From the NCBI RefSeq assembly GCF_017982655.1, contig NZ_JABXYX010000047.1:1-54037 (forward strand): DNA of 54,037 bases, given 5' to 3'. The first letter of the stretch is position 1. Every line of letters begins with the position of its first letter. Under the pieces are notes generated by a model that was not told the DNA's origin, made no database searches, and worked only from the letters and a program-made list of their open reading frames with translations. The translations under genes were made by a program, and so were the position numbers. The stretch is from Brasilonema sp. CT11 (lineage in GTDB: Bacteria; Cyanobacteriota; Cyanobacteriia; Cyanobacteriales; Nostocaceae). Positions 1 to 54,037 of the stretch are shown here, one piece after another.

Positions 1-2
1 TT

Positions 3-200
3 TTTCTGCCAAAATACTGCTCCGAAATGAATCCAATTGAATTGGAGTGGCAGCACTTAAAGAAGGATGAGCTATCTGGGCAAATATTTGATGATGAGTT
101 AGATCTTGCCTATGCGGTTATTAATGGCGTTAAGGCAAGGGGAGAAAGAGGAAACTATAATACTCAACGTGTAAAATTTAACTCCAATTGCTCTGGTTAA
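3..200 (+). CDS. IS630-family transposase, C-terminal end (cut by window edge)
   Basis: The reading frame is open from the left edge and ends at TAA 198-200. It carries the motif NPIELEWQHLK (residues 10-20 of what is visible), which is the Tc1/IS630 block containing the last catalytic glutamate of the DDE triad. This enzyme family cuts and pastes elements at TA dinucleotides. Only about 65 residues are visible, so completeness cannot be judged. No terminal inverted repeat was recognised just downstream, before the porin gene ends at 244. Confidence 0.8.
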   Translation, partial: FLPKYCSEMNPIELEWQHLKKDELSGQIFDDELDLAYAVINGVKARGERGNYNTQRVKFNSNCSG

Positions 201-243
201 CTTTTTGTTACATACCTATAAATTTTCTCGCCTACCTACTTAT

Positions 244-1953
244 CTAAAAAGTGAAGGTTGTTCTTATAGTGCCAATCACTGCATCTTTATTGTCATCGTT
301 TTGACCAGGAGCCGTAATCCAAATAACACCTGGGGTGATGGCAATGTTATCTGTAAACTGATACTTGTAAAAGCCTTCAATATGTAAGGATAAATCGTTT
401 GCAGGTGCAGGGTTACCACCCCGATAAGGTTCTGCACCCACAAGAATACCACCAAGGTTACCTTGTTTACCCAAATCTGGGAATGCCAATCCCACGGCAT
501 AGTACCAAATATCTGCACTACCACTACCTGCCAAATTTTTGGCGTTTGTGTAGCCAAAGAACCCATTGACTGCAAATCGAGGACTAAATTTATAAAAAGC
601 TTGTACTCCGTAAGAGTTCGTAATCATCCGCTCAAATGGAGTATTGGCTTGAGCTGTCCCGACAAGTGTAAAACCACTACCCAGATCAAATATTGCTCCC
701 CGATTTTGGTAGGCATTTACATAGGTCAAACCAATGCCAGAGTTTTTGTTGGGGTTCCATGCTAGTTGTGCAAATGCGCTATATTGACCATTAAATAAGC
801 CGCTACCTGATTGAGGTCTGGCATGATCTCCTGCTAAATAAGCCAAACTCAATACGAATTTGTCACTGAATTTATAATTGATTCCCCCACCTGCACCACC
901 ACCAATACGGTAAATAGGACTGGAGGAAGCAAATTCTGTGAGAGCGCGACCACCACCTGTGGCACTATCCAAATAAGGACTTAGAGTAGGAATGAAATCA
1001 AAAAATACTCCGTTTACTGCTCCTATGTAAGCCTGTATTTTGTCTCCAATCGGGAAGTAATAAGAGAGCCAATCGAGAATATCATCGTTGTTGGCTGGAG
1101 AGAGATTGAAGGTTTGAAGTCCTTCTGCTGTACCATTTGGCAGCGTCAAGGGAGTGGCGTTTCCAGCAGTTAAACGGACGTATAGAGTATCTTGACCTGT
1201 AAAACTACTTTTGAAAACGAGGCGAACTCTATCTTGAAAAACAGTGTTGCTATCATTAACCGAGCCACTCAAGGCATCTGTAATGGCAAAGATGGCTTCT
1301 CCTACTAGCTTTGTTGTTGTAGAAAACTGATTGGCTTCAAGTTCCGCAGTCTGAGCTTCTAAATTATCAACACGACCCCGTAAAGTTGTTAGTTCAGGGG
1401 TAAATTCTGCTTGTAGTCTTTGTAGGGTAGTTAAGTCTTCTCTGGTCACTAAGTCAGATGTAGCTGTTGCAATTAGCTCGTTAATACGAGATAAACAAGC
1501 ATTTAAGCCTGCTGCAAATTCATAGCGAGTGATGGCGCGGTTTCCCCGATAAGTGCTATTTGGATAACCTGCAATGCATCCATAACGCTCAACTAAAAAC
1601 TGGAGTGCTTGAAAAGCCCAATCGCTTGGCTGTACATCCGAGAGCCTAGACACAGAATTTACCTGAGACAAGGTACTATTTCTGTCGCTGCTGCTTGTCT
1701 GTGGGAAAGTTGCATCACTCTTGATTGCAGGAATAGCAGACTCTTTATCTGATACCACAACTGCTTGTGCAATCACTGGAACTTTAGTCACAATAGTAGG
1801 TAGTGATGCTGGGATCGCTGTTGTTGTCATTGCTTGAGGCGCAATCACTGCAGCTAAATAGCTATTTTCAGCATAAGCTGATGTGCTAGCTAGCAAAGTA
1901 GTTCCCAAAATTGCCGCTCCGACTAGTGAATTATGAAATGAAATATTTAACAT
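244..1953 (-). CDS. SLH-domain outer-membrane porin (cyanobacterial iron-uptake porin type)
   Basis: Outer-membrane beta-barrel porin of the cyanobacterial SLH-porin family, which anchors to peptidoglycan-linked polymer and passes small solutes or inorganic ions. From the ATG at 1951-1953 a signal peptide is visible (MLNISFHNSLVGAAILG, ending ASTSAYA). An SLH domain follows (LSDVQPSDWAFQALQFLVERYGC to ITRYEFAAGLNACL), then a short coiled coil (LTTLRGRVDNLEAQTAELE), then a long barrel rich in Gly and aromatics that ends in a C-terminal Phe (TFTF), the usual signal for barrel assembly. A TTG start at 2005-2007 would add 18 residues ahead of the signal peptide; the ATG is preferred. The gene is divergent from the DUF1326 operon. 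Substrate is not evident. Confidence 0.9.
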   Translation of the reverse strand: MLNISFHNSLVGAAILGTTLLASTSAYAENSYLAAVIAPQAMTTTAIPASLPTIVTKVPVIAQAVVVSDKESAIPAIKSDATFPQTSSSDRNSTLSQVNSVSRLSDVQPSDWAFQALQFLVERYGCIAGYPNSTYRGNRAITRYEFAAGLNACLSRINELIATATSDLVTREDLTTLQRLQAEFTPELTTLRGRVDNLEAQTAELEANQFSTTTKLVGEAIFAITDALSGSVNDSNTVFQDRVRLVFKSSFTGQDTLYVRLTAGNATPLTLPNGTAEGLQTFNLSPANNDDILDWLSYYFPIGDKIQAYIGAVNGVFFDFIPTLSPYLDSATGGGRALTEFASSSPIYRIGGGAGGGINYKFSDKFVLSLAYLAGDHARPQSGSGLFNGQYSAFAQLAWNPNKNSGIGLTYVNAYQNRGAIFDLGSGFTLVGTAQANTPFERMITNSYGVQAFYKFSPRFAVNGFFGYTNAKNLAGSGSADIWYYAVGLAFPDLGKQGNLGGILVGAEPYRGGNPAPANDLSLHIEGFYKYQFTDNIAITPGVIWITAPGQNDDNKDAVIGTIRTTFTF

Positions 1954-2306
1954 TTTTTTCAAAAAAGCTAATTGTTTCACATAGGAATAGAGTGACTTCT
2001 CTTGCAAACAGCACTAAAAGGAAAATTATTTTTTCAATACGTGCCTGCACAAAACAACCTAATATTTCACAGCTTGATTTGAGTTTTTAGCAAAAAAAAT
2101 TACAAAATACATTAAGAAAATAAAGTTACCGTATTTAATTTATAATTAATGATTTTTGCATATATAACCTTTGAAAACAAGCCCCTTGTCTTATCAGGTA
2201 GATTGTGTAATAATTATTGAGACGGTAAATATATAAAATAACTGTACTTTAAAATTGATAACCAAAATTTAGAGTTGTCCCGCAAAGGTTAGCAGGAGAA
2301 GTAACA
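1954..2306. promoter_or_regulatory. Divergent intergenic region between porin and DUF1326 genes
   Basis: About 350 AT-rich bases between two divergent genes, so both promoters should lie here. An AGGAG ribosome-binding site sits just ahead of the ATG at 2307. No convincing Fur box, riboswitch or small ORF was recognised. Confidence 0.4.
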
Positions 2307-2924
2307 ATGACAACCGCTACCAAAACCTATGAGCTAGAAGGACAAATCCTAGAAGCATGTTCCTGCAATACGCCTTGCCCCTGCTGGATTGGAGAAGATC
2401 CTGATGGAGGAAGTTGCGATAGTTTTGTCGCCTATTACATTGAGCGGGGAGAGATCCAAGGTTTAGATGTATCTGGATTAACCCTTGTAAAAATTGTTTA
2501 TATTCCTGGAAATGTCCTAGCGGGAAACTGGCGAGCAGTTACTTATGTTGATGGTAAGGGAACGGTTGAACAACAGCAGGCACTAGTCAAAGTTTTTACA
2601 GGTGAACTTGGAGGGGCGATCGCTGATTTGGCAAAACTGGTGAGTGAAAATCTGGATGTGCGAGTGGCACCAATTGATTATCAAATCAAAGAAGCTCAAG
2701 GGACGATTCGTATTGGAGATGTGCTAGGTGCAGAAATGGCACCTTACCGCAGTGCTGACGGCAAACCTACCAAGCTAGTTGATAGCATCTTCAGCACTAT
2801 TCCAGGTTCTCCTGCTTACGTTGGCAAAGCTTCCTATCACAAGGTGAATGTACCAGAGTTCAATCTCACCTGGGAATACAATGGACGCAATGCTATTCAG
2901 GGTGAGTTTCGCTTTGAGGCTTAG
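2307..2924 (+). CDS. DUF1326 domain-containing protein
   Basis: A 205-residue soluble protein of the DUF1326 family. The N-terminus contains a cysteine cluster, EACSCNTPCPCW (about residues 16-27), with a further Cys near residue 37, typical of the family and suggestive of metal binding. The rest is a beta-rich domain. There is no signal peptide. An AGGAG site lies about 8 bases before the ATG. The stop is 6 bases before the next gene, a DUF2182 membrane protein. DUF1326 and DUF2182 genes are often neighbours, so the two probably act together, but their reaction is not established. Confidence 0.9.
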   Translation: MTTATKTYELEGQILEACSCNTPCPCWIGEDPDGGSCDSFVAYYIERGEIQGLDVSGLTLVKIVYIPGNVLAGNWRAVTYVDGKGTVEQQQALVKVFTGELGGAIADLAKLVSENLDVRVAPIDYQIKEAQGTIRIGDVLGAEMAPYRSADGKPTKLVDSIFSTIPGSPAYVGKASYHKVNVPEFNLTWEYNGRNAIQGEFRFEA

Positions 2925-2930
2925 ACAGCG

Positions 2931-3794
2931 ATGAATGATTCACCGCGCCAAACGACATCTGCACATCCGCTTTTAAGCAGGCTGTATGACTTTCTAACTA
3001 ATGAGATGATGCCGGTTTGGGGGCTGGTATTTTTAGCTTGGGTGTTAATGCTGCTGATGGTGGTTACGGGTCTTGACCACTGGTCGTATCATCATGCTTT
3101 AATTGGGGAAAAATCTCAACCTCTTCTCCTAAAACTATTTATTTTTCTAGTGACTTGGCAGGTTATGACAGTCGCGATGATGTTGCCCTCCAGCCTACCA
3201 TTGATTCGGCTGTTCTCGAAAGTTAGTCGGCAACAAAGTCAGGAAAAAGGTTATCTGCTTTTGGTCGTATTCATCTGTGCCTATGCTACAGTCTGGACTG
3301 GCTTTGCTCTCCTCAATTTTTTGGGTGACTGGGGATTACACCATCTGGTTAATTCATTACCCTGGCTTCATCAACGTACTTGGCTAATTTCTGGCACAAC
3401 TGTGCTAATGGCAGGTGCGTTCCAGTTTAGTGGACTCAAAGAACATTGTTTAAAGTCGTGTCGGCATCCTCTGAGTTTTCTCACTCATCACTATCAAAGA
3501 GGGCTAAAAGCTGCCTGGAATTTGGGAATTCGCCACGGTCTTTACTGCCTGGGCTGTTGCTGGGCGTTAATGGTGGTAATGTTTACCCTGGGAGTGGGGC
3601 ATCTTACCTTAATGTTATTACTAACTGGCGTAATGGTAGTAGAGAAAACATCACGCTGGAGCCGTGTGCTAGTTCCAGTAGTAGGTACTAGTCTGCTTGT
3701 TTTGGGAACCCTCACTTTAGTACATCCTAATTGGTTATGGGAATTCTCGCCTACACATCATGCACTAAACCTGAGAACTTTTTTTGAATTTTGA
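2931..3794 (+). CDS. DUF2182 membrane protein (predicted metal-binding)
   Basis: A 287-residue polytopic membrane protein with about six hydrophobic segments. Family landmarks are VAMMLPSSLPLIRLF near residue 83, where the Met pair is a feature of DUF2182, and the Cys/Gly-rich GLYCLGCCWALM near residue 203, followed by a last helix pair. DUF2182 proteins are annotated as predicted metal-binding integral membrane proteins. It follows the DUF1326 gene by 6 bases and ends just before the acyl-CoA dehydrogenase-like gene, so the three are probably cotranscribed. Confidence 0.88.
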   Translation: MNDSPRQTTSAHPLLSRLYDFLTNEMMPVWGLVFLAWVLMLLMVVTGLDHWSYHHALIGEKSQPLLLKLFIFLVTWQVMTVAMMLPSSLPLIRLFSKVSRQQSQEKGYLLLVVFICAYATVWTGFALLNFLGDWGLHHLVNSLPWLHQRTWLISGTTVLMAGAFQFSGLKEHCLKSCRHPLSFLTHHYQRGLKAAWNLGIRHGLYCLGCCWALMVVMFTLGVGHLTLMLLLTGVMVVEKTSRWSRVLVPVVGTSLLVLGTLTLVHPNWLWEFSPTHHALNLRTFFEF

Positions 3795-3807
3795 GAAGCT
3801 GCAACAA

Positions 3808-4992
3808 ATGCAATTAATCGAAACTAAAGAGTCTGAAGATTACATTGTTTTAGCTAAGTCTTTGGCAGAGGAATTTGCTCAGACAGCAGTCGCACGGGAT
3901 GCTAAAGGGGGAACACCAAAACAGGAGCGCGATCGCTTGCGTCAAAGCAATTTACTCAAACTGATCGTACCCAAAGAGTACGGCGGTCTAGGGCAAACTT
4001 GGCTCGTCGCTCTCAAAATAACCCGCGAGTTTGCCAAAGTTGATAGCTCTATTGCTCATATCTTCTCCTACCACCATCTAGGTGTGGTTATTCCTCATAT
4101 CTTTGGTTCAACAGAGCAAAAACAGCGGTATTACTCAGAAACTATCCGCAACAATTGGTTTTGGTGCAATGCCGTCAACCCCCTAGATCGCAGAACAACA
4201 CTGATATCACAGGACAATCATTTCCGCCTCAACGGCATCAAAACCTTCTGCTCTGGTTCCCAAGACTCCGATATATTACCTATTACAGCTACTCATGTTG
4301 AAACTGGTGAATTAAGCATTCTGGCAATTCCCAGCCAACGGGAAGGCGTTACTATCCATAATGACTGGGATAATATGGGGCAACGCCAAACAGACAGCGG
4401 TAGTATTACGTTTGACAATGTATTAGTCTATCGTGATGAAATTCTAGGTAGTAGAGATAAACCAAATCAACCTTTCGGCACTATCCGCTCTTGCTTGACT
4501 CAATTGAACCTTGCCAATATCTATTTGGGAATTGCACAGGGTGCATTTGAGGCGGCTTTATTATATACTCGCACGACGACAAGACCCTGGTTGACATCAA
4601 ACGTAGAAAGTGCGACACAAGATCCCTACATTCTCCAACACTATGGTAATATGTGGGTTGACCTCCAAGCAGCTAAGAGTCTGACTGACCAAGCAGGAGA
4701 ATTACTACAAGCAGCTTGGGAACAGGAATGGGCACTGACAGCAGAACAACGGGGAGAAGCAGCGTTGGCGATCGCGACTGCCAAAGTCGCCGCCACCAGA
4801 GTCGGTTTAGACATTACCAACCGTATCTTTGAAGTTATGGGCGCACGCGCTACCAGTGCTCAATATGGCTTTGATCGCTACTGGCGCAATCTCCGCACTT
4901 TCACCCTGCATGATCCAGTGGATTACAAAGTGCGAGATTTGGGGAACTGGGCATTGAATAATGAGTTACCAAAACCCAGCTTTTACTCATAG
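3808..4992 (+). CDS. Acyl-CoA dehydrogenase-family flavoprotein (SfnB/DszC-like)
   Basis: About 394 residues from the ATG at 3808; an upstream TTG at 3784 would overlap the DUF2182 gene. The N-terminal helical domain contains LIVPKEYGGLGQTW, the middle beta domain contains the flavin-contacting NGIKTFCSGS, and the C-terminal helical domain ends with GARATSAQYGFDRYWRNLR followed by TLHDPVDYK. The last pattern is typical of the SfnB/DszC branch, which are FMN- or FAD-dependent monooxygenases acting on organosulfur compounds or similar substrates, rather than true beta-oxidation dehydrogenases. The association with DUF1326/DUF2182 is unusual and gives no substrate. The family is clear; the specific reaction is inferred. 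Confidence 0.85.
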   Translation: MQLIETKESEDYIVLAKSLAEEFAQTAVARDAKGGTPKQERDRLRQSNLLKLIVPKEYGGLGQTWLVALKITREFAKVDSSIAHIFSYHHLGVVIPHIFGSTEQKQRYYSETIRNNWFWCNAVNPLDRRTTLISQDNHFRLNGIKTFCSGSQDSDILPITATHVETGELSILAIPSQREGVTIHNDWDNMGQRQTDSGSITFDNVLVYRDEILGSRDKPNQPFGTIRSCLTQLNLANIYLGIAQGAFEAALLYTRTTTRPWLTSNVESATQDPYILQHYGNMWVDLQAAKSLTDQAGELLQAAWEQEWALTAEQRGEAALAIATAKVAATRVGLDITNRIFEVMGARATSAQYGFDRYWRNLRTFTLHDPVDYKVRDLGNWALNNELPKPSFYS

Positions 4993-5021
4993 TTTTAAGT
5001 AACTGGACAAAAATATTTATA

Positions 5022-5119
5022 GTCATTGCGAGCGGAGCGAAGCAATCCCAACCCTTGCGATTGCTTCATTGCGCTGAGTTCTTCGGACACGCTGCGCGAA
5101 CGCTTCATTCGCAATGACA
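5022..5119. repeat. Dispersed palindromic repeat (GTCATTGCGA...CGCAATGAC)
   Basis: The block begins GTCATTGCGAGCGGAGCG and ends TTCATTCGCAATGAC, so its ends are inverted repeats. Internally AAGCAATC and GATTGCTT also pair. A related, longer copy is found at 49487-49652. Such mobile-looking palindromes are common between genes in filamentous cyanobacteria. Confidence 0.7.
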
Positions 5120-5197
5120 TTGTGTAATTAATTCTGTCCAACTACTTATCGCTTGGGTACGAAGCAGCGTAGACTGTGGACATAGAAAATAAAAAAA

Positions 5198-5233
5198 ATC
5201 GCTAATTGCTGCTTATATTTAGCAATTAGCGAT
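5198..5233. terminator. Perfect 13-bp stem-loop with flanking A-tract
   Basis: ATCGCTAATTGCT (5198-5210) and AGCAATTAGCGAT (5221-5233) form a perfect stem with a 10-base loop. An eight-A run precedes it on the plus strand, giving a U-run for minus-strand transcripts. As a terminator it would stop minus-strand transcription, although no minus-strand gene lies to its right nearby; it may instead be part of a repeat. Confidence 0.45.
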
Positions 5234-5370
5234 AGCAAGGAGCATAACTGTATTGCAATAATCCTTTGTATCATCTGCAATTATCTAGGCGGACAAAGTG
5301 CTCACCCCAAAGGTGCGATGCTCCTTTGAAGCAGCCCCTTGAGCGATATCGCATTAACACTTACCTTGAA

Positions 5371-5482
5371 TATAGGAATCCGGTTTGATTTGGTGAACTA
5401 ACAAAGTCAGCGCAGGGAACAGGGAACAGGGAAGAAGCAATGATGTACCTAGCTTCGTCAAAAATCAAATATGAGTCCTATA
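5371..5482. mobile_element. MITE, copy A of TATAGGA family
   Basis: A 112-base element with imperfect terminal inverted repeats, TATAGGAATCCG at the left and GAGTCCTATA at the right, both followed inward by the TTTGATTT/AAATCAAA block. The interior holds the GGGAACAGGGAACAGGGAA tract. It codes for nothing. The same structure occurs at 14174-14291 and 14938-15093. TATA ends fit insertion at TA by an IS630/Tc1-type transposase. Confidence 0.7.
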
Positions 5483-5772
5483 TTTTTATTAGATACTTTG
5501 TCAATCAAATTAACAAAGTAGAAGCTTTAAGTATAAAAAATGACTGAATATTGTTTTAATTGACTTTAGTACTATTGTACCATAAATGAGATTTAATGGT
5601 CAATATTGATGCTAAAAGCTTCCATGTTATTTTCACAGCTATAAGATAATACTAACTTCCATAGTCCCTTAAGCAACACCCGGAAGAATTCCTAAAGTTA
5701 GGCAAAAAAATTAAAAGATATTAGCGTTATGATTTATCCAGAGTATTAAGTTGCAAAATCTGGAGTGCCTTT

Positions 5773-6399
5773 ATGACAGCCGATTTAACTTCCCTTGCCT
5801 CAGGTGATTTTGTCACTGTACTCTCACTGGCTGCAACTGCGTATCAAGGACAGAAAAATGAGCGCCCCGGTGCTGAAGTCGTGGTCAATGCTTTGCTGCA
5901 AGCGGAAAAAGCAGCTAAACAGCAACACCTGACGTATCCTTTTGAGTCCTTGGTTGGTGAATGGCGACTATGCTTTGTCACTGGAACCAAAAAAGTCAGA
6001 AATCAAGCCGGAATTGTCTTGGGCAAAGGTTTTTATATCCCGAAGTTGGCTCCAACTTATATTTCTTTTGACACCACGCCAGCTGTAGATGAAACTCCAA
6101 GCAGAGAGGGAATTGGCAATTCAGTTCAATTTGGTTTTGTTTCGTTGAAGCTTAAAGGTCCAGCACAATATTCAGAGAAGAAAAACTTCTTGGCGTTTGA
6201 CTTTCTCCAGATGCAAATCAGTCTGTTTGATCGTGTGATTTACAGCGGTCAGATTCGAGGCGGTAAAACTGGGGCGGAGAATTTTTATACTCAACCTGTA
6301 GCGAAACTACCCTTCTTTGCGTTTTTCTTAGTCACAGAAGACTTGATTGCAGCTCGCGGTTATGAAGGTGGGCTAGCACTGTGGATTCGAGAAAATTGA
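5773..6399 (+). CDS. PAP/fibrillin-like protein
   Basis: A 208-residue soluble protein. Residues 55-75 (FESLVGEWRLCFVTGTKKV) and the C-terminal end (VTEDLIAARGYEGGLALWIR) resemble the PAP/fibrillin fold, a lipocalin-like beta barrel found in cyanobacteria and plastids, where these proteins coat lipid globules and associate with thylakoids. The final arginine-glycine-glycine block corresponds to the family's DE.LR.ARG..GG signature. There is no signal peptide or membrane segment. It appears monocistronic. Its own lipid ligand or role cannot be read from the sequence. Confidence 0.65.
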   Translation: MTADLTSLASGDFVTVLSLAATAYQGQKNERPGAEVVVNALLQAEKAAKQQHLTYPFESLVGEWRLCFVTGTKKVRNQAGIVLGKGFYIPKLAPTYISFDTTPAVDETPSREGIGNSVQFGFVSLKLKGPAQYSEKKNFLAFDFLQMQISLFDRVIYSGQIRGGKTGAENFYTQPVAKLPFFAFFLVTEDLIAARGYEGGLALWIREN

Positions 6400-6549
6400 A
6401 CTTCGTTAAATGCAATATTCTCAACTTAAGTAAATCATACTAAAGTCTCTACCACCAAATAGAGGAGACATTAAGAAAGTAAATGATAGTCTAGAAAAAT
6501 ATTACGACTACAAACCAAATATTCATAGTGCGCAAGGAGATCTTTCACT

Positions 6550-7035
6550 TTGAATAAATCAGCACTCATAATCCCCTTACTAGCATTTCTTGTGCTACTG
6601 CCGGTAAGTACATTGGGTCGTGCTCATGCTTCAACCAATAATTCTGCAAATACGTCCTCTTTTAACCTGAGTTCTCAAAAATGGAAAAATCGCGTACTAC
6701 TAGTGTTTGCTCCCTCTAGTAGCAATCCTGCTTATCAAAAGCAGATGCAACTGTTTGACAAGTATAAATCAAGTTTTCGTGAGCGGGATTTAGTTCTTGT
6801 TCAAGTTGTTGCAAATGGCAAGAGTTTTGCTAACACAGAGCAAATAGATCCGGGGGCGGCGGCTAGGTTGCGCGATCGCCTAAAAGTCAGTAACCAAGAT
6901 TTCTGTGTTGTCTTGGTGGGTAAAGACGGTGGTGTCAAGCGTCGTGATACAACTCCTATCCAAGCAAAAGCTATTTTTAACGAAATTGATGCCATGCCTA
7001 TGCGAAGACAGGAAATGCGAGAACGAAGAAGTTAA
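6550..7035 (+). CDS. DUF4174 domain-containing secreted protein
   Basis: A 161-residue protein starting at TTG, with AAGGAG about 11 bases upstream. A signal peptide is visible at residues 1-27 (LIIPLLAFLVLLPVSTLG, then AHA). The mature part contains WKNRVLLVFAPSS near residue 45 and DQDFCVVLVGKDGGVK-like strands near residue 118, a thioredoxin-like arrangement without a CxxC pair, characteristic of DUF4174. Function of the family is unknown. A strong hairpin at 7114-7146 lies downstream. Confidence 0.85.
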   Translation: MNKSALIIPLLAFLVLLPVSTLGRAHASTNNSANTSSFNLSSQKWKNRVLLVFAPSSSNPAYQKQMQLFDKYKSSFRERDLVLVQVVANGKSFANTEQIDPGAAARLRDRLKVSNQDFCVVLVGKDGGVKRRDTTPIQAKAIFNEIDAMPMRRQEMRERRS

Positions 7036-7113
7036 CAATTCAAAAATAAACTAATGTCCCGCTCCTTTGAGCTGTTCGTAACATTACTTGGTTAAGAAGA
7101 ACGCAGAACACAG

Positions 7114-7146
7114 AAAATCCCCACCGATTTCATTCGTGGGGATTTT
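7114..7146. terminator. Bidirectional rho-independent terminator candidate
   Basis: AAAATCCCCAC (7114-7124) pairs with GTGGGGATTTT (7136-7146), with A- and T-runs at the outer ends. It sits about 80 bases after the DUF4174 stop codon, and is the likely end of that transcript. Confidence 0.6.
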
Positions 7147-7194
7147 ACAAGGAAACATTTTTGCTTTCACGAATCAATTCGGGAGGCAGTACTG

Positions 7195-7490
7195 ATTGTA
7201 TCCCTTACACCCCTATACCCTTACACACGCCCTTCGGGGAGAACCTCCGGTTCCGCTGCGCTAACGCAGTCGCCTAGGTCGGGAGAACGCCAGGTGCTAC
7301 AACGGGGGGAACCCCCGCAACGCACTGGCTCCCCTCCAGCAGCGCTGTCTCACCAGATACCTCTGTCGGGAAACCCTCCTATGGCACATAGTGCCACGCT
7401 GCGCGAACAGTACTGGCTCAACGGACAGGTGCCTCAAGTCGGGAGACCCGCCCACGGCACTGTCCTCCCCTACACCCCTAGTTGTTGACG
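7195..7490. repeat. GC-rich dispersed palindromic repeat cluster with short tandem repeats
   Basis: It begins with TTACACCCCTATACCCTTA tandem units and continues with nested palindromes such as CGGGAAACCCTCC, GGCACATAGTGCCACG and CAGTACTGGCTC. Related blocks occur at 15597-15850, 24930-25125, 41068-41190 and 50060-50162. Open frames across it are by-products of its GC content. Confidence 0.75.
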
Positions 7491-7592
7491 CAAATATTTT
7501 AGATACTAAAGTTTTTACCAGAAACAGAACAGACATTAACAAAGTCGATGATACGGTAGAACAAATATTCACACCTAGAAATGTAACGTCAG

Positions 7593-8741
7593 ATGTTTCC
7601 AGTGTTTGTACGTCGTTTTTGGCTTTCGTTTGGAGTGGTTATTCTGGTTTCGTTCATGTTGCTTCCAGTCAAAGCACAACAACCATCTCTAACTTCTTTA
7701 TCTCCAAGCTTCACACAAGTCTCCTCACAGCAACTTGAGCAACAAATTCATCAAACCTCACCGCTTGCAGATAGCATGATGAAAGTAAGCGCTGTTGTCA
7801 CTACGGGGCAGCCCAATACTTCATTATTTCAACAGCAGTTACAAAATCTCGATATTTCAGCCGCTCAAGGTAGGGTTGGTATTGGGGTTTTAGACCTTAA
7901 TAACGGTCAAAGCTGGTTTCTCAATGGTAAGCAGCGCTTTCCCATGCAAAGCGTATTTAAGCTTCCTTCTGCCATAGCTGTCTTAAAACGAGTAGATGAG
8001 GGCAAGATTTCACTCAGGCAATTAGTCACGATTATGCGTCGGGATCTTGCTCCTGGATCGAGTCCTATCATCAAAGAATTCAGAGGTGATAGAGTACAGA
8101 TCCCACTCCAAAACGTTCTAGAACGCTCTGTGGGAATAAGTGACAATACTGCAGCTGACGCTTTGGTGCGATTGGTTGGTGGACCTGAAAAAGTCACTGC
8201 TATCTTACGCGAACTGCAAATTCGCAACATCCGCGTTGATCGATTAGAACAGCAGCTACAGCCCCAGAGTGTGGGACTCAAAAACTTTCAACCGGAATTA
8301 GCTGACGAACAAAAATACAAGGAAGCTGTGGAAAAGATTCCAGATCGCGATAAGAAAGCTGCTTTGGAAAAGTACCTTCGCGACTCACGGGATACCGCTA
8401 CTCCTGAAGCTATGGTTGACCTTTTGGCAAGGCTACGCTCGAATCAGTTATTGTCCGAGAACTCTACCGCTTTGTTGCTAAAGATAATGACCGATTCTCC
8501 AACGGGACAGAAACGGCTAAAAGCAGGGCTACCCAATAATTGGTCGATCGCACACAAGACTGGTACGGGTGCAGATGTTCTCGGGATAAATACTGCAACA
8601 AATGACGTTGGGATTGCTAGTTCACCAGATGGAAAGCGTGTGGCGATCGCCGTATTCATCGCCGGATCAAAAGCTCCTCTGGAAGTGCGCGAGAAAGTCA
8701 TGTCCGACATCGCCTCAGCAGTAGTAAAGGCGATGCAATAG
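7593..8741 (+). CDS. Class A beta-lactamase-like serine hydrolase
   Basis: A 382-residue exported protein. Residues 1-28 form a signal peptide ending VKA. The active-site motifs of class A beta-lactamases are all present in order: S120-V-F-K123 (SxxK), S183-D-N185 (SDN), a Glu at about 219 in DRLEQQL that aligns with the general base of the omega loop, and K322-T-G324. RDTATP near 266 is also typical. An insertion between the Glu and RDTATP (about 220-265) is larger than in TEM-like enzymes and recalls the A2 subclass. Hydrolysis of beta-lactams is plausible but not proven. The last 50 codons recur three times downstream. Confidence 0.88.
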   Translation: MFPVFVRRFWLSFGVVILVSFMLLPVKAQQPSLTSLSPSFTQVSSQQLEQQIHQTSPLADSMMKVSAVVTTGQPNTSLFQQQLQNLDISAAQGRVGIGVLDLNNGQSWFLNGKQRFPMQSVFKLPSAIAVLKRVDEGKISLRQLVTIMRRDLAPGSSPIIKEFRGDRVQIPLQNVLERSVGISDNTAADALVRLVGGPEKVTAILRELQIRNIRVDRLEQQLQPQSVGLKNFQPELADEQKYKEAVEKIPDRDKKAALEKYLRDSRDTATPEAMVDLLARLRSNQLLSENSTALLLKIMTDSPTGQKRLKAGLPNNWSIAHKTGTGADVLGINTATNDVGIASSPDGKRVAIAVFIAGSKAPLEVREKVMSDIASAVVKAMQ

Positions 8742-9029
8742 AGTGCTTATAGTTGACCAGTCTAATTATCAGGGGCATATGCCAAACCGTCATGAGTATA
8801 CGATTTCGTTGCATTGGTTGATATTCCTTCTGGAAGTGAGATTACATCGGACTATCAGACAACAGAGTACGTTTCCATTACTGCAACAAATGACGTTGGG
8901 ATTGCTAGTTCACCGGATGGAAAGCGTGTTGCGATCGCCGTATTCATAGCAGGTTCAAAAGCTCCTCTGGAAGTACGCGAGAAAGTCATGTCCGACATCG
9001 CCTCAGCAGTGGTAAAGGCGATGCAATAA
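8592..9029 (+). repeat. Tail-linker-tail block 1 (end of bla-like gene duplicated in tandem)
   Basis: The 3' end of the beta-lactamase-like gene (8592-8741) is followed by a 139-base linker and a second copy of the same 150 bases (8880-9029, ending in TAA). The spacing between copies is 288 bases. Copy 2 keeps the frame TNDVGIASSPDGKR to VVKAMQ but has no catalytic part. A similar block lies at 9980-10346. Confidence 0.85.
8880..9029 (+). pseudogene. Detached 3' end of a beta-lactamase-like gene (copy 2)
   Basis: About 50 codons almost identical to the last 50 of the gene ending at 8741. It could be read from an upstream ATG at 8814 as a 71-residue peptide, but the N-terminal extension has no recognised similarity and no ribosome-binding site is evident. 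It lacks SxxK, SDN and KTG, so it is non-catalytic. It is most likely a relic of gene duplication and deletion. Confidence 0.75.
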
Positions 9030-9134
9030 ACTTCAGTTGAAAATAGCAGGGCAAGCATTCGTCATATATAAGGTCATATTTACATGATCGTAAGGACTTG
9101 ATGATTCAATATATTCGATAGGACAAGGCAGACA

Positions 9135-9662
9135 CTACTCAGGCATAGCAGAGGAATGGTGGTCAACGATTAGCCAGTCGTTGCCATCATGGCGATAGAC
9201 GAACGAGTAACGTGCCACAACCTTTTCAGGTTTACCATTCTTGATTATATTGAAGCTGTAGACACCCGAGTTGATGGCGAACAGCTTGTCAATGATGCGG
9301 ACGTTTTGTTCAAGGATTGTACCTTTAGGCTTGTATTTGAGGAAATGCTCGAAGTAGTCTCTCATTTGTGAGTGAGTGTTCCGCACCTTATTAGATACCG
9401 TTGGCAGAAGCACACCATCTTTTGCGTAGAGCTTCACTACTTCATCAGGATTTTCTGTTTGCAAAGCAGCATTCCATTTGTCAAAGAGCGCGGCGATATC
9501 CCGCTCTTTAGGCCCCACAGCAACTTGCTGTGGAGTTGTGCTTCCTGCTGTTCTATATGATTGAGTTTGAGCAGATGCCTTTGCAACGGTTAGCATAGTT
9601 TCACCAACAGAAGTCATCGTTAAAAGCGCTAAGGCACTCAGCTGTTTGTTGAATTTAAACAT
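9135..9662 (-). CDS. SgcJ/EcaC-family NTF2-like secreted protein
   Basis: A 175-residue exported protein with a signal peptide (residues 1-32, ending ASAQ). Residues 52-170 form an NTF2-like cone of the CaMKII-association/SgcJ type: DIAALFDKWNAALQTENPDEVVKLYAKDG at the start and FVYRHDGNDWLIVDHHSS at the end. Proteins of this group are often annotated as SgcJ/EcaC-family oxidoreductases, but the fold serves many functions and no substrate is evident. AAGGAG lies just upstream of the ATG. The gene sits between the two blocks of duplicated beta-lactamase tail, on the opposite strand. Confidence 0.85.
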   Translation of the reverse strand: MFKFNKQLSALALLTMTSVGETMLTVAKASAQTQSYRTAGSTTPQQVAVGPKERDIAALFDKWNAALQTENPDEVVKLYAKDGVLLPTVSNKVRNTHSQMRDYFEHFLKYKPKGTILEQNVRIIDKLFAINSGVYSFNIIKNGKPEKVVARYSFVYRHDGNDWLIVDHHSSAMPE

Positions 9663-9862
9663 AATTTACTCCTTAAAATTTTAGTTTATTTGCTTAGTAC
9701 AACTTGTCATTAATAGGAGTCGGAAATCAAAATTATGCTAAGACAGGGAAATGAATTATCTCTTAAATCTATTCCGAGCACCTTTTATGTCTTGTTAGTT
9801 CTCAATTTCTTCCCAAACAGCACTGCTCTACATCTGAGAAATGTCATCTTCACAGCATTACA

Positions 9863-9987
9863 GCAGCAATCACTCGTTCTAAAATTTGGTAGAGGACTTC
9901 TGGATCAGTCCGACTTGCATCCATCGGCGAGAATTCCACATCCTCTACAAAAGACTTGGCATAGGCTACCATTTCTTGGGCGATCGC
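9863..9987 (-). pseudogene. Copied internal fragment of leuA
   Basis: 125 bases match leuA positions 12590-12714 without gaps and with five mismatches that I can count. The orientation is the same as in the real gene. The match ends inside a HIP1 octamer (GCGATCGC 9980-9987), after which the sequence continues as the beta-lactamase tail. It encodes about 41 internal LeuA residues ([17 protein letters not shown] and onward) and cannot be functional. Confidence 0.9.
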
Positions 9988-10346
9988 CGTATTCATCGCC
10001 GGATCAAAAGCGTCTGAGGAAGTGCGCGAGAAAGTCATGTCCGACATCGCCTCAGCAGTGGTAAAGGCGGTGCAATAGAGAGCTTATAGTTGACCAGTCT
10101 AGTTATCAGGAGGCATACGCCAAACCGTCATGAGTATACGATTTCGTTGCATTGGTTGATATTTCTTCTGGAAGTGAGATTACATGGGACTATCAGACAA
10201 CAGAGTACGTTTCCATTACTGCAACAAATGACGTTGGGATTGCTAGTTCACCAGATGGAAAGCGTGTGGCGATCGCCGTATTCATCGCCGGATCAAAAGC
10301 TCCTGAGGAAGTACGCGAGAAAGTCATGTCCGACATCGCCTCAGCA
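9980..10346 (+). repeat. Tail-linker-tail block 2 (truncated)
   Basis: Begins at the HIP1 site 9980-9987 with a beta-lactamase tail (to TAG 10076-10078), continues with the 139-base linker (10079-10217), and ends with a tail copy (10218-10346) that stops short at CCTCAGCA before unrelated sequence. The spacing between the two HIP1 sites (9980 and 10269) is 289 bases, matching the 288 of block 1. Neither copy contains catalytic motifs. Confidence 0.85.
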
Positions 10347-10510
10347 AAAAAAGTTGTGTCTTACGAACTACACAACTATACAATAGCGAGCGCATGGGAT
10401 TATAGAACTGTATTTTTATGTTCTAAAACTATCGTTTAAACGGTCGGGTGCAAGCGGATTGTTATGCGGTTGAGCATACAGCTGTCAATTGTCTGTGGTT
10501 CCAGTGTCGA

Positions 10511-11215
10511 TTAAATTATCAACTCCTGCTGCATCTTCTCAAGGTTATCAAAATCGACCTGATGGATTTCTGATTGTCGTTCTGATAGCCAAATGTAAAA
10601 ATCCTGAATTAGGATGTAATATGTGCTTGCTAAAGCAATGATTGGTAAACCCTCCTTGAGAGAATCTAAATAAGCTTTTGAGCTTTCCCAGTTATCCCAC
10701 AGCTTGAGAATCTCAACATCAATGCGTAAAGTTGAGTTCAAATCATTTGACTCACCCAGAAAAGTTATCTGTAAAGCTAAGACAGGTAAAGTGTAATGTT
10801 GAGTGTAGTTTCGCAACTTTTGCACAAACTTCTGTAAAACATTACTTGCCAAATCTTGATTCAGTTTTCTTTGATACTCACTTCTGAACTCATGGTTTTC
10901 TGGGTATAGCCTGTTAACAATCACTCTTGTATGATCAACTAACGATTTTGCTGAAGCAAGAAAGTTGTGTAATAACCTTTTTGTTTCAGTAATTAGATGG
11001 TCTAAATTCTCGCTTTTATCAGGAGCTGCATAATTGAATAGAGATTCTCTTGGATCTTCGAGCGGCTCCAACAATTTTACAAGCTCAGCAAAATTTCCTT
11101 CAAAAACTTGAAAACTGGACTGCATTGCTTGCAAACTCTGATAGATTTCCATTTCCTTGGATTGCTCAAAAATATCAAGTTGTCTTCCGAATTCAGTTTG
11201 ATAACTTTCACCCAT
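10511..11215 (-). CDS. Hypothetical helical protein
   Basis: About 234 residues from the ATG at 11213-11215, which has AAGAG seven bases upstream; a longer start at 11251 lacks such a site. Almost entirely helical, with charged amphipathic stretches (DIFEQSKEMEIYQSLQ, LITETKRLLHNFLASAKSL). One more hydrophobic segment (PIIALASTYYILIQDFYIWL) near the C-terminus could be buried or membrane-associated. No catalytic motif or known domain was recognised. It faces the scrambled beta-lactamase tract and is not obviously in an operon with leuA. Confidence 0.65.
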   Translation of the reverse strand: MGESYQTEFGRQLDIFEQSKEMEIYQSLQAMQSSFQVFEGNFAELVKLLEPLEDPRESLFNYAAPDKSENLDHLITETKRLLHNFLASAKSLVDHTRVIVNRLYPENHEFRSEYQRKLNQDLASNVLQKFVQKLRNYTQHYTLPVLALQITFLGESNDLNSTLRIDVEILKLWDNWESSKAYLDSLKEGLPIIALASTYYILIQDFYIWLSERQSEIHQVDFDNLEKMQQELII

Positions 11216-11472
11216 ACGAGTTCTCTTGTTGCACTGAAAATACCATAACAAAGCTGCTTTACTTAGTCTTCTTTTCTAAGAATCTCAAAATTTGCCTTGC
11301 AGAAGTACCAAGACTACTTAAACTTTAACGCCAAAAATCAACTTTCAAACTACTGCTCTTCTCGACAAAGCGTTTCAGCCCTACGCTTGGTCAAAACCTA
11401 CTGTTCCTGAAGGCAGTTCAGAGCACTAGAAATCAATGTTCTGACTACCTTGTTAAGAATTCCAAGTAAATC

Positions 11473-13134
11473 TTACTTATGAACTGGCGCGGAGTCTTGA
11501 GACTGTGACTTCTGTGTCTCCCTTTGCAAAAATCGATAAAGGCGATTCAGTGCATTCATGTGAGCGTAAGCTGCTGCGACTACAATATCAGTGTCAGAAG
11601 CTTGTCCAGAGAAAATGCGCTCCTGATATCGTAAGCGAATTGTAACTGTTCCCAGAGCATCTATTCCACCAGTCACAGACTGAACGGAAAATTCTATCAG
11701 TTGGTTGGGAATCTGCACAAGTCGATTAATGGCTTTATAGACAGCATCTACTGGACCAGCTCCCACTGCTGCATCTGTTGAAATTTCTCCGTTGGGAGTT
11801 ACAACTGTAATAGTTGCAGTCGGACAGGTGCAATCACCACAGGTGACTTGGACGTGTTCGAGTTGAAAGCCTTTATCTACTTGAATTTGCGTTTCATCCC
11901 GAACTATCGCCTCTAAATCCCAATCGGACATTTCCTTTTTCTTATCTGCAATTTCTTTGAACCGCATAAAGGCTTTGTTGAAATCTGCCTCGTTCAACTC
12001 AAACCCCAATTCCTGGAGTCTGGTTCGCAAAGCATTCCTTCCAGAGTGCTTACCCAAAATAATGCTGTTTTCAGCAAGACCGATGTCAGCAGCTTCCATA
12101 ATCTCATAAGTCTGGCGATGTTTAAGAATTCCATCTTGGTGAATTCCAGATTCATGAGCAAAAGCATTTGCTCCGACAATGGCTTTATTCGGTTGAACCA
12201 CAATTCCTGTGAGTTGGGAAACCAAGCAAGATGTTTTGTAAATCTCTTGCGTCTTAATTTTTGTCAAAGGTGTATCTGAGTCAACCGCACGACCAAAGTA
12301 GGCATTAAAATGAGGTTTACGAACTTGCAATGCCATGACAATCTCTTCCAGCGCTGCATTTCCGGCTCGTTCACCAATTCCATTCACCGTACACTCGACT
12401 TGACGCACGCCATTTTCAATTGCTGTCAGAGCGTTCGCACTCGCCAAACCCAAATCGTTTTGAGTGTGAACCGAAAGAATAACTTGATCAATATTAGGCA
12501 CATTTTCTTGCACACCCTGAATCAGTGCCGCCATGTCTTTGGGTGTGCAGTAGCCGACAGTGTCAGGAATGTTGATCGTGGTTGCACCTGCAGCAATCAC
12601 TCGTTCCAAGATTTGGTAGAGGAATTCTGGATCAGTGCGGCTTGCATCCATCGGCGAGAATTCCACATCCTCTACAAAAGACTTGGCATAGGCTACCATT
12701 TCTTGGGCGATCGCCATAACTTCACTCCGAGACTTTTTCAACTGGTACTTCAAGTGAATATCTGAAGTTGAAATGAAAGTATGAATTCTCGGATGAGCAG
12801 CTTCTTGCAATGCTTCAGCCGCAGCTTGAATATCTTGCCGAATCGCTCTTGCCAAAGAGCAAATAATCGGTCCACCCAACACACCAACTTGTTGAGCTAT
12901 TGTTCTAACAGCTTCAAAATCTCCGGGACTCGCTACGGCAAATCCAGCTTCAATCACATCAACCCCCAGTAAAGCCAGTTGATGAGCGATCGCCAGTTTC
13001 TCTTCCACCAGCAGCGTTGCGCCTGGTGACTGTTCACCATCTCGTAATGTTGTGTCAAAGATAATGACTCGGTCTGGTTGAGATTGAATGCTCATACTGT
13101 CTCCCGTGGTATCAATAGAGGGATTGTTAGACAT
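11473..13134 (-). CDS. leuA: 2-isopropylmalate synthase
   Basis: A 553-residue enzyme of the first committed step of leucine synthesis: acetyl-CoA plus 2-oxoisovalerate gives 2-isopropylmalate. The N-terminal TIM-barrel has the metal/substrate signature [12 protein letters not shown] (residues 27-38). [11 protein letters not shown] and [11 protein letters not shown] provide the HxH-type metal ligands and the catalytic His. The C-terminal LeuA dimer/allosteric domain (from about residue 400) carries the leucine-binding [11 protein letters not shown]. The length is normal. An ATG at residue 14 (13095) is an alternative start. It is divergent from a GntR-family gene, with twin TTGTATACAA sites 10-35 bases upstream, so regulation by that protein is likely. 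Confidence 0.95.
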
Positions 13135-13144
13135 CTTTTGAATA

Positions 13145-13168
13145 TTGTATACAAAAAATTGTATACAA
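13145..13168. promoter_or_regulatory. Twin palindromic operators between leuA and gntR
   Basis: Two identical perfect palindromes, TTGTATACAA at 13145-13154 and 13159-13168, with centres 14 bases apart. The pattern TTGTATACAA fits the sites of GntR/FadR-type dimers. They lie between the start codons of leuA (13134) and the regulator (13193), so one bound protein could control both genes. Binding is inferred. Confidence 0.75.
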
Positions 13169-13171
13169 TAT

Positions 13172-13206
13172 AAATTATGAACTTAATAAATTATGAACTT
13201 AAATGA
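13172..13206 (+). repeat. 16-base tandem duplication around the gntR start codon
   Basis: AAATTATGAACTTAA occurs at 13172-13186 and again at 13188-13202. The second contains the ATG of the regulator (13193). The first ATG (13177) opens a nine-codon reading frame in another frame that ends at TGA 13204-13206, overlapping the true start. Neither ATG has a clear ribosome-binding site. Confidence 0.7.
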
Positions 13207-13870
13207 TTTAGCAGCCAATGTGCTGCAACAACAACGCAGTACCCCAGATTTGATTGCAGACGCTTTGCGAGAGGCGATCGTGCGGGGAATTTTTCAGGAA
13301 GGACAATCCCTCAGACAAGATGAAATTGCGACTCAGTTTGGAGTCAGCCGCATTCCTGTGCGGGAAGCTTTACGTCAGCTTGAAGCCGAAGGATTGGTGA
13401 AGCTGCATCTCAATCGGGGAGCAACGGTATCAGCACTTTCTCCAACAGAAGCGCAAGAAATCTTCGAGATTAGGAGTGCATTGGAGGTGAAAGCAATTCA
13501 ACTGGCAATTCCCAAGCTAACTGCAGCAGATTTAGAAAAAGCCACTGTCATTTTAAAACAGATAGACCAGACAACTGACGCAGGAATGCTCGCGAAACTA
13601 AACTGGGAATTCCATGAAACACTTTATAAGAGTGCTGAACGTCCTCGGCTACTAACGATGATTAAAACTCTACACCTGAATGTAGACCGTTATGTGCGGC
13701 TTCAGATGAGTCAAATGGATTACTTAGAGCGTTCTCAAAAGGAACACTACCAATTATTACAAGCTTGTCAACAGCACGATACCAAAGCTGCTATTAAGCT
13801 ACTCAAAAAACACATTGACACAGCAGGAGAGCAGCTAGTTGCATACCTGCAACAAAATATTCACAGCTAA
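13193..13870 (+). CDS. GntR-family transcriptional regulator (FadR/FCD subfamily)
   Basis: A 225-residue regulator. Residues 14-75 form a winged helix: LIADALREAIVRGIFQEGQ, DEIATQFGVSRIPVREALRQL and EAEGLVKLHLNRGATVS are the standard GntR blocks. Residues 85-220 form the all-helical FCD effector domain, with IRSALEVKAIQLA, NWEFHETLYKSA and HLNVDRYVRLQ supplying the D/H metal-binding positions of the fold. The gene is divergent from leuA and shares the twin-operator region. The effector is unknown; a branched-chain amino acid intermediate is a reasonable guess from context only. Confidence 0.92.
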   Translation: MNLNDLAANVLQQQRSTPDLIADALREAIVRGIFQEGQSLRQDEIATQFGVSRIPVREALRQLEAEGLVKLHLNRGATVSALSPTEAQEIFEIRSALEVKAIQLAIPKLTAADLEKATVILKQIDQTTDAGMLAKLNWEFHETLYKSAERPRLLTMIKTLHLNVDRYVRLQMSQMDYLERSQKEHYQLLQACQQHDTKAAIKLLKKHIDTAGEQLVAYLQQNIHS

Positions 13871-13987
13871 AACATATAATTGCCACAACTTATTCATACT
13901 AATCAGAAATAATACATTTATGACCGTTGATTCTGCTTGAAGAGGCTTTTTGTGGTACTTAAATATTCTGATGAAGTGCTGATTACA

Positions 13988-14155
13988 ATGCTACCCGACC
14001 CATGTGTTGAAACAAATAATAATGTTCCTATTTACTCCAAGTACTGTATGCAACTGATTGTTCAAGATGGAGTAACTGTGCCTTTTGCGTTTGCTGATAC
14101 TTTAGAAGAATTACTTCCTTACCTGAAAATCATTGAAAAATCTATAGATGGATAA
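13988..14155 (+). CDS. Small hypothetical protein
   Basis: A 55-residue frame from the ATG at 13988; a TTG at 13937 would give 72. No ribosome-binding site is convincing for either start. The sequence (IYSKYCMQLIVQDGVTVPFAFADTLEEL) reads like a small folded alpha/beta protein, with plausible cyanobacterial codon use. No family was recognised. A MITE follows at 14174. Confidence 0.4.
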   Translation: MLPDPCVETNNNVPIYSKYCMQLIVQDGVTVPFAFADTLEELLPYLKIIEKSIDG

Positions 14156-14173
14156 AAAATATTTTTAATGATA

Positions 14174-14291
14174 TATAGGAATCGGTTTGATTTATGAAAT
14201 TGTTTGCGTAGGGAGGGAACGCTTAACAGGGAACAGGAAAAAAGTCTCTTGAAGTGTACCTAGTTTCGCAAAATCAAACAGTAGTCCTATA
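14174..14291. mobile_element. MITE, copy B of TATAGGA family
   Basis: A 118-base element with ends TATAGGAATCGG and TAGTCCTATA, and the inward TTTGATTT / AAATCAAA blocks as in copy A. The interior again contains a GGGAAC-type tract (AACAGGGAACAGG). It lies between two convergent small genes and contains no ORF of its own. Confidence 0.7.
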
Positions 14292-14326
14292 GGTGCGTTA
14301 GTATGGGCATAACGCACCAAAATAAA

Positions 14327-14788
14327 TTAACTACCAAATAACGCAATAGGAGTATCGAGAATTTTCAACTGAACTAATGCCAGAATCACAAGAGTATAGA
14401 GCGTTGAAGAAACTAGACCTGTAAGTAATTCTTTTTTCAAATTACGCTCTTTGGATTGATTTGGCAAAACATCCATAGCGCCGAACTGCATCAAAAGGAT
14501 ACCGACAATGTTAGAAAGCCAGTATCCTACAATTGAGCAAGGCAATAGTAACTTTGGATTAAATAAACTACAGATATATCCGAAACCATAAGCAATTGGT
14601 AAATTGAATAACAGATCATTCCACCAACACAGTGGTGACAGCAAATATCCAAGAACTAGAAAAAAACCGCCTCTAAGTTTTTTAAACGTATTTTGTTTCC
14701 AGTCCCCACGAACAGCCCACTGTAACTGCTTTGGGGTTGTTTGTCCTGCTGCGCTTGACTCCTGAGTCACAACTGGAAGATTTATCAT
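14327..14788 (-). CDS. Conserved hypothetical membrane protein
   Basis: About 153 residues from the ATG at 14786-14788 (an ATG three codons upstream is possible). The N-terminal 35 residues are polar (SSAAGQTTPKQLQWAVRG). Four hydrophobic stretches follow: GGFFLVLGYLLSPLCWW, LPIAYGFGYICSLF, CSIVGYWLSNIVGILLMQF and VSSTLYTLVILALVQL. No family name was recognised. It stands alone between MITE copies B and C. Confidence 0.6.
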   Translation of the reverse strand: MINLPVVTQESSAAGQTTPKQLQWAVRGDWKQNTFKKLRGGFFLVLGYLLSPLCWWNDLLFNLPIAYGFGYICSLFNPKLLLPCSIVGYWLSNIVGILLMQFGAMDVLPNQSKERNLKKELLTGLVSSTLYTLVILALVQLKILDTPIALFGS

Positions 14789-14937
14789 AAAGATCATAAA
14801 TTTTATGTGCTTACCGTATTTTAAATGAAAAACTAAGAAAAAGTCTAGGGGGGATCAAACATTTAGCATAGATTGATCTATTTTTTCTCGTTCCCACCCT
14901 TCGCCTGGAGAATGAGAACGTATTAATTCCTACTTTA

Positions 14938-15093
14938 TATAGGAATTCGGTTTGGTTTATGTTAGCTTGCGTGGCGGAGCCATACGAACTCGTTGAGATA
15001 GGGAACACCCGAACAGGGAATAGGGAAGGCTTAACTCTTAACGCTGAACATAAACTGTACCTAGCGGAGCAAAAATAAAATAGGAATCCTATA
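14938..15093. mobile_element. MITE, copy C of TATAGGA family (with internal insertion)
   Basis: Ends TATAGGAATTCGG and GGAATCCTATA, with the GGTTTGGTTTA block at the left. At 156 bases it is about 40 longer than copies A and B because of extra internal sequence (TGGCGGAGCCATACG and neighbours). The internal AGGGAACA tract is retained. Confidence 0.65.
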
Positions 15094-15266
15094 TACAACC
15101 AGATAAGAAAACTAGCTGTGTAATAGTTTTCTCTAATTGGTGACAAAATCCCGTCAAAGAACTGCACGGAAAGCAGATAACAAGAGAAGAAGCACAAACA
15201 CAGAGATGTCACAATTGACTCAGAATTGTGATGGTTATAATTAAAATAATGCTTTCTCTCAAAAAT

Positions 15267-15539
15267 ATGACTAATTCACCTTTAACTAATTTCTTGTTAA
15301 TAGCAGGAACTGTTTTCCTTGCGATCGCTGTAGTCGGACAAGCCAAATTGGGTTTTGCTGAAATTAATCCTGGTTTTTTTGGAAGATTTTTAGCTTTAAT
15401 AATTGGTTTGTTTAGCTTAACTGGCGCTGTTGTCTTAGTATTATTTCCAGTCGAAGTCGTTGATTTAATCAGAAATTATTTGGCACAGCAGCTTCAACAA
15501 AACCTAGGCTTTATTTTCGACGTAAAAGCTTTAATGTAA
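15267..15539 (+). CDS. Small two-helix membrane protein
   Basis: About 90 residues from the ATG at 15267; upstream in-frame starts at 15228 and 15249 are possible and no ribosome-binding site decides. Two hydrophobic segments (NFLLIAGTVFLAIAVVGQ and FLALIIGLFSLTGAVVLVLF) are separated by a short polar GFAEINPGFFGR loop, and the C-terminus is amphipathic. Resembles many small unnamed cyanobacterial membrane proteins. Function unknown. Confidence 0.55.
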   Translation: MTNSPLTNFLLIAGTVFLAIAVVGQAKLGFAEINPGFFGRFLALIIGLFSLTGAVVLVLFPVEVVDLIRNYLAQQLQQNLGFIFDVKALM

Positions 15540-15596
15540 CTGAGAAGCTGTAGCGAAAGGGGAGCATCTCAATTTTAGCAAAAAGATGGTGAGTAA

Positions 15597-15850
15597 GCGC
15601 GCTGCGGGAGGGTCTCCAACGCCAGATACCTAGGTCGGGAAACCCTCCTATGGCACTTCGTGCCACGCTGCGCGAACAGTACTGGCTCCTCCGCATGCGA
15701 CTGGTGAGACAGCACGGCGCAGGAGGATCTCCCGACCTAGGCGACTGCGTTAGCGCAGCGGAACCGGAGGTTCTCCCCGATAGCCGTAAGGCGTGGCGTT
15801 AGCCATAGGGCGAACCCGGAGGGTAGTGGGAGCCGGAAAGCTCCCTTATA
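15597..15850. repeat. GC-rich dispersed palindromic repeat cluster
   Basis: Nested palindromes of the same family as at 7195-7490, including CGGGAAACCCTCC, GGCACTTCGTGCCACG, CAGTACTGGCTCC, and GACTGCGTTAGCGCAG, the last also found in the first cluster in the opposite orientation. It fills the space between two convergent genes (15539 and 15906). No gene seen. Confidence 0.75.
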
Positions 15851-15905
15851 GAGACGGGAAATTCTGCGTCTCTACAACGAGTGCGTCATCACGTGAGATA
15901 AATTC

Positions 15906-16676
15906 TTATTCCTCACCTATCAACTGCGTTTCCTCTGGAAGTAATGTTGTTTCCTCCGCAGGAGGAGTTTTACTAACAATGGTTTTTTGAGTCAAATGAG
16001 GTCTAATAATCAAACTCACGCCAATTGCCCAGCCTATAGAAACCATCCATCCTGCTAGAATATCACTGGGAAAATGAACTCCTAAATAAAGTCGTGTCCA
16101 GCCAATACCTAATACAAATAAACTCCCAGCAATCGAAACGACCCAGCACCAAACACTACCCCAGGTTAAAATGACGAGAACTGCTACCAGTGTCATACTT
16201 GCCATAGAATGAGCACTGGGAAATGAGAAACTTGGCTCAGAAACAAGTGATTCCCATTCCCAAAGGTGGGGACGCACTCGATGCATGAATTGTTTTGCTG
16301 TACCATTAATGATGGCGCTTCCGATCTCAGTGGTGAGTAGATAGGTGAGCGATCGCCACCGTTTTTGAATCAACAACACCAATGCAATCACACAGACAGT
16401 GGGAAGGATAATCCGAATTCTCCCAAATTGAGTCAGCGTTACGGCAAAAACATCTAGTTGGGCCTGTGCTGTAGAATGAACAGCTACGAGAATCGGTACA
16501 TCCCACGGGAAACCACCTTGATTCTTCCATACCTCTAACGCCAGCAGCCCAAAGATTTGCAAAGGTAAATAAACCCCAATCAAGAGCACCACAAGAGAAC
16601 GCCAACGAGCAAAAAGCAGCTTTTTAGAGAAGTTGAGGAAGGACGGGATAAGCTTGCTCAAATCAGTGCTAAACAT
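15906..16676 (-). CDS. PAP2-family membrane phosphatase
   Basis: A 256-residue integral membrane phosphatase. All three catalytic blocks of the phosphatidic-acid-phosphatase type 2 superfamily are present: KQFMHRVRP (KxxxxxxRP) near 127, SFPSAHS (PSGH variant with Ala) near 151, and RLYLGVHFPSD (SRxxxxxHxxxD) near 204. Five or six hydrophobic segments surround them. Members dephosphorylate lipid phosphates such as phosphatidate or undecaprenyl pyrophosphate; which one here is unknown. The C-terminus is a polar, Glu-rich tail. Monocistronic. Confidence 0.9.
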   Translation of the reverse strand: MFSTDLSKLIPSFLNFSKKLLFARWRSLVVLLIGVYLPLQIFGLLALEVWKNQGGFPWDVPILVAVHSTAQAQLDVFAVTLTQFGRIRIILPTVCVIALVLLIQKRWRSLTYLLTTEIGSAIINGTAKQFMHRVRPHLWEWESLVSEPSFSFPSAHSMASMTLVAVLVILTWGSVWCWVVSIAGSLFVLGIGWTRLYLGVHFPSDILAGWMVSIGWAIGVSLIIRPHLTQKTIVSKTPPAEETTLLPEETQLIGEE

Positions 16677-16771
16677 TTTTAATCGAATTTAAGAAAGTGT
16701 GTACGACTAATGCTTGTAATATACGCACTTTACCGCATACAGCACCTCTCCTTATTAAGGTAGATTCGTAA

Positions 16772-16990
16772 CTACGCTGCTTTATCAACAGTTGGTTTTG
16801 GAAGCGGTTCACCTGTAGCTTGATAAGCCATTACTAGCGACTCCAATGCTTCAATTCCATTTGATACCGCATCCTCGTAAGTATCACCGTGAGTTCGCCA
16901 ACGTTGTCCAGGAAAGTCAGGGAAACCTACTAAAAAACAGTCATCTTCCTCAGACCACTGAATAATCATTTGATACTTAAGCTTCATCAT
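16772..16990 (-). CDS. hicB: HicB-type antitoxin
   Basis: About 72 residues from the ATG at 16988-16990, overlapping the end of the hicA frame. The partial RNase-H-like fold of HicB is recognisable: YQMIIQWSEEDDCFLVGFPDFPG, then GDTYEDAVSNGIEALESLVMAYQATGEPLPKP. No clear C-terminal DNA-binding domain is present, as in short cyanobacterial HicB forms. It should neutralise the HicA toxin encoded immediately upstream. Confidence 0.88.
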   Translation of the reverse strand: MMKLKYQMIIQWSEEDDCFLVGFPDFPGQRWRTHGDTYEDAVSNGIEALESLVMAYQATGEPLPKPTVDKAA

Positions 16991-17195
16991 TTTTTGTCTT
17001 ACCCTGTACTTCCTCAATAGCTTGTTGTACGTCCTTTTCTTGGTATAGTTTAGCATCTGCTCCATCTTTACCAGAAATTGTAAGTTTTCCTGCGTACAGA
17101 GGATGTATCCAGTTAGTGTGACTTCCTTTTCCTGGAAGTTCTGTAAAACCTGTTTGGCGAAGCATTTGCCTTAGTTCTCGAATTTTCTTTGGCAT
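16977..17195 (-). CDS. hicA: HicA-type mRNA interferase toxin
   Basis: A 72-residue dsRBD-like protein. ELRQMLRQTGFTELPGKGSHTNW carries the conserved GSH with the catalytic His, and KLTISGKDGADAK takes the place of the usual beta-strand block before the last helix (QQAIEEV). HicA toxins cleave mRNA and are blocked by HicB. The gene comes first and overlaps hicB, the standard order. Both genes appear intact, so this is probably a functional type II module. Confidence 0.88.
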   Translation of the reverse strand: MPKKIRELRQMLRQTGFTELPGKGSHTNWIHPLYAGKLTISGKDGADAKLYQEKDVQQAIEEVQGKTKNDEA

Positions 17196-17306
17196 TTCAA
17201 AGAGATCTTACATATTTTCTTTGCCAATTTCAATTGTACGTGTTACTACTGAATAATAGTTATCCTTTATGATTATGATAGACTGCAAATTGTCTTCGGA
17301 ATTCCC

Positions 17307-18305
17307 TTAGATATTCTTGAAGCAGTTAACCTTTGTTAATTCAGGAAAAAACTCTTTTGCGGCACAAGACACTAACATAGGATCTTCAATAGGGGGATTT
17401 GTTTTTGGAACAATGTGAGCCGCACTAACTTTTTTGAGAGTCCATTGAAAATCTTCTTTCCTATTATCAGCAATGCTTTTTACTTTAGTGTAGAAATATT
17501 CGCCGCGAGCCAAACGATTAGAACCTTGTTGTGCATCACACTTATAGGTATCATGCTCAGGTGATAAAGGTTTGTTATCTTTTGTGCCTAAAATAATTGT
17601 CATTGGTGTGCTAAAGGTCGTTTTCAAGTCCACAGATGGCAGTTTATCTCCAGTTTCTTTCTTGAAACCGCAGGGATAGTCTGTATGCTCATCGGGTATT
17701 GTGTACGAACCAGCCTCTGCGGCGACAGCCTTTTTGATATGTGCATGGGGCATAAAGATGACCATCCGATGCACGAACTGTGCGCCTGCAGAGTGACCAT
17801 AGAGATAGTAATTGGTTGTGTTGATTTTGGTGCTTGTTTTGACGAACGAAAAAATATTTTCAATTTCAGTAAACGCCCACTGGTTTTGGGGATTTAGCGT
17901 ATTAAGGTCTTGTGTAAACATATTGCCAAGGTTATACCCTGGGGCTAAAGGAAACCGCTTTTGTTGAAACTGGGGAGCAAGCAGGATAAAATTTGGATTG
18001 CCGCTGTCGTTGCCGTTGTAGATATTTCTCCAGTCATTTCTATAATCTTCAGCATTCCGTTTTTCGCCATGCATGGCGAATAGCACTTTAGTATTTGCCT
18101 CCAATTGATTAGGTAGGTAGTAGTAAACAGGGATAGAGAAATTGCCAGCTTCAACCTTGTAAAGGAAACAGCCCTCTCCCTTTTTCAACACCCTTAAAGT
18201 ACAACTATTATCTGAATGTGTTGAGACTAACTCAGATGCGTTGACCAAATGAGCAAAATAAAAGTAGAGCAAAGCGATCGTTATAAAAGCAAACAACCGT
18301 TTCAT
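17307..18305 (-). CDS. Secreted alpha/beta hydrolase
   Basis: A 332-residue protein with an N-terminal signal peptide (LFAFITIALLYFYFAHLVNA). The nucleophile elbow YGHSAGAQF is near residue 170, with VLFAMHGEKR near 75 as the oxyanion-hole strand. An acid in ILGTKDNKP near 239 and a His in VSAAHIVP near 293 complete a plausible Ser-Asp-His triad. It recalls poly(3-hydroxyalkanoate) depolymerase/esterase LpqC-like enzymes, but the substrate is not evident. Several cysteines suggest disulfides in the periplasm or outside. No operon partner is obvious. Confidence 0.8.
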   Translation of the reverse strand: MKRLFAFITIALLYFYFAHLVNASELVSTHSDNSCTLRVLKKGEGCFLYKVEAGNFSIPVYYYLPNQLEANTKVLFAMHGEKRNAEDYRNDWRNIYNGNDSGNPNFILLAPQFQQKRFPLAPGYNLGNMFTQDLNTLNPQNQWAFTEIENIFSFVKTSTKINTTNYYLYGHSAGAQFVHRMVIFMPHAHIKKAVAAEAGSYTIPDEHTDYPCGFKKETGDKLPSVDLKTTFSTPMTIILGTKDNKPLSPEHDTYKCDAQQGSNRLARGEYFYTKVKSIADNRKEDFQWTLKKVSAAHIVPKTNPPIEDPMLVSCAAKEFFPELTKVNCFKNI

Positions 18306-18315
18306 GAATTAAAAC

Positions 18316-18468
18316 CTATAACGGGGCATTTTTGAGAGGCTTTTTTACTTGAGCATATTTAGTGCAAGAAGGTTCTAAATCAACTAAAATTTCTGCTCCA
18401 TCTGGTATGGTGTCCACTGGCTCTAATAGCTCGATGGTTTGACCGCGTTTAATTCCTCTAATTTTCAT
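18316..18468 (-). CDS. Small 50-residue protein, antitoxin-like
   Basis: ATG at 18466-18468, stop at 18316-18318. AGAGGA lies eight bases upstream, a good ribosome-binding site. It begins MKIRGIKRGQTIELLEP and continues IPDGAEILVDLEP, a strand-turn-strand pattern resembling small cyanobacterial proteins often found as antitoxin partners. No toxin gene (PIN or RelE) adjoins it: the downstream gene is the secreted hydrolase, 10 bases away. A role is not assigned. Confidence 0.6.
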   Translation of the reverse strand: MKIRGIKRGQTIELLEPVDTIPDGAEILVDLEPSCTKYAQVKKPLKNAPL

Positions 18469-18547
18469 CTGCTGAGTTCCTCTTGTAATGGTTATACGAT
18501 GCGTTATCCCTTGCGCCTAACGCATCCTACAGAAAATGTTTACTAGC

Positions 18548-19351
18548 TCATTCAGGTTGTGGCTTTTGAAAAGCATACACATCTTTTATAACTCGCACCC
18601 AACCATCAGAAACAGATTCGAGAATGCGATCGCCCTTTTCTTTTGTTGCAACTGTCGGATCTCCCACCACTCCACTTTTGCTTATATCTCGTGTCGCCCA
18701 TGCAAAGGGTAACTTACCCTCAATACTCAACAAACTTCCTTCTGGCTGTTCTGGCGGATACTCTGCAACAGCAGCGTCCATTTTCACTTGTTCTGGTAAA
18801 ATAGCCAGCATCAGGCTAGTTTCTGCATCCCCTGCATGAATACCTACTTGTTTTTCCTTTAGCGTCACTAATTCCGAAGTGATATGCGGGACTCGCCAGG
18901 TAAACAGCGGAAATACTAAAAACTCATCATACTTAATATGCAAATCCCGCGCGACAATTTCCATAACTTGGGGTTGTCCCCCGTGGGAGTTCATCAACAC
19001 CAATTTCCGAAACCCAGCACGGTAAACACTTTCTCCAACTTCCATCAGAGTTGCTATGAGAGTTTCAGCGCCCAGAGTCATTGTACCGGGAAAGTGCCAG
19101 TGTTCATTCGATTTGCCGTAATATAAGATTGGCAGAGCATATGCTGGGATGCTTGTATCTAGCTTTTCCAACGCTTTTCCCAGAACCGCCATACCAATGG
19201 CAGCATCGACAATTAACGGCAGATGAGGACCATGTTGTTCAATTGCCCCTACTGGTTGGATAATGACTACATCTTCCTTGTTTGGCATTGCTTGGATGTC
19301 AGTCCAACTGAGGTAGGGAAAAAAGCGTTTTGGGGGAATAAAGCTGTGCAT
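18548..19351 (-). CDS. Creatininase-family amidohydrolase
   Basis: About 267 residues from the ATG at 19349-19351; a TTG at 19408 would add 19 residues with no family similarity. The creatininase metal-binding pattern is complete: QPVGAIEQHGPHLPL (E and H ligands), VDAAIG, HWHFPGTMTLG, MNSHGGQPQ and HAGDAETS. Family enzymes use two divalent metals to open cyclic or linear amides, including creatinine and F420/riboflavin or mycofactocin pathway intermediates. The substrate here is unknown. It is transcribed away from the ROK kinase gene. Confidence 0.88.
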   Translation of the reverse strand: MHSFIPPKRFFPYLSWTDIQAMPNKEDVVIIQPVGAIEQHGPHLPLIVDAAIGMAVLGKALEKLDTSIPAYALPILYYGKSNEHWHFPGTMTLGAETLIATLMEVGESVYRAGFRKLVLMNSHGGQPQVMEIVARDLHIKYDEFLVFPLFTWRVPHITSELVTLKEKQVGIHAGDAETSLMLAILPEQVKMDAAVAEYPPEQPEGSLLSIEGKLPFAWATRDISKSGVVGDPTVATKEKGDRILESVSDGWVRVIKDVYAFQKPQPE

Positions 19352-19604
19352 ATATTCAACAAAGTTTGGAGCACTATTTGCTGATTTTACAAAAGTTATG
19401 AGGAACAAAGCTAGATTTTTCAGATGTTGAAGTCAGAAGCAGAAAAAAGTATGATAAATTGCCACTTTTGTAAGCTATTTCAAAGACAAAATCGAGCTTT
19501 GTATAGATTGTATAATCGGCAGAAAAGCCTAACCTCAATTGGTTATTGCTTAGATACTGTAGACAATATCAACCAGTTAGTAAACACTCACGAGAGAAAA
19601 CCCA

Positions 19605-20312
19605 ATGGTTGAAAATAATGGAGCTATCCGCACCCTATCGGTTGACATTGGTGGTAGTGGTGTCAAAGTTATAGTTTTGGATATTACGGGAAAAGGCTTA
19701 ACAGAAAGAGCGCGAACAGAAACACCGCAACCTGCAAAATCAGAACCTGTAATTGATGCAATTGTAAAGCTAGCAGCGACTCAAGGTGAGTTTCATCGCG
19801 TTTCGGTGGGTTTTCCTGGTGTCGTGCGCAATGGAGTGACGGAAACAGCTGTGAACTTAGATCCAGATTGGATCGGGTTTGATTTGGCTACAGCATTATC
19901 AAAGCGTTTGGACAAACCTGTACGGGCGATAAATGATGCCGATATGCAAGGTTTGGGGGCAATTTCTGGAAAAGGTGTGGAATTGGTAATTACACTGGGT
20001 ACGGGCTTTGGTTCCGCTTTATTTGTAGATGGTAAACTCGTGCCGAATTTGGAAATGGGACATCATGAGTTTCGTAAAGGAGAGACTTACGAAGAACAGC
20101 TAGGACGTGCAACCCTGGAAAAGGTAGGTGAAAAGAAATGGAACAGGCGATTAGAAAAGGCGATCGCATCTCTAGAACATCTGTTCAATTATGATTATCT
20201 GTATATCGGCGGTGGTGAAGCGAAAAAGGTGGATATCAAATTACCACCAAATGTGAAGATTATCCCCAATATCACTGGTTTATTGGGTGGTATCGCTTTG
20301 TGGAAAGATTGA
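19605..20312 (+). CDS. ppgK: ROK-family polyphosphate glucokinase
   Basis: A 235-residue ROK kinase. TLSVDIGGSGVKVIVLDI (residues 7-24) is the phosphate-binding loop, VGFPGVVRNG the sugar-binding strand, NDADMQGLG the catalytic Asp loop, and TLGTGFGSALFVDG the second phosphate motif. The H of MGHHEFRKG contacts sugar; the family's zinc-binding Cys cluster is absent, as in strict polyphosphate glucokinases. Such enzymes phosphorylate glucose with polyphosphate or ATP. A terminator-like hairpin for the opposite strand begins directly after the stop. Confidence 0.85.
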   Translation: MVENNGAIRTLSVDIGGSGVKVIVLDITGKGLTERARTETPQPAKSEPVIDAIVKLAATQGEFHRVSVGFPGVVRNGVTETAVNLDPDWIGFDLATALSKRLDKPVRAINDADMQGLGAISGKGVELVITLGTGFGSALFVDGKLVPNLEMGHHEFRKGETYEEQLGRATLEKVGEKKWNRRLEKAIASLEHLFNYDYLYIGGGEAKKVDIKLPPNVKIIPNITGLLGGIALWKD

Positions 20313-20316
20313 AGAG

Positions 20317-20358
20317 AAAAAGAAAACAAAAGGACTAAGGCAAAAGAGCTTTAGTCCT
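20317..20358 (-). terminator. Rho-independent terminator of the ABC efflux operon
   Basis: Read on the minus strand, AGGACTAA (20351-20358) pairs with TTAGTCCT (20331-20338) across a 12-base loop, followed by a T-rich tract (TTTTGTTTTC) down to about 20317. It lies 40 bases past the stop of the last permease gene. Read from the other side it could also slow ppgK transcripts. Confidence 0.75.
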
Positions 20359-20397
20359 GATGCTCGAAATTTCGCAAATGACACAGCACTAGATAAC

Positions 20398-21546
20398 TCA
20401 TCCCAACTGTCGTCGGAATTGACGGATACTCAAAGTTATCAACACCGTAGCAAAAACCAGTAAAATTAACACCTGACGCCAAAGCGTCTCGATACCAACT
20501 CCTTTGAGCAAAATTCCCCGACAAACTTCGATAAAGTAGCGCAAGGGATCTAGATAAGTCAGCCATTGCACAAAAGTAGGCATACTAGAAATTGGTGTCG
20601 TCGCTCCACATAAAAGAACTAATGGCGGGTTAATAAAAAAGGCTGTTAGTTGTGTTTGCTGTTCGCTTTTTGAATAGGAAGCAATCAAAATACCAATGCT
20701 GATACCTACCGTGAAGTAAAGCACAGCAATCATGAGAAACACGAGCAAATTACCTCGCAATGGGACACCAAACACCAGCCTTGCTATACCAACAGCAATT
20801 AAAACATCTAAACTCAGCAGAATAAGTAATGGACTCACCTTAGCCAAGATAACTTCTGTGTTAGAAGCTGGAGTCATAACCAACTGCTCAATAGTCCCCG
20901 CTTCTTTTTCTCGCACGACTAATGATGCAGCAGCTTGAGAACCGATAACTGTTAGGACAATTCCAAACAGCCCCGACACAATAAACCAAGAAGTTTCTAG
21001 CCCCGGATTATAGAATACTGAAGTTTTAACTTCCACTTTATTGCGCCGAGAAGCTACAGTCTCGCCATTTTTATTTGTATGACGCGAATTATAATCACTG
21101 ACTAATTGACTAATATAACTAGAAGCAATCCTTGCTGTATTTGCATCAACAGCATCGTACAATGCTTGTAATTGAACTGTACGTCTCCTCGCAATATCAT
21201 CAGCAAATTCTGGAGGAATTGTGAAACCTACAGTTAGCTTCCCAGTTGCTAAATCAGCAATCATATCTTTTTGGTCAGGATAATATCGACTAATGACAAA
21301 CGCATCAGTTTGCTTAAGAATTTCTACAAACTCACGAGAAGCACTGCTGTGACTATAGTCAGTAATGCCAACCTTAAGGTCTTGAATCTCTGGATTGAGA
21401 GCAAAACCAAACACCATTAAAAATACAGTCGGCGGTACGAGCAACTGAATCACAAGTTGACGATTACGAAATATCTGAGCGAACTCTTTCTGAAAGAGCG
21501 CCCAAAAACGACTGCCCAAAATTGTATCTATTAAAATTGAAAACAT
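20398..21546 (-). CDS. ABC-2 type transporter permease (second permease)
   Basis: A 382-residue ABC-2 permease. One N-terminal hydrophobic helix (LVIQLLVPPTVFLMVFGFAL), a large extracytoplasmic domain (about 60-170) and five more helices at the C-terminal half, with the ABC-2 signature VREKEAGTIEQLVMTPAS near 211. It resembles YhhJ/YbhR. Last gene of the TetR-HlyD-ATPase-permease-permease operon; with the neighbouring permease it should form a heterodimeric channel for drug or lipid export. Confidence 0.9.
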   Translation of the reverse strand: MFSILIDTILGSRFWALFQKEFAQIFRNRQLVIQLLVPPTVFLMVFGFALNPEIQDLKVGITDYSHSSASREFVEILKQTDAFVISRYYPDQKDMIADLATGKLTVGFTIPPEFADDIARRRTVQLQALYDAVDANTARIASSYISQLVSDYNSRHTNKNGETVASRRNKVEVKTSVFYNPGLETSWFIVSGLFGIVLTVIGSQAAASLVVREKEAGTIEQLVMTPASNTEVILAKVSPLLILLSLDVLIAVGIARLVFGVPLRGNLLVFLMIAVLYFTVGISIGILIASYSKSEQQTQLTAFFINPPLVLLCGATTPISSMPTFVQWLTYLDPLRYFIEVCRGILLKGVGIETLWRQVLILLVFATVLITLSIRQFRRQLG

Positions 21547-21716
21547 ACTATAGCATTCCTAAATATTTTGTGAAACTGGGATGCTCCCGTGAAACTCTCT
21601 TTTCTCTCTTTCTTGGCGTTCTAGCCTACGGCACGCCGCTGCGCGTCTAAGGCGACTTGGCGGTTCGATAAATTCTCACAACTCATCTAGAATTACTATA
21701 GATAATTTTGAATTGT

Positions 21717-22823
21717 TCAAGAACCCAATTGCATTTTTTGTAATTTGCCCCAAGCCAAGAAGAAAAATAGGCTTGCAAGCAGTGTCAAAGCAAGTACCGG
21801 AGACCAAACTCCCAACCAACCCACGCCGCGAGCATAAGCATCGCGAGTTACTTCAATATAATACCGAGCAGGGATAATACTAGAAACCCAACGAATACCA
21901 ACTGGGATATTATTTACTGGGTAAATAAAACCCGATAACTGAAGTGATAACAAAAAAGCTGTGAATGCTACCGCTTGGATCGCAGCACTTTGTACTTTAG
22001 TATTGCAGCCTATAAAGATTCCCCAAAAGACACCGCAAGCAATGTAAAGCATTGAACTAAAAATCATCGGTGTGGGATCGCCAACAAACCGCAAACCAAA
22101 GAATAGCCAAGCTTCAATATTGACAAATAATACTTCTGCCATACCCACCAGCCAAAATGCTGCTGCTTTACCTAGCAAGTATTCGATACCTGTTAAACTA
22201 GAAGCATAAACTTGGAGTATTGTCCCTTGTTCATACTCTTTTGCTGTTGCTAAACCAGCCAAAAGTGGAGGAAACAAAGTAACAGTAATCGCAATAGCGC
22301 CAGGACCAATATATCTCAATGTTTCTAAGCCGGGGTTATACCACAACCGAGATTGGAGACTCACAAGGGGATTTTTGCTACCACGCAGATTTTCTACAAA
22401 AGCATTGGTAGTCGCCTTGGCATAACCCCTGACAATATTAGCAGTGTTGGCATCAGTACCATCAACCAAAATTTGGACTTCGGCTGTACGTCCACTCCGT
22501 TTTAAATCCCGCGAGAACTTTGGAGGAATAATTAAACCTGCTGCGACTGAACCTTTATCCAGCAATCGGGGTACATTGATCTGTGGTCCAGAAGCAATGA
22601 TATTGAACTTATTAGTACGCTCAAAGGTGGCAATATACTCGCGGCTATTGGGTGTCAAATCTAAATCTTGAATAGCAAAGTTAATTTTGTTTACCTCTAG
22701 GGATACCGCAAAGCCAAATAACAAGAGCAGTATCAATGGCAACAAGAGTGCTAGTGTGAGAGTGAGGCGATCGCGGCCCAGTTGCGTTAATTCTTTTACA
22801 GTCTGAGCAAATACACGTTTCAT
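21717..22823 (-). CDS. ABC-2 type transporter permease (first permease)
   Basis: A 368-residue ABC-2 permease with the same layout as its neighbour: an N-terminal helix (LTLALLLPLILLLLFGFAV), an external domain and a C-terminal helix bundle with the motif ATAKEYEQGTILQVYASS near 190. It resembles YbhS. The gene is followed by a 170-base gap with a small dispersed repeat, then the second permease. Short tandem repeats lie just upstream of its ATG (22828-22862). Confidence 0.9.
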   Translation of the reverse strand: MKRVFAQTVKELTQLGRDRLTLTLALLLPLILLLLFGFAVSLEVNKINFAIQDLDLTPNSREYIATFERTNKFNIIASGPQINVPRLLDKGSVAAGLIIPPKFSRDLKRSGRTAEVQILVDGTDANTANIVRGYAKATTNAFVENLRGSKNPLVSLQSRLWYNPGLETLRYIGPGAIAITVTLFPPLLAGLATAKEYEQGTILQVYASSLTGIEYLLGKAAAFWLVGMAEVLFVNIEAWLFFGLRFVGDPTPMIFSSMLYIACGVFWGIFIGCNTKVQSAAIQAVAFTAFLLSLQLSGFIYPVNNIPVGIRWVSSIIPARYYIEVTRDAYARGVGWLGVWSPVLALTLLASLFFFLAWGKLQKMQLGS

Positions 22824-22827
22824 AATT

Positions 22828-22930
22828 ATTAGTCATTAGTCATTGGTCATTAGTCATTAGTCAAAAATTATCCCCCCCCCATCTCCCCTGCTCCCCTGCT
22901 CCCTTGCTCCCCTGCTCCCTGCTCCCTACT
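22828..22930. repeat. Short tandem repeats (STRR-like)
   Basis: Five 7-mers of ATTAGTC (one with a G) at 22828-22862, followed after a C-run by CTCCCCTG-type 8-mers from 22883 to about 22930. Such short tandem repeats are a known feature of heterocystous cyanobacteria. They fill the space between the ATPase and permease genes. Confidence 0.85.
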
Positions 22931-22931
22931 C

Positions 22932-24908
22932 CTAATCCACCGGTACATCTAAACCACGCTGTCGCGCCTGTTCCACCACACTGATAAACACGTCTTCCAA
23001 AGAAAACCCAATTTCTCTATGGTTTTGCATTTTTATTCCAGACTCTTTTAACCAGTTCTCAACTTGGAGAATCTGTGTTTGTGGCTCATCCAAAACTGTA
23101 TGCAGGCGCGATCCAAAAATAGATACCCGCCAACGCTCTAACCGCTGCTTGAGCAAATCCGAAGCGGCTTGCAATGGTTCACATTCCCATTCCACCAATT
23201 GTCCTGGCTGTTCTTGTTTCACTTGACGTGGTGTTCCTTGAGCAACGAGTTCTCCCGCAACCATGAATCCCAAGCGGTGACACTGTTCGGCTTCTTCCAG
23301 ATAATGAGTCGTCACGAGTATCGCCATACCTTCATTTGCAAATTGGTTAATCCAGCGCCAAAATTCTCTTCTGGCTAAGGGATCAACACCAGAAGTCGGC
23401 TCGTCAAGAAACACAACTTTTGGTTCATGCATCACTGCTGCGCCAAAAGCCACCCGCTGCTTCCAACCGCCTGGTAAGTCGGCCGTTAGCCTATCCTCTT
23501 GCCCGGCTAAATCACTCATTTGGAGTACCCAGTTTTTCTTCTGTTGTCGATGGCGGCGAGGAACACCATAAACACCACAATAAAACTCTAAATTTTGTCC
23601 TATCGTCAGGTCATCATAGAGGGTAAACTTTTGCGACATGTAACCGAGTTTTTGCCGCACTTCTGCACTACGTAATTCACCCGTTTCTCCTACTAGCATC
23701 ACTTTACCAGAACTAGCTGGTAGTAAACCACAGAGCATTTTAATAGTTGTTGTCTTGCCAGCACCATTTGCCCCCAAAAGACCAAAGACTTCACCATATT
23801 TAATATTTAAATTAATATTCTTAACTGCGTGGAAATTACCAAAAACTCTATTGAGATTTTCCGCCCCAATCGCTGTTCCTTCAGATTTTTCTTGACGGAA
23901 AATGCGGGGATAGTTGCTTGCAGAAGTCTCTCCTTTGAGTTCCCGCAACCGAGCGACAAAAGTGTTTTCTAGTGTTGGGGTATCTGTGGTAAAATGTTCA
24001 AGTGGAATGTTTTGCTCCTCTAGAATGTGGCGAATTCTGTGACTTGTTTCTTTGGGAGCGTTTGTGAGGACATCTAGGCGATCGCCAAAGCGTTGCACGT
24101 CCGACACCAAATCTCGTAAATCAACGTTGGTGTTCAGGATGTCGGCTGCTTTATCTAGCTGCGCCACGGGTAGATAAACTTCTAACCGTTCCACGCCCAA
24201 GCTGGCTTTCACCTTGGCTGGTGTATCGCACTGCTGAATTTTACCATCATACATTAAAGCAATTCGGGAACAGCGTTCTGCTTCATCCAAGTAAGGCGTA
24301 GCAACAACTGTTGTCATCCCTTCGGTGACAGCAAGTTCCGCTAAAATATCCCAAAACTCGCGGCGCGATACTGGATCGACACCTGTTGTTGGCTCATCTA
24401 ATAATAAAATTTTCGGCTGGTGAATAAGCGCACAGCACAAAGCAAGTTTCTGCTTCATTCCACCAGAGAGGCGTCCGGCTAAACGTTGTTTAAACTGTGC
24501 TAAGTCCAGTAACTTTAAATAGTGTTTGCTACGCTTTTTAAAAGCCGTGTCACTTACTTCGCGTAAACCTGCTGCATAACGCAGATTTTCCTCAATGCTC
24601 ATGTCTTGGTATAAACTGAAGCGCTGGGTCAGGTAGCCCATTTGCAGGCGCACGTCCCAAGGTTTGGAATCAAATACTTCGACGATACCGCTTGTTTGTG
24701 GCATCACTCCTGAGAGAATTTGAAATGTGGTGGTTTTGCCTGCTCCATCAGGTCCAATCAGTCCAAAAATCTCGCATTGATAGATGTCTATGTTTATACC
24801 GGCGACGGCTTCAGTTTGTTTGTTGTAGCTGTGTCGTAAGTCTCGGATGGAGATGACGGGGGAGTTGGTACGTTTTTGTGGAGGGTTTGTTTGGAGAGTT
24901 GCTGTCAT
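22932..24908 (-). CDS. ABC transporter ATP-binding protein with two fused ATPase domains (YbhF-like)
   Basis: About 658 residues from the ATG at 24906-24908; the frame extends further upstream only through a dispersed repeat. Two complete ABC ATPase domains are fused. Domain 1 has GPDGAGKTTTFQ (Walker A), LSGGMKQKLALC (signature) and ILLLDEPTTGVD (Walker B). Domain 2 has GANGAGKTTTIK, LPGGWKQRVAFG and VVFLDEPTSGVD. One chain should energise both permeases of the operon. The two domains differ, as in YbhF. Together with the HlyD adaptor this is a tripartite efflux system. Confidence 0.93.
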   Translation of the reverse strand: MTATLQTNPPQKRTNSPVISIRDLRHSYNKQTEAVAGINIDIYQCEIFGLIGPDGAGKTTTFQILSGVMPQTSGIVEVFDSKPWDVRLQMGYLTQRFSLYQDMSIEENLRYAAGLREVSDTAFKKRSKHYLKLLDLAQFKQRLAGRLSGGMKQKLALCCALIHQPKILLLDEPTTGVDPVSRREFWDILAELAVTEGMTTVVATPYLDEAERCSRIALMYDGKIQQCDTPAKVKASLGVERLEVYLPVAQLDKAADILNTNVDLRDLVSDVQRFGDRLDVLTNAPKETSHRIRHILEEQNIPLEHFTTDTPTLENTFVARLRELKGETSASNYPRIFRQEKSEGTAIGAENLNRVFGNFHAVKNINLNIKYGEVFGLLGANGAGKTTTIKMLCGLLPASSGKVMLVGETGELRSAEVRQKLGYMSQKFTLYDDLTIGQNLEFYCGVYGVPRRHRQQKKNWVLQMSDLAGQEDRLTADLPGGWKQRVAFGAAVMHEPKVVFLDEPTSGVDPLARREFWRWINQFANEGMAILVTTHYLEEAEQCHRLGFMVAGELVAQGTPRQVKQEQPGQLVEWECEPLQAASDLLKQRLERWRVSIFGSRLHTVLDEPQTQILQVENWLKESGIKMQNHREIGFSLEDVFISVVEQARQRGLDVPVD

Positions 24909-24929
24909 GATAATGAACCGCAGAGACGC

Positions 24930-25125
24930 AGAGGAGCCAGTGCGTTGGGCGGGTTTCCCGACTTGTAGCACCTGGCGTGACGCAGAGGAGAGAAAAAAGA
25001 GAGAGTGAAGATGAGGGAGAGACTTCTAATTTTGAATTTTTAATTTTGCGGAAAGTTGCCAGGAGGAGCCAGTACTGCAGGAGGGTTTCCCTCCGTAGGT
25101 ATCTGGCGTTGGTTTCCCGACAGAG
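24930..25125. repeat. GC-rich dispersed palindromic repeats
   Basis: Two blocks, GAGCCAGTGCGTTGGGCGGG and GAGCCAGTACTGCAGGAGGG with CCCTCCGTAGGTATCTGGCG, lie between the HlyD and ATPase genes and separate them by about 225 bases. The second block recurs nearly unchanged at 50079-50130. No gene is present. Confidence 0.75.
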
Positions 25126-25133
25126 CAAACTTT

Positions 25134-26426
25134 TCAAGACGACTTTTGAATTGTTTTGTCTTGTTCTGGTACAAGAATTCGTCCGTCAGCGGGCATTCCT
25201 GGTTTTGCTAAGCCTTGGGGATTTTTCAGGGTGAGTTCTACGCCAAAGACTTGAGTGATTCTGTCTTTTTTGAAATAAGTGTTTTCTGGGGTGAAGCTGG
25301 CTTTGGGATCTATGCGAGTGACTGTTGCTTGTAGGGGTTGTTTGGGAAGTGCATCTAAGTAAACTAGTCCTGACTGACCTACTCTGACTTTGCCGATTTC
25401 TCCTTCGGAAATGAAGCCACGCAGGTAAAGATTGTCGAGATTCACGATTGTTAGCAGTGGTGCGCCGGCTGCTACGACTTCGCCTGGTTCAACGGAACGG
25501 GTGATGACGTTACCGGATAATGGGCTATTTACGACTAAGTAGTTCAAGTTGGCTTGAGTCTGGGCTTGTGTTGCTTGGGCGTTGCTGACTTCTTCTTGTG
25601 CTACTGCGATATCAGTACCGGCTTGAGCAATTTGCTTCTGGATTTGTAGTGCTGCAGCTGCTTTGATTGGTGGATTGTTCAGAGTGGCTTGAGCTTGGGT
25701 GAGGATTCCTTGAGCCGACTGAACTTGCTGTCTGGCTGCATCAACGTTCGCTTGAGCCGTTTGTGCAGTAGTATCATACTCATCCTGGGTTTGGGCTGAC
25801 ACAGCGCCTTGGGTAAACAAGTTTTTATACCGTTGTTGTTTGACTTGTGCTAGCTTAAGATTTGCCTGAGCTTGAACAAGCTGGGCGCGAGTTGCGGCTA
25901 CAGACTTTTCAGCTTCCCAGACTTTCCCCTGACTTTCTTGCTTAACTTGCTGCGTGGTTAAATTGGCTTGTTCGAGTTCGGCTTCTAAGATGGGTAACTG
26001 TTGGCGGCTACGCCTCAAACTTTCCTGGGCGGAACGCACTTTGGCTTGTGCTCCCTGCAACTGAGCACGCAATTCGGAGTCGTCAATTTGCACTAATAAC
26101 TGACCAGGTTTAACGATATCTCCTTCCCTAACAGCAACTTTGGCAATTCGACCACCTGTTTTAGCAGAGACATCGGTTTCGTAACCTTCAATACGCCCAC
26201 TTAAAAATAGACCACTAGGCTCAGGCTGATAAAAAAATACGCGATAAATTCCGTATCCTAGCCCTGCGAGGAGTGCGATCGCCCCCAAAATCACCACTGG
26301 TTTGGGGATACGTCGTCGTGGCTTCTGCGGTGATGGCTGAGGTTGGGATGATTGCTCTTTTTCTTTGACAAGAGTGCTGCTAGTTTGTTTAGAGTCTTGG
26401 GAAGGTTCGGTCGGCGTTTGTGTCAT
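25134..26426 (-). CDS. HlyD-family periplasmic adaptor of the efflux system
   Basis: A 430-residue membrane-fusion protein. Residues 1-40 are polar and rich in Pro and Gln, followed by one transmembrane anchor (VVILGAIALLAGLGYGIY). The lipoyl/barrel-sandwich half motif is GGRIAKVAVREGDIVKPGQLL near 92 and its partner is LVVNSPLSGNVITRSVEPGEVV near 300. Between them is a long alpha-helical hairpin rich in Ala and Gln (about 125-290). It resembles YbhG. It links the inner-membrane ABC complex to an outer-membrane channel, which is not encoded nearby. Second gene of the TetR operon. Confidence 0.92.
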   Translation of the reverse strand: MTQTPTEPSQDSKQTSSTLVKEKEQSSQPQPSPQKPRRRIPKPVVILGAIALLAGLGYGIYRVFFYQPEPSGLFLSGRIEGYETDVSAKTGGRIAKVAVREGDIVKPGQLLVQIDDSELRAQLQGAQAKVRSAQESLRRSRQQLPILEAELEQANLTTQQVKQESQGKVWEAEKSVAATRAQLVQAQANLKLAQVKQQRYKNLFTQGAVSAQTQDEYDTTAQTAQANVDAARQQVQSAQGILTQAQATLNNPPIKAAAALQIQKQIAQAGTDIAVAQEEVSNAQATQAQTQANLNYLVVNSPLSGNVITRSVEPGEVVAAGAPLLTIVNLDNLYLRGFISEGEIGKVRVGQSGLVYLDALPKQPLQATVTRIDPKASFTPENTYFKKDRITQVFGVELTLKNPQGLAKPGMPADGRILVPEQDKTIQKSS

Positions 26427-26467
26427 AACGACTCCGTGGGTGGTGAAAAATTTTGGAAATTTAAAAC

Positions 26468-26487
26468 TTGATTGACTGGTTAATCAA
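26468..26487. promoter_or_regulatory. TetR-type operator ahead of hlyD
   Basis: TTGATT (26468-26473) and AATCAA (26482-26487) are inverted around an 8-base centre. The left half TTGATTGACT matches the left half of the second palindrome, upstream of the tetR gene. The site lies 42 bases upstream of the adaptor start codon. Confidence 0.65.
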
Positions 26488-26519
26488 CTATATACAAGAA
26501 AAATTACTTTCAAGCTTGG

Positions 26520-27158
26520 TTATTTATCTATTGGAGAAATTTCTATACCCTGCAAGAACACCTGAACAGCAGTTGTTACCATCGTATCAGAGCTAATTTC
26601 CAGGGCATCAGGTTGTCGGAATACTTCACGCGTGAGAATATACACAACAAGGGAACCGATGAAACAGCGAGCCGCTGCGCCTGGGTTCATAGGTTTTATG
26701 ACTCCGAGTGACATTTGCTTTCTCAGGTACTGAGTTAAGAAAGCTGTTGAACGACTCGGTCCAACAGTATTGATCATATCTGCTACTTCAGGTCGCCGGA
26801 ACGCTTCACTCAAAAGCAGCTTCATAAGTGCGATAGATTTTGAGTATTCCAAAGCTGCCAAAAACGCTTTACCAAAGATGATGAGTGCATCCTTTGGTGG
26901 TTTGGTCATAATCTCATCCTCATGGCGGTTCAGCAGTTGCAACACTGGTAGGTGTTGCTCAATAACCTGCCCAAACAAGTCGTTTTTATCTTTAAAGTAG
27001 TGATATATCAACCCAGGTGAGCCAATTCCTGCTGCTGCGGCAATATCCTTGTTAGTCGCCTTCTCAAAACCCTTTGTAGAAAAGACCTGCAAGGCACCAT
27101 CAATAATCTGCTGTCGCCTATTTTCAAAGTCTTGCTCGTCGCGTGGAGGCATAATCAT
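26520..27158 (-). CDS. TetR/AcrR-family repressor of the efflux operon
   Basis: A 212-residue TetR protein. The N-terminal helix-turn-helix spans residues 12-58: RRQQIIDGALQVFSTKGFEKAT, IAAAAGIGSPGLIYHYFKDKNDLF. The C-terminal ligand domain is helical and similar to those with YfbI/YcdC-like tails. ATG codons at 27158 and 27152 are both possible. It is the first gene of the operon; palindromic sites are found both at its own start (27161-27182) and before hlyD, consistent with autoregulation and control of the pump. Confidence 0.9.
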   Translation of the reverse strand: MIMPPRDEQDFENRRQQIIDGALQVFSTKGFEKATNKDIAAAAGIGSPGLIYHYFKDKNDLFGQVIEQHLPVLQLLNRHEDEIMTKPPKDALIIFGKAFLAALEYSKSIALMKLLLSEAFRRPEVADMINTVGPSRSTAFLTQYLRKQMSLGVIKPMNPGAAARCFIGSLVVYILTREVFRQPDALEISSDTMVTTAVQVFLQGIEISPIDK

Positions 27159-27160
27159 GG

Positions 27161-27182
27161 ATTGATTGACTAATCAATCAAT
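27161..27182. promoter_or_regulatory. TetR-type operator at the repressor's own start
   Basis: ATTGATTGA (27161-27169) and TCAATCAAT (27174-27182) are perfect inverted arms around CTAA. The site abuts the start codon of the repressor (27158), so binding would block its own expression. The left half is shared with the 26468 site. Confidence 0.75.
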
Positions 27183-27464
27183 AATTTAACACAACGTTTA
27201 ATCAGGAAAGTATACTGAAATGATAGTTTTATAGCTATAAATTCAACTTGCAACTATGGAACATTTAGATGAGTGAATACGTCTGTGGATACAAGAAATT
27301 ATATCAATATTGCATTAAACATTCAAAAACGTGTGAGTTGACAAATAAAATTCTTCCCTAGTGATGTCTTCCTAAACTGCTTTGTAGTCTATATTTTAGC
27401 TAGAGAAACATTTAACTAAAACACTATACAAACTTTTTCACTGTATAACTCATTACTTTTAACT

Positions 27465-28229
27465 ATGATATTTTCTCGCTTTTCTAAATTGCGTAAAAGC
27501 CTTGCCCTCTTTTTTGCTGGTTTGGGGATTGCTTTAGGAGTGGGATTATCTCCTCTGACACCAGCAAATGCTATTTCCTGGGGTCAGTTACTTTTTAATG
27601 GCGCTCAACTTCTCCAGCTTTCCAACCTGTCAACAGAGCAAAAAGTCGGGTTAGGTCGCGAGATTGATCAACAGGTACGTACTAACTATAGAGTCAGTAG
27701 CAACGCTAATGTTAGCCGAATAGGTCAACGGTTAGCTAGAGCTAGTGATTGTTCTCAAACTCCTTTTAAATTTTCTGTCGTTCAAGACCGAAGCATTAAT
27801 GCTTTTGCAACCACGGGTGGTTATGTTTACGTCCACACTGGACTGATTAATGCGGCTGATAATGAAGATCAGTTAGCGGCGGTTATCGGTCACGAAATAG
27901 GTCACATTTGCAACGACGACTTAGTCGCTAAGCTCAGACAAGCGCAACTCGCTCAAGGCGCAGCCTCATTGGCTGGATTAGATCGCAGTACCGTCGCTGC
28001 TGCAGCTTATAAGCTTGCTGTAGATCTACCCAACAGCCGTCAAGCTGAATATAATGCAGATGATAAAGGACTGCGGTATATAGAAAGGGCAGGTTATAAC
28101 CCTAATGCTATGCCTGCGTTTTTGAGTAAATTGGTGAACCAGCGTTCTGCACCAAGCTTTTTGAGTAGTCATCCAGGAGCACAAGAACGTATTTCTGTAT
28201 TAAAAAGAAAAATTGCTGCTGGTCAGTAA
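27465..28229 (+). CDS. M48-family metallopeptidase
   Basis: A 254-residue exported zinc protease. Residues 1-36 form a signal peptide (ALFFAGLGIALGVGLSP then ANA). The catalytic HEIGH of IGHEIGHICNDDL is near residue 143, and the third ligand Glu is in QAEYNADDKGLRYIERAGYNP. This is the Ste24/LoiP/BepA-like periplasmic group, involved in quality control of envelope proteins. The usual N-terminal lipobox is not seen. Monocistronic; it converges on the 1259-residue NB-ARC/WD40 gene. Confidence 0.92.
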   Translation: MIFSRFSKLRKSLALFFAGLGIALGVGLSPLTPANAISWGQLLFNGAQLLQLSNLSTEQKVGLGREIDQQVRTNYRVSSNANVSRIGQRLARASDCSQTPFKFSVVQDRSINAFATTGGYVYVHTGLINAADNEDQLAAVIGHEIGHICNDDLVAKLRQAQLAQGAASLAGLDRSTVAAAAYKLAVDLPNSRQAEYNADDKGLRYIERAGYNPNAMPAFLSKLVNQRSAPSFLSSHPGAQERISVLKRKIAAGQ

Positions 28230-28239
28230 AGGTAGTAGG

Positions 28240-28452
28240 GAACTCGGTTTCATCGATGAATTGAGTTTCCGGTCTTTTAATTTTACTTCAATTAAAGTAT
28301 TGGACACATTGTACGAGATGCAAGAATATTCTCGAATAATTTGCAGGCATCTGCCATCTTCTACATTCCAAATTCTAATCGTTCCATCTGTGCTGGTACT
28401 TGCTATGCTGTGACCATCGGGACTAAAGGCGATTCGTCGTACCCAGAAAGCA
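28240..28452 (-). pseudogene. WD40 blade relic beyond the stop codon of the NB-ARC/WD40 gene
   Basis: Reading on past the stop at 28458-28460 in the same frame (a second stop, TAA, follows directly), one finds FWVRRIAFSPDGHSIASTST and GTIRIWNVEDGRCLQ, a complete WD40 blade. It then decays. This indicates that the protein once had another blade, or that a repeat was left by recombination. Confidence 0.75.
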
Positions 28453-28457
28453 GGTTA

Positions 28458-31400
28458 TCACATAGGTGCAACTCTGAGAAATTCTAAAACTTTAGATGTT
28501 GACTGATAATGACTAACTAATTCTAAAGCTCCAAGAGTTTTTAGAGTTGCTTTCTGTGGAGAGTTTAAGCATGTGATGCCTATGATATTCATATTCTCAT
28601 AAGGACGAGGTGATCGCACTACTTTGTTGCATTCTCCTGTCTCTACATCCCAAAGTCGAATTGTTTGGTCTTGACTGCAACTCGCTAAGATTTGTCCTTT
28701 CGGGTGTAAGGCAATTCCCAAAATCCAATGCTTGTGTCCTAAAAGTGTTTTCAAGCATCTTCCCGTTTGTCTATCCCAAAGCTTGATAGTGCGATCATGA
28801 CTGCAACTAGCAATTGTATCGCCATTAGAACTAAACTTGACACCAGTCACCATTTTTGTATTTCCTGGTAATGAAAGCTTACAATTACCTGTTTTGACAT
28901 CCCAAAGTTTGATCATCTCGTCAGATCCACCACTGATCAATATTTGACTATCTGGACTAAAAGCGATCGCATAAACCCTACTTTGATGTCCTTGTAGCGT
29001 TTTCAGACATTTCCAAGTTTTAGTATCCCATAACTTAATCGTACCGTCGTTGTCACTACTAGCTAAAATTTTTCCATTGGAACTCCAAGCAACTGAAAAT
29101 ACCCAATCTGTATGTTTATCTAAAGTTTTAAGGCATTGCCCAGTCTGAATATCCCACAGCTTAATCGTATTGTCTGCACTACCACTGGCAAGAGTTTTAC
29201 CGTCTGGACTACAAGTTAGTGAAAATATAAAACCTGTATGTCCCCGTAATATCCTTAAACATTGCCCTGTAATGACATCCCAAATCCGAATTGTGCGATC
29301 ATAACTACCACTAGCGATTTGCCCATTCTCAATAAAAGCAAGCGTGGAGACTTCACAGGTATGACCATTTAAAGTTTTCAGGCACTTGCGTTCGCAAAGC
29401 GACTCCGTTGGCGTAGCCGCCCTCAAAGGGCTAGGAGTCTCGCCAACATTCCAAATTCGGACTGTTTGGTCACATCCACTAGCTAAAAACTCACCATCCG
29501 AACTAAAAGCTACAGCCCAAACTCGACCTGTATAACCTTGTAAAGTTTTCAAGCATCTTCCTGTCCTAACTTGCCATAGCCTTATGCTTTGGTCTCTACT
29601 TGCACTTGCGAGAATATTACCATGAGGATTAAAAGCAACTGACCAAACACGTCTAGTATATCCCCCAAAAGTTTGGAGACACTGCCCGGTTTTCACATCC
29701 CACAAGCTAATCGCAGATGCTTCACCACCAGCAGCTAAAGTTTCTCCATCGGGACTAAAAGTAACTGAAATTACAGATTCAAATTGATTGCCTTGTAAAG
29801 TTTTCCAGCATTCACCTGTGCTGACATCCCAAAATTTTACCGTTTTATCTGCACTTCCAGTAGCGAGTATTTGCCCATCCGGACTAAAAGCAAGCGAAAA
29901 AACTTCACCAGAATGTCCTTGTAAAGTATATAAGCATTTGCCGCTTTTCACATCCCAAAGTTTGATAGCGCGATCGTCACTTCCACTAGCCAGAATTTCT
30001 CCATCTGGACTAAAGGCAACCATACGCAAAATCTTTGTGTGTCCTTTGAATGTTTTCAGACATTTCTTACTGTTGACATCCCAAAGTTTAACGGTTTTAT
30101 CACCACCACCGCTTGCTAGTATGCTTCCATCTAGACTGAAGCTGATTGAGCTACATCGGATTGAATGTGCTTCTATAATATTTAAGCATTTACCAGTGTT
30201 AATATTCCAAAATCTGATGGTGCCATCTTCACCACAACTTGCGATCTTTTTGCCATCAGGACTAAATTTAACAGTCCAAACCCAGCCAATATGATCTTGT
30301 AGAGACATCATATGTCGCGTTTCTACATTTTCCACATTCCACAGGTCAATTTTGCCATTTGTATCACCACTAGCAAGAAGTTTTCCATCTGGGCTAAATT
30401 CTACCCAGAGAGTGTTGGCTATAGCTTCACTAAAAACCGACTTGCTAACATCGGCATTAGCAAAGTTACAATCATGTAAATTGATGCCTTGTAGATAAGC
30501 CTGCCAAATTTTTAAATTAGAAAAATCATAGCCAGTCAAATCAACTTGTAAGTAACGTAGCAAGTTAATTAAATTTCCACCACAGTATCCAGGTGTCTCT
30601 GAAAAGTTTTCTCGGAGATTATCAATATTATTTTTTATTTTTAGATCAACTTCTATTTTGAATTTTAAGTTAAATTTTAAGTTAGCTAATATAGGCTCTA
30701 AAATAACCCGAATCTGACTTTCTCGAATATAATCTTTAGCAGTTGCCTTAATTAAGGCGTATTTATTTAATAAATTAATCTTACCCGTTATTATCTCTTT
30801 GCAAACACCTTCAACTAAACGGTCAGTCATGTATTCCATAACCACAGGTTGCTGGGTGAATGTTGCCTTTGCGTTTGCGTTTTTACCTTTTTCAATTAAA
30901 GAACGCCAAGTTAAAGACTCTAAAGTTTCCAGTAAATTTGCTTTCGATACTGTTGGGACAATGTCATCTTGTAAATCCCCAACTTGTACAGGTTCACGAT
31001 TAATACACGTCCACTGCATCACATCTGATTCTAAAGGTGACAAACGTTCAAATTGACGGTCTAAAAGATTGCGAACGCCATTAAAAACAGTTGTCTCTTC
31101 TTGTAAAAACTCAGAAATATTACCATCAAATAAATCTAAAATTGTAGTTGCTGCTATCTTTAATGACAGTGGATTTCCGCGATAAGATTCAATAAGTTTT
31201 TCTTCATCATCCATTGATCCAGAAATTCCTTTTGCAGCTAAAATCCTCTGTGCTTCATCTTTGTTTAATCCTGATAGCTCTAAAGAACGAACTGGGAGAA
31301 ATTCCCCCGCTAACGCTGCTACTTCTGCTGGCTTTTCCCGCGAAGTTAGTAATAAACAACTTTGATGCGCTACTTCCCCCAACCGTTGCAGCAGTCCCCC

Positions 31401-32237
31401 ATAATCTTCATAACCAGCACGATAAGTTCCTGCTCTTTCACCGCTACTAAGTAAAGCATCAAAGTTATCAAGAACCAACAAGCAGCGGTATTTACGTAAA
31501 TATTCAATCAGTAGGGAGATTTTACCGCTCACTTTTTCCGGCAAATTTGTATCCTGCTGGCAAGAAATGAATTTAATTAATGTATCTAATAATTCACTTA
31601 AAGGAGGAGCATCGCGTAAACTTTGCCAAATTACAAACTCGAAACCTTCCTGCGCTAGTTGCGCTAACTTCACCGATAAAGCTGTTTTACCAATTCCACC
31701 TATTCCTAACAGTGCAACTAGACGACATTTATCTTGTTCAACCCATTGTTGTAGCTTAGTTAACTCATCTGTGCGACCGTAGAAAATAGAGACATCAATC
31801 GCTTCTCCCCAATCTCGATATTGACGAGTTGCGTTCAGAACCTCACCCCTTGCCCTCTCATTAAGGAGAGAGGTGTCTGTAAGGAGGGGGTGAAGTTTGT
31901 ATCCTAGATTTTCCAGCAGTTTTGATACATGATTCCAAGTTTTGATATACGTATCCGTCACACTTTCGATGTATCGATACAAACCTCTGCAAAGTTCAAC
32001 CCTCAATCCACCCGGTTCACGGTTAAGTTGCGTAGCAATCTCAGTTGGACTGTAACCACAAAGTAATCCTCGCAGACAAGCTTTTTCAGTCGGAGTCAGT
32101 TGTTTGCACTGCCTGCGTCTTTCTTGCTGCTTGGCATCCGCGATATCTCGGTATAACTTCTCTAAGTTCCAATCTTCGTTTGCTTCGGCAAACTTTTCCG
32201 CTAAATCATCGCTTCGTCGATGAGGATGTAATGCCAT
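28458..32237 (-). CDS. NB-ARC STAND protein with 14 WD40 repeats
   Basis: A 1259-residue signalling protein. The N-terminal domain (residues 1-110) is an HTH-like module (PTEKACLRGLLCGYSPTEIA) typical of cyanobacterial WD40 STAND proteins. An NB-ARC/STAND ATPase follows, with P-loop GIGGIGKTAL (178-187) and Walker B LLVLDNFDALL near 254. Short pentapeptide-like repeats are near 565-600 (YDFSNLKIWQAYLQGINL). Fourteen WD40 repeats from about 605 to 1210 should form two seven-blade propellers. Two dispersed palindromes are translated in frame (31841-31895 and 29388-29444). Such proteins are proposed sensors, some involved in programmed death or defence; the trigger here is unknown. Confidence 0.9.
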   Translation of the reverse strand: MALHPHRRSDDLAEKFAEANEDWNLEKLYRDIADAKQQERRRQCKQLTPTEKACLRGLLCGYSPTEIATQLNREPGGLRVELCRGLYRYIESVTDTYIKTWNHVSKLLENLGYKLHPLLTDTSLLNERARGEVLNATRQYRDWGEAIDVSIFYGRTDELTKLQQWVEQDKCRLVALLGIGGIGKTALSVKLAQLAQEGFEFVIWQSLRDAPPLSELLDTLIKFISCQQDTNLPEKVSGKISLLIEYLRKYRCLLVLDNFDALLSSGERAGTYRAGYEDYGGLLQRLGEVAHQSCLLLTSREKPAEVAALAGEFLPVRSLELSGLNKDEAQRILAAKGISGSMDDEEKLIESYRGNPLSLKIAATTILDLFDGNISEFLQEETTVFNGVRNLLDRQFERLSPLESDVMQWTCINREPVQVGDLQDDIVPTVSKANLLETLESLTWRSLIEKGKNANAKATFTQQPVVMEYMTDRLVEGVCKEIITGKINLLNKYALIKATAKDYIRESQIRVILEPILANLKFNLKFKIEVDLKIKNNIDNLRENFSETPGYCGGNLINLLRYLQVDLTGYDFSNLKIWQAYLQGINLHDCNFANADVSKSVFSEAIANTLWVEFSPDGKLLASGDTNGKIDLWNVENVETRHMMSLQDHIGWVWTVKFSPDGKKIASCGEDGTIRFWNINTGKCLNIIEAHSIRCSSISFSLDGSILASGGGDKTVKLWDVNSKKCLKTFKGHTKILRMVAFSPDGEILASGSDDRAIKLWDVKSGKCLYTLQGHSGEVFSLAFSPDGQILATGSADKTVKFWDVSTGECWKTLQGNQFESVISVTFSPDGETLAAGGEASAISLWDVKTGQCLQTFGGYTRRVWSVAFNPHGNILASASRDQSIRLWQVRTGRCLKTLQGYTGRVWAVAFSSDGEFLASGCDQTVRIWNVGETPSPLRAATPTESLCERKCLKTLNGHTCEVSTLAFIENGQIASGSYDRTIRIWDVITGQCLRILRGHTGFIFSLTCSPDGKTLASGSADNTIKLWDIQTGQCLKTLDKHTDWVFSVAWSSNGKILASSDNDGTIKLWDTKTWKCLKTLQGHQSRVYAIAFSPDSQILISGGSDEMIKLWDVKTGNCKLSLPGNTKMVTGVKFSSNGDTIASCSHDRTIKLWDRQTGRCLKTLLGHKHWILGIALHPKGQILASCSQDQTIRLWDVETGECNKVVRSPRPYENMNIIGITCLNSPQKATLKTLGALELVSHYQSTSKVLEFLRVAPM
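29388..29444. repeat. Dispersed palindrome inserted in frame in a WD40 blade
   Basis: GCGACTCCGTTGGCGTAGCC, CCCTCAAAGGG and GGAGTCTCGCC form a nested palindrome lying inside the WD40 region. It expands blade 8 by about 18 residues (ETPSPLRAATPTESLCER), a stretch with no counterpart in the other 13 blades, without breaking the frame. Confidence 0.75.
31841..31895. repeat. Dispersed palindrome inserted in frame in the NB-ARC protein
   Basis: CCTCACCCCTTGCCCTCTC and GAGAGAGGTGTCTG with AGGAGGGGGTGAAG form an imperfect palindrome of a common cyanobacterial intergenic type. In the gene it encodes KLHPLLTDTSLLNERARGEV (residues 114-133), a linker between the HTH-like and ATPase domains. Confidence 0.75.
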
Positions 32238-32552
32238 TACAGTTATGGTCAGAAAAAGTTTTACTAATAGATATTAGAATGCCAAGGTTTATACAGGCAA
32301 TGAGCTATATGTAATCTTTATAATTCAGTGAAATTAAGGACTGGTAGCTTCATCAAGCATTAGGCGATCGCTTAGGAATAAGTTTTTTTGTGTGGTGTTA
32401 CTTGCTGTACTGATGTAGCTGGGGCTTTTGTGTTGCGGAAATTGCTAATAATGTTGCTAACGCTCATTAGGTGATTTGGGGTGAAGGCGTTCACTAGACT
32501 GTTTTATATATTTGCATCAAGCATTGTCTAGCACAGGAATTGAGTAAATTTA
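32238..32552. other. Divergent intergenic region, no gene seen
   Basis: 315 bases between the NB-ARC/WD40 gene and the subtilisin-fold gene, containing one HIP1 site near 32364. Both promoters should lie here. No repeats, operators or small ORFs were recognised. Confidence 0.4.
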
Positions 32553-35500
32553 ATGGAAATAAATTTATCGAAAATGAATGAGAATAATTTAGTTAACTTT
32601 TCTGACAGCCTGACTAATCCCTTATCTAACCCTCTTTTAGCGGATTCTTCTTTTCCTGTCTTATCCCAATTCGGTAACAATGTGCGCTCGTCCTATGGGC
32701 AGGTAGTGGATTTGCCTACATTCGCTCAAGAGACATCAGCAGGTTTAACCTCAGAGATAAACTACATAGCTGAGGTCAAGGGAAATGACCCCCTTGTTGG
32801 TGGTAATGGGCAAGATTTGTTAGTTGGAAGTGTAGGAGAATACGGTTTTGTTAACTCAGATCCGTTCACCACTCAAAGCCCTCATCTGTTTGAACAAGTT
32901 TCTAGAGATTGGTTTAATCAGGTAAATCAGGAGGCTTATCCCCTGATTGGAATTATTGATTCTAACTTTAGTGCATCTAATGCCGATATCAACTACAACA
33001 ATCTCATTCTTGGTAGAGACAGCATTGAAAATGATAATAATCCGCTCTCCTCGATTGGCAGTTCTTCCGAACATGGAACGAATGTTTTAGGAATAATTGG
33101 TGCAACTCGCAACAACAATTTAGGGATTGATGGGCTTAACGATAAAGCCACTATTTGGTTAAGTAGTGCGATTGGTAGTGGAAAATGGGCAGATTCGGTG
33201 ATCGAATTTGTGGACAAAGCGAAGTCTCTCGGTCAGAAAAACGCGGTTCTCAACCTCAGTTTCGATCTCACGGAAATTAGTTCCGATGGAAGCGTTACCC
33301 CTCGTACCCAACTCACCTCGGCAGAATTAGCGGCTTTAAATTACGCCCAACAGAATCAAGTGATTATCGTGGCTGCGGCGGGGAATAGCGGAGTCGATCA
33401 AATGTCAGCGTTAGGGCGAGCCTCGCGATTATTTGATAATATTCTGACCGTGGGCGCTGCTGATGGCGACGGACGGGCGGATTATTCTAACTACGGGGAA
33501 TCTCTCGATATTCTCGCGAATGGGGGAACTCTCAACAATCCCGTTTTCTCCCTGAGCGCAATCGCTAAGGACGGAATCGCCCCAGTTGTCGGCACATCGA
33601 TCGCCACCGCCGAAGTCACGGGCGCAATCTCGCGGGTTTGGGGCGCAAATCCCGATTTGAACTACCGCCAAGTTTTAGACGTTATTAAAGAAAGCGCTCG
33701 CGATCTCGGACAGAGTGGGTGGGATGCGCAAACCGGTTTCGGACTACTCGATATCCGCAAAGCGCTGGAGTTAGTTGGATCTACCGCACCGACGCTCCAC
33801 GACTTCGTTAGCGATACGGGAAGTCGCTCGCTGGTTCTAGAAACGGAAAGATGGTACGATAACGGGGAAGCGCTCGCCAGCGAGCGCACGGTGGGACTTT
33901 TCGATTCGTTTAACCCGTTAAAACAAGCGGAGAAACAAATTTCTGGATGGATTGATCGGGGTAAAAACGAGGTATCGAAAAAATTAGGGAATCTAACCGC
34001 CCTAGTTCGTAATTCTGGTATTAGCGGATTAAAGAATGAAATTAGTGGCTACGTGGGGCGGCTCAACAGCGCTCGCAGTCAGTTGGACAATTTATTTAAC
34101 GATGTCTTTCGTTCCCCAATTGCTACTTTACAATCGAATATCTCCGCCTTAGCGAGGCAGATTCCCTCTTTGCCATCCGTTGATAGCTTACTTCCTGATG
34201 TCAATAACTTGAGCGTGAACCTACGTTCAAGTATCGATAACGTTAACAAGCAGTTCGCAGATATCAGCAAATCCGTAGAGAGTTTAGTTAAAAATTTCGA
34301 TTTTCAAGCCGCCGATGTTTTCTCTGGAAAAACTACATCGGTCGCTGATGCCTACAAAAAAATAGCCGATCTAGATAAACAGATTCTCTCTTTAGGCGAT
34401 GGCTTGACCGGTGAATTATCAAGTATCCTTCAATCTTCCGTCAGCTTACCCACTCAAACGCTGCAACCGCTTCGGGCTACCGTTGATAGCTTGGCGAGTT
34501 CGACAAACCGGATTTTAAGTCAATTCGATTTAAACGGTTTGTGGAATACGGCGAATAGTCGGGCCAGAGGGATTTTTAACGAGGTAAACGGCGCGATCTC
34601 TGGCATCAACAACCGAGCGAACGGTTTGATTGATTCGGTGACGAGATCGATAGATAGTGCGGGAAGAAATGCCACTAACGCCATAACTTCCATAGCCAAT
34701 AGCATTTTACCCAATTGGGTTCCCAAATCGATCCGGGATAGACTTCTAAGCGCGATCGACGATCCGATCGCTCCGGCTATTAAGGCGGCAAAAAATTTAC
34801 TATCGAATGAATTTACTAATTTCGCGAGAAGTAGCTGGAATTCGATAGCCGGTCAATTAACTTCGCTTGATCGCTCTTTATCCGGGTACGTCAATAGCGC
34901 GTTTAATACCGCTAGAAACTCCTTGCCAACGCTGACCGACTTTGCCAACGCCAGTTCCAGACTTAATTCTCTAGAAACAGCCGCTAATAGCCGCGTGTCA
35001 AGCATCATTGGGGATTTAGGACAACGCTTCTCCCCGACTCCCATTATCAACGGGTTGAAAAACACGGTAGAACAGTTTTCCTCCACTTTAGACCAGAAAA
35101 TCTCCGATGGCTTCTCGAAGTTTAACTCAACGGTAACGGAAAAAGTTAAATCAATCTGGGAGGATACTCAAAACGTCGCCACACAACTCGATAAAGAAGT
35201 ATTGGGAATCGAGCAATCCCTAAAAGACATCGACGCGATTTTAAAAAATCCTGGAAGTCTCGATGATATCGCTCGTCGTCGTTATGAGGATCTCAAGAAA
35301 AAATACGAATCCGCCAAGGCTTTCGTCAACGATAAGTTACTTAACCCCGTACTAGATAAAACCCTAGATATCTTGGACCAGGGGCCAGATCTCATCTCGC
35401 TGGGATTAAAACCCCTCAGTACCTCAGCCCTTAATTTAGAGGAGCTCTGGAAAGAGAAATGGAGTCCGATGATCGACAAGATCCTCGGTAGCGTCGATAA

Positions 35501-36782
35501 TTCCTATAATTCCTATACTAAATTCGCGAGTGCAGTCATCAATGTGCTAGAAGGACAGTACGAACAAGCATGGGGCGATCTTAAAAAAGCCTTTAGTAGT
35601 AGCTCGATCGGTCAGATTGTTGAGGCAGGGAAATTCGCACTAAGGGGTAAATGGGAAGATGCAGGAAAAACGGTTCTCAGTGCATTTGGTCTGCCGACAG
35701 ATTTTCTCGAAAATCAATCCAAACGCTTTCTCTCGTCTAATGCCGTCACCAGCGCCGCAGTTCAAGTTCTCAACGCGACCGGGGTCAGTGTGAAAACGGC
35801 GGAAGCCGCCCTTGATGGTATAGGTGGAATCGATAAATATAATGATGATGACCAGATTCAAGCGGTTCTAAACGTTATCGGCCAATATAATATCCCTTTG
35901 GTCAGTTACGTCGCCAAAGCCGCTAACCTAGCTTACGATCTTGCCAGAGCAGGTAAAGATTTTGTGTCTAACCCTGAGGCAGGGACGAAACGCTTGATTT
36001 CTGGGGTACTCTCCCTCGTCAAAGTGCAGAATGCTTCCGATTGGGTGGACGCGGCATTTTACCTCAAAGATGTGTTACGAGCCCCGCAAGTCGAAAAAGA
36101 TAATTTATACGTGGAAGCGATTGGCTCGGTGTTAGAAGCGATCGATGTGCGCAACGGGAAAAACTGGAGCAATGGCGCTTACGCCCTCTTCAACGCAGCC
36201 AAGGGCGATCAGAGTAAGTTCGCTGGCGCAACCGCTGACATCATCATCGCTGCTGTAGACATCGATAAAAATAAACAGCAGAATTTGAATAATTGGGCTA
36301 CCAACGTCTGGAAAGCAATCAGCGATCCGAAAAATAGCGTGAGTGTTATCGAGAAATACTTGGAGGGTGAGGCAAAAATTAAGCTGAAAAGTTCTTTCGA
36401 TCTCAAAGATGCTCAAGTTAATGCCCTTATGGGTCTGGTTAAGGATGTCTGGCAGGAAAAATACGACAATGCCTTACGAAAAGGTTTCGATCTTGCAGGA
36501 TTCGGTCAACAAGGCACGGCTCTAGTTGGCGCTTTCAAAGACCTTGGCTCGAAAGACTACACCAGTGCGATCGCTAAACTTGTCGGCGCGGTCGGTGGTT
36601 CCTCTATAGCGGCAACATTCGTTCAGGTTGGTGAAGCGATTGATAAAGTCAAATGGAATCTAGACTTTGACGAACCGAAGCAAAACGCGCTAATCGCTAT
36701 CCTTAACGCCGTCGGTAGTAATAATCCGAACCTTCAGAAACAACAAGCCCTAAAAGCCTTCGCCGGAACCCAAAAAGCCTAA
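32553..36782 (+). CDS. Subtilisin-fold (S8) protein with very long helical C-terminal region
   Basis: A 1409-residue protein. Residues 130-405 form an S8 peptidase domain with an intact triad: D136 in GIIDSNFS, H174 in SSEHGTNVLG, S349 in VVGTSIATAEV, plus oxyanion N278 in AAAGNSG. Residues 76-92 hold a single RTX-like nonapeptide (GGNGQDLLV), hinting at calcium binding or type I secretion; no Sec signal peptide is visible. Residues 415-1400 are almost wholly helical with many Asn, Ser and Lys, with heptad-like stretches (RSSIDNVNKQFADISKSV, VEQFSSTLDQKISDGFSK) and no transmembrane segment. Codon use is more GC-rich (TCG, GCG, CGA) than in neighbours, suggesting transfer. A MITE and a parvulin gene follow. 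Target unknown. Confidence 0.85.
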   Translation: MEINLSKMNENNLVNFSDSLTNPLSNPLLADSSFPVLSQFGNNVRSSYGQVVDLPTFAQETSAGLTSEINYIAEVKGNDPLVGGNGQDLLVGSVGEYGFVNSDPFTTQSPHLFEQVSRDWFNQVNQEAYPLIGIIDSNFSASNADINYNNLILGRDSIENDNNPLSSIGSSSEHGTNVLGIIGATRNNNLGIDGLNDKATIWLSSAIGSGKWADSVIEFVDKAKSLGQKNAVLNLSFDLTEISSDGSVTPRTQLTSAELAALNYAQQNQVIIVAAAGNSGVDQMSALGRASRLFDNILTVGAADGDGRADYSNYGESLDILANGGTLNNPVFSLSAIAKDGIAPVVGTSIATAEVTGAISRVWGANPDLNYRQVLDVIKESARDLGQSGWDAQTGFGLLDIRKALELVGSTAPTLHDFVSDTGSRSLVLETERWYDNGEALASERTVGLFDSFNPLKQAEKQISGWIDRGKNEVSKKLGNLTALVRNSGISGLKNEISGYVGRLNSARSQLDNLFNDVFRSPIATLQSNISALARQIPSLPSVDSLLPDVNNLSVNLRSSIDNVNKQFADISKSVESLVKNFDFQAADVFSGKTTSVADAYKKIADLDKQILSLGDGLTGELSSILQSSVSLPTQTLQPLRATVDSLASSTNRILSQFDLNGLWNTANSRARGIFNEVNGAISGINNRANGLIDSVTRSIDSAGRNATNAITSIANSILPNWVPKSIRDRLLSAIDDPIAPAIKAAKNLLSNEFTNFARSSWNSIAGQLTSLDRSLSGYVNSAFNTARNSLPTLTDFANASSRLNSLETAANSRVSSIIGDLGQRFSPTPIINGLKNTVEQFSSTLDQKISDGFSKFNSTVTEKVKSIWEDTQNVATQLDKEVLGIEQSLKDIDAILKNPGSLDDIARRRYEDLKKKYESAKAFVNDKLLNPVLDKTLDILDQGPDLISLGLKPLSTSALNLEELWKEKWSPMIDKILGSVDNSYNSYTKFASAVINVLEGQYEQAWGDLKKAFSSSSIGQIVEAGKFALRGKWEDAGKTVLSAFGLPTDFLENQSKRFLSSNAVTSAAVQVLNATGVSVKTAEAALDGIGGIDKYNDDDQIQAVLNVIGQYNIPLVSYVAKAANLAYDLARAGKDFVSNPEAGTKRLISGVLSLVKVQNASDWVDAAFYLKDVLRAPQVEKDNLYVEAIGSVLEAIDVRNGKNWSNGAYALFNAAKGDQSKFAGATADIIIAAVDIDKNKQQNLNNWATNVWKAISDPKNSVSVIEKYLEGEAKIKLKSSFDLKDAQVNALMGLVKDVWQEKYDNALRKGFDLAGFGQQGTALVGAFKDLGSKDYTSAIAKLVGAVGGSSIAATFVQVGEAIDKVKWNLDFDEPKQNALIAILNAVGSNNPNLQKQQALKAFAGTQKA

Positions 36783-36785
36783 CTT

Positions 36786-36916
36786 ATACTAAATCCGGAT
36801 TAGCTATTCCCTTTACTTTATTTGTCTTCTCTTCGCGCTCTTAGCGTCTATGCCCTTTGGACACGCTTTGCGAACGCGGTTCCTTAAAAAAGGAGTTTAT
36901 AAACCGGATTTAGTAT
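36786..36916. mobile_element. MITE with ATACTAAATCCGG ends
   Basis: A 131-base element with 13-base perfect terminal inverted repeats: ATACTAAATCCGG at 36786-36798 and CCGGATTTAGTAT at 36904-36916. The interior holds dispersed-repeat sequence (TTAGCGTCTATGCCCTTTGG). It lies in the gap between the subtilisin-fold gene and the foldase gene. No ORF of its own. Confidence 0.75.
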
Positions 36917-36962
36917 CACTCTACAGGAAGTTGCTTCTTTACTCTTTTACTTGGATGAACTA

Positions 36963-37808
36963 ATGGATAATATTTTTTTGGCTCCTTTAGATGAAAACAA
37001 TAAATCGGTTTTCCCCCTCTCGGAGTTCGATCAAACTGCCTCGAGTGTAAATAACGCTCTATTGGAAATTGATGGCGAAACGATCTCAATTGAGAGAGGA
37101 CTAACTTATCTAAAAAATTCAGGAGAACTACCCAAGTTTCTGTTAGAAATTAGCCGACAGTATTTACTGGAAAAAGAAATCAAAAACCGCTCAATTGAGG
37201 AGCCTAGCCTAGAGGTTTTAGAACAGTTTATCCTCGAACTGCGAATACAACAGGGATTAACAACCATTGATAAATTTCAAACTTGGTTGACCGAGCAAGG
37301 TTTAAATTATCACGATTTTCGAGAGAAAATGAAGTTTTTGATCCGGATAGAAGCTTGTAAGAGAAACATCGCAGAACCTCAACTGGAAAATTATTTCTTG
37401 GAGAGGCAGAAAGATTTAGAAAAACTGGTTCTTTCCCGTATCGTTGTCGCTCACGCCGGGATAGCGGGTGATTTAAAGAATAAACTTGAAGGGAGCCATG
37501 TGGATTTCGCCACACTCGCTAAGGAACACTCTATCGTAGATGATGCGGTGGTCGGGGGAGTGTTAGGGGTAATCGCTCGCGGTGATCTGCCGCAGGAGAT
37601 CGCTCAATCGCTGGAAAATTGCACGACCGGGCAAATTATCGGCCCTTTATTGATCGATGATCGGTATTGTTTATTGAAAGTGGAAGAAATTATTCCCACT
37701 CAGTTAAATAACGCTCTTAAACAGATGCTAGAAGGAGAATTGTTTGATAAGTGGTTAAAAAGTCGAATTCAATCATCAAATCTCCGATTATTACTATCAG
37801 AAAACTAG
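36963..37808 (+). CDS. Parvulin-type peptidylprolyl isomerase (SurA/PpiC-like)
   Basis: About 281 residues from the ATG at 36963; TTG at 36951 would add four. The N-terminal half is helical like the SurA/PpiC chaperone core (LPKFLLEISRQYLLEKEI, FILELRIQQGL). The rotamase domain spans about 160-255: LVLSRIVVAHAG, DFATLAKEHSIVDDAVVGG, GQIIGPLLIDDRYCLLKVEEI. No signal peptide or lipobox is visible, so it may act in the cytoplasm or be exported by an unusual route. Cyanobacterial genes of this type commonly accompany exported proteins and type I secretion genes. Here it lies downstream of the subtilisin-fold gene, probably assisting its folding or export. Confidence 0.85.
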   Translation: MDNIFLAPLDENNKSVFPLSEFDQTASSVNNALLEIDGETISIERGLTYLKNSGELPKFLLEISRQYLLEKEIKNRSIEEPSLEVLEQFILELRIQQGLTTIDKFQTWLTEQGLNYHDFREKMKFLIRIEACKRNIAEPQLENYFLERQKDLEKLVLSRIVVAHAGIAGDLKNKLEGSHVDFATLAKEHSIVDDAVVGGVLGVIARGDLPQEIAQSLENCTTGQIIGPLLIDDRYCLLKVEEIIPTQLNNALKQMLEGELFDKWLKSRIQSSNLRLLLSEN

Positions 37809-37877
37809 ATTTTTCCCAAAAAGAAAGTAAAAAATAGAAGCTTACCTATTTGAAACAGTCAGTAGGGTAGAGTCGAT

Positions 37878-38123
37878 TTGCAACCTGATTTCGTCTCGAA
37901 ACCTCAATTGCTTAGTGACGCTAACTTTGAAGTTAGAGGGTTTGTAGAAGTCTTTCTCCCTATCTTTCCGTCTGGCGTAAATGATGTAACGATTCAAGTA
38001 ACCCCAGAACATCGTGGAACATTTTTCAGCAATCTTACAGGCGATGGATCTGCGGGGCGCGATCAGATTGCCTATTCCTTACCTGTTCAAAACGGTGGAC
38101 TATTTACGTTCAAAGCAACATAA
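37878..38123 (+). CDS. Small unknown ORF downstream of the foldase
   Basis: 81 residues from a TTG with only a weak purine-rich site upstream. The sequence reads as a beta-rich domain (VTIQVTPEHRGTFF, GDGSAGRDQIAYSLPVQNGG), unlike random translation, and its codon use resembles that of the two genes before it. It may be a short companion or the C-terminal relic of a larger exported protein. No family was recognised. Confidence 0.4.
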   Translation: MQPDFVSKPQLLSDANFEVRGFVEVFLPIFPSGVNDVTIQVTPEHRGTFFSNLTGDGSAGRDQIAYSLPVQNGGLFTFKAT

Positions 38124-38164
38124 GCAGATAGGTCTAATTAAATAGAAGACCCGTTATCGTATCA

Positions 38165-38197
38165 AGAATCCCAGTTTCTTAAAGAAACCGGGATTCT
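38165..38197. terminator. Stem-loop after the subtilisin/parvulin module
   Basis: AGAATCCCAGTTTCTT (38165-38180) and AAGAAACCGGGATTCT (38182-38197) form a 16-base stem with one mismatch and almost no loop. It is a common dispersed repeat in cyanobacteria and could act as a terminator in either direction. No U-run follows. Confidence 0.5.
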
Positions 38198-38199
38198 GA

Positions 38200-38740
38200 A
38201 GAACGCAACCTTTCAAAATTATTGTGGTGAAGTACTAGCATATCTTTGTAATGAAAAGTTATTTCCAGTTTTACCCAGTTTCTTTTAGCCGAGTTGTTTT
38301 TAGCCCAAAATCCAGAGGTATTATAGCCTAAAAATATGTCATTCCACAGTTGTTACAAAACTCAACATACATTGATTTTATCGTGTCGAGTTACTTAACC
38401 AATACTCAGAGATATTTACCCACAAATGATACATGAAGTTTTTCTTGATAAAAAAATATATTGTTTTATTAACTTATGTTTCATAATCACTTTTTTTCTA
38501 CAACGAATATATAATCGGAGATAACGTTTATACTAAGAACGCAATATTACCCTAAAACGCAATATGTACCTAATCATTTCACTTGGCGATACCGCCAGAT
38601 AATGCTGTTAAATGTTTGCATACACTTGCAATGGAACATCATGAGAGCACATGATTGCTTGTAGTTAGCAGAAGTTAATTTCACAAAGAGGTTGACTTAA
38701 GTCACGTTTACAGCTACAATTCTTAACAAATTTACATGAG
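38200..38740. other. AT-rich gene-free region upstream of the riboswitch
   Basis: About 540 bases without a credible gene. The promoter for the riboswitch-controlled transcript should lie in its right half. No tRNA, repeat array or small ORF was recognised. Confidence 0.4.
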
Positions 38741-38970
38741 TCTGCCTAATCCACGGATTGCCCAAAACATTTTGTTACATCGGGGTAAGTCTGGAGCGGA
38801 GGAACCAAGTTTGGGGCTAATCTCATAGGAGAGCGAAGAATGAAAAATGAAGAATGAATTTAGACAAAATTACTCCGGTTTTTTTTCCTGTCTTTTTTTT
38901 TCTTTCTTCTGTTCTGTGAGAGGGACATCTCTCAGTCCTAGCCCGTCAGCTAACTTCGTCGGCATTGAGA
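38741..38970 (+). ncRNA. c-di-AMP (ydaO/yuaA-type) riboswitch
   Basis: The conserved core of the c-di-AMP riboswitch is readable in order: GCCTAATCC (38744-38752), CGGAGGAACC (38797-38806), TTTGGGGCTAATC (38810-38822), a hairpin around GAGAGGGACATCTCTC, and CCCGTCAGCTAACTTCGTCG (38942-38961) followed by GGC, which pairs with the opening GCC. The same blocks, in the same order, make up known ydaO riboswitches. It sits about 170 bases before the ATG of the glycosyltransferase gene. In other bacteria, c-di-AMP binding usually turns expression off and controls potassium and osmolyte genes. Confidence 0.9.
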
Positions 38971-39140
38971 GGAGACTGAACGAGCCGCATTCTTATGAGT
39001 AATGCATTGTTCTCGTCAGTGTCCTTGGCTGGTATCTGTGCGCTTCGTTGTACCTGCCCTTGACTATGAGGAAAAGACCATATTACCTTTTCTTCCGGTC
39101 TGTTGAGGCAGGAAAAATTGCTATATGGTGAAGTTCAACT

Positions 39141-40418
39141 ATGTTACCGACGAGAAAACATCGCATAGCTCTAATTTCTGTTGATGGAGATCCTGCTGCA
39201 GAAATTGGACAAGAAGAGGCTGGAGGACAAAATGTCTATGTGCGTCAAGTTGGTTATGCCCTTGCGGAACAAGGTTGGCAGGTGGATATGTTCACCCGCC
39301 AAAGTAGTCCTGAGCAGGCTATGATTGTGCAGCATGGGCAATTATGTCGTACGATCCGATTGAAGACTGGACCTAGTGAGTTTATAGGGCGAGATCACTT
39401 ATTCGAGCATCTACCAGAATTTCTTGCAGAGTTTCAGGCATTCCAGCAGGAGCAAGGATTTCAGTACCCTTTGATTCATACTAACTATTGGTTATCCTCG
39501 TGGGTGGGTATGGAACTTAAAAAACAACAACCATTAATTCAGTTGCATACTTACCACTCTTTAGGAACAGTCAAGTACAATGCTATTTCTGATATTCCAG
39601 CAATTGCTAGCAAGCGAATAGCCGTTGAAAAAGCCTGTCTAGAAAGTGTGGAGCGAGTTGTTGCAACAAGTCCTCAAGAACAGCAACATATGCGAAGACT
39701 CGTTTCCACAAAAGGGAAAATTGAAGTCATCCCCTGTGGGACTGATATCGATAAGTTTGGGTTGATTCAAAGGTCTGCCGCACGGCAGGAGTTGGGAATT
39801 GCACCTGATGTTAAGATGATCCTCTACGTTGGTCGCTTTGATCAACGTAAGGGGATCGAGACATTAGTACGAGCCGTTGCAAAGTCTAGTTTGCGGGATC
39901 ATGGTAACCTACAACTTGTTATTGGAGGTGGTTATCGTCCAGGTCATACTGATGGGAGCGAGCGCGATCGCATTGCAAGCATTGTCGCTGAACTTGGATT
40001 GCAAGACTGTACAACCTTTCCAGGTCGCCTAGATGAGGCTGTTCTCCCCTCCTACTATGCAGCAGCAGATGTTTGTGTTGTACCTAGTCACTACGAACCT
40101 TTTGGTTTAGTTGCAATAGAAGCAATGGCTAGTCAGACTCCAGTCGTGGCTAGTGATGTTGGAGGGCTGCAATTTACAGTCGTACCTGAAGTGACTGGGT
40201 TACTCGTTCCCCCTAAAGATGAAGTTGCTTTTGCTACTGCTATTGACCGGATTTTGCTCAACCCAAATTGGCGAGATCAATTAGGTGAAGCTGGTAGACA
40301 ACGAGTAGAGATTGCCTTTAGTTGGTATAGTGTCGCATCCCGCCTGACTCAAATCTACACACATCTACTGGCTCAAACCATGCCCTCAATAGAGAGCAAA
40401 CCTCAAATTGCAGCTTAA
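39141..40418 (+). CDS. Family-4 glycosyltransferase, sucrose-phosphate-synthase-like
   Basis: A 425-residue GT-B glycosyltransferase. The N-terminal half begins HRIALISVDGDPAAEIGQEE and has GGQNVYVRQVGYALAEQGW (residues 28-46), a loop typical of the sucrose-phosphate synthase/MshA branch. The C-terminal half has the donor-binding strand ILYVGRFDQRKGI near 229 and the retaining E(x)7E motif EPFGLVAIEAMASQTPVVAS near 326. A retaining transfer from a nucleotide sugar is expected; the acceptor is unknown. No ribosome-binding site is obvious. The upstream c-di-AMP riboswitch suggests control by osmotic state, so a role in compatible-solute or envelope sugar synthesis is plausible. Confidence 0.9.
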   Translation: MLPTRKHRIALISVDGDPAAEIGQEEAGGQNVYVRQVGYALAEQGWQVDMFTRQSSPEQAMIVQHGQLCRTIRLKTGPSEFIGRDHLFEHLPEFLAEFQAFQQEQGFQYPLIHTNYWLSSWVGMELKKQQPLIQLHTYHSLGTVKYNAISDIPAIASKRIAVEKACLESVERVVATSPQEQQHMRRLVSTKGKIEVIPCGTDIDKFGLIQRSAARQELGIAPDVKMILYVGRFDQRKGIETLVRAVAKSSLRDHGNLQLVIGGGYRPGHTDGSERDRIASIVAELGLQDCTTFPGRLDEAVLPSYYAAADVCVVPSHYEPFGLVAIEAMASQTPVVASDVGGLQFTVVPEVTGLLVPPKDEVAFATAIDRILLNPNWRDQLGEAGRQRVEIAFSWYSVASRLTQIYTHLLAQTMPSIESKPQIAA

Positions 40419-40628
40419 TTTCTAGGCTTTGATAGTGTTGCGGAGTTTTTCGTAAGGGTGCTTTGTGGTTTTACCAAATGCAAGATCGAAAATAGTCCGG
40501 ACTTAGCACTAAAAACGCAGCACTAATAAAGAGAGCGATTTTGGATCATCCTGTACCAAATCGCACCTAACGTGCAGAAACAGTAAAAAAACAAGTCACT
40601 AAACCTTTCACGTCAGGGAGTTATTAAT

Positions 40629-40853
40629 ATGCTGAACATTGGAGATTACGCACAGCATCAAATCACAGGGCAGATAGGTCAAGTTATTGGTTATGGACAT
40701 CAAATACTGCATGGAGTCTATTTAACCACCTTAAAAGTACAAGCAAACAACCTTCAGGGAGTTGACAATCAGAAAAAATTTATTGAGGATGTCTACTCCG
40801 CCTGGATAATAGCAAATCCAACACAAGGCGACATGGCACTGCAAGGTTCATAA
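40629..40853 (+). CDS. Small conserved hypothetical protein
   Basis: 74 residues with an AGGGAG ribosome-binding site about 10 bases before the ATG. The first half, GDYAQHQITGQIGQVIGYGH, looks like a small SH3-like barrel of the kind found in several short cyanobacterial proteins. No known function. A clear terminator follows at 40879-40920, supporting an expressed gene. Confidence 0.65.
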   Translation: MLNIGDYAQHQITGQIGQVIGYGHQILHGVYLTTLKVQANNLQGVDNQKKFIEDVYSAWIIANPTQGDMALQGS

Positions 40854-40878
40854 GTTTGCAGATATCAGGATTATGAAT

Positions 40879-40920
40879 AAAGCTAGGGGAAAGCCTAATC
40901 AGATTTCCCCAGCTTTGTTT
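40879..40920 (+). terminator. Rho-independent terminator
   Basis: AAAGCTAGGGGAAA (40879-40892) pairs with TTTCCCCAGCTTT (40904-40916), with one unpaired base, followed by GTTTG and TTTTT at 40927. It ends the small gene at 40853. A second stem-loop lies 20 bases on. Confidence 0.7.
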
Positions 40921-40936
40921 GTAGACTTTTTGTGAA

Positions 40937-40974
40937 ATGGTATGGGAGCATGCAATGCTGTGCTCCCACACCAT
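40937..40974. terminator. Second stem-loop (ATGGTATGGGAGCA / TGCTCCCACACCAT)
   Basis: The arms at 40937-40950 and 40961-40974 pair with one mismatch around a 10-base loop. It follows the terminator directly. It could stop transcripts from the minus side or be another dispersed palindrome. Confidence 0.5.
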
Positions 40975-41004
40975 CTGGTTTCTGCAAATGAAAAGCGCTT
41001 TAAC

Positions 41005-41190
41005 AGTTATCAGTTATCAGTTATCAGTGATTAATTGTTTACTGTTCACTGTTTACTGCTCACTGTTCACCCTCCGGGTTCGCCCTTCGGGTTCGCCAGT
41101 CGCCTGCGGAGGGAAACCCTCCCGCAGCGCTGGACTCACCAGAAGCCTCTGTCGGGAAACCCTCCTGCAGCACTGGACTCACTGTTCACT
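41005..41190. repeat. Short tandem repeats plus GC-rich dispersed palindrome
   Basis: Three AGTTATC 7-mers (41005-41025), then four ACTGTTC-type 7-mers (41041-41068), then the GC-rich palindrome family (GGGTTCGCCCTTCGGGTTCG, CGGGAAACCCTCC) seen at 7195, 15597, 24930 and 50060. The block ends at the stop codon of the GH57 gene. Confidence 0.8.
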
Positions 41191-41197
41191 GATTCGG

Positions 41198-42700
41198 TCA
41201 ATCCACTCCCAAAAGCGCTTCACCTCGTTGATAGAGTTCGCGAGCATATTCAGTCCAAACTCCTTGTCCCCAATATCGGAAACAACTTGTTTGCAATAAT
41301 AAGTTGTACAGTAATGCTCTTTGATAATTGGAACTCTGTGTGACTGAAGGATCTTGCTGAACTAATGAATCATATTTTTCATGAAATAAAGCACTGAGTT
41401 TCTTCATTGGATCTAAAACATTTTCGTAGCCTTGAACCCAACTTAAATTATTCGTCCAAGAAGCACCATCCATGTGAAATTGATGGTCTGTTTCCTTTAA
41501 TTCTGTTATTGCTTTTTCCACAGCTTCTGATGTAGAATTTCCTGGTTCTACTCGCTGCCAAATTTTGTGTTGCTGTACGGCTTGACAGGTTGGATATTCA
41601 TCTGGATTCACACCAGCAGCTTCAATTAATTCCAAATATTCAGTACCGTTGAGTGCGACAATTCCTGAATGATTGTTTCCGGAATCGCGAATTTCATGAT
41701 AGATTCTAAACAAATCGCGGGGATATTCGTTCATCATAACGCCGCCATTTTCCCCATCAGCAATTTGAGTGACAAGCGAGGGAACTTTTACATTACCAAT
41801 TTGCTGTTGACTTCTTCCTTTAGCCTCAAAATAAGGCTGCATCTGAGCTACTAACTTTGTGTCGGAACCTTGAGTTTTGATTAATGCTGTAATGCTGATG
41901 GTTTCACCTTTAGAATTGCGGGCAAGCAATCGATTTGGAATATATTTATCCTCATGACGTAAACCCAAACCATCCAGACGTTCTACAGAATGTTCTTGCA
42001 CCATCAACCAACGATATCCGCATTCTTTGAGAGCTTTGATATATTCAAACAAAGTATCTGGATGGTTTGGTAAGTGCATTTCTGGGGGAGAAAAGCCCTT
42101 CACGCGCTGTAGGGCATCATAGCCGAAAATGGCTGCAAAGTAATGTTGCCAAGCTTGAATTTGGAGTTTAATGTCAGGAATTGGTGTGGAAGGAATAACC
42201 GCATGACTCCACATTGTTCCCAACCATTCGACGTAAGGCTGATATTGAGAGTCACAAGTCAAACGTTTGAGATTATTGATAATATCCTCTCGCCCCATTT
42301 GTTGTAACCCCCACAACAAATTACCCGAGTAATCGAGCATAATTCGAGGATTGCAACCTTCGGATATAAGTTGGGGAATAAAATCACCCATGCGACTATA
42401 ACACCAGGCAAATGGTTGTGCGTTATGGTTATCTCCTTGATGGGGATGTTCAAACATATACTGGAGATGGCTGATAATTTCCCCGTGAGCACCCGCAGGA
42501 ATGCTGGGTTGATGCATATGGAGAGCACAAGCAAAGCCAGCCGTGATATTTTCTAGGCGGAGATTGGTGGTGTTGAGAAATACAGGCTTATCTTGCTGAA
42601 CCACAGAATTAATTTCTGCCTCACAGCCGCAAATATTGGGTAATCCTGTCCGGAATTCTTCCAAAATTGGTAGATTAGCAGATGATTTTGTTGCAGTCAT
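41198..42700 (-). CDS. Glycoside hydrolase family 57 protein
   Basis: A 500-residue GH57 enzyme. ACALHMHQPSIPAGAHGEI (from about residue 55) carries the first conserved HxHQP motif. GNLLWGLQQ, WLGTMWSHAVIPSTP (with the WSHA block) and GFSPPEMHLPN with its Glu near 216 follow the usual GH57 order; the catalytic Glu is in PPEMHL. The C-terminal part contains GENGGVMMNEYPRD and GASWTNNLSW. GH57 enzymes are retaining amylases, branching or 4-alpha-glucanotransferases. Length and sequence fit the uncharacterised cyanobacterial group. A 33-residue peptide gene lies 16 bases upstream and may be cotranscribed. Confidence 0.88.
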   Translation of the reverse strand: MTATKSSANLPILEEFRTGLPNICGCEAEINSVVQQDKPVFLNTTNLRLENITAGFACALHMHQPSIPAGAHGEIISHLQYMFEHPHQGDNHNAQPFAWCYSRMGDFIPQLISEGCNPRIMLDYSGNLLWGLQQMGREDIINNLKRLTCDSQYQPYVEWLGTMWSHAVIPSTPIPDIKLQIQAWQHYFAAIFGYDALQRVKGFSPPEMHLPNHPDTLFEYIKALKECGYRWLMVQEHSVERLDGLGLRHEDKYIPNRLLARNSKGETISITALIKTQGSDTKLVAQMQPYFEAKGRSQQQIGNVKVPSLVTQIADGENGGVMMNEYPRDLFRIYHEIRDSGNNHSGIVALNGTEYLELIEAAGVNPDEYPTCQAVQQHKIWQRVEPGNSTSEAVEKAITELKETDHQFHMDGASWTNNLSWVQGYENVLDPMKKLSALFHEKYDSLVQQDPSVTQSSNYQRALLYNLLLQTSCFRYWGQGVWTEYARELYQRGEALLGVD

Positions 42701-42716
42701 AGTCGTTCCAAATAGG

Positions 42717-42818
42717 TTATTGAAAGACGAAACCAGCCAGCAAAAGAGGTAAGAGTAAAAGGACAGACACTATTAACAACAGAGTTCCCGGATCAATCTT
42801 AATCTGTGGTTCGCGCAT
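42717..42818 (-). CDS. Small membrane peptide upstream of the GH57 gene
   Basis: 33 codons from ATG 42816-42818 to TAA 42717-42719. AAGGGTG lies just upstream, a good ribosome-binding site. A polar start (MREPQIKIDPG) is followed by one strongly hydrophobic helix (TLLLIVSVLLLLPLLLAG). The gap to the GH57 start is 16 bases, so the two are probably in one transcript. Function unknown; it may be a small anchor or leader peptide. Confidence 0.6.
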   Translation of the reverse strand: MREPQIKIDPGTLLLIVSVLLLLPLLLAGFVFQ

Positions 42819-42972
42819 TGTACACCCTTTTAGAAAAACAAGTATTGCAAATCATGAGTTACAGGACTTACGCAAAAATAACGTAGTTGTGTCATAGCGA
42901 CGTAACAAAGCAATCTCACAGTCTTGTTTTTTCGTAACTCATGCCTAAGTTCTAACTACACGTCACCATACC

Positions 42973-43677
42973 TTAACATGCCTCTTGAGACAAACAGTCC
43001 AAATCCCCATCCAGAAATTTAAAATCAGGCAAAGAAGGTATGGACTCAAGAACCAAGGTTGGTGGGCGTAATTCCCATTGTTTCGTTGAGACTTGCAAAT
43101 CTTTGATTAATCCTGTTCGGATATCCAGTACCCAACCATGAATCACTGGTGCTTTTTGATCATAAAGTGCTTTACGCATAATAGAAGTTTGGTACAGATT
43201 TTTAACCTGTACCAGAATATTGATTTCTGCTAGACGATTTAGACGTTCTTCTTTTGTTAGCAAAGCATCGATTTCGTCTTGGTTTTGTAAGTAGATTTCT
43301 CGGATCGGATTCACCCAATTATCAATGATTCCAATGGTTTTGCCTTCTAGCGCCGCCTTAATTCCACCGCAACCGTAGTGACCGCAAACTATAATGTGTT
43401 GAACTTGAAGATGAGAAATTGCGTATTCCAAAACGGCTAAAAAGTTAATATCCGTTAGAGACACTTGATTAGCAATGTTGCGATGGACAAATAACTCTCC
43501 AGGTTCTGTGCGCGTAAAGTTGGTTAGCGGTAAACGACTATCAGAACACCCAATGTAAAGATAGGGGGGTTTTTGTCCGGTGGCTAATTGTTCAAAGTAG
43601 TTGGGGTTCAAAGCCAGTTTTTCTGCAACCCAAGCTTGATTATTGTTCAGGAGTTCATCAATGCTGTGATATTTCAT
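42973..43677 (-). CDS. Beta-class carbonic anhydrase
   Basis: A 234-residue enzyme interconverting CO2 and bicarbonate. Zinc and catalytic residues are all present: C44-x-D46-x-R48 (GCSDSRLPL), then HxxC in VCGHYGCGG near 100. EPGELFVHRNIAN (residues 58-70) is the conserved beta-CA block. Length and the extended C-terminus fit the bacterial Can type. It is not a carboxysomal CsoS3 or CcaA-like long form. There is no signal peptide. It stands alone, downstream of about 600 bases without a gene. Confidence 0.95.
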   Translation of the reverse strand: MKYHSIDELLNNNQAWVAEKLALNPNYFEQLATGQKPPYLYIGCSDSRLPLTNFTRTEPGELFVHRNIANQVSLTDINFLAVLEYAISHLQVQHIIVCGHYGCGGIKAALEGKTIGIIDNWVNPIREIYLQNQDEIDALLTKEERLNRLAEINILVQVKNLYQTSIMRKALYDQKAPVIHGWVLDIRTGLIKDLQVSTKQWELRPPTLVLESIPSLPDFKFLDGDLDCLSQEAC

Positions 43678-44308
43678 TAATCTTTAGCAAAGTCTAGGGT
43701 TCCAGGTATTTGCGCTTAGTACAGCATTTCATAAATTCATAACGCAATTCTATGAGATCATTTGGCTAGTTCTTTTGAAATAAGCGATAAGAGCGTTGTT
43801 TATAAACCCCTACTAACGCCATGTGAAACTCAAGGAAAGAAGCTGTCAGTCGTTGCGAACTTATGCAATACAGTACTTACTTCTAGTTTGAATTGGGCAA
43901 TCCAGTTGACGCTATAGCCAACCACTAAATTTAGCATTTTGATAAGAAAGTTAATGAAATAAAATAATTCTTCAATCTGGGAATAATTCTGTTATCTATT
44001 GATACTATACAAGCTTTTATACAGATTTATACTGACTATTAATCATTTAATTGGTTCCGGATGAACTACTTTATTTAAAAAAATCTGTAAATTATTAATA
44101 TTATACACAATAACTGGGAATTCAAGATATTTTTGTCATCTACAGATCAAATTGTTGTTTGTTAATCAGTATATTCTATGCTAGTTGCAAATCATGGTTT
44201 AGAATGAAAACCTCCTGTGAGCAACAGATAAACCTTTCATAAAGAGCAATTATAATTAAACTCATTCAACAGGAATCATTGAGATTGAGAGTTATCAGGA
44301 GAGAAATT
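43678..44308. other. AT-rich intergenic region, no gene seen
   Basis: 630 bases between divergent genes, AT-rich, with no recognised repeat, riboswitch or small gene. Both promoters should be here. Confidence 0.4.
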
Positions 44309-44824
44309 GTGGCTCAAGATTATTCAGGAAAATGGTGGGCGGCGTTTATCTGTATTACAGTTATCGAAGGAGTTTTGCTTATTTTGTTAATTTCTAGACA
44401 ACCGACTCCACTTCTTTTTGTAGCAATCATTGCTATTGCATTGCTACTGTTTCTTATTCCTCAGCTTGATGATGTTATTGCATTGACTTTTGATAGAGGA
44501 AAGCTAGATAGCAAAATAAATTCAATTGGAAAAAAACTCTCTACCACAAAGGCAAGAACTGACAAGCTAGTTTTGATATCTATGTCCAAATCTATGTTTG
44601 AGACTCTCAAGAAACTGGCTGGGGGTAACTTTGGTTCTTATGAAATGAATGATAATCTAGAAAAAGAAATTTTTCACCTGAAAGATATAGGATATGTAGA
44701 TGTTGGTAGAATTCGTGACATTCCTTATAAAGATAATAACCTTTCCGATTACGTAAAAGTCACTGATTTAGGTAAGCAGTATATCGAGCTTCGTAAAAGT
44801 ACAGAAGAGGACAACAAAGGTTAG
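44309..44824 (+). CDS. Hypothetical protein: two membrane helices plus a cytoplasmic domain
   Basis: About 171 residues from GTG 44309, which has AGGAGAG about 6 bases upstream; a TTG at 44279 is possible but lacks such a site. Two hydrophobic segments (WWAAFICITVIEGVLLILL and LLFVAIIAIALLLFLIPQL) are followed by a soluble C-terminal domain from about 90 on (KSMFETLKKLAGGNFGSY, LKDIGYVDVGRI, VKVTDLGKQYIELRK) with the rhythm of a winged helix of the MarR or transcriptional-regulator kind. No family name can be given. Confidence 0.65.
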   Translation: MAQDYSGKWWAAFICITVIEGVLLILLISRQPTPLLFVAIIAIALLLFLIPQLDDVIALTFDRGKLDSKINSIGKKLSTTKARTDKLVLISMSKSMFETLKKLAGGNFGSYEMNDNLEKEIFHLKDIGYVDVGRIRDIPYKDNNLSDYVKVTDLGKQYIELRKSTEEDNKG

Positions 44825-45210
44825 TTTTAACTTGATTAAATTTAGCCAGGGGACTCTACACTTGATTCTATTTGATGCTAATATTTCACTCTTAAAGTGA
44901 TAACTTTATATGTGGTTTGAGTCAAATGAAAGGTGACATGTTGCTCATGACTCGCCCAAACGACATCGGGAATGACGCTATCGGCTTTTTGAAAACACTA
45001 AACCAAGGTAAAGCGTCTCGGTTTATCCTGGATATCCGTCAATTGTAGTGAACTATATATAAAGCGCACGCGCGATAAGCCGGAGGCTTGACGCTGAGTC
45101 CTAAGGGGACACGCTACGCGCACGCGCGATAAGCCGGAGGCTTGACGCTACGCGTATCGCCACACAATGCAAAATCTGTTACCTTATAACACGTAGTTCT
45201 GAAAGCACTA
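44825..45210. other. Gene-free region with a 54-base-spaced direct repeat
   Basis: No credible gene. A 32-base direct repeat beginning GCGCACGCGCGATAAGCCGG occurs at 45064-45095 and 45118-45149, in a palindromic GC-rich setting (CTACGCGCACGCGCG). A 40-codon open frame near 44926 has no support and is not called. Confidence 0.5.
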
Positions 45211-45669
45211 ATGCTGAAAAATAAAATTACTTACGTTTTATTTACCCTGAGCTTAATCATTGTTCTTAGCTGGACTACTATTTCAAGGCTACCGAACCTT
45301 CTCACTTGCCAGGAATCAAATGTTATTCGAGGAACAGGTGAAAGATTCTACACACATCCCCAGAAAATCATAGTTGAGCCTTGGCGAGGTGAACATCACG
45401 TTTACGCAATTTTTATGATTCCTGGTGGAAATCTGACTGATAAGCTGTTCACAGTCACTATAAATGGTACTGGCACTTTCTGCGGAGAACTTATTTTTGC
45501 TGGCACCGCTGTTGCTGAAGGCATTTATGCTAAACCAGGATATTACCTGATGAAGGCATTGTTCCATACTCGGGCTGCTGTATGGTTGATTTCTCAAGGT
45601 AAGAAAGATCAGTTAAAGCAGCCTGATAATTGGAAAGTTGGTTATGGAAAAATACAACAACCCGGGTAA
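45211..45669 (+). CDS. Hypothetical secreted protein
   Basis: 152 residues with an N-terminal hydrophobic segment (YVLFTLSLIIVLSWTTI) that could be a signal peptide or anchor. Two cysteines flank the mature part (LLTCQESN and GTFCGEL). Beta-rich middle (HHVYAIFMIPGGNLTDK). No family recognised. Short tandem repeats begin 15 bases after the stop. Confidence 0.55.
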   Translation: MLKNKITYVLFTLSLIIVLSWTTISRLPNLLTCQESNVIRGTGERFYTHPQKIIVEPWRGEHHVYAIFMIPGGNLTDKLFTVTINGTGTFCGELIFAGTAVAEGIYAKPGYYLMKALFHTRAAVWLISQGKKDQLKQPDNWKVGYGKIQQPG

Positions 45670-45683
45670 ACTAGCTTGAAAAA

Positions 45684-45715
45684 GGGTGTAAGGGTGTAAG
45701 GGTGTAGGGGTGTAG
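45684..45715 (+). repeat. Octamer tandem repeat GGGTGTAA/G
   Basis: Four consecutive 8-mers, two GGGTGTAA and two GGGTGTAG. It belongs to the same short-repeat class as the TTACACCC units near 7203. Confidence 0.85.
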
Positions 45716-45901
45716 GGGAAATACATTTTCATCTTTGGTTGTGAGATTTTCCCGTGATTGACTGATTTGAAAATAGGGAACAGGTTAAGAGGTATTTTCA
45801 TGTGTTCTGGTGAGGCAGTTCATGATGGCTACTTTGGCATAATTTTGATTATTGATCCCTATTAATGATCAGTTGTACAAAGGATCATTTTACAAAAAGT
45901 T

Positions 45902-46183
45902 ATGCTACGTAGTTTCCGACGATACCATCGCCAGATTGCCATTATTTTGTGCCTACCATTATTTCTGACTGTGCTCACTGGTATGGCGTACACTATTATC
46001 AATGAATGGTTCCACCAGCATGAGTTTGCTGTATTTCTCATCAAAATCCATAGCCTAGAAGTGTTGAATTTACAAGGAATTTATCCCTTTCTGAATGGTT
46101 TAGGATTAATCGGTTTATTGATTACTGGTGTAAGTATGACAGGTTTGTTTCGTCAACGCACTAATAAAAATACGCTGGGATAA
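45902..46183 (+). CDS. PepSY-associated membrane protein, short form
   Basis: 93 residues. RRYHRQIAIILCLPLFLTVL (residues 6-25) with its basic start and HRQ motif matches the first helix of PepSY-TM proteins, and the second helix (PFLNGLGLIGLLITGVSM) closes the unit. Cyanobacteria commonly carry such short two-helix versions. Function unknown, though relatives are linked to iron or ferric reduction. A 13-base inverted repeat lies downstream. Confidence 0.65.
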   Translation: MLRSFRRYHRQIAIILCLPLFLTVLTGMAYTIINEWFHQHEFAVFLIKIHSLEVLNLQGIYPFLNGLGLIGLLITGVSMTGLFRQRTNKNTLG

Positions 46184-46202
46184 TTTCAAATTGAAAGGGA
46201 AC

Positions 46203-46273
46203 AGGGAATAGGGAACACAACGACCGCGCTCAGTGCATCGCGCTTAACAGGAATTAAAATTTCCCTATTCCCT
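46203..46273. terminator. Inverted repeat between convergent genes
   Basis: AGGGAATAGGGAA (46203-46215) and TTCCCTATTCCCT (46261-46273) are perfect 13-base arms around 45 bases. It lies between the ends of the PepSY-like and amidohydrolase genes and could end both transcripts. The same GGGAATAGGGAA words occur inside the TATAGGA MITEs, so it may be MITE-derived. Confidence 0.45.
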
Positions 46274-46315
46274 CCAAAGAGCGAAAACCTGTGGAGCGGA
46301 ACGCCGCACCTATGA

Positions 46316-47716
46316 CTACAATAAATCCATGACTGTACGATAATGAGCTTCAAGTTGAGCAACAGTCTGCGACTTGCGTTTTGTATCCCACTGACTGTGA
46401 TCAAATAATTGTTGACGCAAATTATTCACGTTAATGGTAGTCACTTCGCCATCGGCGACTACCTGCTTACCATTTACCCACACACTTTCTACCGCATTGG
46501 TGGGACGACCAAGAATTAATAAGCCAATCGGGTCTGTACGCGGTAGTAGTGATAAACTGGTGAGGTCATACATCACCAAATCGGCTTTTTTGCCGACGGT
46601 TAGGGAACCGAGTTGATCAGCCATATTCAGTCCTTTTGCACCACCACTAGATGCCATCTCCACTGATTGACGAGGTGTAATCCAGTGTTGGTAATCGAAA
46701 TCTGTGATGTTGTGCAATATTGAACCTATTTTGATCGCTTCTAGTAAGTCTTGGGAATCGTTGCTAGATGCACCATCACAACCAAAAGTGACGTTGACTC
46801 CAGCTTGACGATATTTCAGAATCGGCGCGATACCACTACCTATACGCAAGTTACTTAAGGGATTGTGGACAACTGTAGATTTAGTTTCAGCGAGTATTGT
46901 GATATCGGTGTCAGTTAAGTGAATGCAATGGGCAAGGGATGTGCGATCGCCTAAATACCCAATCCGCCCCAGATGTTCAACCGCACTACAGCCATATTTT
47001 TCTTGTGCGAGTTTCTCTTGCGCTTTAGTTTCCAGTAGATGCGAGTGACGGCAAAGATTGTACTTATCGCTTAACTCAATACATCCTTGGAACAAAGCAT
47101 CAGAACATAATTGTATTCCTGTGGGGGCAACTAAAATACTCATACCCTCATCAGGGCGATGAAACTGTCTGACAGCTTCTTCTATGAGTTCCAGTGTCGC
47201 CTGAGTTGAGCGAAAATAAGGCTTGTGATTTTGCTTGGTTTCTCCGGATGGTATCCCAGCAGTCAAGGATTCATCTTGAATCAGAGGGGAGACAAAAGCA
47301 CGAATGCCAACTTCCTTGTAAGCGCGAACAGCTGTTGCAATTGTTTCCAACTCTTTGCCTGGAATGAGGATGAGATGATCTACCACACTCGTTCCACCGG
47401 AAAGCAGGGTTTCTACTGCCGTTCCCAAAGCACTTAGGTAAACTTTTTCTAGATCAAGAGGCGCAAAGTCGTAAAGTTGTGCTAACCATAATTCTAGAGG
47501 TAGAGGTGGAATGATACCTCGTTGCCACATTTCTGAGGAGTGGCTGTGGGCGTTGAAAAATCCTGGCAATAGGAGTTTATTTTCACCATTAATCGCCGTA
47601 CCGATAACCTCTAGACTGGGTGCGATCGCCACTATCGCCCCATCTACGACTTGCACATCCACAGTTGCATAATCATCAACAGTGGCAATTAAAACATTTT
47701 GAATTGTAAAGTTCAT
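46316..47716 (-). CDS. Amidohydrolase (TRZ/ATZ/cytosine-deaminase-like)
   Basis: A 466-residue TIM-barrel metal hydrolase. LLPGFFNAHSHSSEMW (near 50-65) supplies the HxH ligands, HSHLLETKAQ and AHCIHLT the middle His residues, and VTFGCDGASSNDS the catalytic Asp; the C-terminal ASSGGAKGLNMADQLGSL and GKKADLVMYDL close the fold. The family removes amino or chloro groups from N-heterocycles (guanine, cytosine, triazines, SAH). The substrate is unknown. It is divergent from a cysteine hydrolase and a cupin, which suggests a nitrogen-compound degradation cluster. Confidence 0.9.
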   Translation of the reverse strand: MNFTIQNVLIATVDDYATVDVQVVDGAIVAIAPSLEVIGTAINGENKLLLPGFFNAHSHSSEMWQRGIIPPLPLELWLAQLYDFAPLDLEKVYLSALGTAVETLLSGGTSVVDHLILIPGKELETIATAVRAYKEVGIRAFVSPLIQDESLTAGIPSGETKQNHKPYFRSTQATLELIEEAVRQFHRPDEGMSILVAPTGIQLCSDALFQGCIELSDKYNLCRHSHLLETKAQEKLAQEKYGCSAVEHLGRIGYLGDRTSLAHCIHLTDTDITILAETKSTVVHNPLSNLRIGSGIAPILKYRQAGVNVTFGCDGASSNDSQDLLEAIKIGSILHNITDFDYQHWITPRQSVEMASSGGAKGLNMADQLGSLTVGKKADLVMYDLTSLSLLPRTDPIGLLILGRPTNAVESVWVNGKQVVADGEVTTINVNNLRQQLFDHSQWDTKRKSQTVAQLEAHYRTVMDLL

Positions 47717-47804
47717 GGCTTAAACCTTGATTAAGTATAAGTAATAGAACGTTTTAGAAATTTTCAAGTTACAAAATAAAGGATGGTGTTGGGTGTAGCA
47801 ATCT

Positions 47805-48587
47805 ATGAATATACCTGTTCGGAATTTAGGAATTGCACCAAACGCATGGGCAGTAAACCATACGTTTGCAGATATCACTCGTTCTCCCCAGATCCCACAA
47901 CCCGTTATTTTATCAACAGAAACCAAAACCCTGCGCCTTGACTTGGCAAAAACTGCCATTCTCGTCATTGATATGCAGAACGACTTCTGTCATCCTGATG
48001 GTTGGTTGGCGCATATTGGTGTGGATGTCACCCCAGCCCAGAAACCTGTTCAACCTTTACAAATCTTATTACCTGAACTCCGAAACAAAAATGTACCCGT
48101 GATCTGGGTGAATTGGGGAAATCGTCCCGACTTACTTAATATTAGTGCCAATCTGCTTCACGTCTATAACTCCACTGGTGAGGGCGTGGGATTAGGTGAT
48201 CCCTTACCGAGTAACGGCGCTAAGGTTCTGATGGCGGGTAGTTGGGCTGCGGCGGTAGTCGATGAACTCCAACAATTACCCCAGGATATTCGTGTAGATA
48301 AATACCGTATGAGTGGTTTTTGGGATACCCCTTTGGATAGTATCCTGCGGAACTTGGGCAGAACAACACTACTTTTTGCAGGAGTGAATGCTGATCAATG
48401 TGTGATGGCTACCTTACAAGATGCCAACTTCTTAGGATACGACTGCCTACTAGTTAAAGATTGTACCGCCACAACTTCGCCTGAGTATTGTTGGCTAGCG
48501 ACAATATACAACGTCAACCAGTGCTTTGGCTTTGTGAGTGATTCGCAAGCAATCTTAAGCGCACTTCAACAAAGTGCTCAATATTGA
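47805..48587 (+). CDS. Isochorismatase-like cysteine hydrolase
   Basis: A 260-residue alpha/beta hydrolase of the isochorismatase/cysteine hydrolase superfamily. The triad is visible: Asp in LVIDMQNDFCH near 57, Lys in RVDKYRMSGFWDT near 167, Cys in GVNADQCVMATLQ near 206. Enzymes with this triad open amides (biuret, ureidoacrylate, nicotinamide, N-carbamoyl groups). The N-terminal extension of about 45 residues is unusual. It is divergent from the amidohydrolase. The last eight codons are part of a 193-base tandem duplication. Confidence 0.9.
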   Translation: MNIPVRNLGIAPNAWAVNHTFADITRSPQIPQPVILSTETKTLRLDLAKTAILVIDMQNDFCHPDGWLAHIGVDVTPAQKPVQPLQILLPELRNKNVPVIWVNWGNRPDLLNISANLLHVYNSTGEGVGLGDPLPSNGAKVLMAGSWAAAVVDELQQLPQDIRVDKYRMSGFWDTPLDSILRNLGRTTLLFAGVNADQCVMATLQDANFLGYDCLLVKDCTATTSPEYCWLATIYNVNQCFGFVSDSQAILSALQQSAQY

Positions 48588-48949
48588 ATAGTAATTTGCT
48601 TTGCCTCTGTTTGACCATATAACCATAGAGATATGGTTAGCACTTCCAAACTCATAACTCTTTACACAGATAACTTTAAAGGAAACAAATTATGTACGCG
48701 ACTGGTTGTGTCATTCCCGTTGTCAAATCTTCTAAAGATTACCAAGCATGTCGCAACTTCAACAAAGTGCTCAATATTGAATAGTAATTTGCTTTGCCTC
48801 TGTTTGACCATATAACCATAGAGATATGGTTAGCACTTCCAAACTCATAACTCTTTACACCGATAACTTTAAAGGAGATAAATTATGTACGCGACTAGTT
48901 GTATGATTCCGGTGATCAAATCTCCCAAGGATTACCAAGCATATCGCAT
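48564..48949 (+). repeat. 193-base tandem duplication at the hydrolase-cupin junction
   Basis: 48564-48756 and 48757-48949 are near-identical (the start CTTCAACAAAGTG recurs exactly 193 bases on). Each copy contains the last codons of the hydrolase, the spacer, a ribosome-binding site and the first 21 codons of the cupin. The copies differ at a few bases only. Confidence 0.9.
48692..48784 (+). pseudogene. Truncated first copy of the cupin gene start
   Basis: ATG 48692, TAG 48782-48784. The first 21 codons copy those of the intact cupin (MYATGCVIPVVKSSKDYQA), then read through the duplicated hydrolase tail out of frame and stop. AAAGGAAA precedes the ATG, so a 30-residue peptide could be made. 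No cupin fold is possible. Confidence 0.8.
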
Positions 48950-49346
48950 TAGTCCCAATGACTCAAACCGCTTGGCGATTATATTCGACACCGCAAGTGC
49001 TAATACTTCTTTGACTTGTTGCGTAGAAATTTTTGATGTTGGCGGGAAAACACCACCCAATCGTCATCAATTGGCGGTGGAACTGTTTTTTGTCCTCAAA
49101 GGAGAAGGAATCGCCAGTTGTGATGGCAAAGTAGTCCGAATAAAAGCAGGAGATAGTTTGTTAGTTCCTCCCACAGGCACTCATGTGATTGAAAATATCG
49201 GTTATGGTCGTTTATATACGCTAACTATTATGGTTCCGAATGAAGATTTTGCGGAATTAATTCGTAGTGGTACACCAGTCGAGTTGGATGAGGAAGATAT
49301 GGCAGTGTTGGGGAGAGTGGATAGTTTAATGCCATGTAAAGTGTGA
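48885..49346 (+). CDS. Cupin-domain protein
   Basis: A 153-residue single cupin. AAAGGAG lies 9 bases before the ATG. The two cupin motifs span residues 55-115: PNRHQLAVELFFVLKGEGIAS and GDSLLVPPTGTHVIENIGYG, with His and Glu residues able to bind a metal. As a small stand-alone cupin it could be an isomerase or dioxygenase. It lies downstream of the cysteine hydrolase and probably shares its pathway. Its promoter/start region is duplicated. Confidence 0.88.
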   Translation: MYATSCMIPVIKSPKDYQAYRISPNDSNRLAIIFDTASANTSLTCCVEIFDVGGKTPPNRHQLAVELFFVLKGEGIASCDGKVVRIKAGDSLLVPPTGTHVIENIGYGRLYTLTIMVPNEDFAELIRSGTPVELDEEDMAVLGRVDSLMPCKV

Positions 49347-49376
49347 TTTATAGGACTTACGCAGAAGAGATCCCCC

Positions 49377-49460
49377 AACCCCCTTAAAAAGGGGGCTTTC
49401 TCTGGTTCCCAGGCTCAGCCTGGGAACTAGCAGTAGGAGGTTCTACCTCCTGAGTCATAG
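49377..49460. repeat. Terminator-like hairpin plus TTCCCAGGCTCAGCCTGGGAA repeat family
   Basis: CCCCCTT and AAGGGGG (49379-49395) pair around AAA, then TTCCCAGGCTC and AGCCTGGGAA form a strong hairpin, then AGGAGGTTCTACCTCCT another. All three are common dispersed palindromes in cyanobacteria. The first is a plausible terminator of the cupin gene. Confidence 0.65.
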
Positions 49461-49486
49461 CTCATACCAAGTTGCAATCAAACGTA

Positions 49487-49652
49487 GCATCTGTCATTGC
49501 GTTAGCGCAGCGTGCCCGGAGGGCATACGTAACAGAGTGAAGCGAAGCAATCGCAAACTTCTGGGATTGCTTCACTGCGCTTCGCTCCGTATGTCCTATG
49601 GCTAACGCCACGGCTGCGCCTAACGGACACGCTACGCTAACGCAATGACAAT
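49487..49652. repeat. Long dispersed palindrome, relative of 5022-5119
   Basis: Starts TGTCATTGCGTTAGCGCAG and ends CTACGCTAACGCAATGACA, so the ends are inverted repeats. Internal AAGCGAAGCAATCGCAA and GATTGCTTCACTGCGC also pair. It fills the space between the cupin gene and the nucleotidyltransferase gene, where a HEPN partner might have been expected. Confidence 0.75.
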
Positions 49653-49675
49653 TCATAACCTGGGTTTGATGTAAC

Positions 49676-49993
49676 TTACACATTTGGGATGCTTCCTAAA
49701 GGAATAGCCTCTTTTAAGACATTATCTTGAATAAAATAATGTAAAGAATTAGTAGTTACCACATCAACCTTCCGATTCAACAAGGTTTCTAACTCTTGAA
49801 CTAAGCCACCAGGAAACCAAGGTGTAATTTTATTCAAGTCATAATCAATCAAAAAATCAATATCACTGCTTGGTGTTTCTTCTCCTCTAGCTACACTACC
49901 AAAAAGTCGGAGATTATAAGCACCATGTTTAGCAGCAATACTGAGAATTTCCGCTCGTTTTTCTTGGATAAGTTCTTTTAATTTCATTTTCAA
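49676..49993 (-). CDS. MNT-type nucleotidyltransferase (HEPN/MNT antitoxin), partner missing
   Basis: A 105-residue minimal nucleotidyltransferase. LRLFGSVARGEETPSSDIDFLIDYD (residues 28-52) contains the GSxARG and SDIDFLID motifs with the catalytic Asp pair. Such proteins (MntA) AMPylate and neutralise HEPN ribonuclease toxins, which are normally encoded next to them. Here the region after the stop is a dispersed palindrome and no HEPN frame is seen, so it is an orphan. The ATG has a GAGAGATTG site upstream. Confidence 0.85.
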   Translation of the reverse strand: MKMKLKELIQEKRAEILSIAAKHGAYNLRLFGSVARGEETPSSDIDFLIDYDLNKITPWFPGGLVQELETLLNRKVDVVTTNSLHYFIQDNVLKEAIPLGSIPNV

Positions 49994-50059
49994 TCTCTCA
50001 TGATATTATTTTGACATTTCACGAACCTTATAGCGGTTTTCATATGAATAGACTACAAA

Positions 50060-50162
50060 TCGTAGGGGAGCCAGTGCGTTGGAGAGCCAGTACTGCAGGA
50101 GGGTCTCCCTCCGTAGGTATCTGGCGTCCGGGTTTCCCGGCTTGAAGCATCTGGCGTTGGGT
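50060..50162. repeat. GC-rich dispersed palindromic repeat
   Basis: GAGCCAGTGCGTTGG, GAGCCAGTACTGCAGGAGGG, CCCTCCGTAGGTATCTGGCG and GGGTTTCCCGGCTTG: the same family as 24930-25125. No gene. Confidence 0.75.
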
Positions 50163-50339
50163 ATTGCTCAGAAAAGTCTATGTGATAGACATTTGAGATA
50201 GTGGTGATCAATGCCCACCTTACAGAAAAACGCTGTATGTGCGTCAGTTTAGTGGGTTTGGAACTTGAGAAATAAAACTACGGGAAAGAATTAATATAGC
50301 TTCGCTAAAATAAAACCACCTGCTGTCACAATATGAACT

Positions 50340-50942
50340 ATGACCTACACCCCACCCAAGCTTCTCAATTTCGAGCAATTTATCGTTGAGTATGGGGATA
50401 ATCCGCGTTACGAACTTATTGACGGAGAATTACGTGACATGGAACCAACTGGTCCTCATGAAGAAGTTGCAGGAAATATTGCTGGTAGAATTTATACTGA
50501 AATTCTTCGTACTCGTTTAAACTGGTTGATTCCCAAAACTTGTTTGATTAAACCACCCGCATCAGAAGCAACAGCATTACGTCCAGATGTCATTGTTTTA
50601 GATAAAGAAAAACTCGGTAAAGAACCACTTTGGCAAAAAAAACCTATTATTTGTAATGCTAATACGATTAAGCTGGTTGCTGAAGTGGTGAGTACTAATT
50701 GGCAAGATGATTATGCAAGAAAAGTTGAAGAATATGCTTTTCTGGAAATATCGGAATATTGGATTGTAGATTTTCGTGGTTTGGGTGGTTTGCAATTTAT
50801 CGGTAATCCCAAACAACCTACTTTTACTGTATGTCAATTAGTTAATGGTGTATATCAGCAGCAACAATATCGCTTGGGAGATACTATTTATTCTTATTTA
50901 TTCCCAAATTTAGATCTGAAACTAGATGATATCATGCCATAG
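50340..50942 (+). CDS. Uma2-family protein (PD-(D/E)XK nuclease-like, DUF820)
   Basis: A 200-residue protein. FEQFIVEYGDNPRYELIDGELRDM (residues 9-32), LRPDVIVLD near 79 and LVAEVVSTNWQDDYARKVEEYA near 111 are the DUF820/Uma2 blocks, with the acidic residues and Lys of a PD-(D/E)XK fold (D in RPDVI, E and K in AEVVS...RKVEEY). These families are very numerous in cyanobacteria and are thought to be transposon-linked or cellular nucleases of unknown role. Confidence 0.9.
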   Translation: MTYTPPKLLNFEQFIVEYGDNPRYELIDGELRDMEPTGPHEEVAGNIAGRIYTEILRTRLNWLIPKTCLIKPPASEATALRPDVIVLDKEKLGKEPLWQKKPIICNANTIKLVAEVVSTNWQDDYARKVEEYAFLEISEYWIVDFRGLGGLQFIGNPKQPTFTVCQLVNGVYQQQQYRLGDTIYSYLFPNLDLKLDDIMP

Positions 50943-51050
50943 CGATCGCCTTTTTTTCAACTACACTCAAATACAGATATTTAGTTGTTGTAAAGGTCAA
51001 ATTAAAAACTGAATGTTGCTGTACTTCACAAGTAGTTAATCATATTAGTA

Positions 51051-51314
51051 TCAACTGCCACCATGCCATGATTCCTCTATACGCTGACGGATAGCATCAT
51101 CCATTTCTTCAAGAGTTTTTGGTATGCCTTGGTATTTTAAGCATCCAGCAACATCAGCCAATGTGGTTTCTAAAAAAGGTTTTTTTAGTTTCAGAAGAAT
51201 TCCGTCACCCATATCAATTGCTATCAGTTCCTGTCCCACTTCCCAGCCATGAGACTTTCGCAATGGTTCGGGAATTATTACTTGTCCTTCATTGGATATT
51301 TTTGTGATTTCCAT
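51051..51314 (-). CDS. AbrB/MazE-type antitoxin, toxin missing
   Basis: An 87-residue protein with an N-terminal swapped-hairpin AbrB domain (ITKISNEGQVIIPEPLRK, then VGQELIAIDMGDGILLKLKK) and an acidic helical tail (LEEMDDAIRQRIEESW) of the kind that blocks a PIN/VapC toxin. No PIN gene follows its stop within this window's visible neighbourhood (51050 to 50942 holds nothing). It appears to be a lone antitoxin. Confidence 0.8.
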   Translation of the reverse strand: MEITKISNEGQVIIPEPLRKSHGWEVGQELIAIDMGDGILLKLKKPFLETTLADVAGCLKYQGIPKTLEEMDDAIRQRIEESWHGGS

Positions 51315-51404
51315 AATTGAGAGAAGGGAAAATATAATTATTCTGTTGAAATTATAGTAGGAGAAGCGATTGCCTCCGGCAGAGCTACGCTTAACGCCAT
51401 ACAG

Positions 51405-51452
51405 CGGGCACGAAATCAGGAGGTAGAGCTATATGAAAGCCCAAGAGTTTGA
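51405..51452 (+). pseudogene. Possible C-terminal tail of a BrnT toxin
   Basis: Immediately upstream of and overlapping the BrnA start, a frame reads ARNQEVELYESPRV and stops at TGA 51450-51452, ending 20 bases inside BrnA. BrnT genes normally end in a short basic/acidic tail overlapping brnA like this. The rest of the toxin is replaced by dispersed-repeat sequence (GCCTCCGGCAGAGCTACGC). The assignment rests on position and a short tail only. Confidence 0.4.
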
Positions 51453-51658
51453 CGAAAAGTTCGACAACGGCGAGGATGTAACTCCATACCTTGATCTTTC
51501 CACCGTTCGCCGCCCAGGTTATGAGCAGCGGCGGATCAACGTCGATTTCCCGATATGGATGATTGAAGCACTTGATCGTGAGGCGGCGCGGCGGGAGTGT
51601 CACTCGACAGTCCATCATTAAGGTATGGATTGCTCAACGGCTTGAGTGGCATTCGTAA
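51433..51658 (+). pseudogene. brnA: BrnA-family antitoxin, frameshifted
   Basis: The ATG at 51433 opens a BrnA-like N-terminus: AQEFDEKFDNGEDVTPYLDL, then RINVDFPIWMIEALDREAARR. The frame then reads RECHSTVHH and stops at 51621. Shifting one frame near 51592 restores the normal BrnA end, GSVTRQSIIKVWIAQRLEWHS, ending at TAA 51656-51658. The antitoxin is therefore broken by one frameshift (or a sequencing error). BrnA binds DNA and neutralises BrnT, whose gene is missing apart from a possible tail. Confidence 0.8.
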
Positions 51659-51702
51659 TTTCTGCTTGCTAATTTTTATCGTTCGCGGGCTTTGCCTGGG
51701 AA

Positions 51703-54037
51703 CTAGTTGACGCTTGCACGAATACCTACACCGTCGCACAGATGCTTATCGCTTTCATTCTCTGGGGGATTAGTTTTGAAATACTCACCCATGAACACGC
51801 ACCCTTCCCTAAGTAAATTATCATAATCCAATCTCCACAGTCTCACCGTCTTGTCAAAACTTGCCGTTGCCAGGATTTTGCCATCCGGGCTGAAGCTCGT
51901 GCCAACAACCGCGTCTGTATGCCCACTCAGGGTTTTAATTTCTTTGAGCGTGGCGGTATCCCACAGTTTCACCGTCTTGTCATAACTAGCAGTTGCCAGG
52001 ATTTTGCCATCCGGGCTGAAGCTCGTGCCAACAACCGCGTCTGTATGCCCACTCAGGGTTTTAATTTCTTTGAGCGTGGCGGTATCCCACAGTTTCACCG
52101 TGTTGTCATAACTAGCAGTTGCCAACATTTTGCTATCCGGGCTGAAGCTCGTGCTCCAAACCGCTGCTGTATGCCCGGTGAGGGTTTTAATTTCTTTGAG
52201 CGTGGCGGTATCCCACAGTTTCACCGTGTTATCACCACTAGCAGTTGCCAGGATTTTGCCATCCGGGCTGAAGCTCGTGCCATAAACCGCGTTTGTATGC
52301 CCACTCAGGGTTTTAATTTCTTTGAGCGTGGCGGTATCCCACAGTTTCACCGTCTTATCACGACTAGCAGTTGCCAGGATTTTGCCATCCGGGCTGAAGC
52401 TCGTACTATAAACCGCGTTTGTATGCCCACTCAGGGTTTTAATTTCTTTGAGCGTGGCGGTATCCCACAGTTTCACCGTTTTGTCAGCACTAGCAGTTGC
52501 CAGGATTTTGCCATCCGGGCTGAAGCTCGTGCCAACAACCGCGTCTGTATGCCCACTGAGGGTTTTAATTTCTTTGAGCGTGGCGGTATCCCACAGTTTT
52601 ACCGTCTTATCACGACTAGCAGTTGCCAGGATTTTGCCATCCGGGCTGAAGCTCGTACTATAAACCGCGTTTGCGTGTCCTCCCAAAGTGTTCGGTGCTG
52701 CGACATTGTCAACTGTATTCAGTAATGTCAGTTCTACTTGCGTGCGGGTATCAGCATCTACCAAGGGTGTATGTTGCATTTTCACAACAGCTTTTAAACT
52801 TGCTTTTAAAGCTTTTGCCCCATTTGAGTTTAGCAGCTCATCTGAAGTAATAGTAAGAGAAGTAATTTGACTGATTGCGGCATTCCACCAGCTCATGCCA
52901 GCAACGCCTGCTAAAATTAGAGCTACCGCAGAGAAGCTACTGAGTCCGATAATTGTCCTTTGCCTGGTGCGATCGCGTTCAAGCTTCTCCCGATCCCGTT
53001 GACTTGCGCTAGCCTGAATAAAGTCTCGCTCCGACTGCGTCATTTCCTCTGTACGCTTGTGGTGTAACCAATCTTCTGCTACACTTAACGGCACACCCCG
53101 CAACAGCCCCCCTTCATCAAAGCCGCTGGTTTCCCATTGCCGCATTGTCGCCCGCAGTTGTTCTTGCCAACGGCGAAATTCACCGTCTACTAGTATCCAA
53201 TGCTCTAAGCGTCCCCAACTTCTAATCAGCGCCTCATGCACGATTTCCACGGTTTCTTCATTGGAGGAGTTGCGGTTTGTTACCACCAATCGCGTTGACG
53301 CTAAGCGTGTCACTAAATCCCAGTTTTCTAACTTTACCTGATCACGAGTTGCTATTCTGCGAGTAGCCTCTGCCCCTTCTCCTAAACGTACTAACTGCAT
53401 GAACAACCGCTGTGTCCTCATTTGGTCAGCTTGATCTACCTCAGCATAAACTTCCTCTGCATGATTAGCCAAAGCCTCCTCTACGCCGCCAATTTCTTCG
53501 TAAGCCTCATGAGTCAGCAACCCATATTTCTGTTTTGACCATAGCTCAGTTAAGGCAAACTCTAACAACGGTAAGCTTCCTGATTGTTCTTTAACATCAG
53601 AAATTAGTTTATTTGTCAACTCTTTTTCCAGATCCACTTGCATTTGTGCTGCTGGTTCTTCAATTGCTTTACGCAATTCCTGACGGCTCATTGGTCCTAA
53701 GTTCTGGACTGCTCCCTGCAAGGCATCGCTCAATGGGCGATAAGATAGGGCATGTCCGAAAAAGTCGGCTCGCAAGGTTAAAACTAGAGTAAACTTGGGA
53801 GCGCGATCGCTTGCAGTTAGCAATGCATCCAACAAAAACTGACGTTCTGACTCTGGGCTAAGGGTGTAAAGTTCTTCAAACTGGTCAGCTATTAGTAGTA
53901 AGCGATTGCTACGCTGTACAATTTTTTCTATTACTTTAGATAACGCTTTTTTGTCTTGCCGCAGCGCAATTTCTAGTTCCATTTCTACTAAGCGCTGGTT
54001 ATTGTCATTATCTTGTGGGATGGGCATGTTGCCCGTC
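51703..54037 (-). CDS. STAND (nSTAND1-type) protein with seven WD40 repeats, 5' end outside window
   Basis: At least 774 residues; the frame is open at the right edge. The visible part starts inside a STAND ATPase: LLLIADQFEELYTL is the Walker B/D region of the nSTAND1 class, followed by LVLTLRADFFGHAL and SGSLPLLEFALTELW and the helical arm to LLRGVPLSVAEDWL. One transmembrane helix (IIGLSSFSAVALILAGVAG) follows near 375. The C-terminal WD40 propeller has seven repeats of 42 residues that are almost identical (TSFSPDGKILATAS, TVKLWDTATLKEIKT). The P-loop lies upstream. Likely a membrane-associated sensor. Confidence 0.88.
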   Translation of the reverse strand, partial: TGNMPIPQDNDNNQRLVEMELEIALRQDKKALSKVIEKIVQRSNRLLLIADQFEELYTLSPESERQFLLDALLTASDRAPKFTLVLTLRADFFGHALSYRPLSDALQGAVQNLGPMSRQELRKAIEEPAAQMQVDLEKELTNKLISDVKEQSGSLPLLEFALTELWSKQKYGLLTHEAYEEIGGVEEALANHAEEVYAEVDQADQMRTQRLFMQLVRLGEGAEATRRIATRDQVKLENWDLVTRLASTRLVVTNRNSSNEETVEIVHEALIRSWGRLEHWILVDGEFRRWQEQLRATMRQWETSGFDEGGLLRGVPLSVAEDWLHHKRTEEMTQSERDFIQASASQRDREKLERDRTRQRTIIGLSSFSAVALILAGVAGMSWWNAAISQITSLTITSDELLNSNGAKALKASLKAVVKMQHTPLVDADTRTQVELTLLNTVDNVAAPNTLGGHANAVYSTSFSPDGKILATASRDKTVKLWDTATLKEIKTLSGHTDAVVGTSFSPDGKILATASADKTVKLWDTATLKEIKTLSGHTNAVYSTSFSPDGKILATASRDKTVKLWDTATLKEIKTLSGHTNAVYGTSFSPDGKILATASGDNTVKLWDTATLKEIKTLTGHTAAVWSTSFSPDSKMLATASYDNTVKLWDTATLKEIKTLSGHTDAVVGTSFSPDGKILATASYDKTVKLWDTATLKEIKTLSGHTDAVVGTSFSPDGKILATASFDKTVRLWRLDYDNLLREGCVFMGEYFKTNPPENESDKHLCDGVGIRASVN
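51810..52690 (-). repeat. Tandem 126-base repeats encoding WD40 blades
   Basis: Seven copies of a 126-base unit, nearly identical at the DNA level (ATTTTGCCATCCGGGCTGAA recurs in almost every copy). Differences cluster in the codons of the strand exposed on the propeller face (HTDAVVG, HTNAVYS, HTAAVWS). The last unit is degenerate. This pattern fits recent unit copying or gene conversion. Confidence 0.9.

What the first reader, a model, noticed from the sequence alone, without database searches (positions are those of the whole stretch)
38741..39141. c-di-AMP riboswitch controlling a sucrose-phosphate-synthase-like glycosyltransferase
The core blocks CGGAGGAACC, TTTGGGGCTAATC and CCCGTCAGCTAACTTCGTCG match the ydaO/c-di-AMP aptamer in order and spacing. 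The only gene downstream is a family-4 glycosyltransferase. This suggests that a cyanobacterial sugar or osmolyte enzyme is governed by the potassium/osmotic messenger c-di-AMP. The gap between aptamer and start codon (about 170 bases) contains a nested stem (CCTGCC...GGCAGG with AGACC...GGTCT) that could be the expression platform.
Basis: partly seen in the sequence, partly recalled or inferred. Interest (0 to 1): 0.78.

Follow-up and report, generated by a model that had tools for sequence, protein, structure and literature searches.

The report
c-di-AMP riboswitch before sucrose-synthesis gene
An RNA sensor for the stress messenger c-di-AMP appears to sit directly in front of one of two sucrose-making enzyme genes in this cyanobacterium, and the pairing is kept in many relatives, which suggests a testable way for these bacteria to tune a protective sugar.

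Summary
The downstream gene (39141-40418) is very probably a single-domain sucrose-phosphate synthase (SPS): 54% identical to the assayed Thermosynechococcus enzyme Tll1590, with 11 of 11 active-site residues checked kept. Of 56 orthologues found in 217 genomes of the family, 55 carry the aptamer 127-176 bases before the start codon; 0 of 15 sampled lower-identity relatives do. The genome also encodes a diadenylate cyclase and a sucrose-phosphatase-family protein. No terminator-like site was found. The linker is strongly conserved and shares a stem module with an ABC-transporter leader of the same genome, so control at translation is more likely; whether c-di-AMP turns the gene on or off could not be settled. 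A new member of a known kind: control of osmoprotectant synthesis by cyanobacterial c-di-AMP riboswitches was already suggested (Nelson 2013, known to me only through citing papers). The conserved SPS target, beside a second SPS without the aptamer, is the useful part.

The parts
38692..38720 (+). probable promoter, TTGACT - 17 - TACAAT
   Evidence: 10 of 12 consensus matches, but such sites were found no more often than in shuffles (3 found, 2.8 expected). Support comes from conservation: TTGAC stands 38-57 bases before the 5' aptamer block in 54 of 60 leaders; misses are L100, L076, L073, L044, L045, L046.
38740..38979 (+). c-di-AMP riboswitch aptamer (RF00379)
   Evidence: 58.5 bits, cut-off 38, E 4.5e-11, cmscan range 38749-38979; 5' end moved to the conserved block GTCTGCCTAATCCA.
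38971..39024 (+). stem I of the linker (GGAGACTGAACGAG with CTCGTCAGTGTCC, apical GCATT with AATGC)
   Evidence: 94.7% of cells paired in the long helix and 92.7% in the apical one over 55 distinct leaders; few changes on both sides.
39027..39058 (+). stem A of the linker (GGCTGGTA with TACCTGCC); as drawn it excludes stem II
   Evidence: 91.4% of cells paired; the same module lies in the ABC-operon leader of this genome. ViennaRNA rarely forms it (mean 0.02-0.09 over 54 leaders).
   Evidence: 90.7% of cells paired; mean pairing 0.74-0.82 over the 49 leaders where it could be scored; arms kept in L147 and L148 although the loop is mostly lost, lower arms not kept in L143 and L144.
39127..39133 (+). 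GGTGAAG, probable ribosome binding site (GAGGTGAAG in most relatives)
   Evidence: Position before the start codon in the aligned leaders.
39141..40418 (+). sucrose-phosphate synthase gene (single GT4 domain pair, 425 aa)
   Evidence: Best solved relative Tll1590/TeSPS, E 1.4e-135; 218 of 402 aligned residues identical; 11 of 11 named active-site residues identical.
40629..40853 (+). 74-aa ORF of unknown function, possibly in the same unit
   Evidence: tblastn match downstream of the SPS gene in 17 of 25 orthologue loci, 0 of 15 lower-identity loci and 0 of 4 Laspinema/Oscillatoria loci; no Pfam or NCBIfam match.

Best explanation
The leader of this sucrose-phosphate synthase gene is a c-di-AMP riboswitch. 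A sigma-70-type promoter at about 38692-38720 starts an mRNA whose 5' end folds into the RF00379 aptamer. Binding of c-di-AMP steadies the aptamer and its closing helix, and the roughly 160 bases up to the start codon refold so that access of the ribosome to GGTGAAG...ATG changes (translation control, since no terminator is seen). I think it more likely (about 0.6) that c-di-AMP lowers expression, as in the characterised members, so that the enzyme is made when c-di-AMP falls. The enzyme makes sucrose 6-phosphate, which a phosphatase coded elsewhere turns into sucrose, a compatible solute. Shown here: the aptamer match, its conserved place, the enzyme's family and active site, the presence of cyclase and phosphatase genes. 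Inferred: ligand binding by this RNA, translation as the step, the sign, and the role.
For: RF00379 at 58.5 bits. Aptamer directly upstream of 55 of 56 orthologues in 217 family genomes, 127-176 bases before the start codon, and of 4 of 4 distant Laspinema/Oscillatoria relatives. In a tree of 46 proteins the 24 aptamer-bearing rows and two others form one supported set (100/98); the label needs 3 changes against 15.6 in shuffles, 0 of 500 as low. Active site of an assayed SPS kept. Diadenylate cyclase domain 128.7 bits and sucrose-phosphatase family 301.9 bits in the same genome. No terminator-like site in 38300-39300. Characterised members are off-switches (passages of PMC9960051 and PMC6488665).
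Against: No binding or expression data for this RNA. The loop reads GGGGCUAAUC where the Rfam consensus has GGGGUGAAUc. Folding the linker with or without the aptamer core gave no consistent change at the ribosome site, so neither the translation model nor the sign is supported by thermodynamics. Pairs changed on both sides are no more frequent than in shuffles. Published c-di-AMP responses to stress differ between species: salt lowered it in Fremyella diplosiphon and raised it in Anabaena (PMC5986932, passages). One orthologue (L101) and one further member of the clade by the tree (L113) lack any RF00379 match even at E <= 10.
Confidence: 0.72

Rival explanations
1. Same aptamer and same target, but c-di-AMP switches the gene on: with ligand bound, stem A (GGCTGGTA with TACCTGCC) forms and keeps TACCT/CCTGCC from pairing further down towards the ribosome site.
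For: Stem A and stem II share TACCTGCC and exclude each other as drawn. In the ABC-operon leader of the same genome TACCT could pair directly with the AGGT before its start codon (by eye). The aptamer core GTCAGCTAA can pair with TTGGCTGGT, kept in 97.2% of cells, which would link the aptamer to stem A.
Against: Characterised members repress. The core:TTGGCTGGT pairing shows no covariation and breaks in the outgroup, and folding hardly forms it (0.08) or stem A (0.02-0.09).
Confidence: 0.25
2. The RNA is a c-di-AMP aptamer, but it acts on transcript ends or stability (for example a terminator type not covered by the scan, or processing) and not on translation.
For: The best-studied members act by termination (PMC6488665, PMC9960051, passages). 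Only a simple consensus scan for intrinsic terminators was run.
Against: 0 terminator-like sites found in 38300-39300; the T-run at 38877-38895 lies inside the aptamer's variable loop, not after the aptamer.
Confidence: 0.2
3. The leader keeps the fold but has changed ligand or lost binding; the gene is governed by its promoter alone.
For: Ligand binding is untested, and the loop GGGGCUAAUC departs from the consensus.
Against: 55 of 56 orthologues keep the whole aptamer over the cut-off, with fixed core blocks and variable loops. The same GGGGC(G/T)(T/A)ATC type of loop is seen in leaders of the ABC-operon kind (L149).
Confidence: 0.07

Closest known systems
c-di-AMP riboswitch class (ydaO/yuaA leader, RF00379), e.g. 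B. subtilis ydaO/kimA and B. thuringiensis kdp
   Same: Full-length aptamer match over the curated cut-off, in the 5' leader of an osmolyte-related gene.
   Different: Those end in an intrinsic terminator and control potassium transporters (PMC6488665, PMC9960051, passages); here no terminator-like site was found and the target is a biosynthetic enzyme.
Cyanobacterial c-di-AMP riboswitch before slr0753 (Synechocystis)
   Same: Same RNA class in the same phylum; reported as verified (PMC10117731, passage).
   Different: Its target is a putative chloride efflux transporter; its leader was not compared here.
c-di-AMP riboswitch of the ABC-transporter operon in the same genome (L149)
   Same: Aptamer plus stem I and GGCTGGTA...TACC module in the linker.
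   Different: Shorter linker without the long stem II; transporter operon. In G010 and G025 the two systems are divergent neighbours.
Tll1590, sucrose-phosphate synthase of Thermosynechococcus elongatus (PDB 6kih)
   Same: 218 of 402 aligned residues identical; 11 of 11 named active-site residues kept.
   Different: Its leader was not examined; it lies near the glucosylsucrose synthase gene tll1591 (PMC9909042).

Membership tests
c-di-AMP riboswitch (RF00379) | Covariance score over the curated cut-off of 38 bits | tested here: met
   58.5 bits, model 1-134 of 134.
c-di-AMP riboswitch (RF00379) | Core blocks GGAACC, TGGGG..AATC and CCCGTCAGCTAAC in order | tested here: met
   the loop is GGGGCUAAUC and not GGGGUGAAUc.
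c-di-AMP riboswitch (RF00379) | Place in the 5' leader of a gene, kept through evolution | tested here: met
   55 of 56 orthologues.
c-di-AMP riboswitch (RF00379) | Binding of c-di-AMP | not testable with these tools
   Needs in-line probing or calorimetry.
Terminator-type c-di-AMP off-switch (kimA, kdp) | Intrinsic terminator between aptamer and gene | tested here: not met
   0 terminator-like sites in 38300-39300. Not a defining feature of the aptamer family as such.
Sucrose-phosphate synthase, cyanobacterial single-domain type (TeSPS) | Residues binding UDP, glucose and fructose 6-phosphate (A48, Q51, R105, H158, R178, R249, R253, E331, P332, L335, E339) | tested here: met
   11 of 11 identical in the window protein; also 24 of 24 clade rows except A48 (23 of 24), and 21 of 21 other rows. 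So the residues do not tell the two paralogues apart.
Sucrose-phosphate synthase, cyanobacterial single-domain type (TeSPS) | Enzyme activity | not testable with these tools
   Needs an assay.
NCBIfam TIGR02472 (sucrose-phosphate synthase, glycosyltransferase domain) | Score over curated cut-off 576 | tested here: not met
   131.3 bits. The assayed TeSPS also fails it, 144.8 bits, so the model does not cover this lineage; not filed there.
NCBIfam TIGR03449 (MshA) | Score over curated cut-off 462.5 | tested here: not met
   276.7 bits; TeSPS 288.6.

The most novel reading that the evidence does not exclude
Filamentous cyanobacteria have split sucrose synthesis between two SPS paralogues, one without a c-di-AMP aptamer and one under a c-di-AMP riboswitch that works at translation through a stem module shared with an ABC-transporter operon, so that c-di-AMP sets a solute-making enzyme and a transporter together; the switch may even turn the gene on, against the rule for the class.
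Probability: 0.25. Interest if true: 0.68.

Novelty: new member of a known kind. Interest (0 to 1): 0.5.

Why it matters
A review calls the signalling that triggers ggpS and spsA expression in Synechocystis enigmatic, while naming the response regulator OrrA for Nostoc PCC 7120 (PMC6753628, passages). A riboswitch before one SPS paralogue in 55 of 217 genomes of this family (aptamer in 54 of those 55, since G022 lacks it) gives a direct, testable route from c-di-AMP to a compatible solute, with a natural control in the same cell: the second SPS without the aptamer (shown for this genome, L105, and seven others sampled). It also puts a name to a conserved target behind the general statement that these riboswitches govern osmoprotectant synthesis in cyanobacteria.

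Tried and rejected
Anti-P1 pairing (GGCATT with AATGCC): 93.3% of cells paired and one co-varying leader (L092), but it breaks in the four Laspinema/Oscillatoria leaders; not adopted. Aptamer core with TTGGCTGGT: kept through invariance only, breaks in the outgroup, hardly formed in folding; kept as part of a rival only. A short helix TTGAG (just after the closing helix) with CTCGA/CTTGA came out of RNAalifold and is paired in 96.7% of cells, its five pairs varying on one side only; suggestive, not proven. From the stems I argued first for an off-switch, then for an on-switch; folding did not decide, so the sign is left open. A glucosylsucrose-synthase identity was dropped because that enzyme is Tll1591, not Tll1590. 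An upstream ATG at 39125 that would open a short overlapping ORF was seen by eye; leaders with GAGGTGAAG lack it; not pursued. No structure prediction was run, since a solved homologue exists.

Papers: PMC9909042 (part 1 of 6 of the text, and passages); PMC7264703, PMC5986932, PMC10117731, PMC4284465, PMC5897029, PMC6753628, PMC9960051 and PMC6488665 (passages only). Nelson 2013 and Mantovani 2022 were not held; what they say is taken from citing papers. That SPS is not named in print as a target rests on ten searches of an open-licence library, of which I read listings and the passages above; Nelson 2013's supplement may well list it.

Counts with dropped rows: L074 was left out of the tree because its matched stretch held stops. 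L073 (partial gene) is in the tree but not in the residue counts. L076 was left out of alignment A1. In the module scan of L001-L033 18 of 33 loci gave no core on the forward strand and were not read.

Full report
Observation. The only Rfam match over threshold in the 54-kb window is the c-di-AMP riboswitch aptamer RF00379 at 38749-38979 on the + strand, 58.5 bits against a cut-off of 38, E = 4.5e-11, model complete. cmscan put the 5' strand of the closing helix on ATTGCCC. The block GTCTGCCTAATCCA at 38740-38753 is the better candidate: its pattern occurs upstream of the aptamer's 3' end in 60 of 60 leaders compared, and it resembles the consensus cGCcgAAuccc printed. The own genome holds three such aptamers: this one; one before a nitrate-type ABC permease, binding protein, ATPase and a universal-stress-type protein; and one before an 81-aa ORF and a 433-aa protein with no Pfam match.

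The gene. ORF 39141-40418 has GT4 domains. Its nearest solved relative is Tll1590 of Thermosynechococcus elongatus, E 1.4e-135, shown to make sucrose 6-phosphate (PMC7264703, passages). Identity is 218 of 402 aligned residues, 54.2%. With the crystal-chain numbering shifted by three so that the named residues fit, 11 of 11 residues that the paper names for UDP, glucose and fructose 6-phosphate are identical. They are equally kept in the paralogues, so they say SPS but do not separate the copies. NCBIfam's SPS and MshA models score below their cut-offs, but so they do for the assayed TeSPS. The genome has a second SPS at C391 (70% identical), a diadenylate-cyclase domain at C376 (128.7 bits) and a sucrose-phosphatase-family protein at C314 (301.9 bits; a second, weak one at C350, 28.3 bits).

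Conservation of the pair. RF00379 is common in this family (89 of 99 genomes sampled) and was found in 93 of 386 genomes of a phylum sample. Close relatives of the enzyme were sought in 217 family genomes: 56 genes in 55 genomes at E <= 1e-198, 72-100% identical. Upstream of these I looked in the window, in 25 loci L079-L103 (24 positive) and in 30 loci L119-L148 (30 positive): 55 of 56. The miss is L101 (G022), where no core block was found, no RF00379 match appears even at E <= 10, and a 5S rRNA match lies about 1.9 kb upstream. Aptamer end to start codon is 127-176 bases in the 55. As a contrast I took 15 of the many lower-identity matches (L104-L118, 65-70%): 0 of 15 have the aptamer. Eight of the 15 are second SPS copies from genomes that also hold the aptamer-bearing one, this genome included. 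One of the 15, L113 (G109, another family), falls inside the aptamer clade in the tree and has no RF00379 match even at E <= 10, though fragments resembling the leader can be seen by eye. A scan of named genomes (Brasilonema, Scytonema, Tolypothrix, Nostoc, Cylindrospermum and others) found RF00379 somewhere in 39 of 41. Four distant relatives in Laspinema and Oscillatoria (69-70% identical) have it directly upstream, 4 of 4, while L056, L070 and L074 do not, 0 of 3. In a tree of 46 proteins the 24 aptamer-bearing rows with L101 and L113 form one supported set (100/98). The label needs 3 changes, against 15.6 in shuffles, 0 of 500 as low. The simplest reading is one gain and two losses, though the tree alone does not show it.

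Leader anatomy. TTGAC stands 38-57 bases before the 5' block in 54 of 60 leaders. In the window it is TTGACT-17-TACAAT; sites of that quality are no more frequent there than in shuffles, so conservation is the evidence. The aligned stretch from the aptamer's 3' part to the start codon has a mean column identity of 74% over 59 leaders. On it (55 distinct rows) the long helix of stem I is paired in 94.7% of cells, its apical part in 92.7%, stem A in 91.4%, stem II in 90.7%, and a helix TTGAG:CTCGA in 96.7%. The share of paired cells exceeds every one of 500 shuffles for both alternative structures, and falls to 37-49% when the partner strand is slid. But the number of pairs changed on both sides (4 and 5) is no more than in shuffles (377 and 158 of 500 as high). 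The stems are plausible, not proven. L147 and L148 have lost most of the stem II loop yet keep its arms, for it; L143 and L144 no longer match in its lower arms, against its being needed. Stem A and stem II share TACCTGCC. The module stem I plus GGCTGGTA...TACC is also in the leader of the ABC operon of this genome. Of the 15 loci among L001-L033 that the script could read, I judge by eye that 12 have it (2 SPS leaders, 10 of the ABC kind, one of these with GGTTGGTA) and 3 do not (L002, L011, L015). In G010 and G025 the SPS gene and an ABC operon run apart from a common region, each with its own aptamer.

How it works. No terminator-like site was found in 38300-39300, so control at ribosome access is the more likely output. 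Characterised members lower expression when c-di-AMP binds (PMC9960051 and PMC6488665, passages), and I take that as the prior. ViennaRNA folding of the linker with and without the aptamer core gave no consistent change at the ribosome site: mean unpaired 0.32, 0.34 and 0.36 in the three set-ups; 8 leaders up and 20 down by more than 0.05 of 59 in one comparison, 10 up and 14 down in the other. Folding cannot treat the aptamer's tertiary fold, so this is weak evidence either way; the sign is open. Published c-di-AMP levels do not settle it: salt lowered it in Fremyella diplosiphon and raised it in Anabaena, and sorbitol raised it in Fremyella and Synechocystis but not in Anabaena (PMC5986932, passages).

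Known or new. c-di-AMP riboswitches in cyanobacteria are known; one is reported as verified (slr0753; PMC10117731, passage), and control of osmoprotectant synthesis has been suggested from the genes they stand before (Nelson 2013 as cited in PMC5986932). In ten searches of an open-licence library I saw no paper naming SPS as the target (calls listed under Tried and rejected), but Nelson 2013 itself was not held. I call it a new member of a known kind with a well-supported target.

Noticed in passing
window 40629-40853 (+): 74-aa ORF after the SPS gene, matched downstream in 17 of 25 orthologue loci and in none of 15 lower-identity loci; no family match. A candidate partner of the riboswitch-controlled SPS.
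   Followed up: partly
window 41198-42700 (-): 500-aa protein with motifs that look like glycoside hydrolase family 57 by eye (recalled), yet no Pfam match at E <= 10 and no NCBIfam match at E <= 0.001; found beside the SPS gene only in L034, L079 and L080 of the loci searched.
   Followed up: partly
window 32553-37808 (+): 1409-aa protein with an N-terminal subtilase domain, followed by a PpiC-type protein related to a peptide-maturation family but below its cut-off.
   Followed up: no
L096 (G010) and L097 (G025): Two divergent c-di-AMP riboswitches back to back, one for SPS and one for a nitrate-type ABC operon.
   Followed up: partly
L149 2350-2680, L001 and other loci: The ABC-operon leader shares the linker module with the SPS leader; TACCT there could pair directly with the AGGT before its start codon (by eye).
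   Followed up: partly
L150 4558-5859 (+): 433-aa membrane-protein-like ORF downstream of the genome's third c-di-AMP aptamer, with no Pfam match at E <= 10.
   Followed up: no
L076 2594-2772 and downstream: Trichormus-like genome where the SPS copy is broken by stops (same pieces in G063) while the aptamer upstream still scores 49.1 bits.
   Followed up: no
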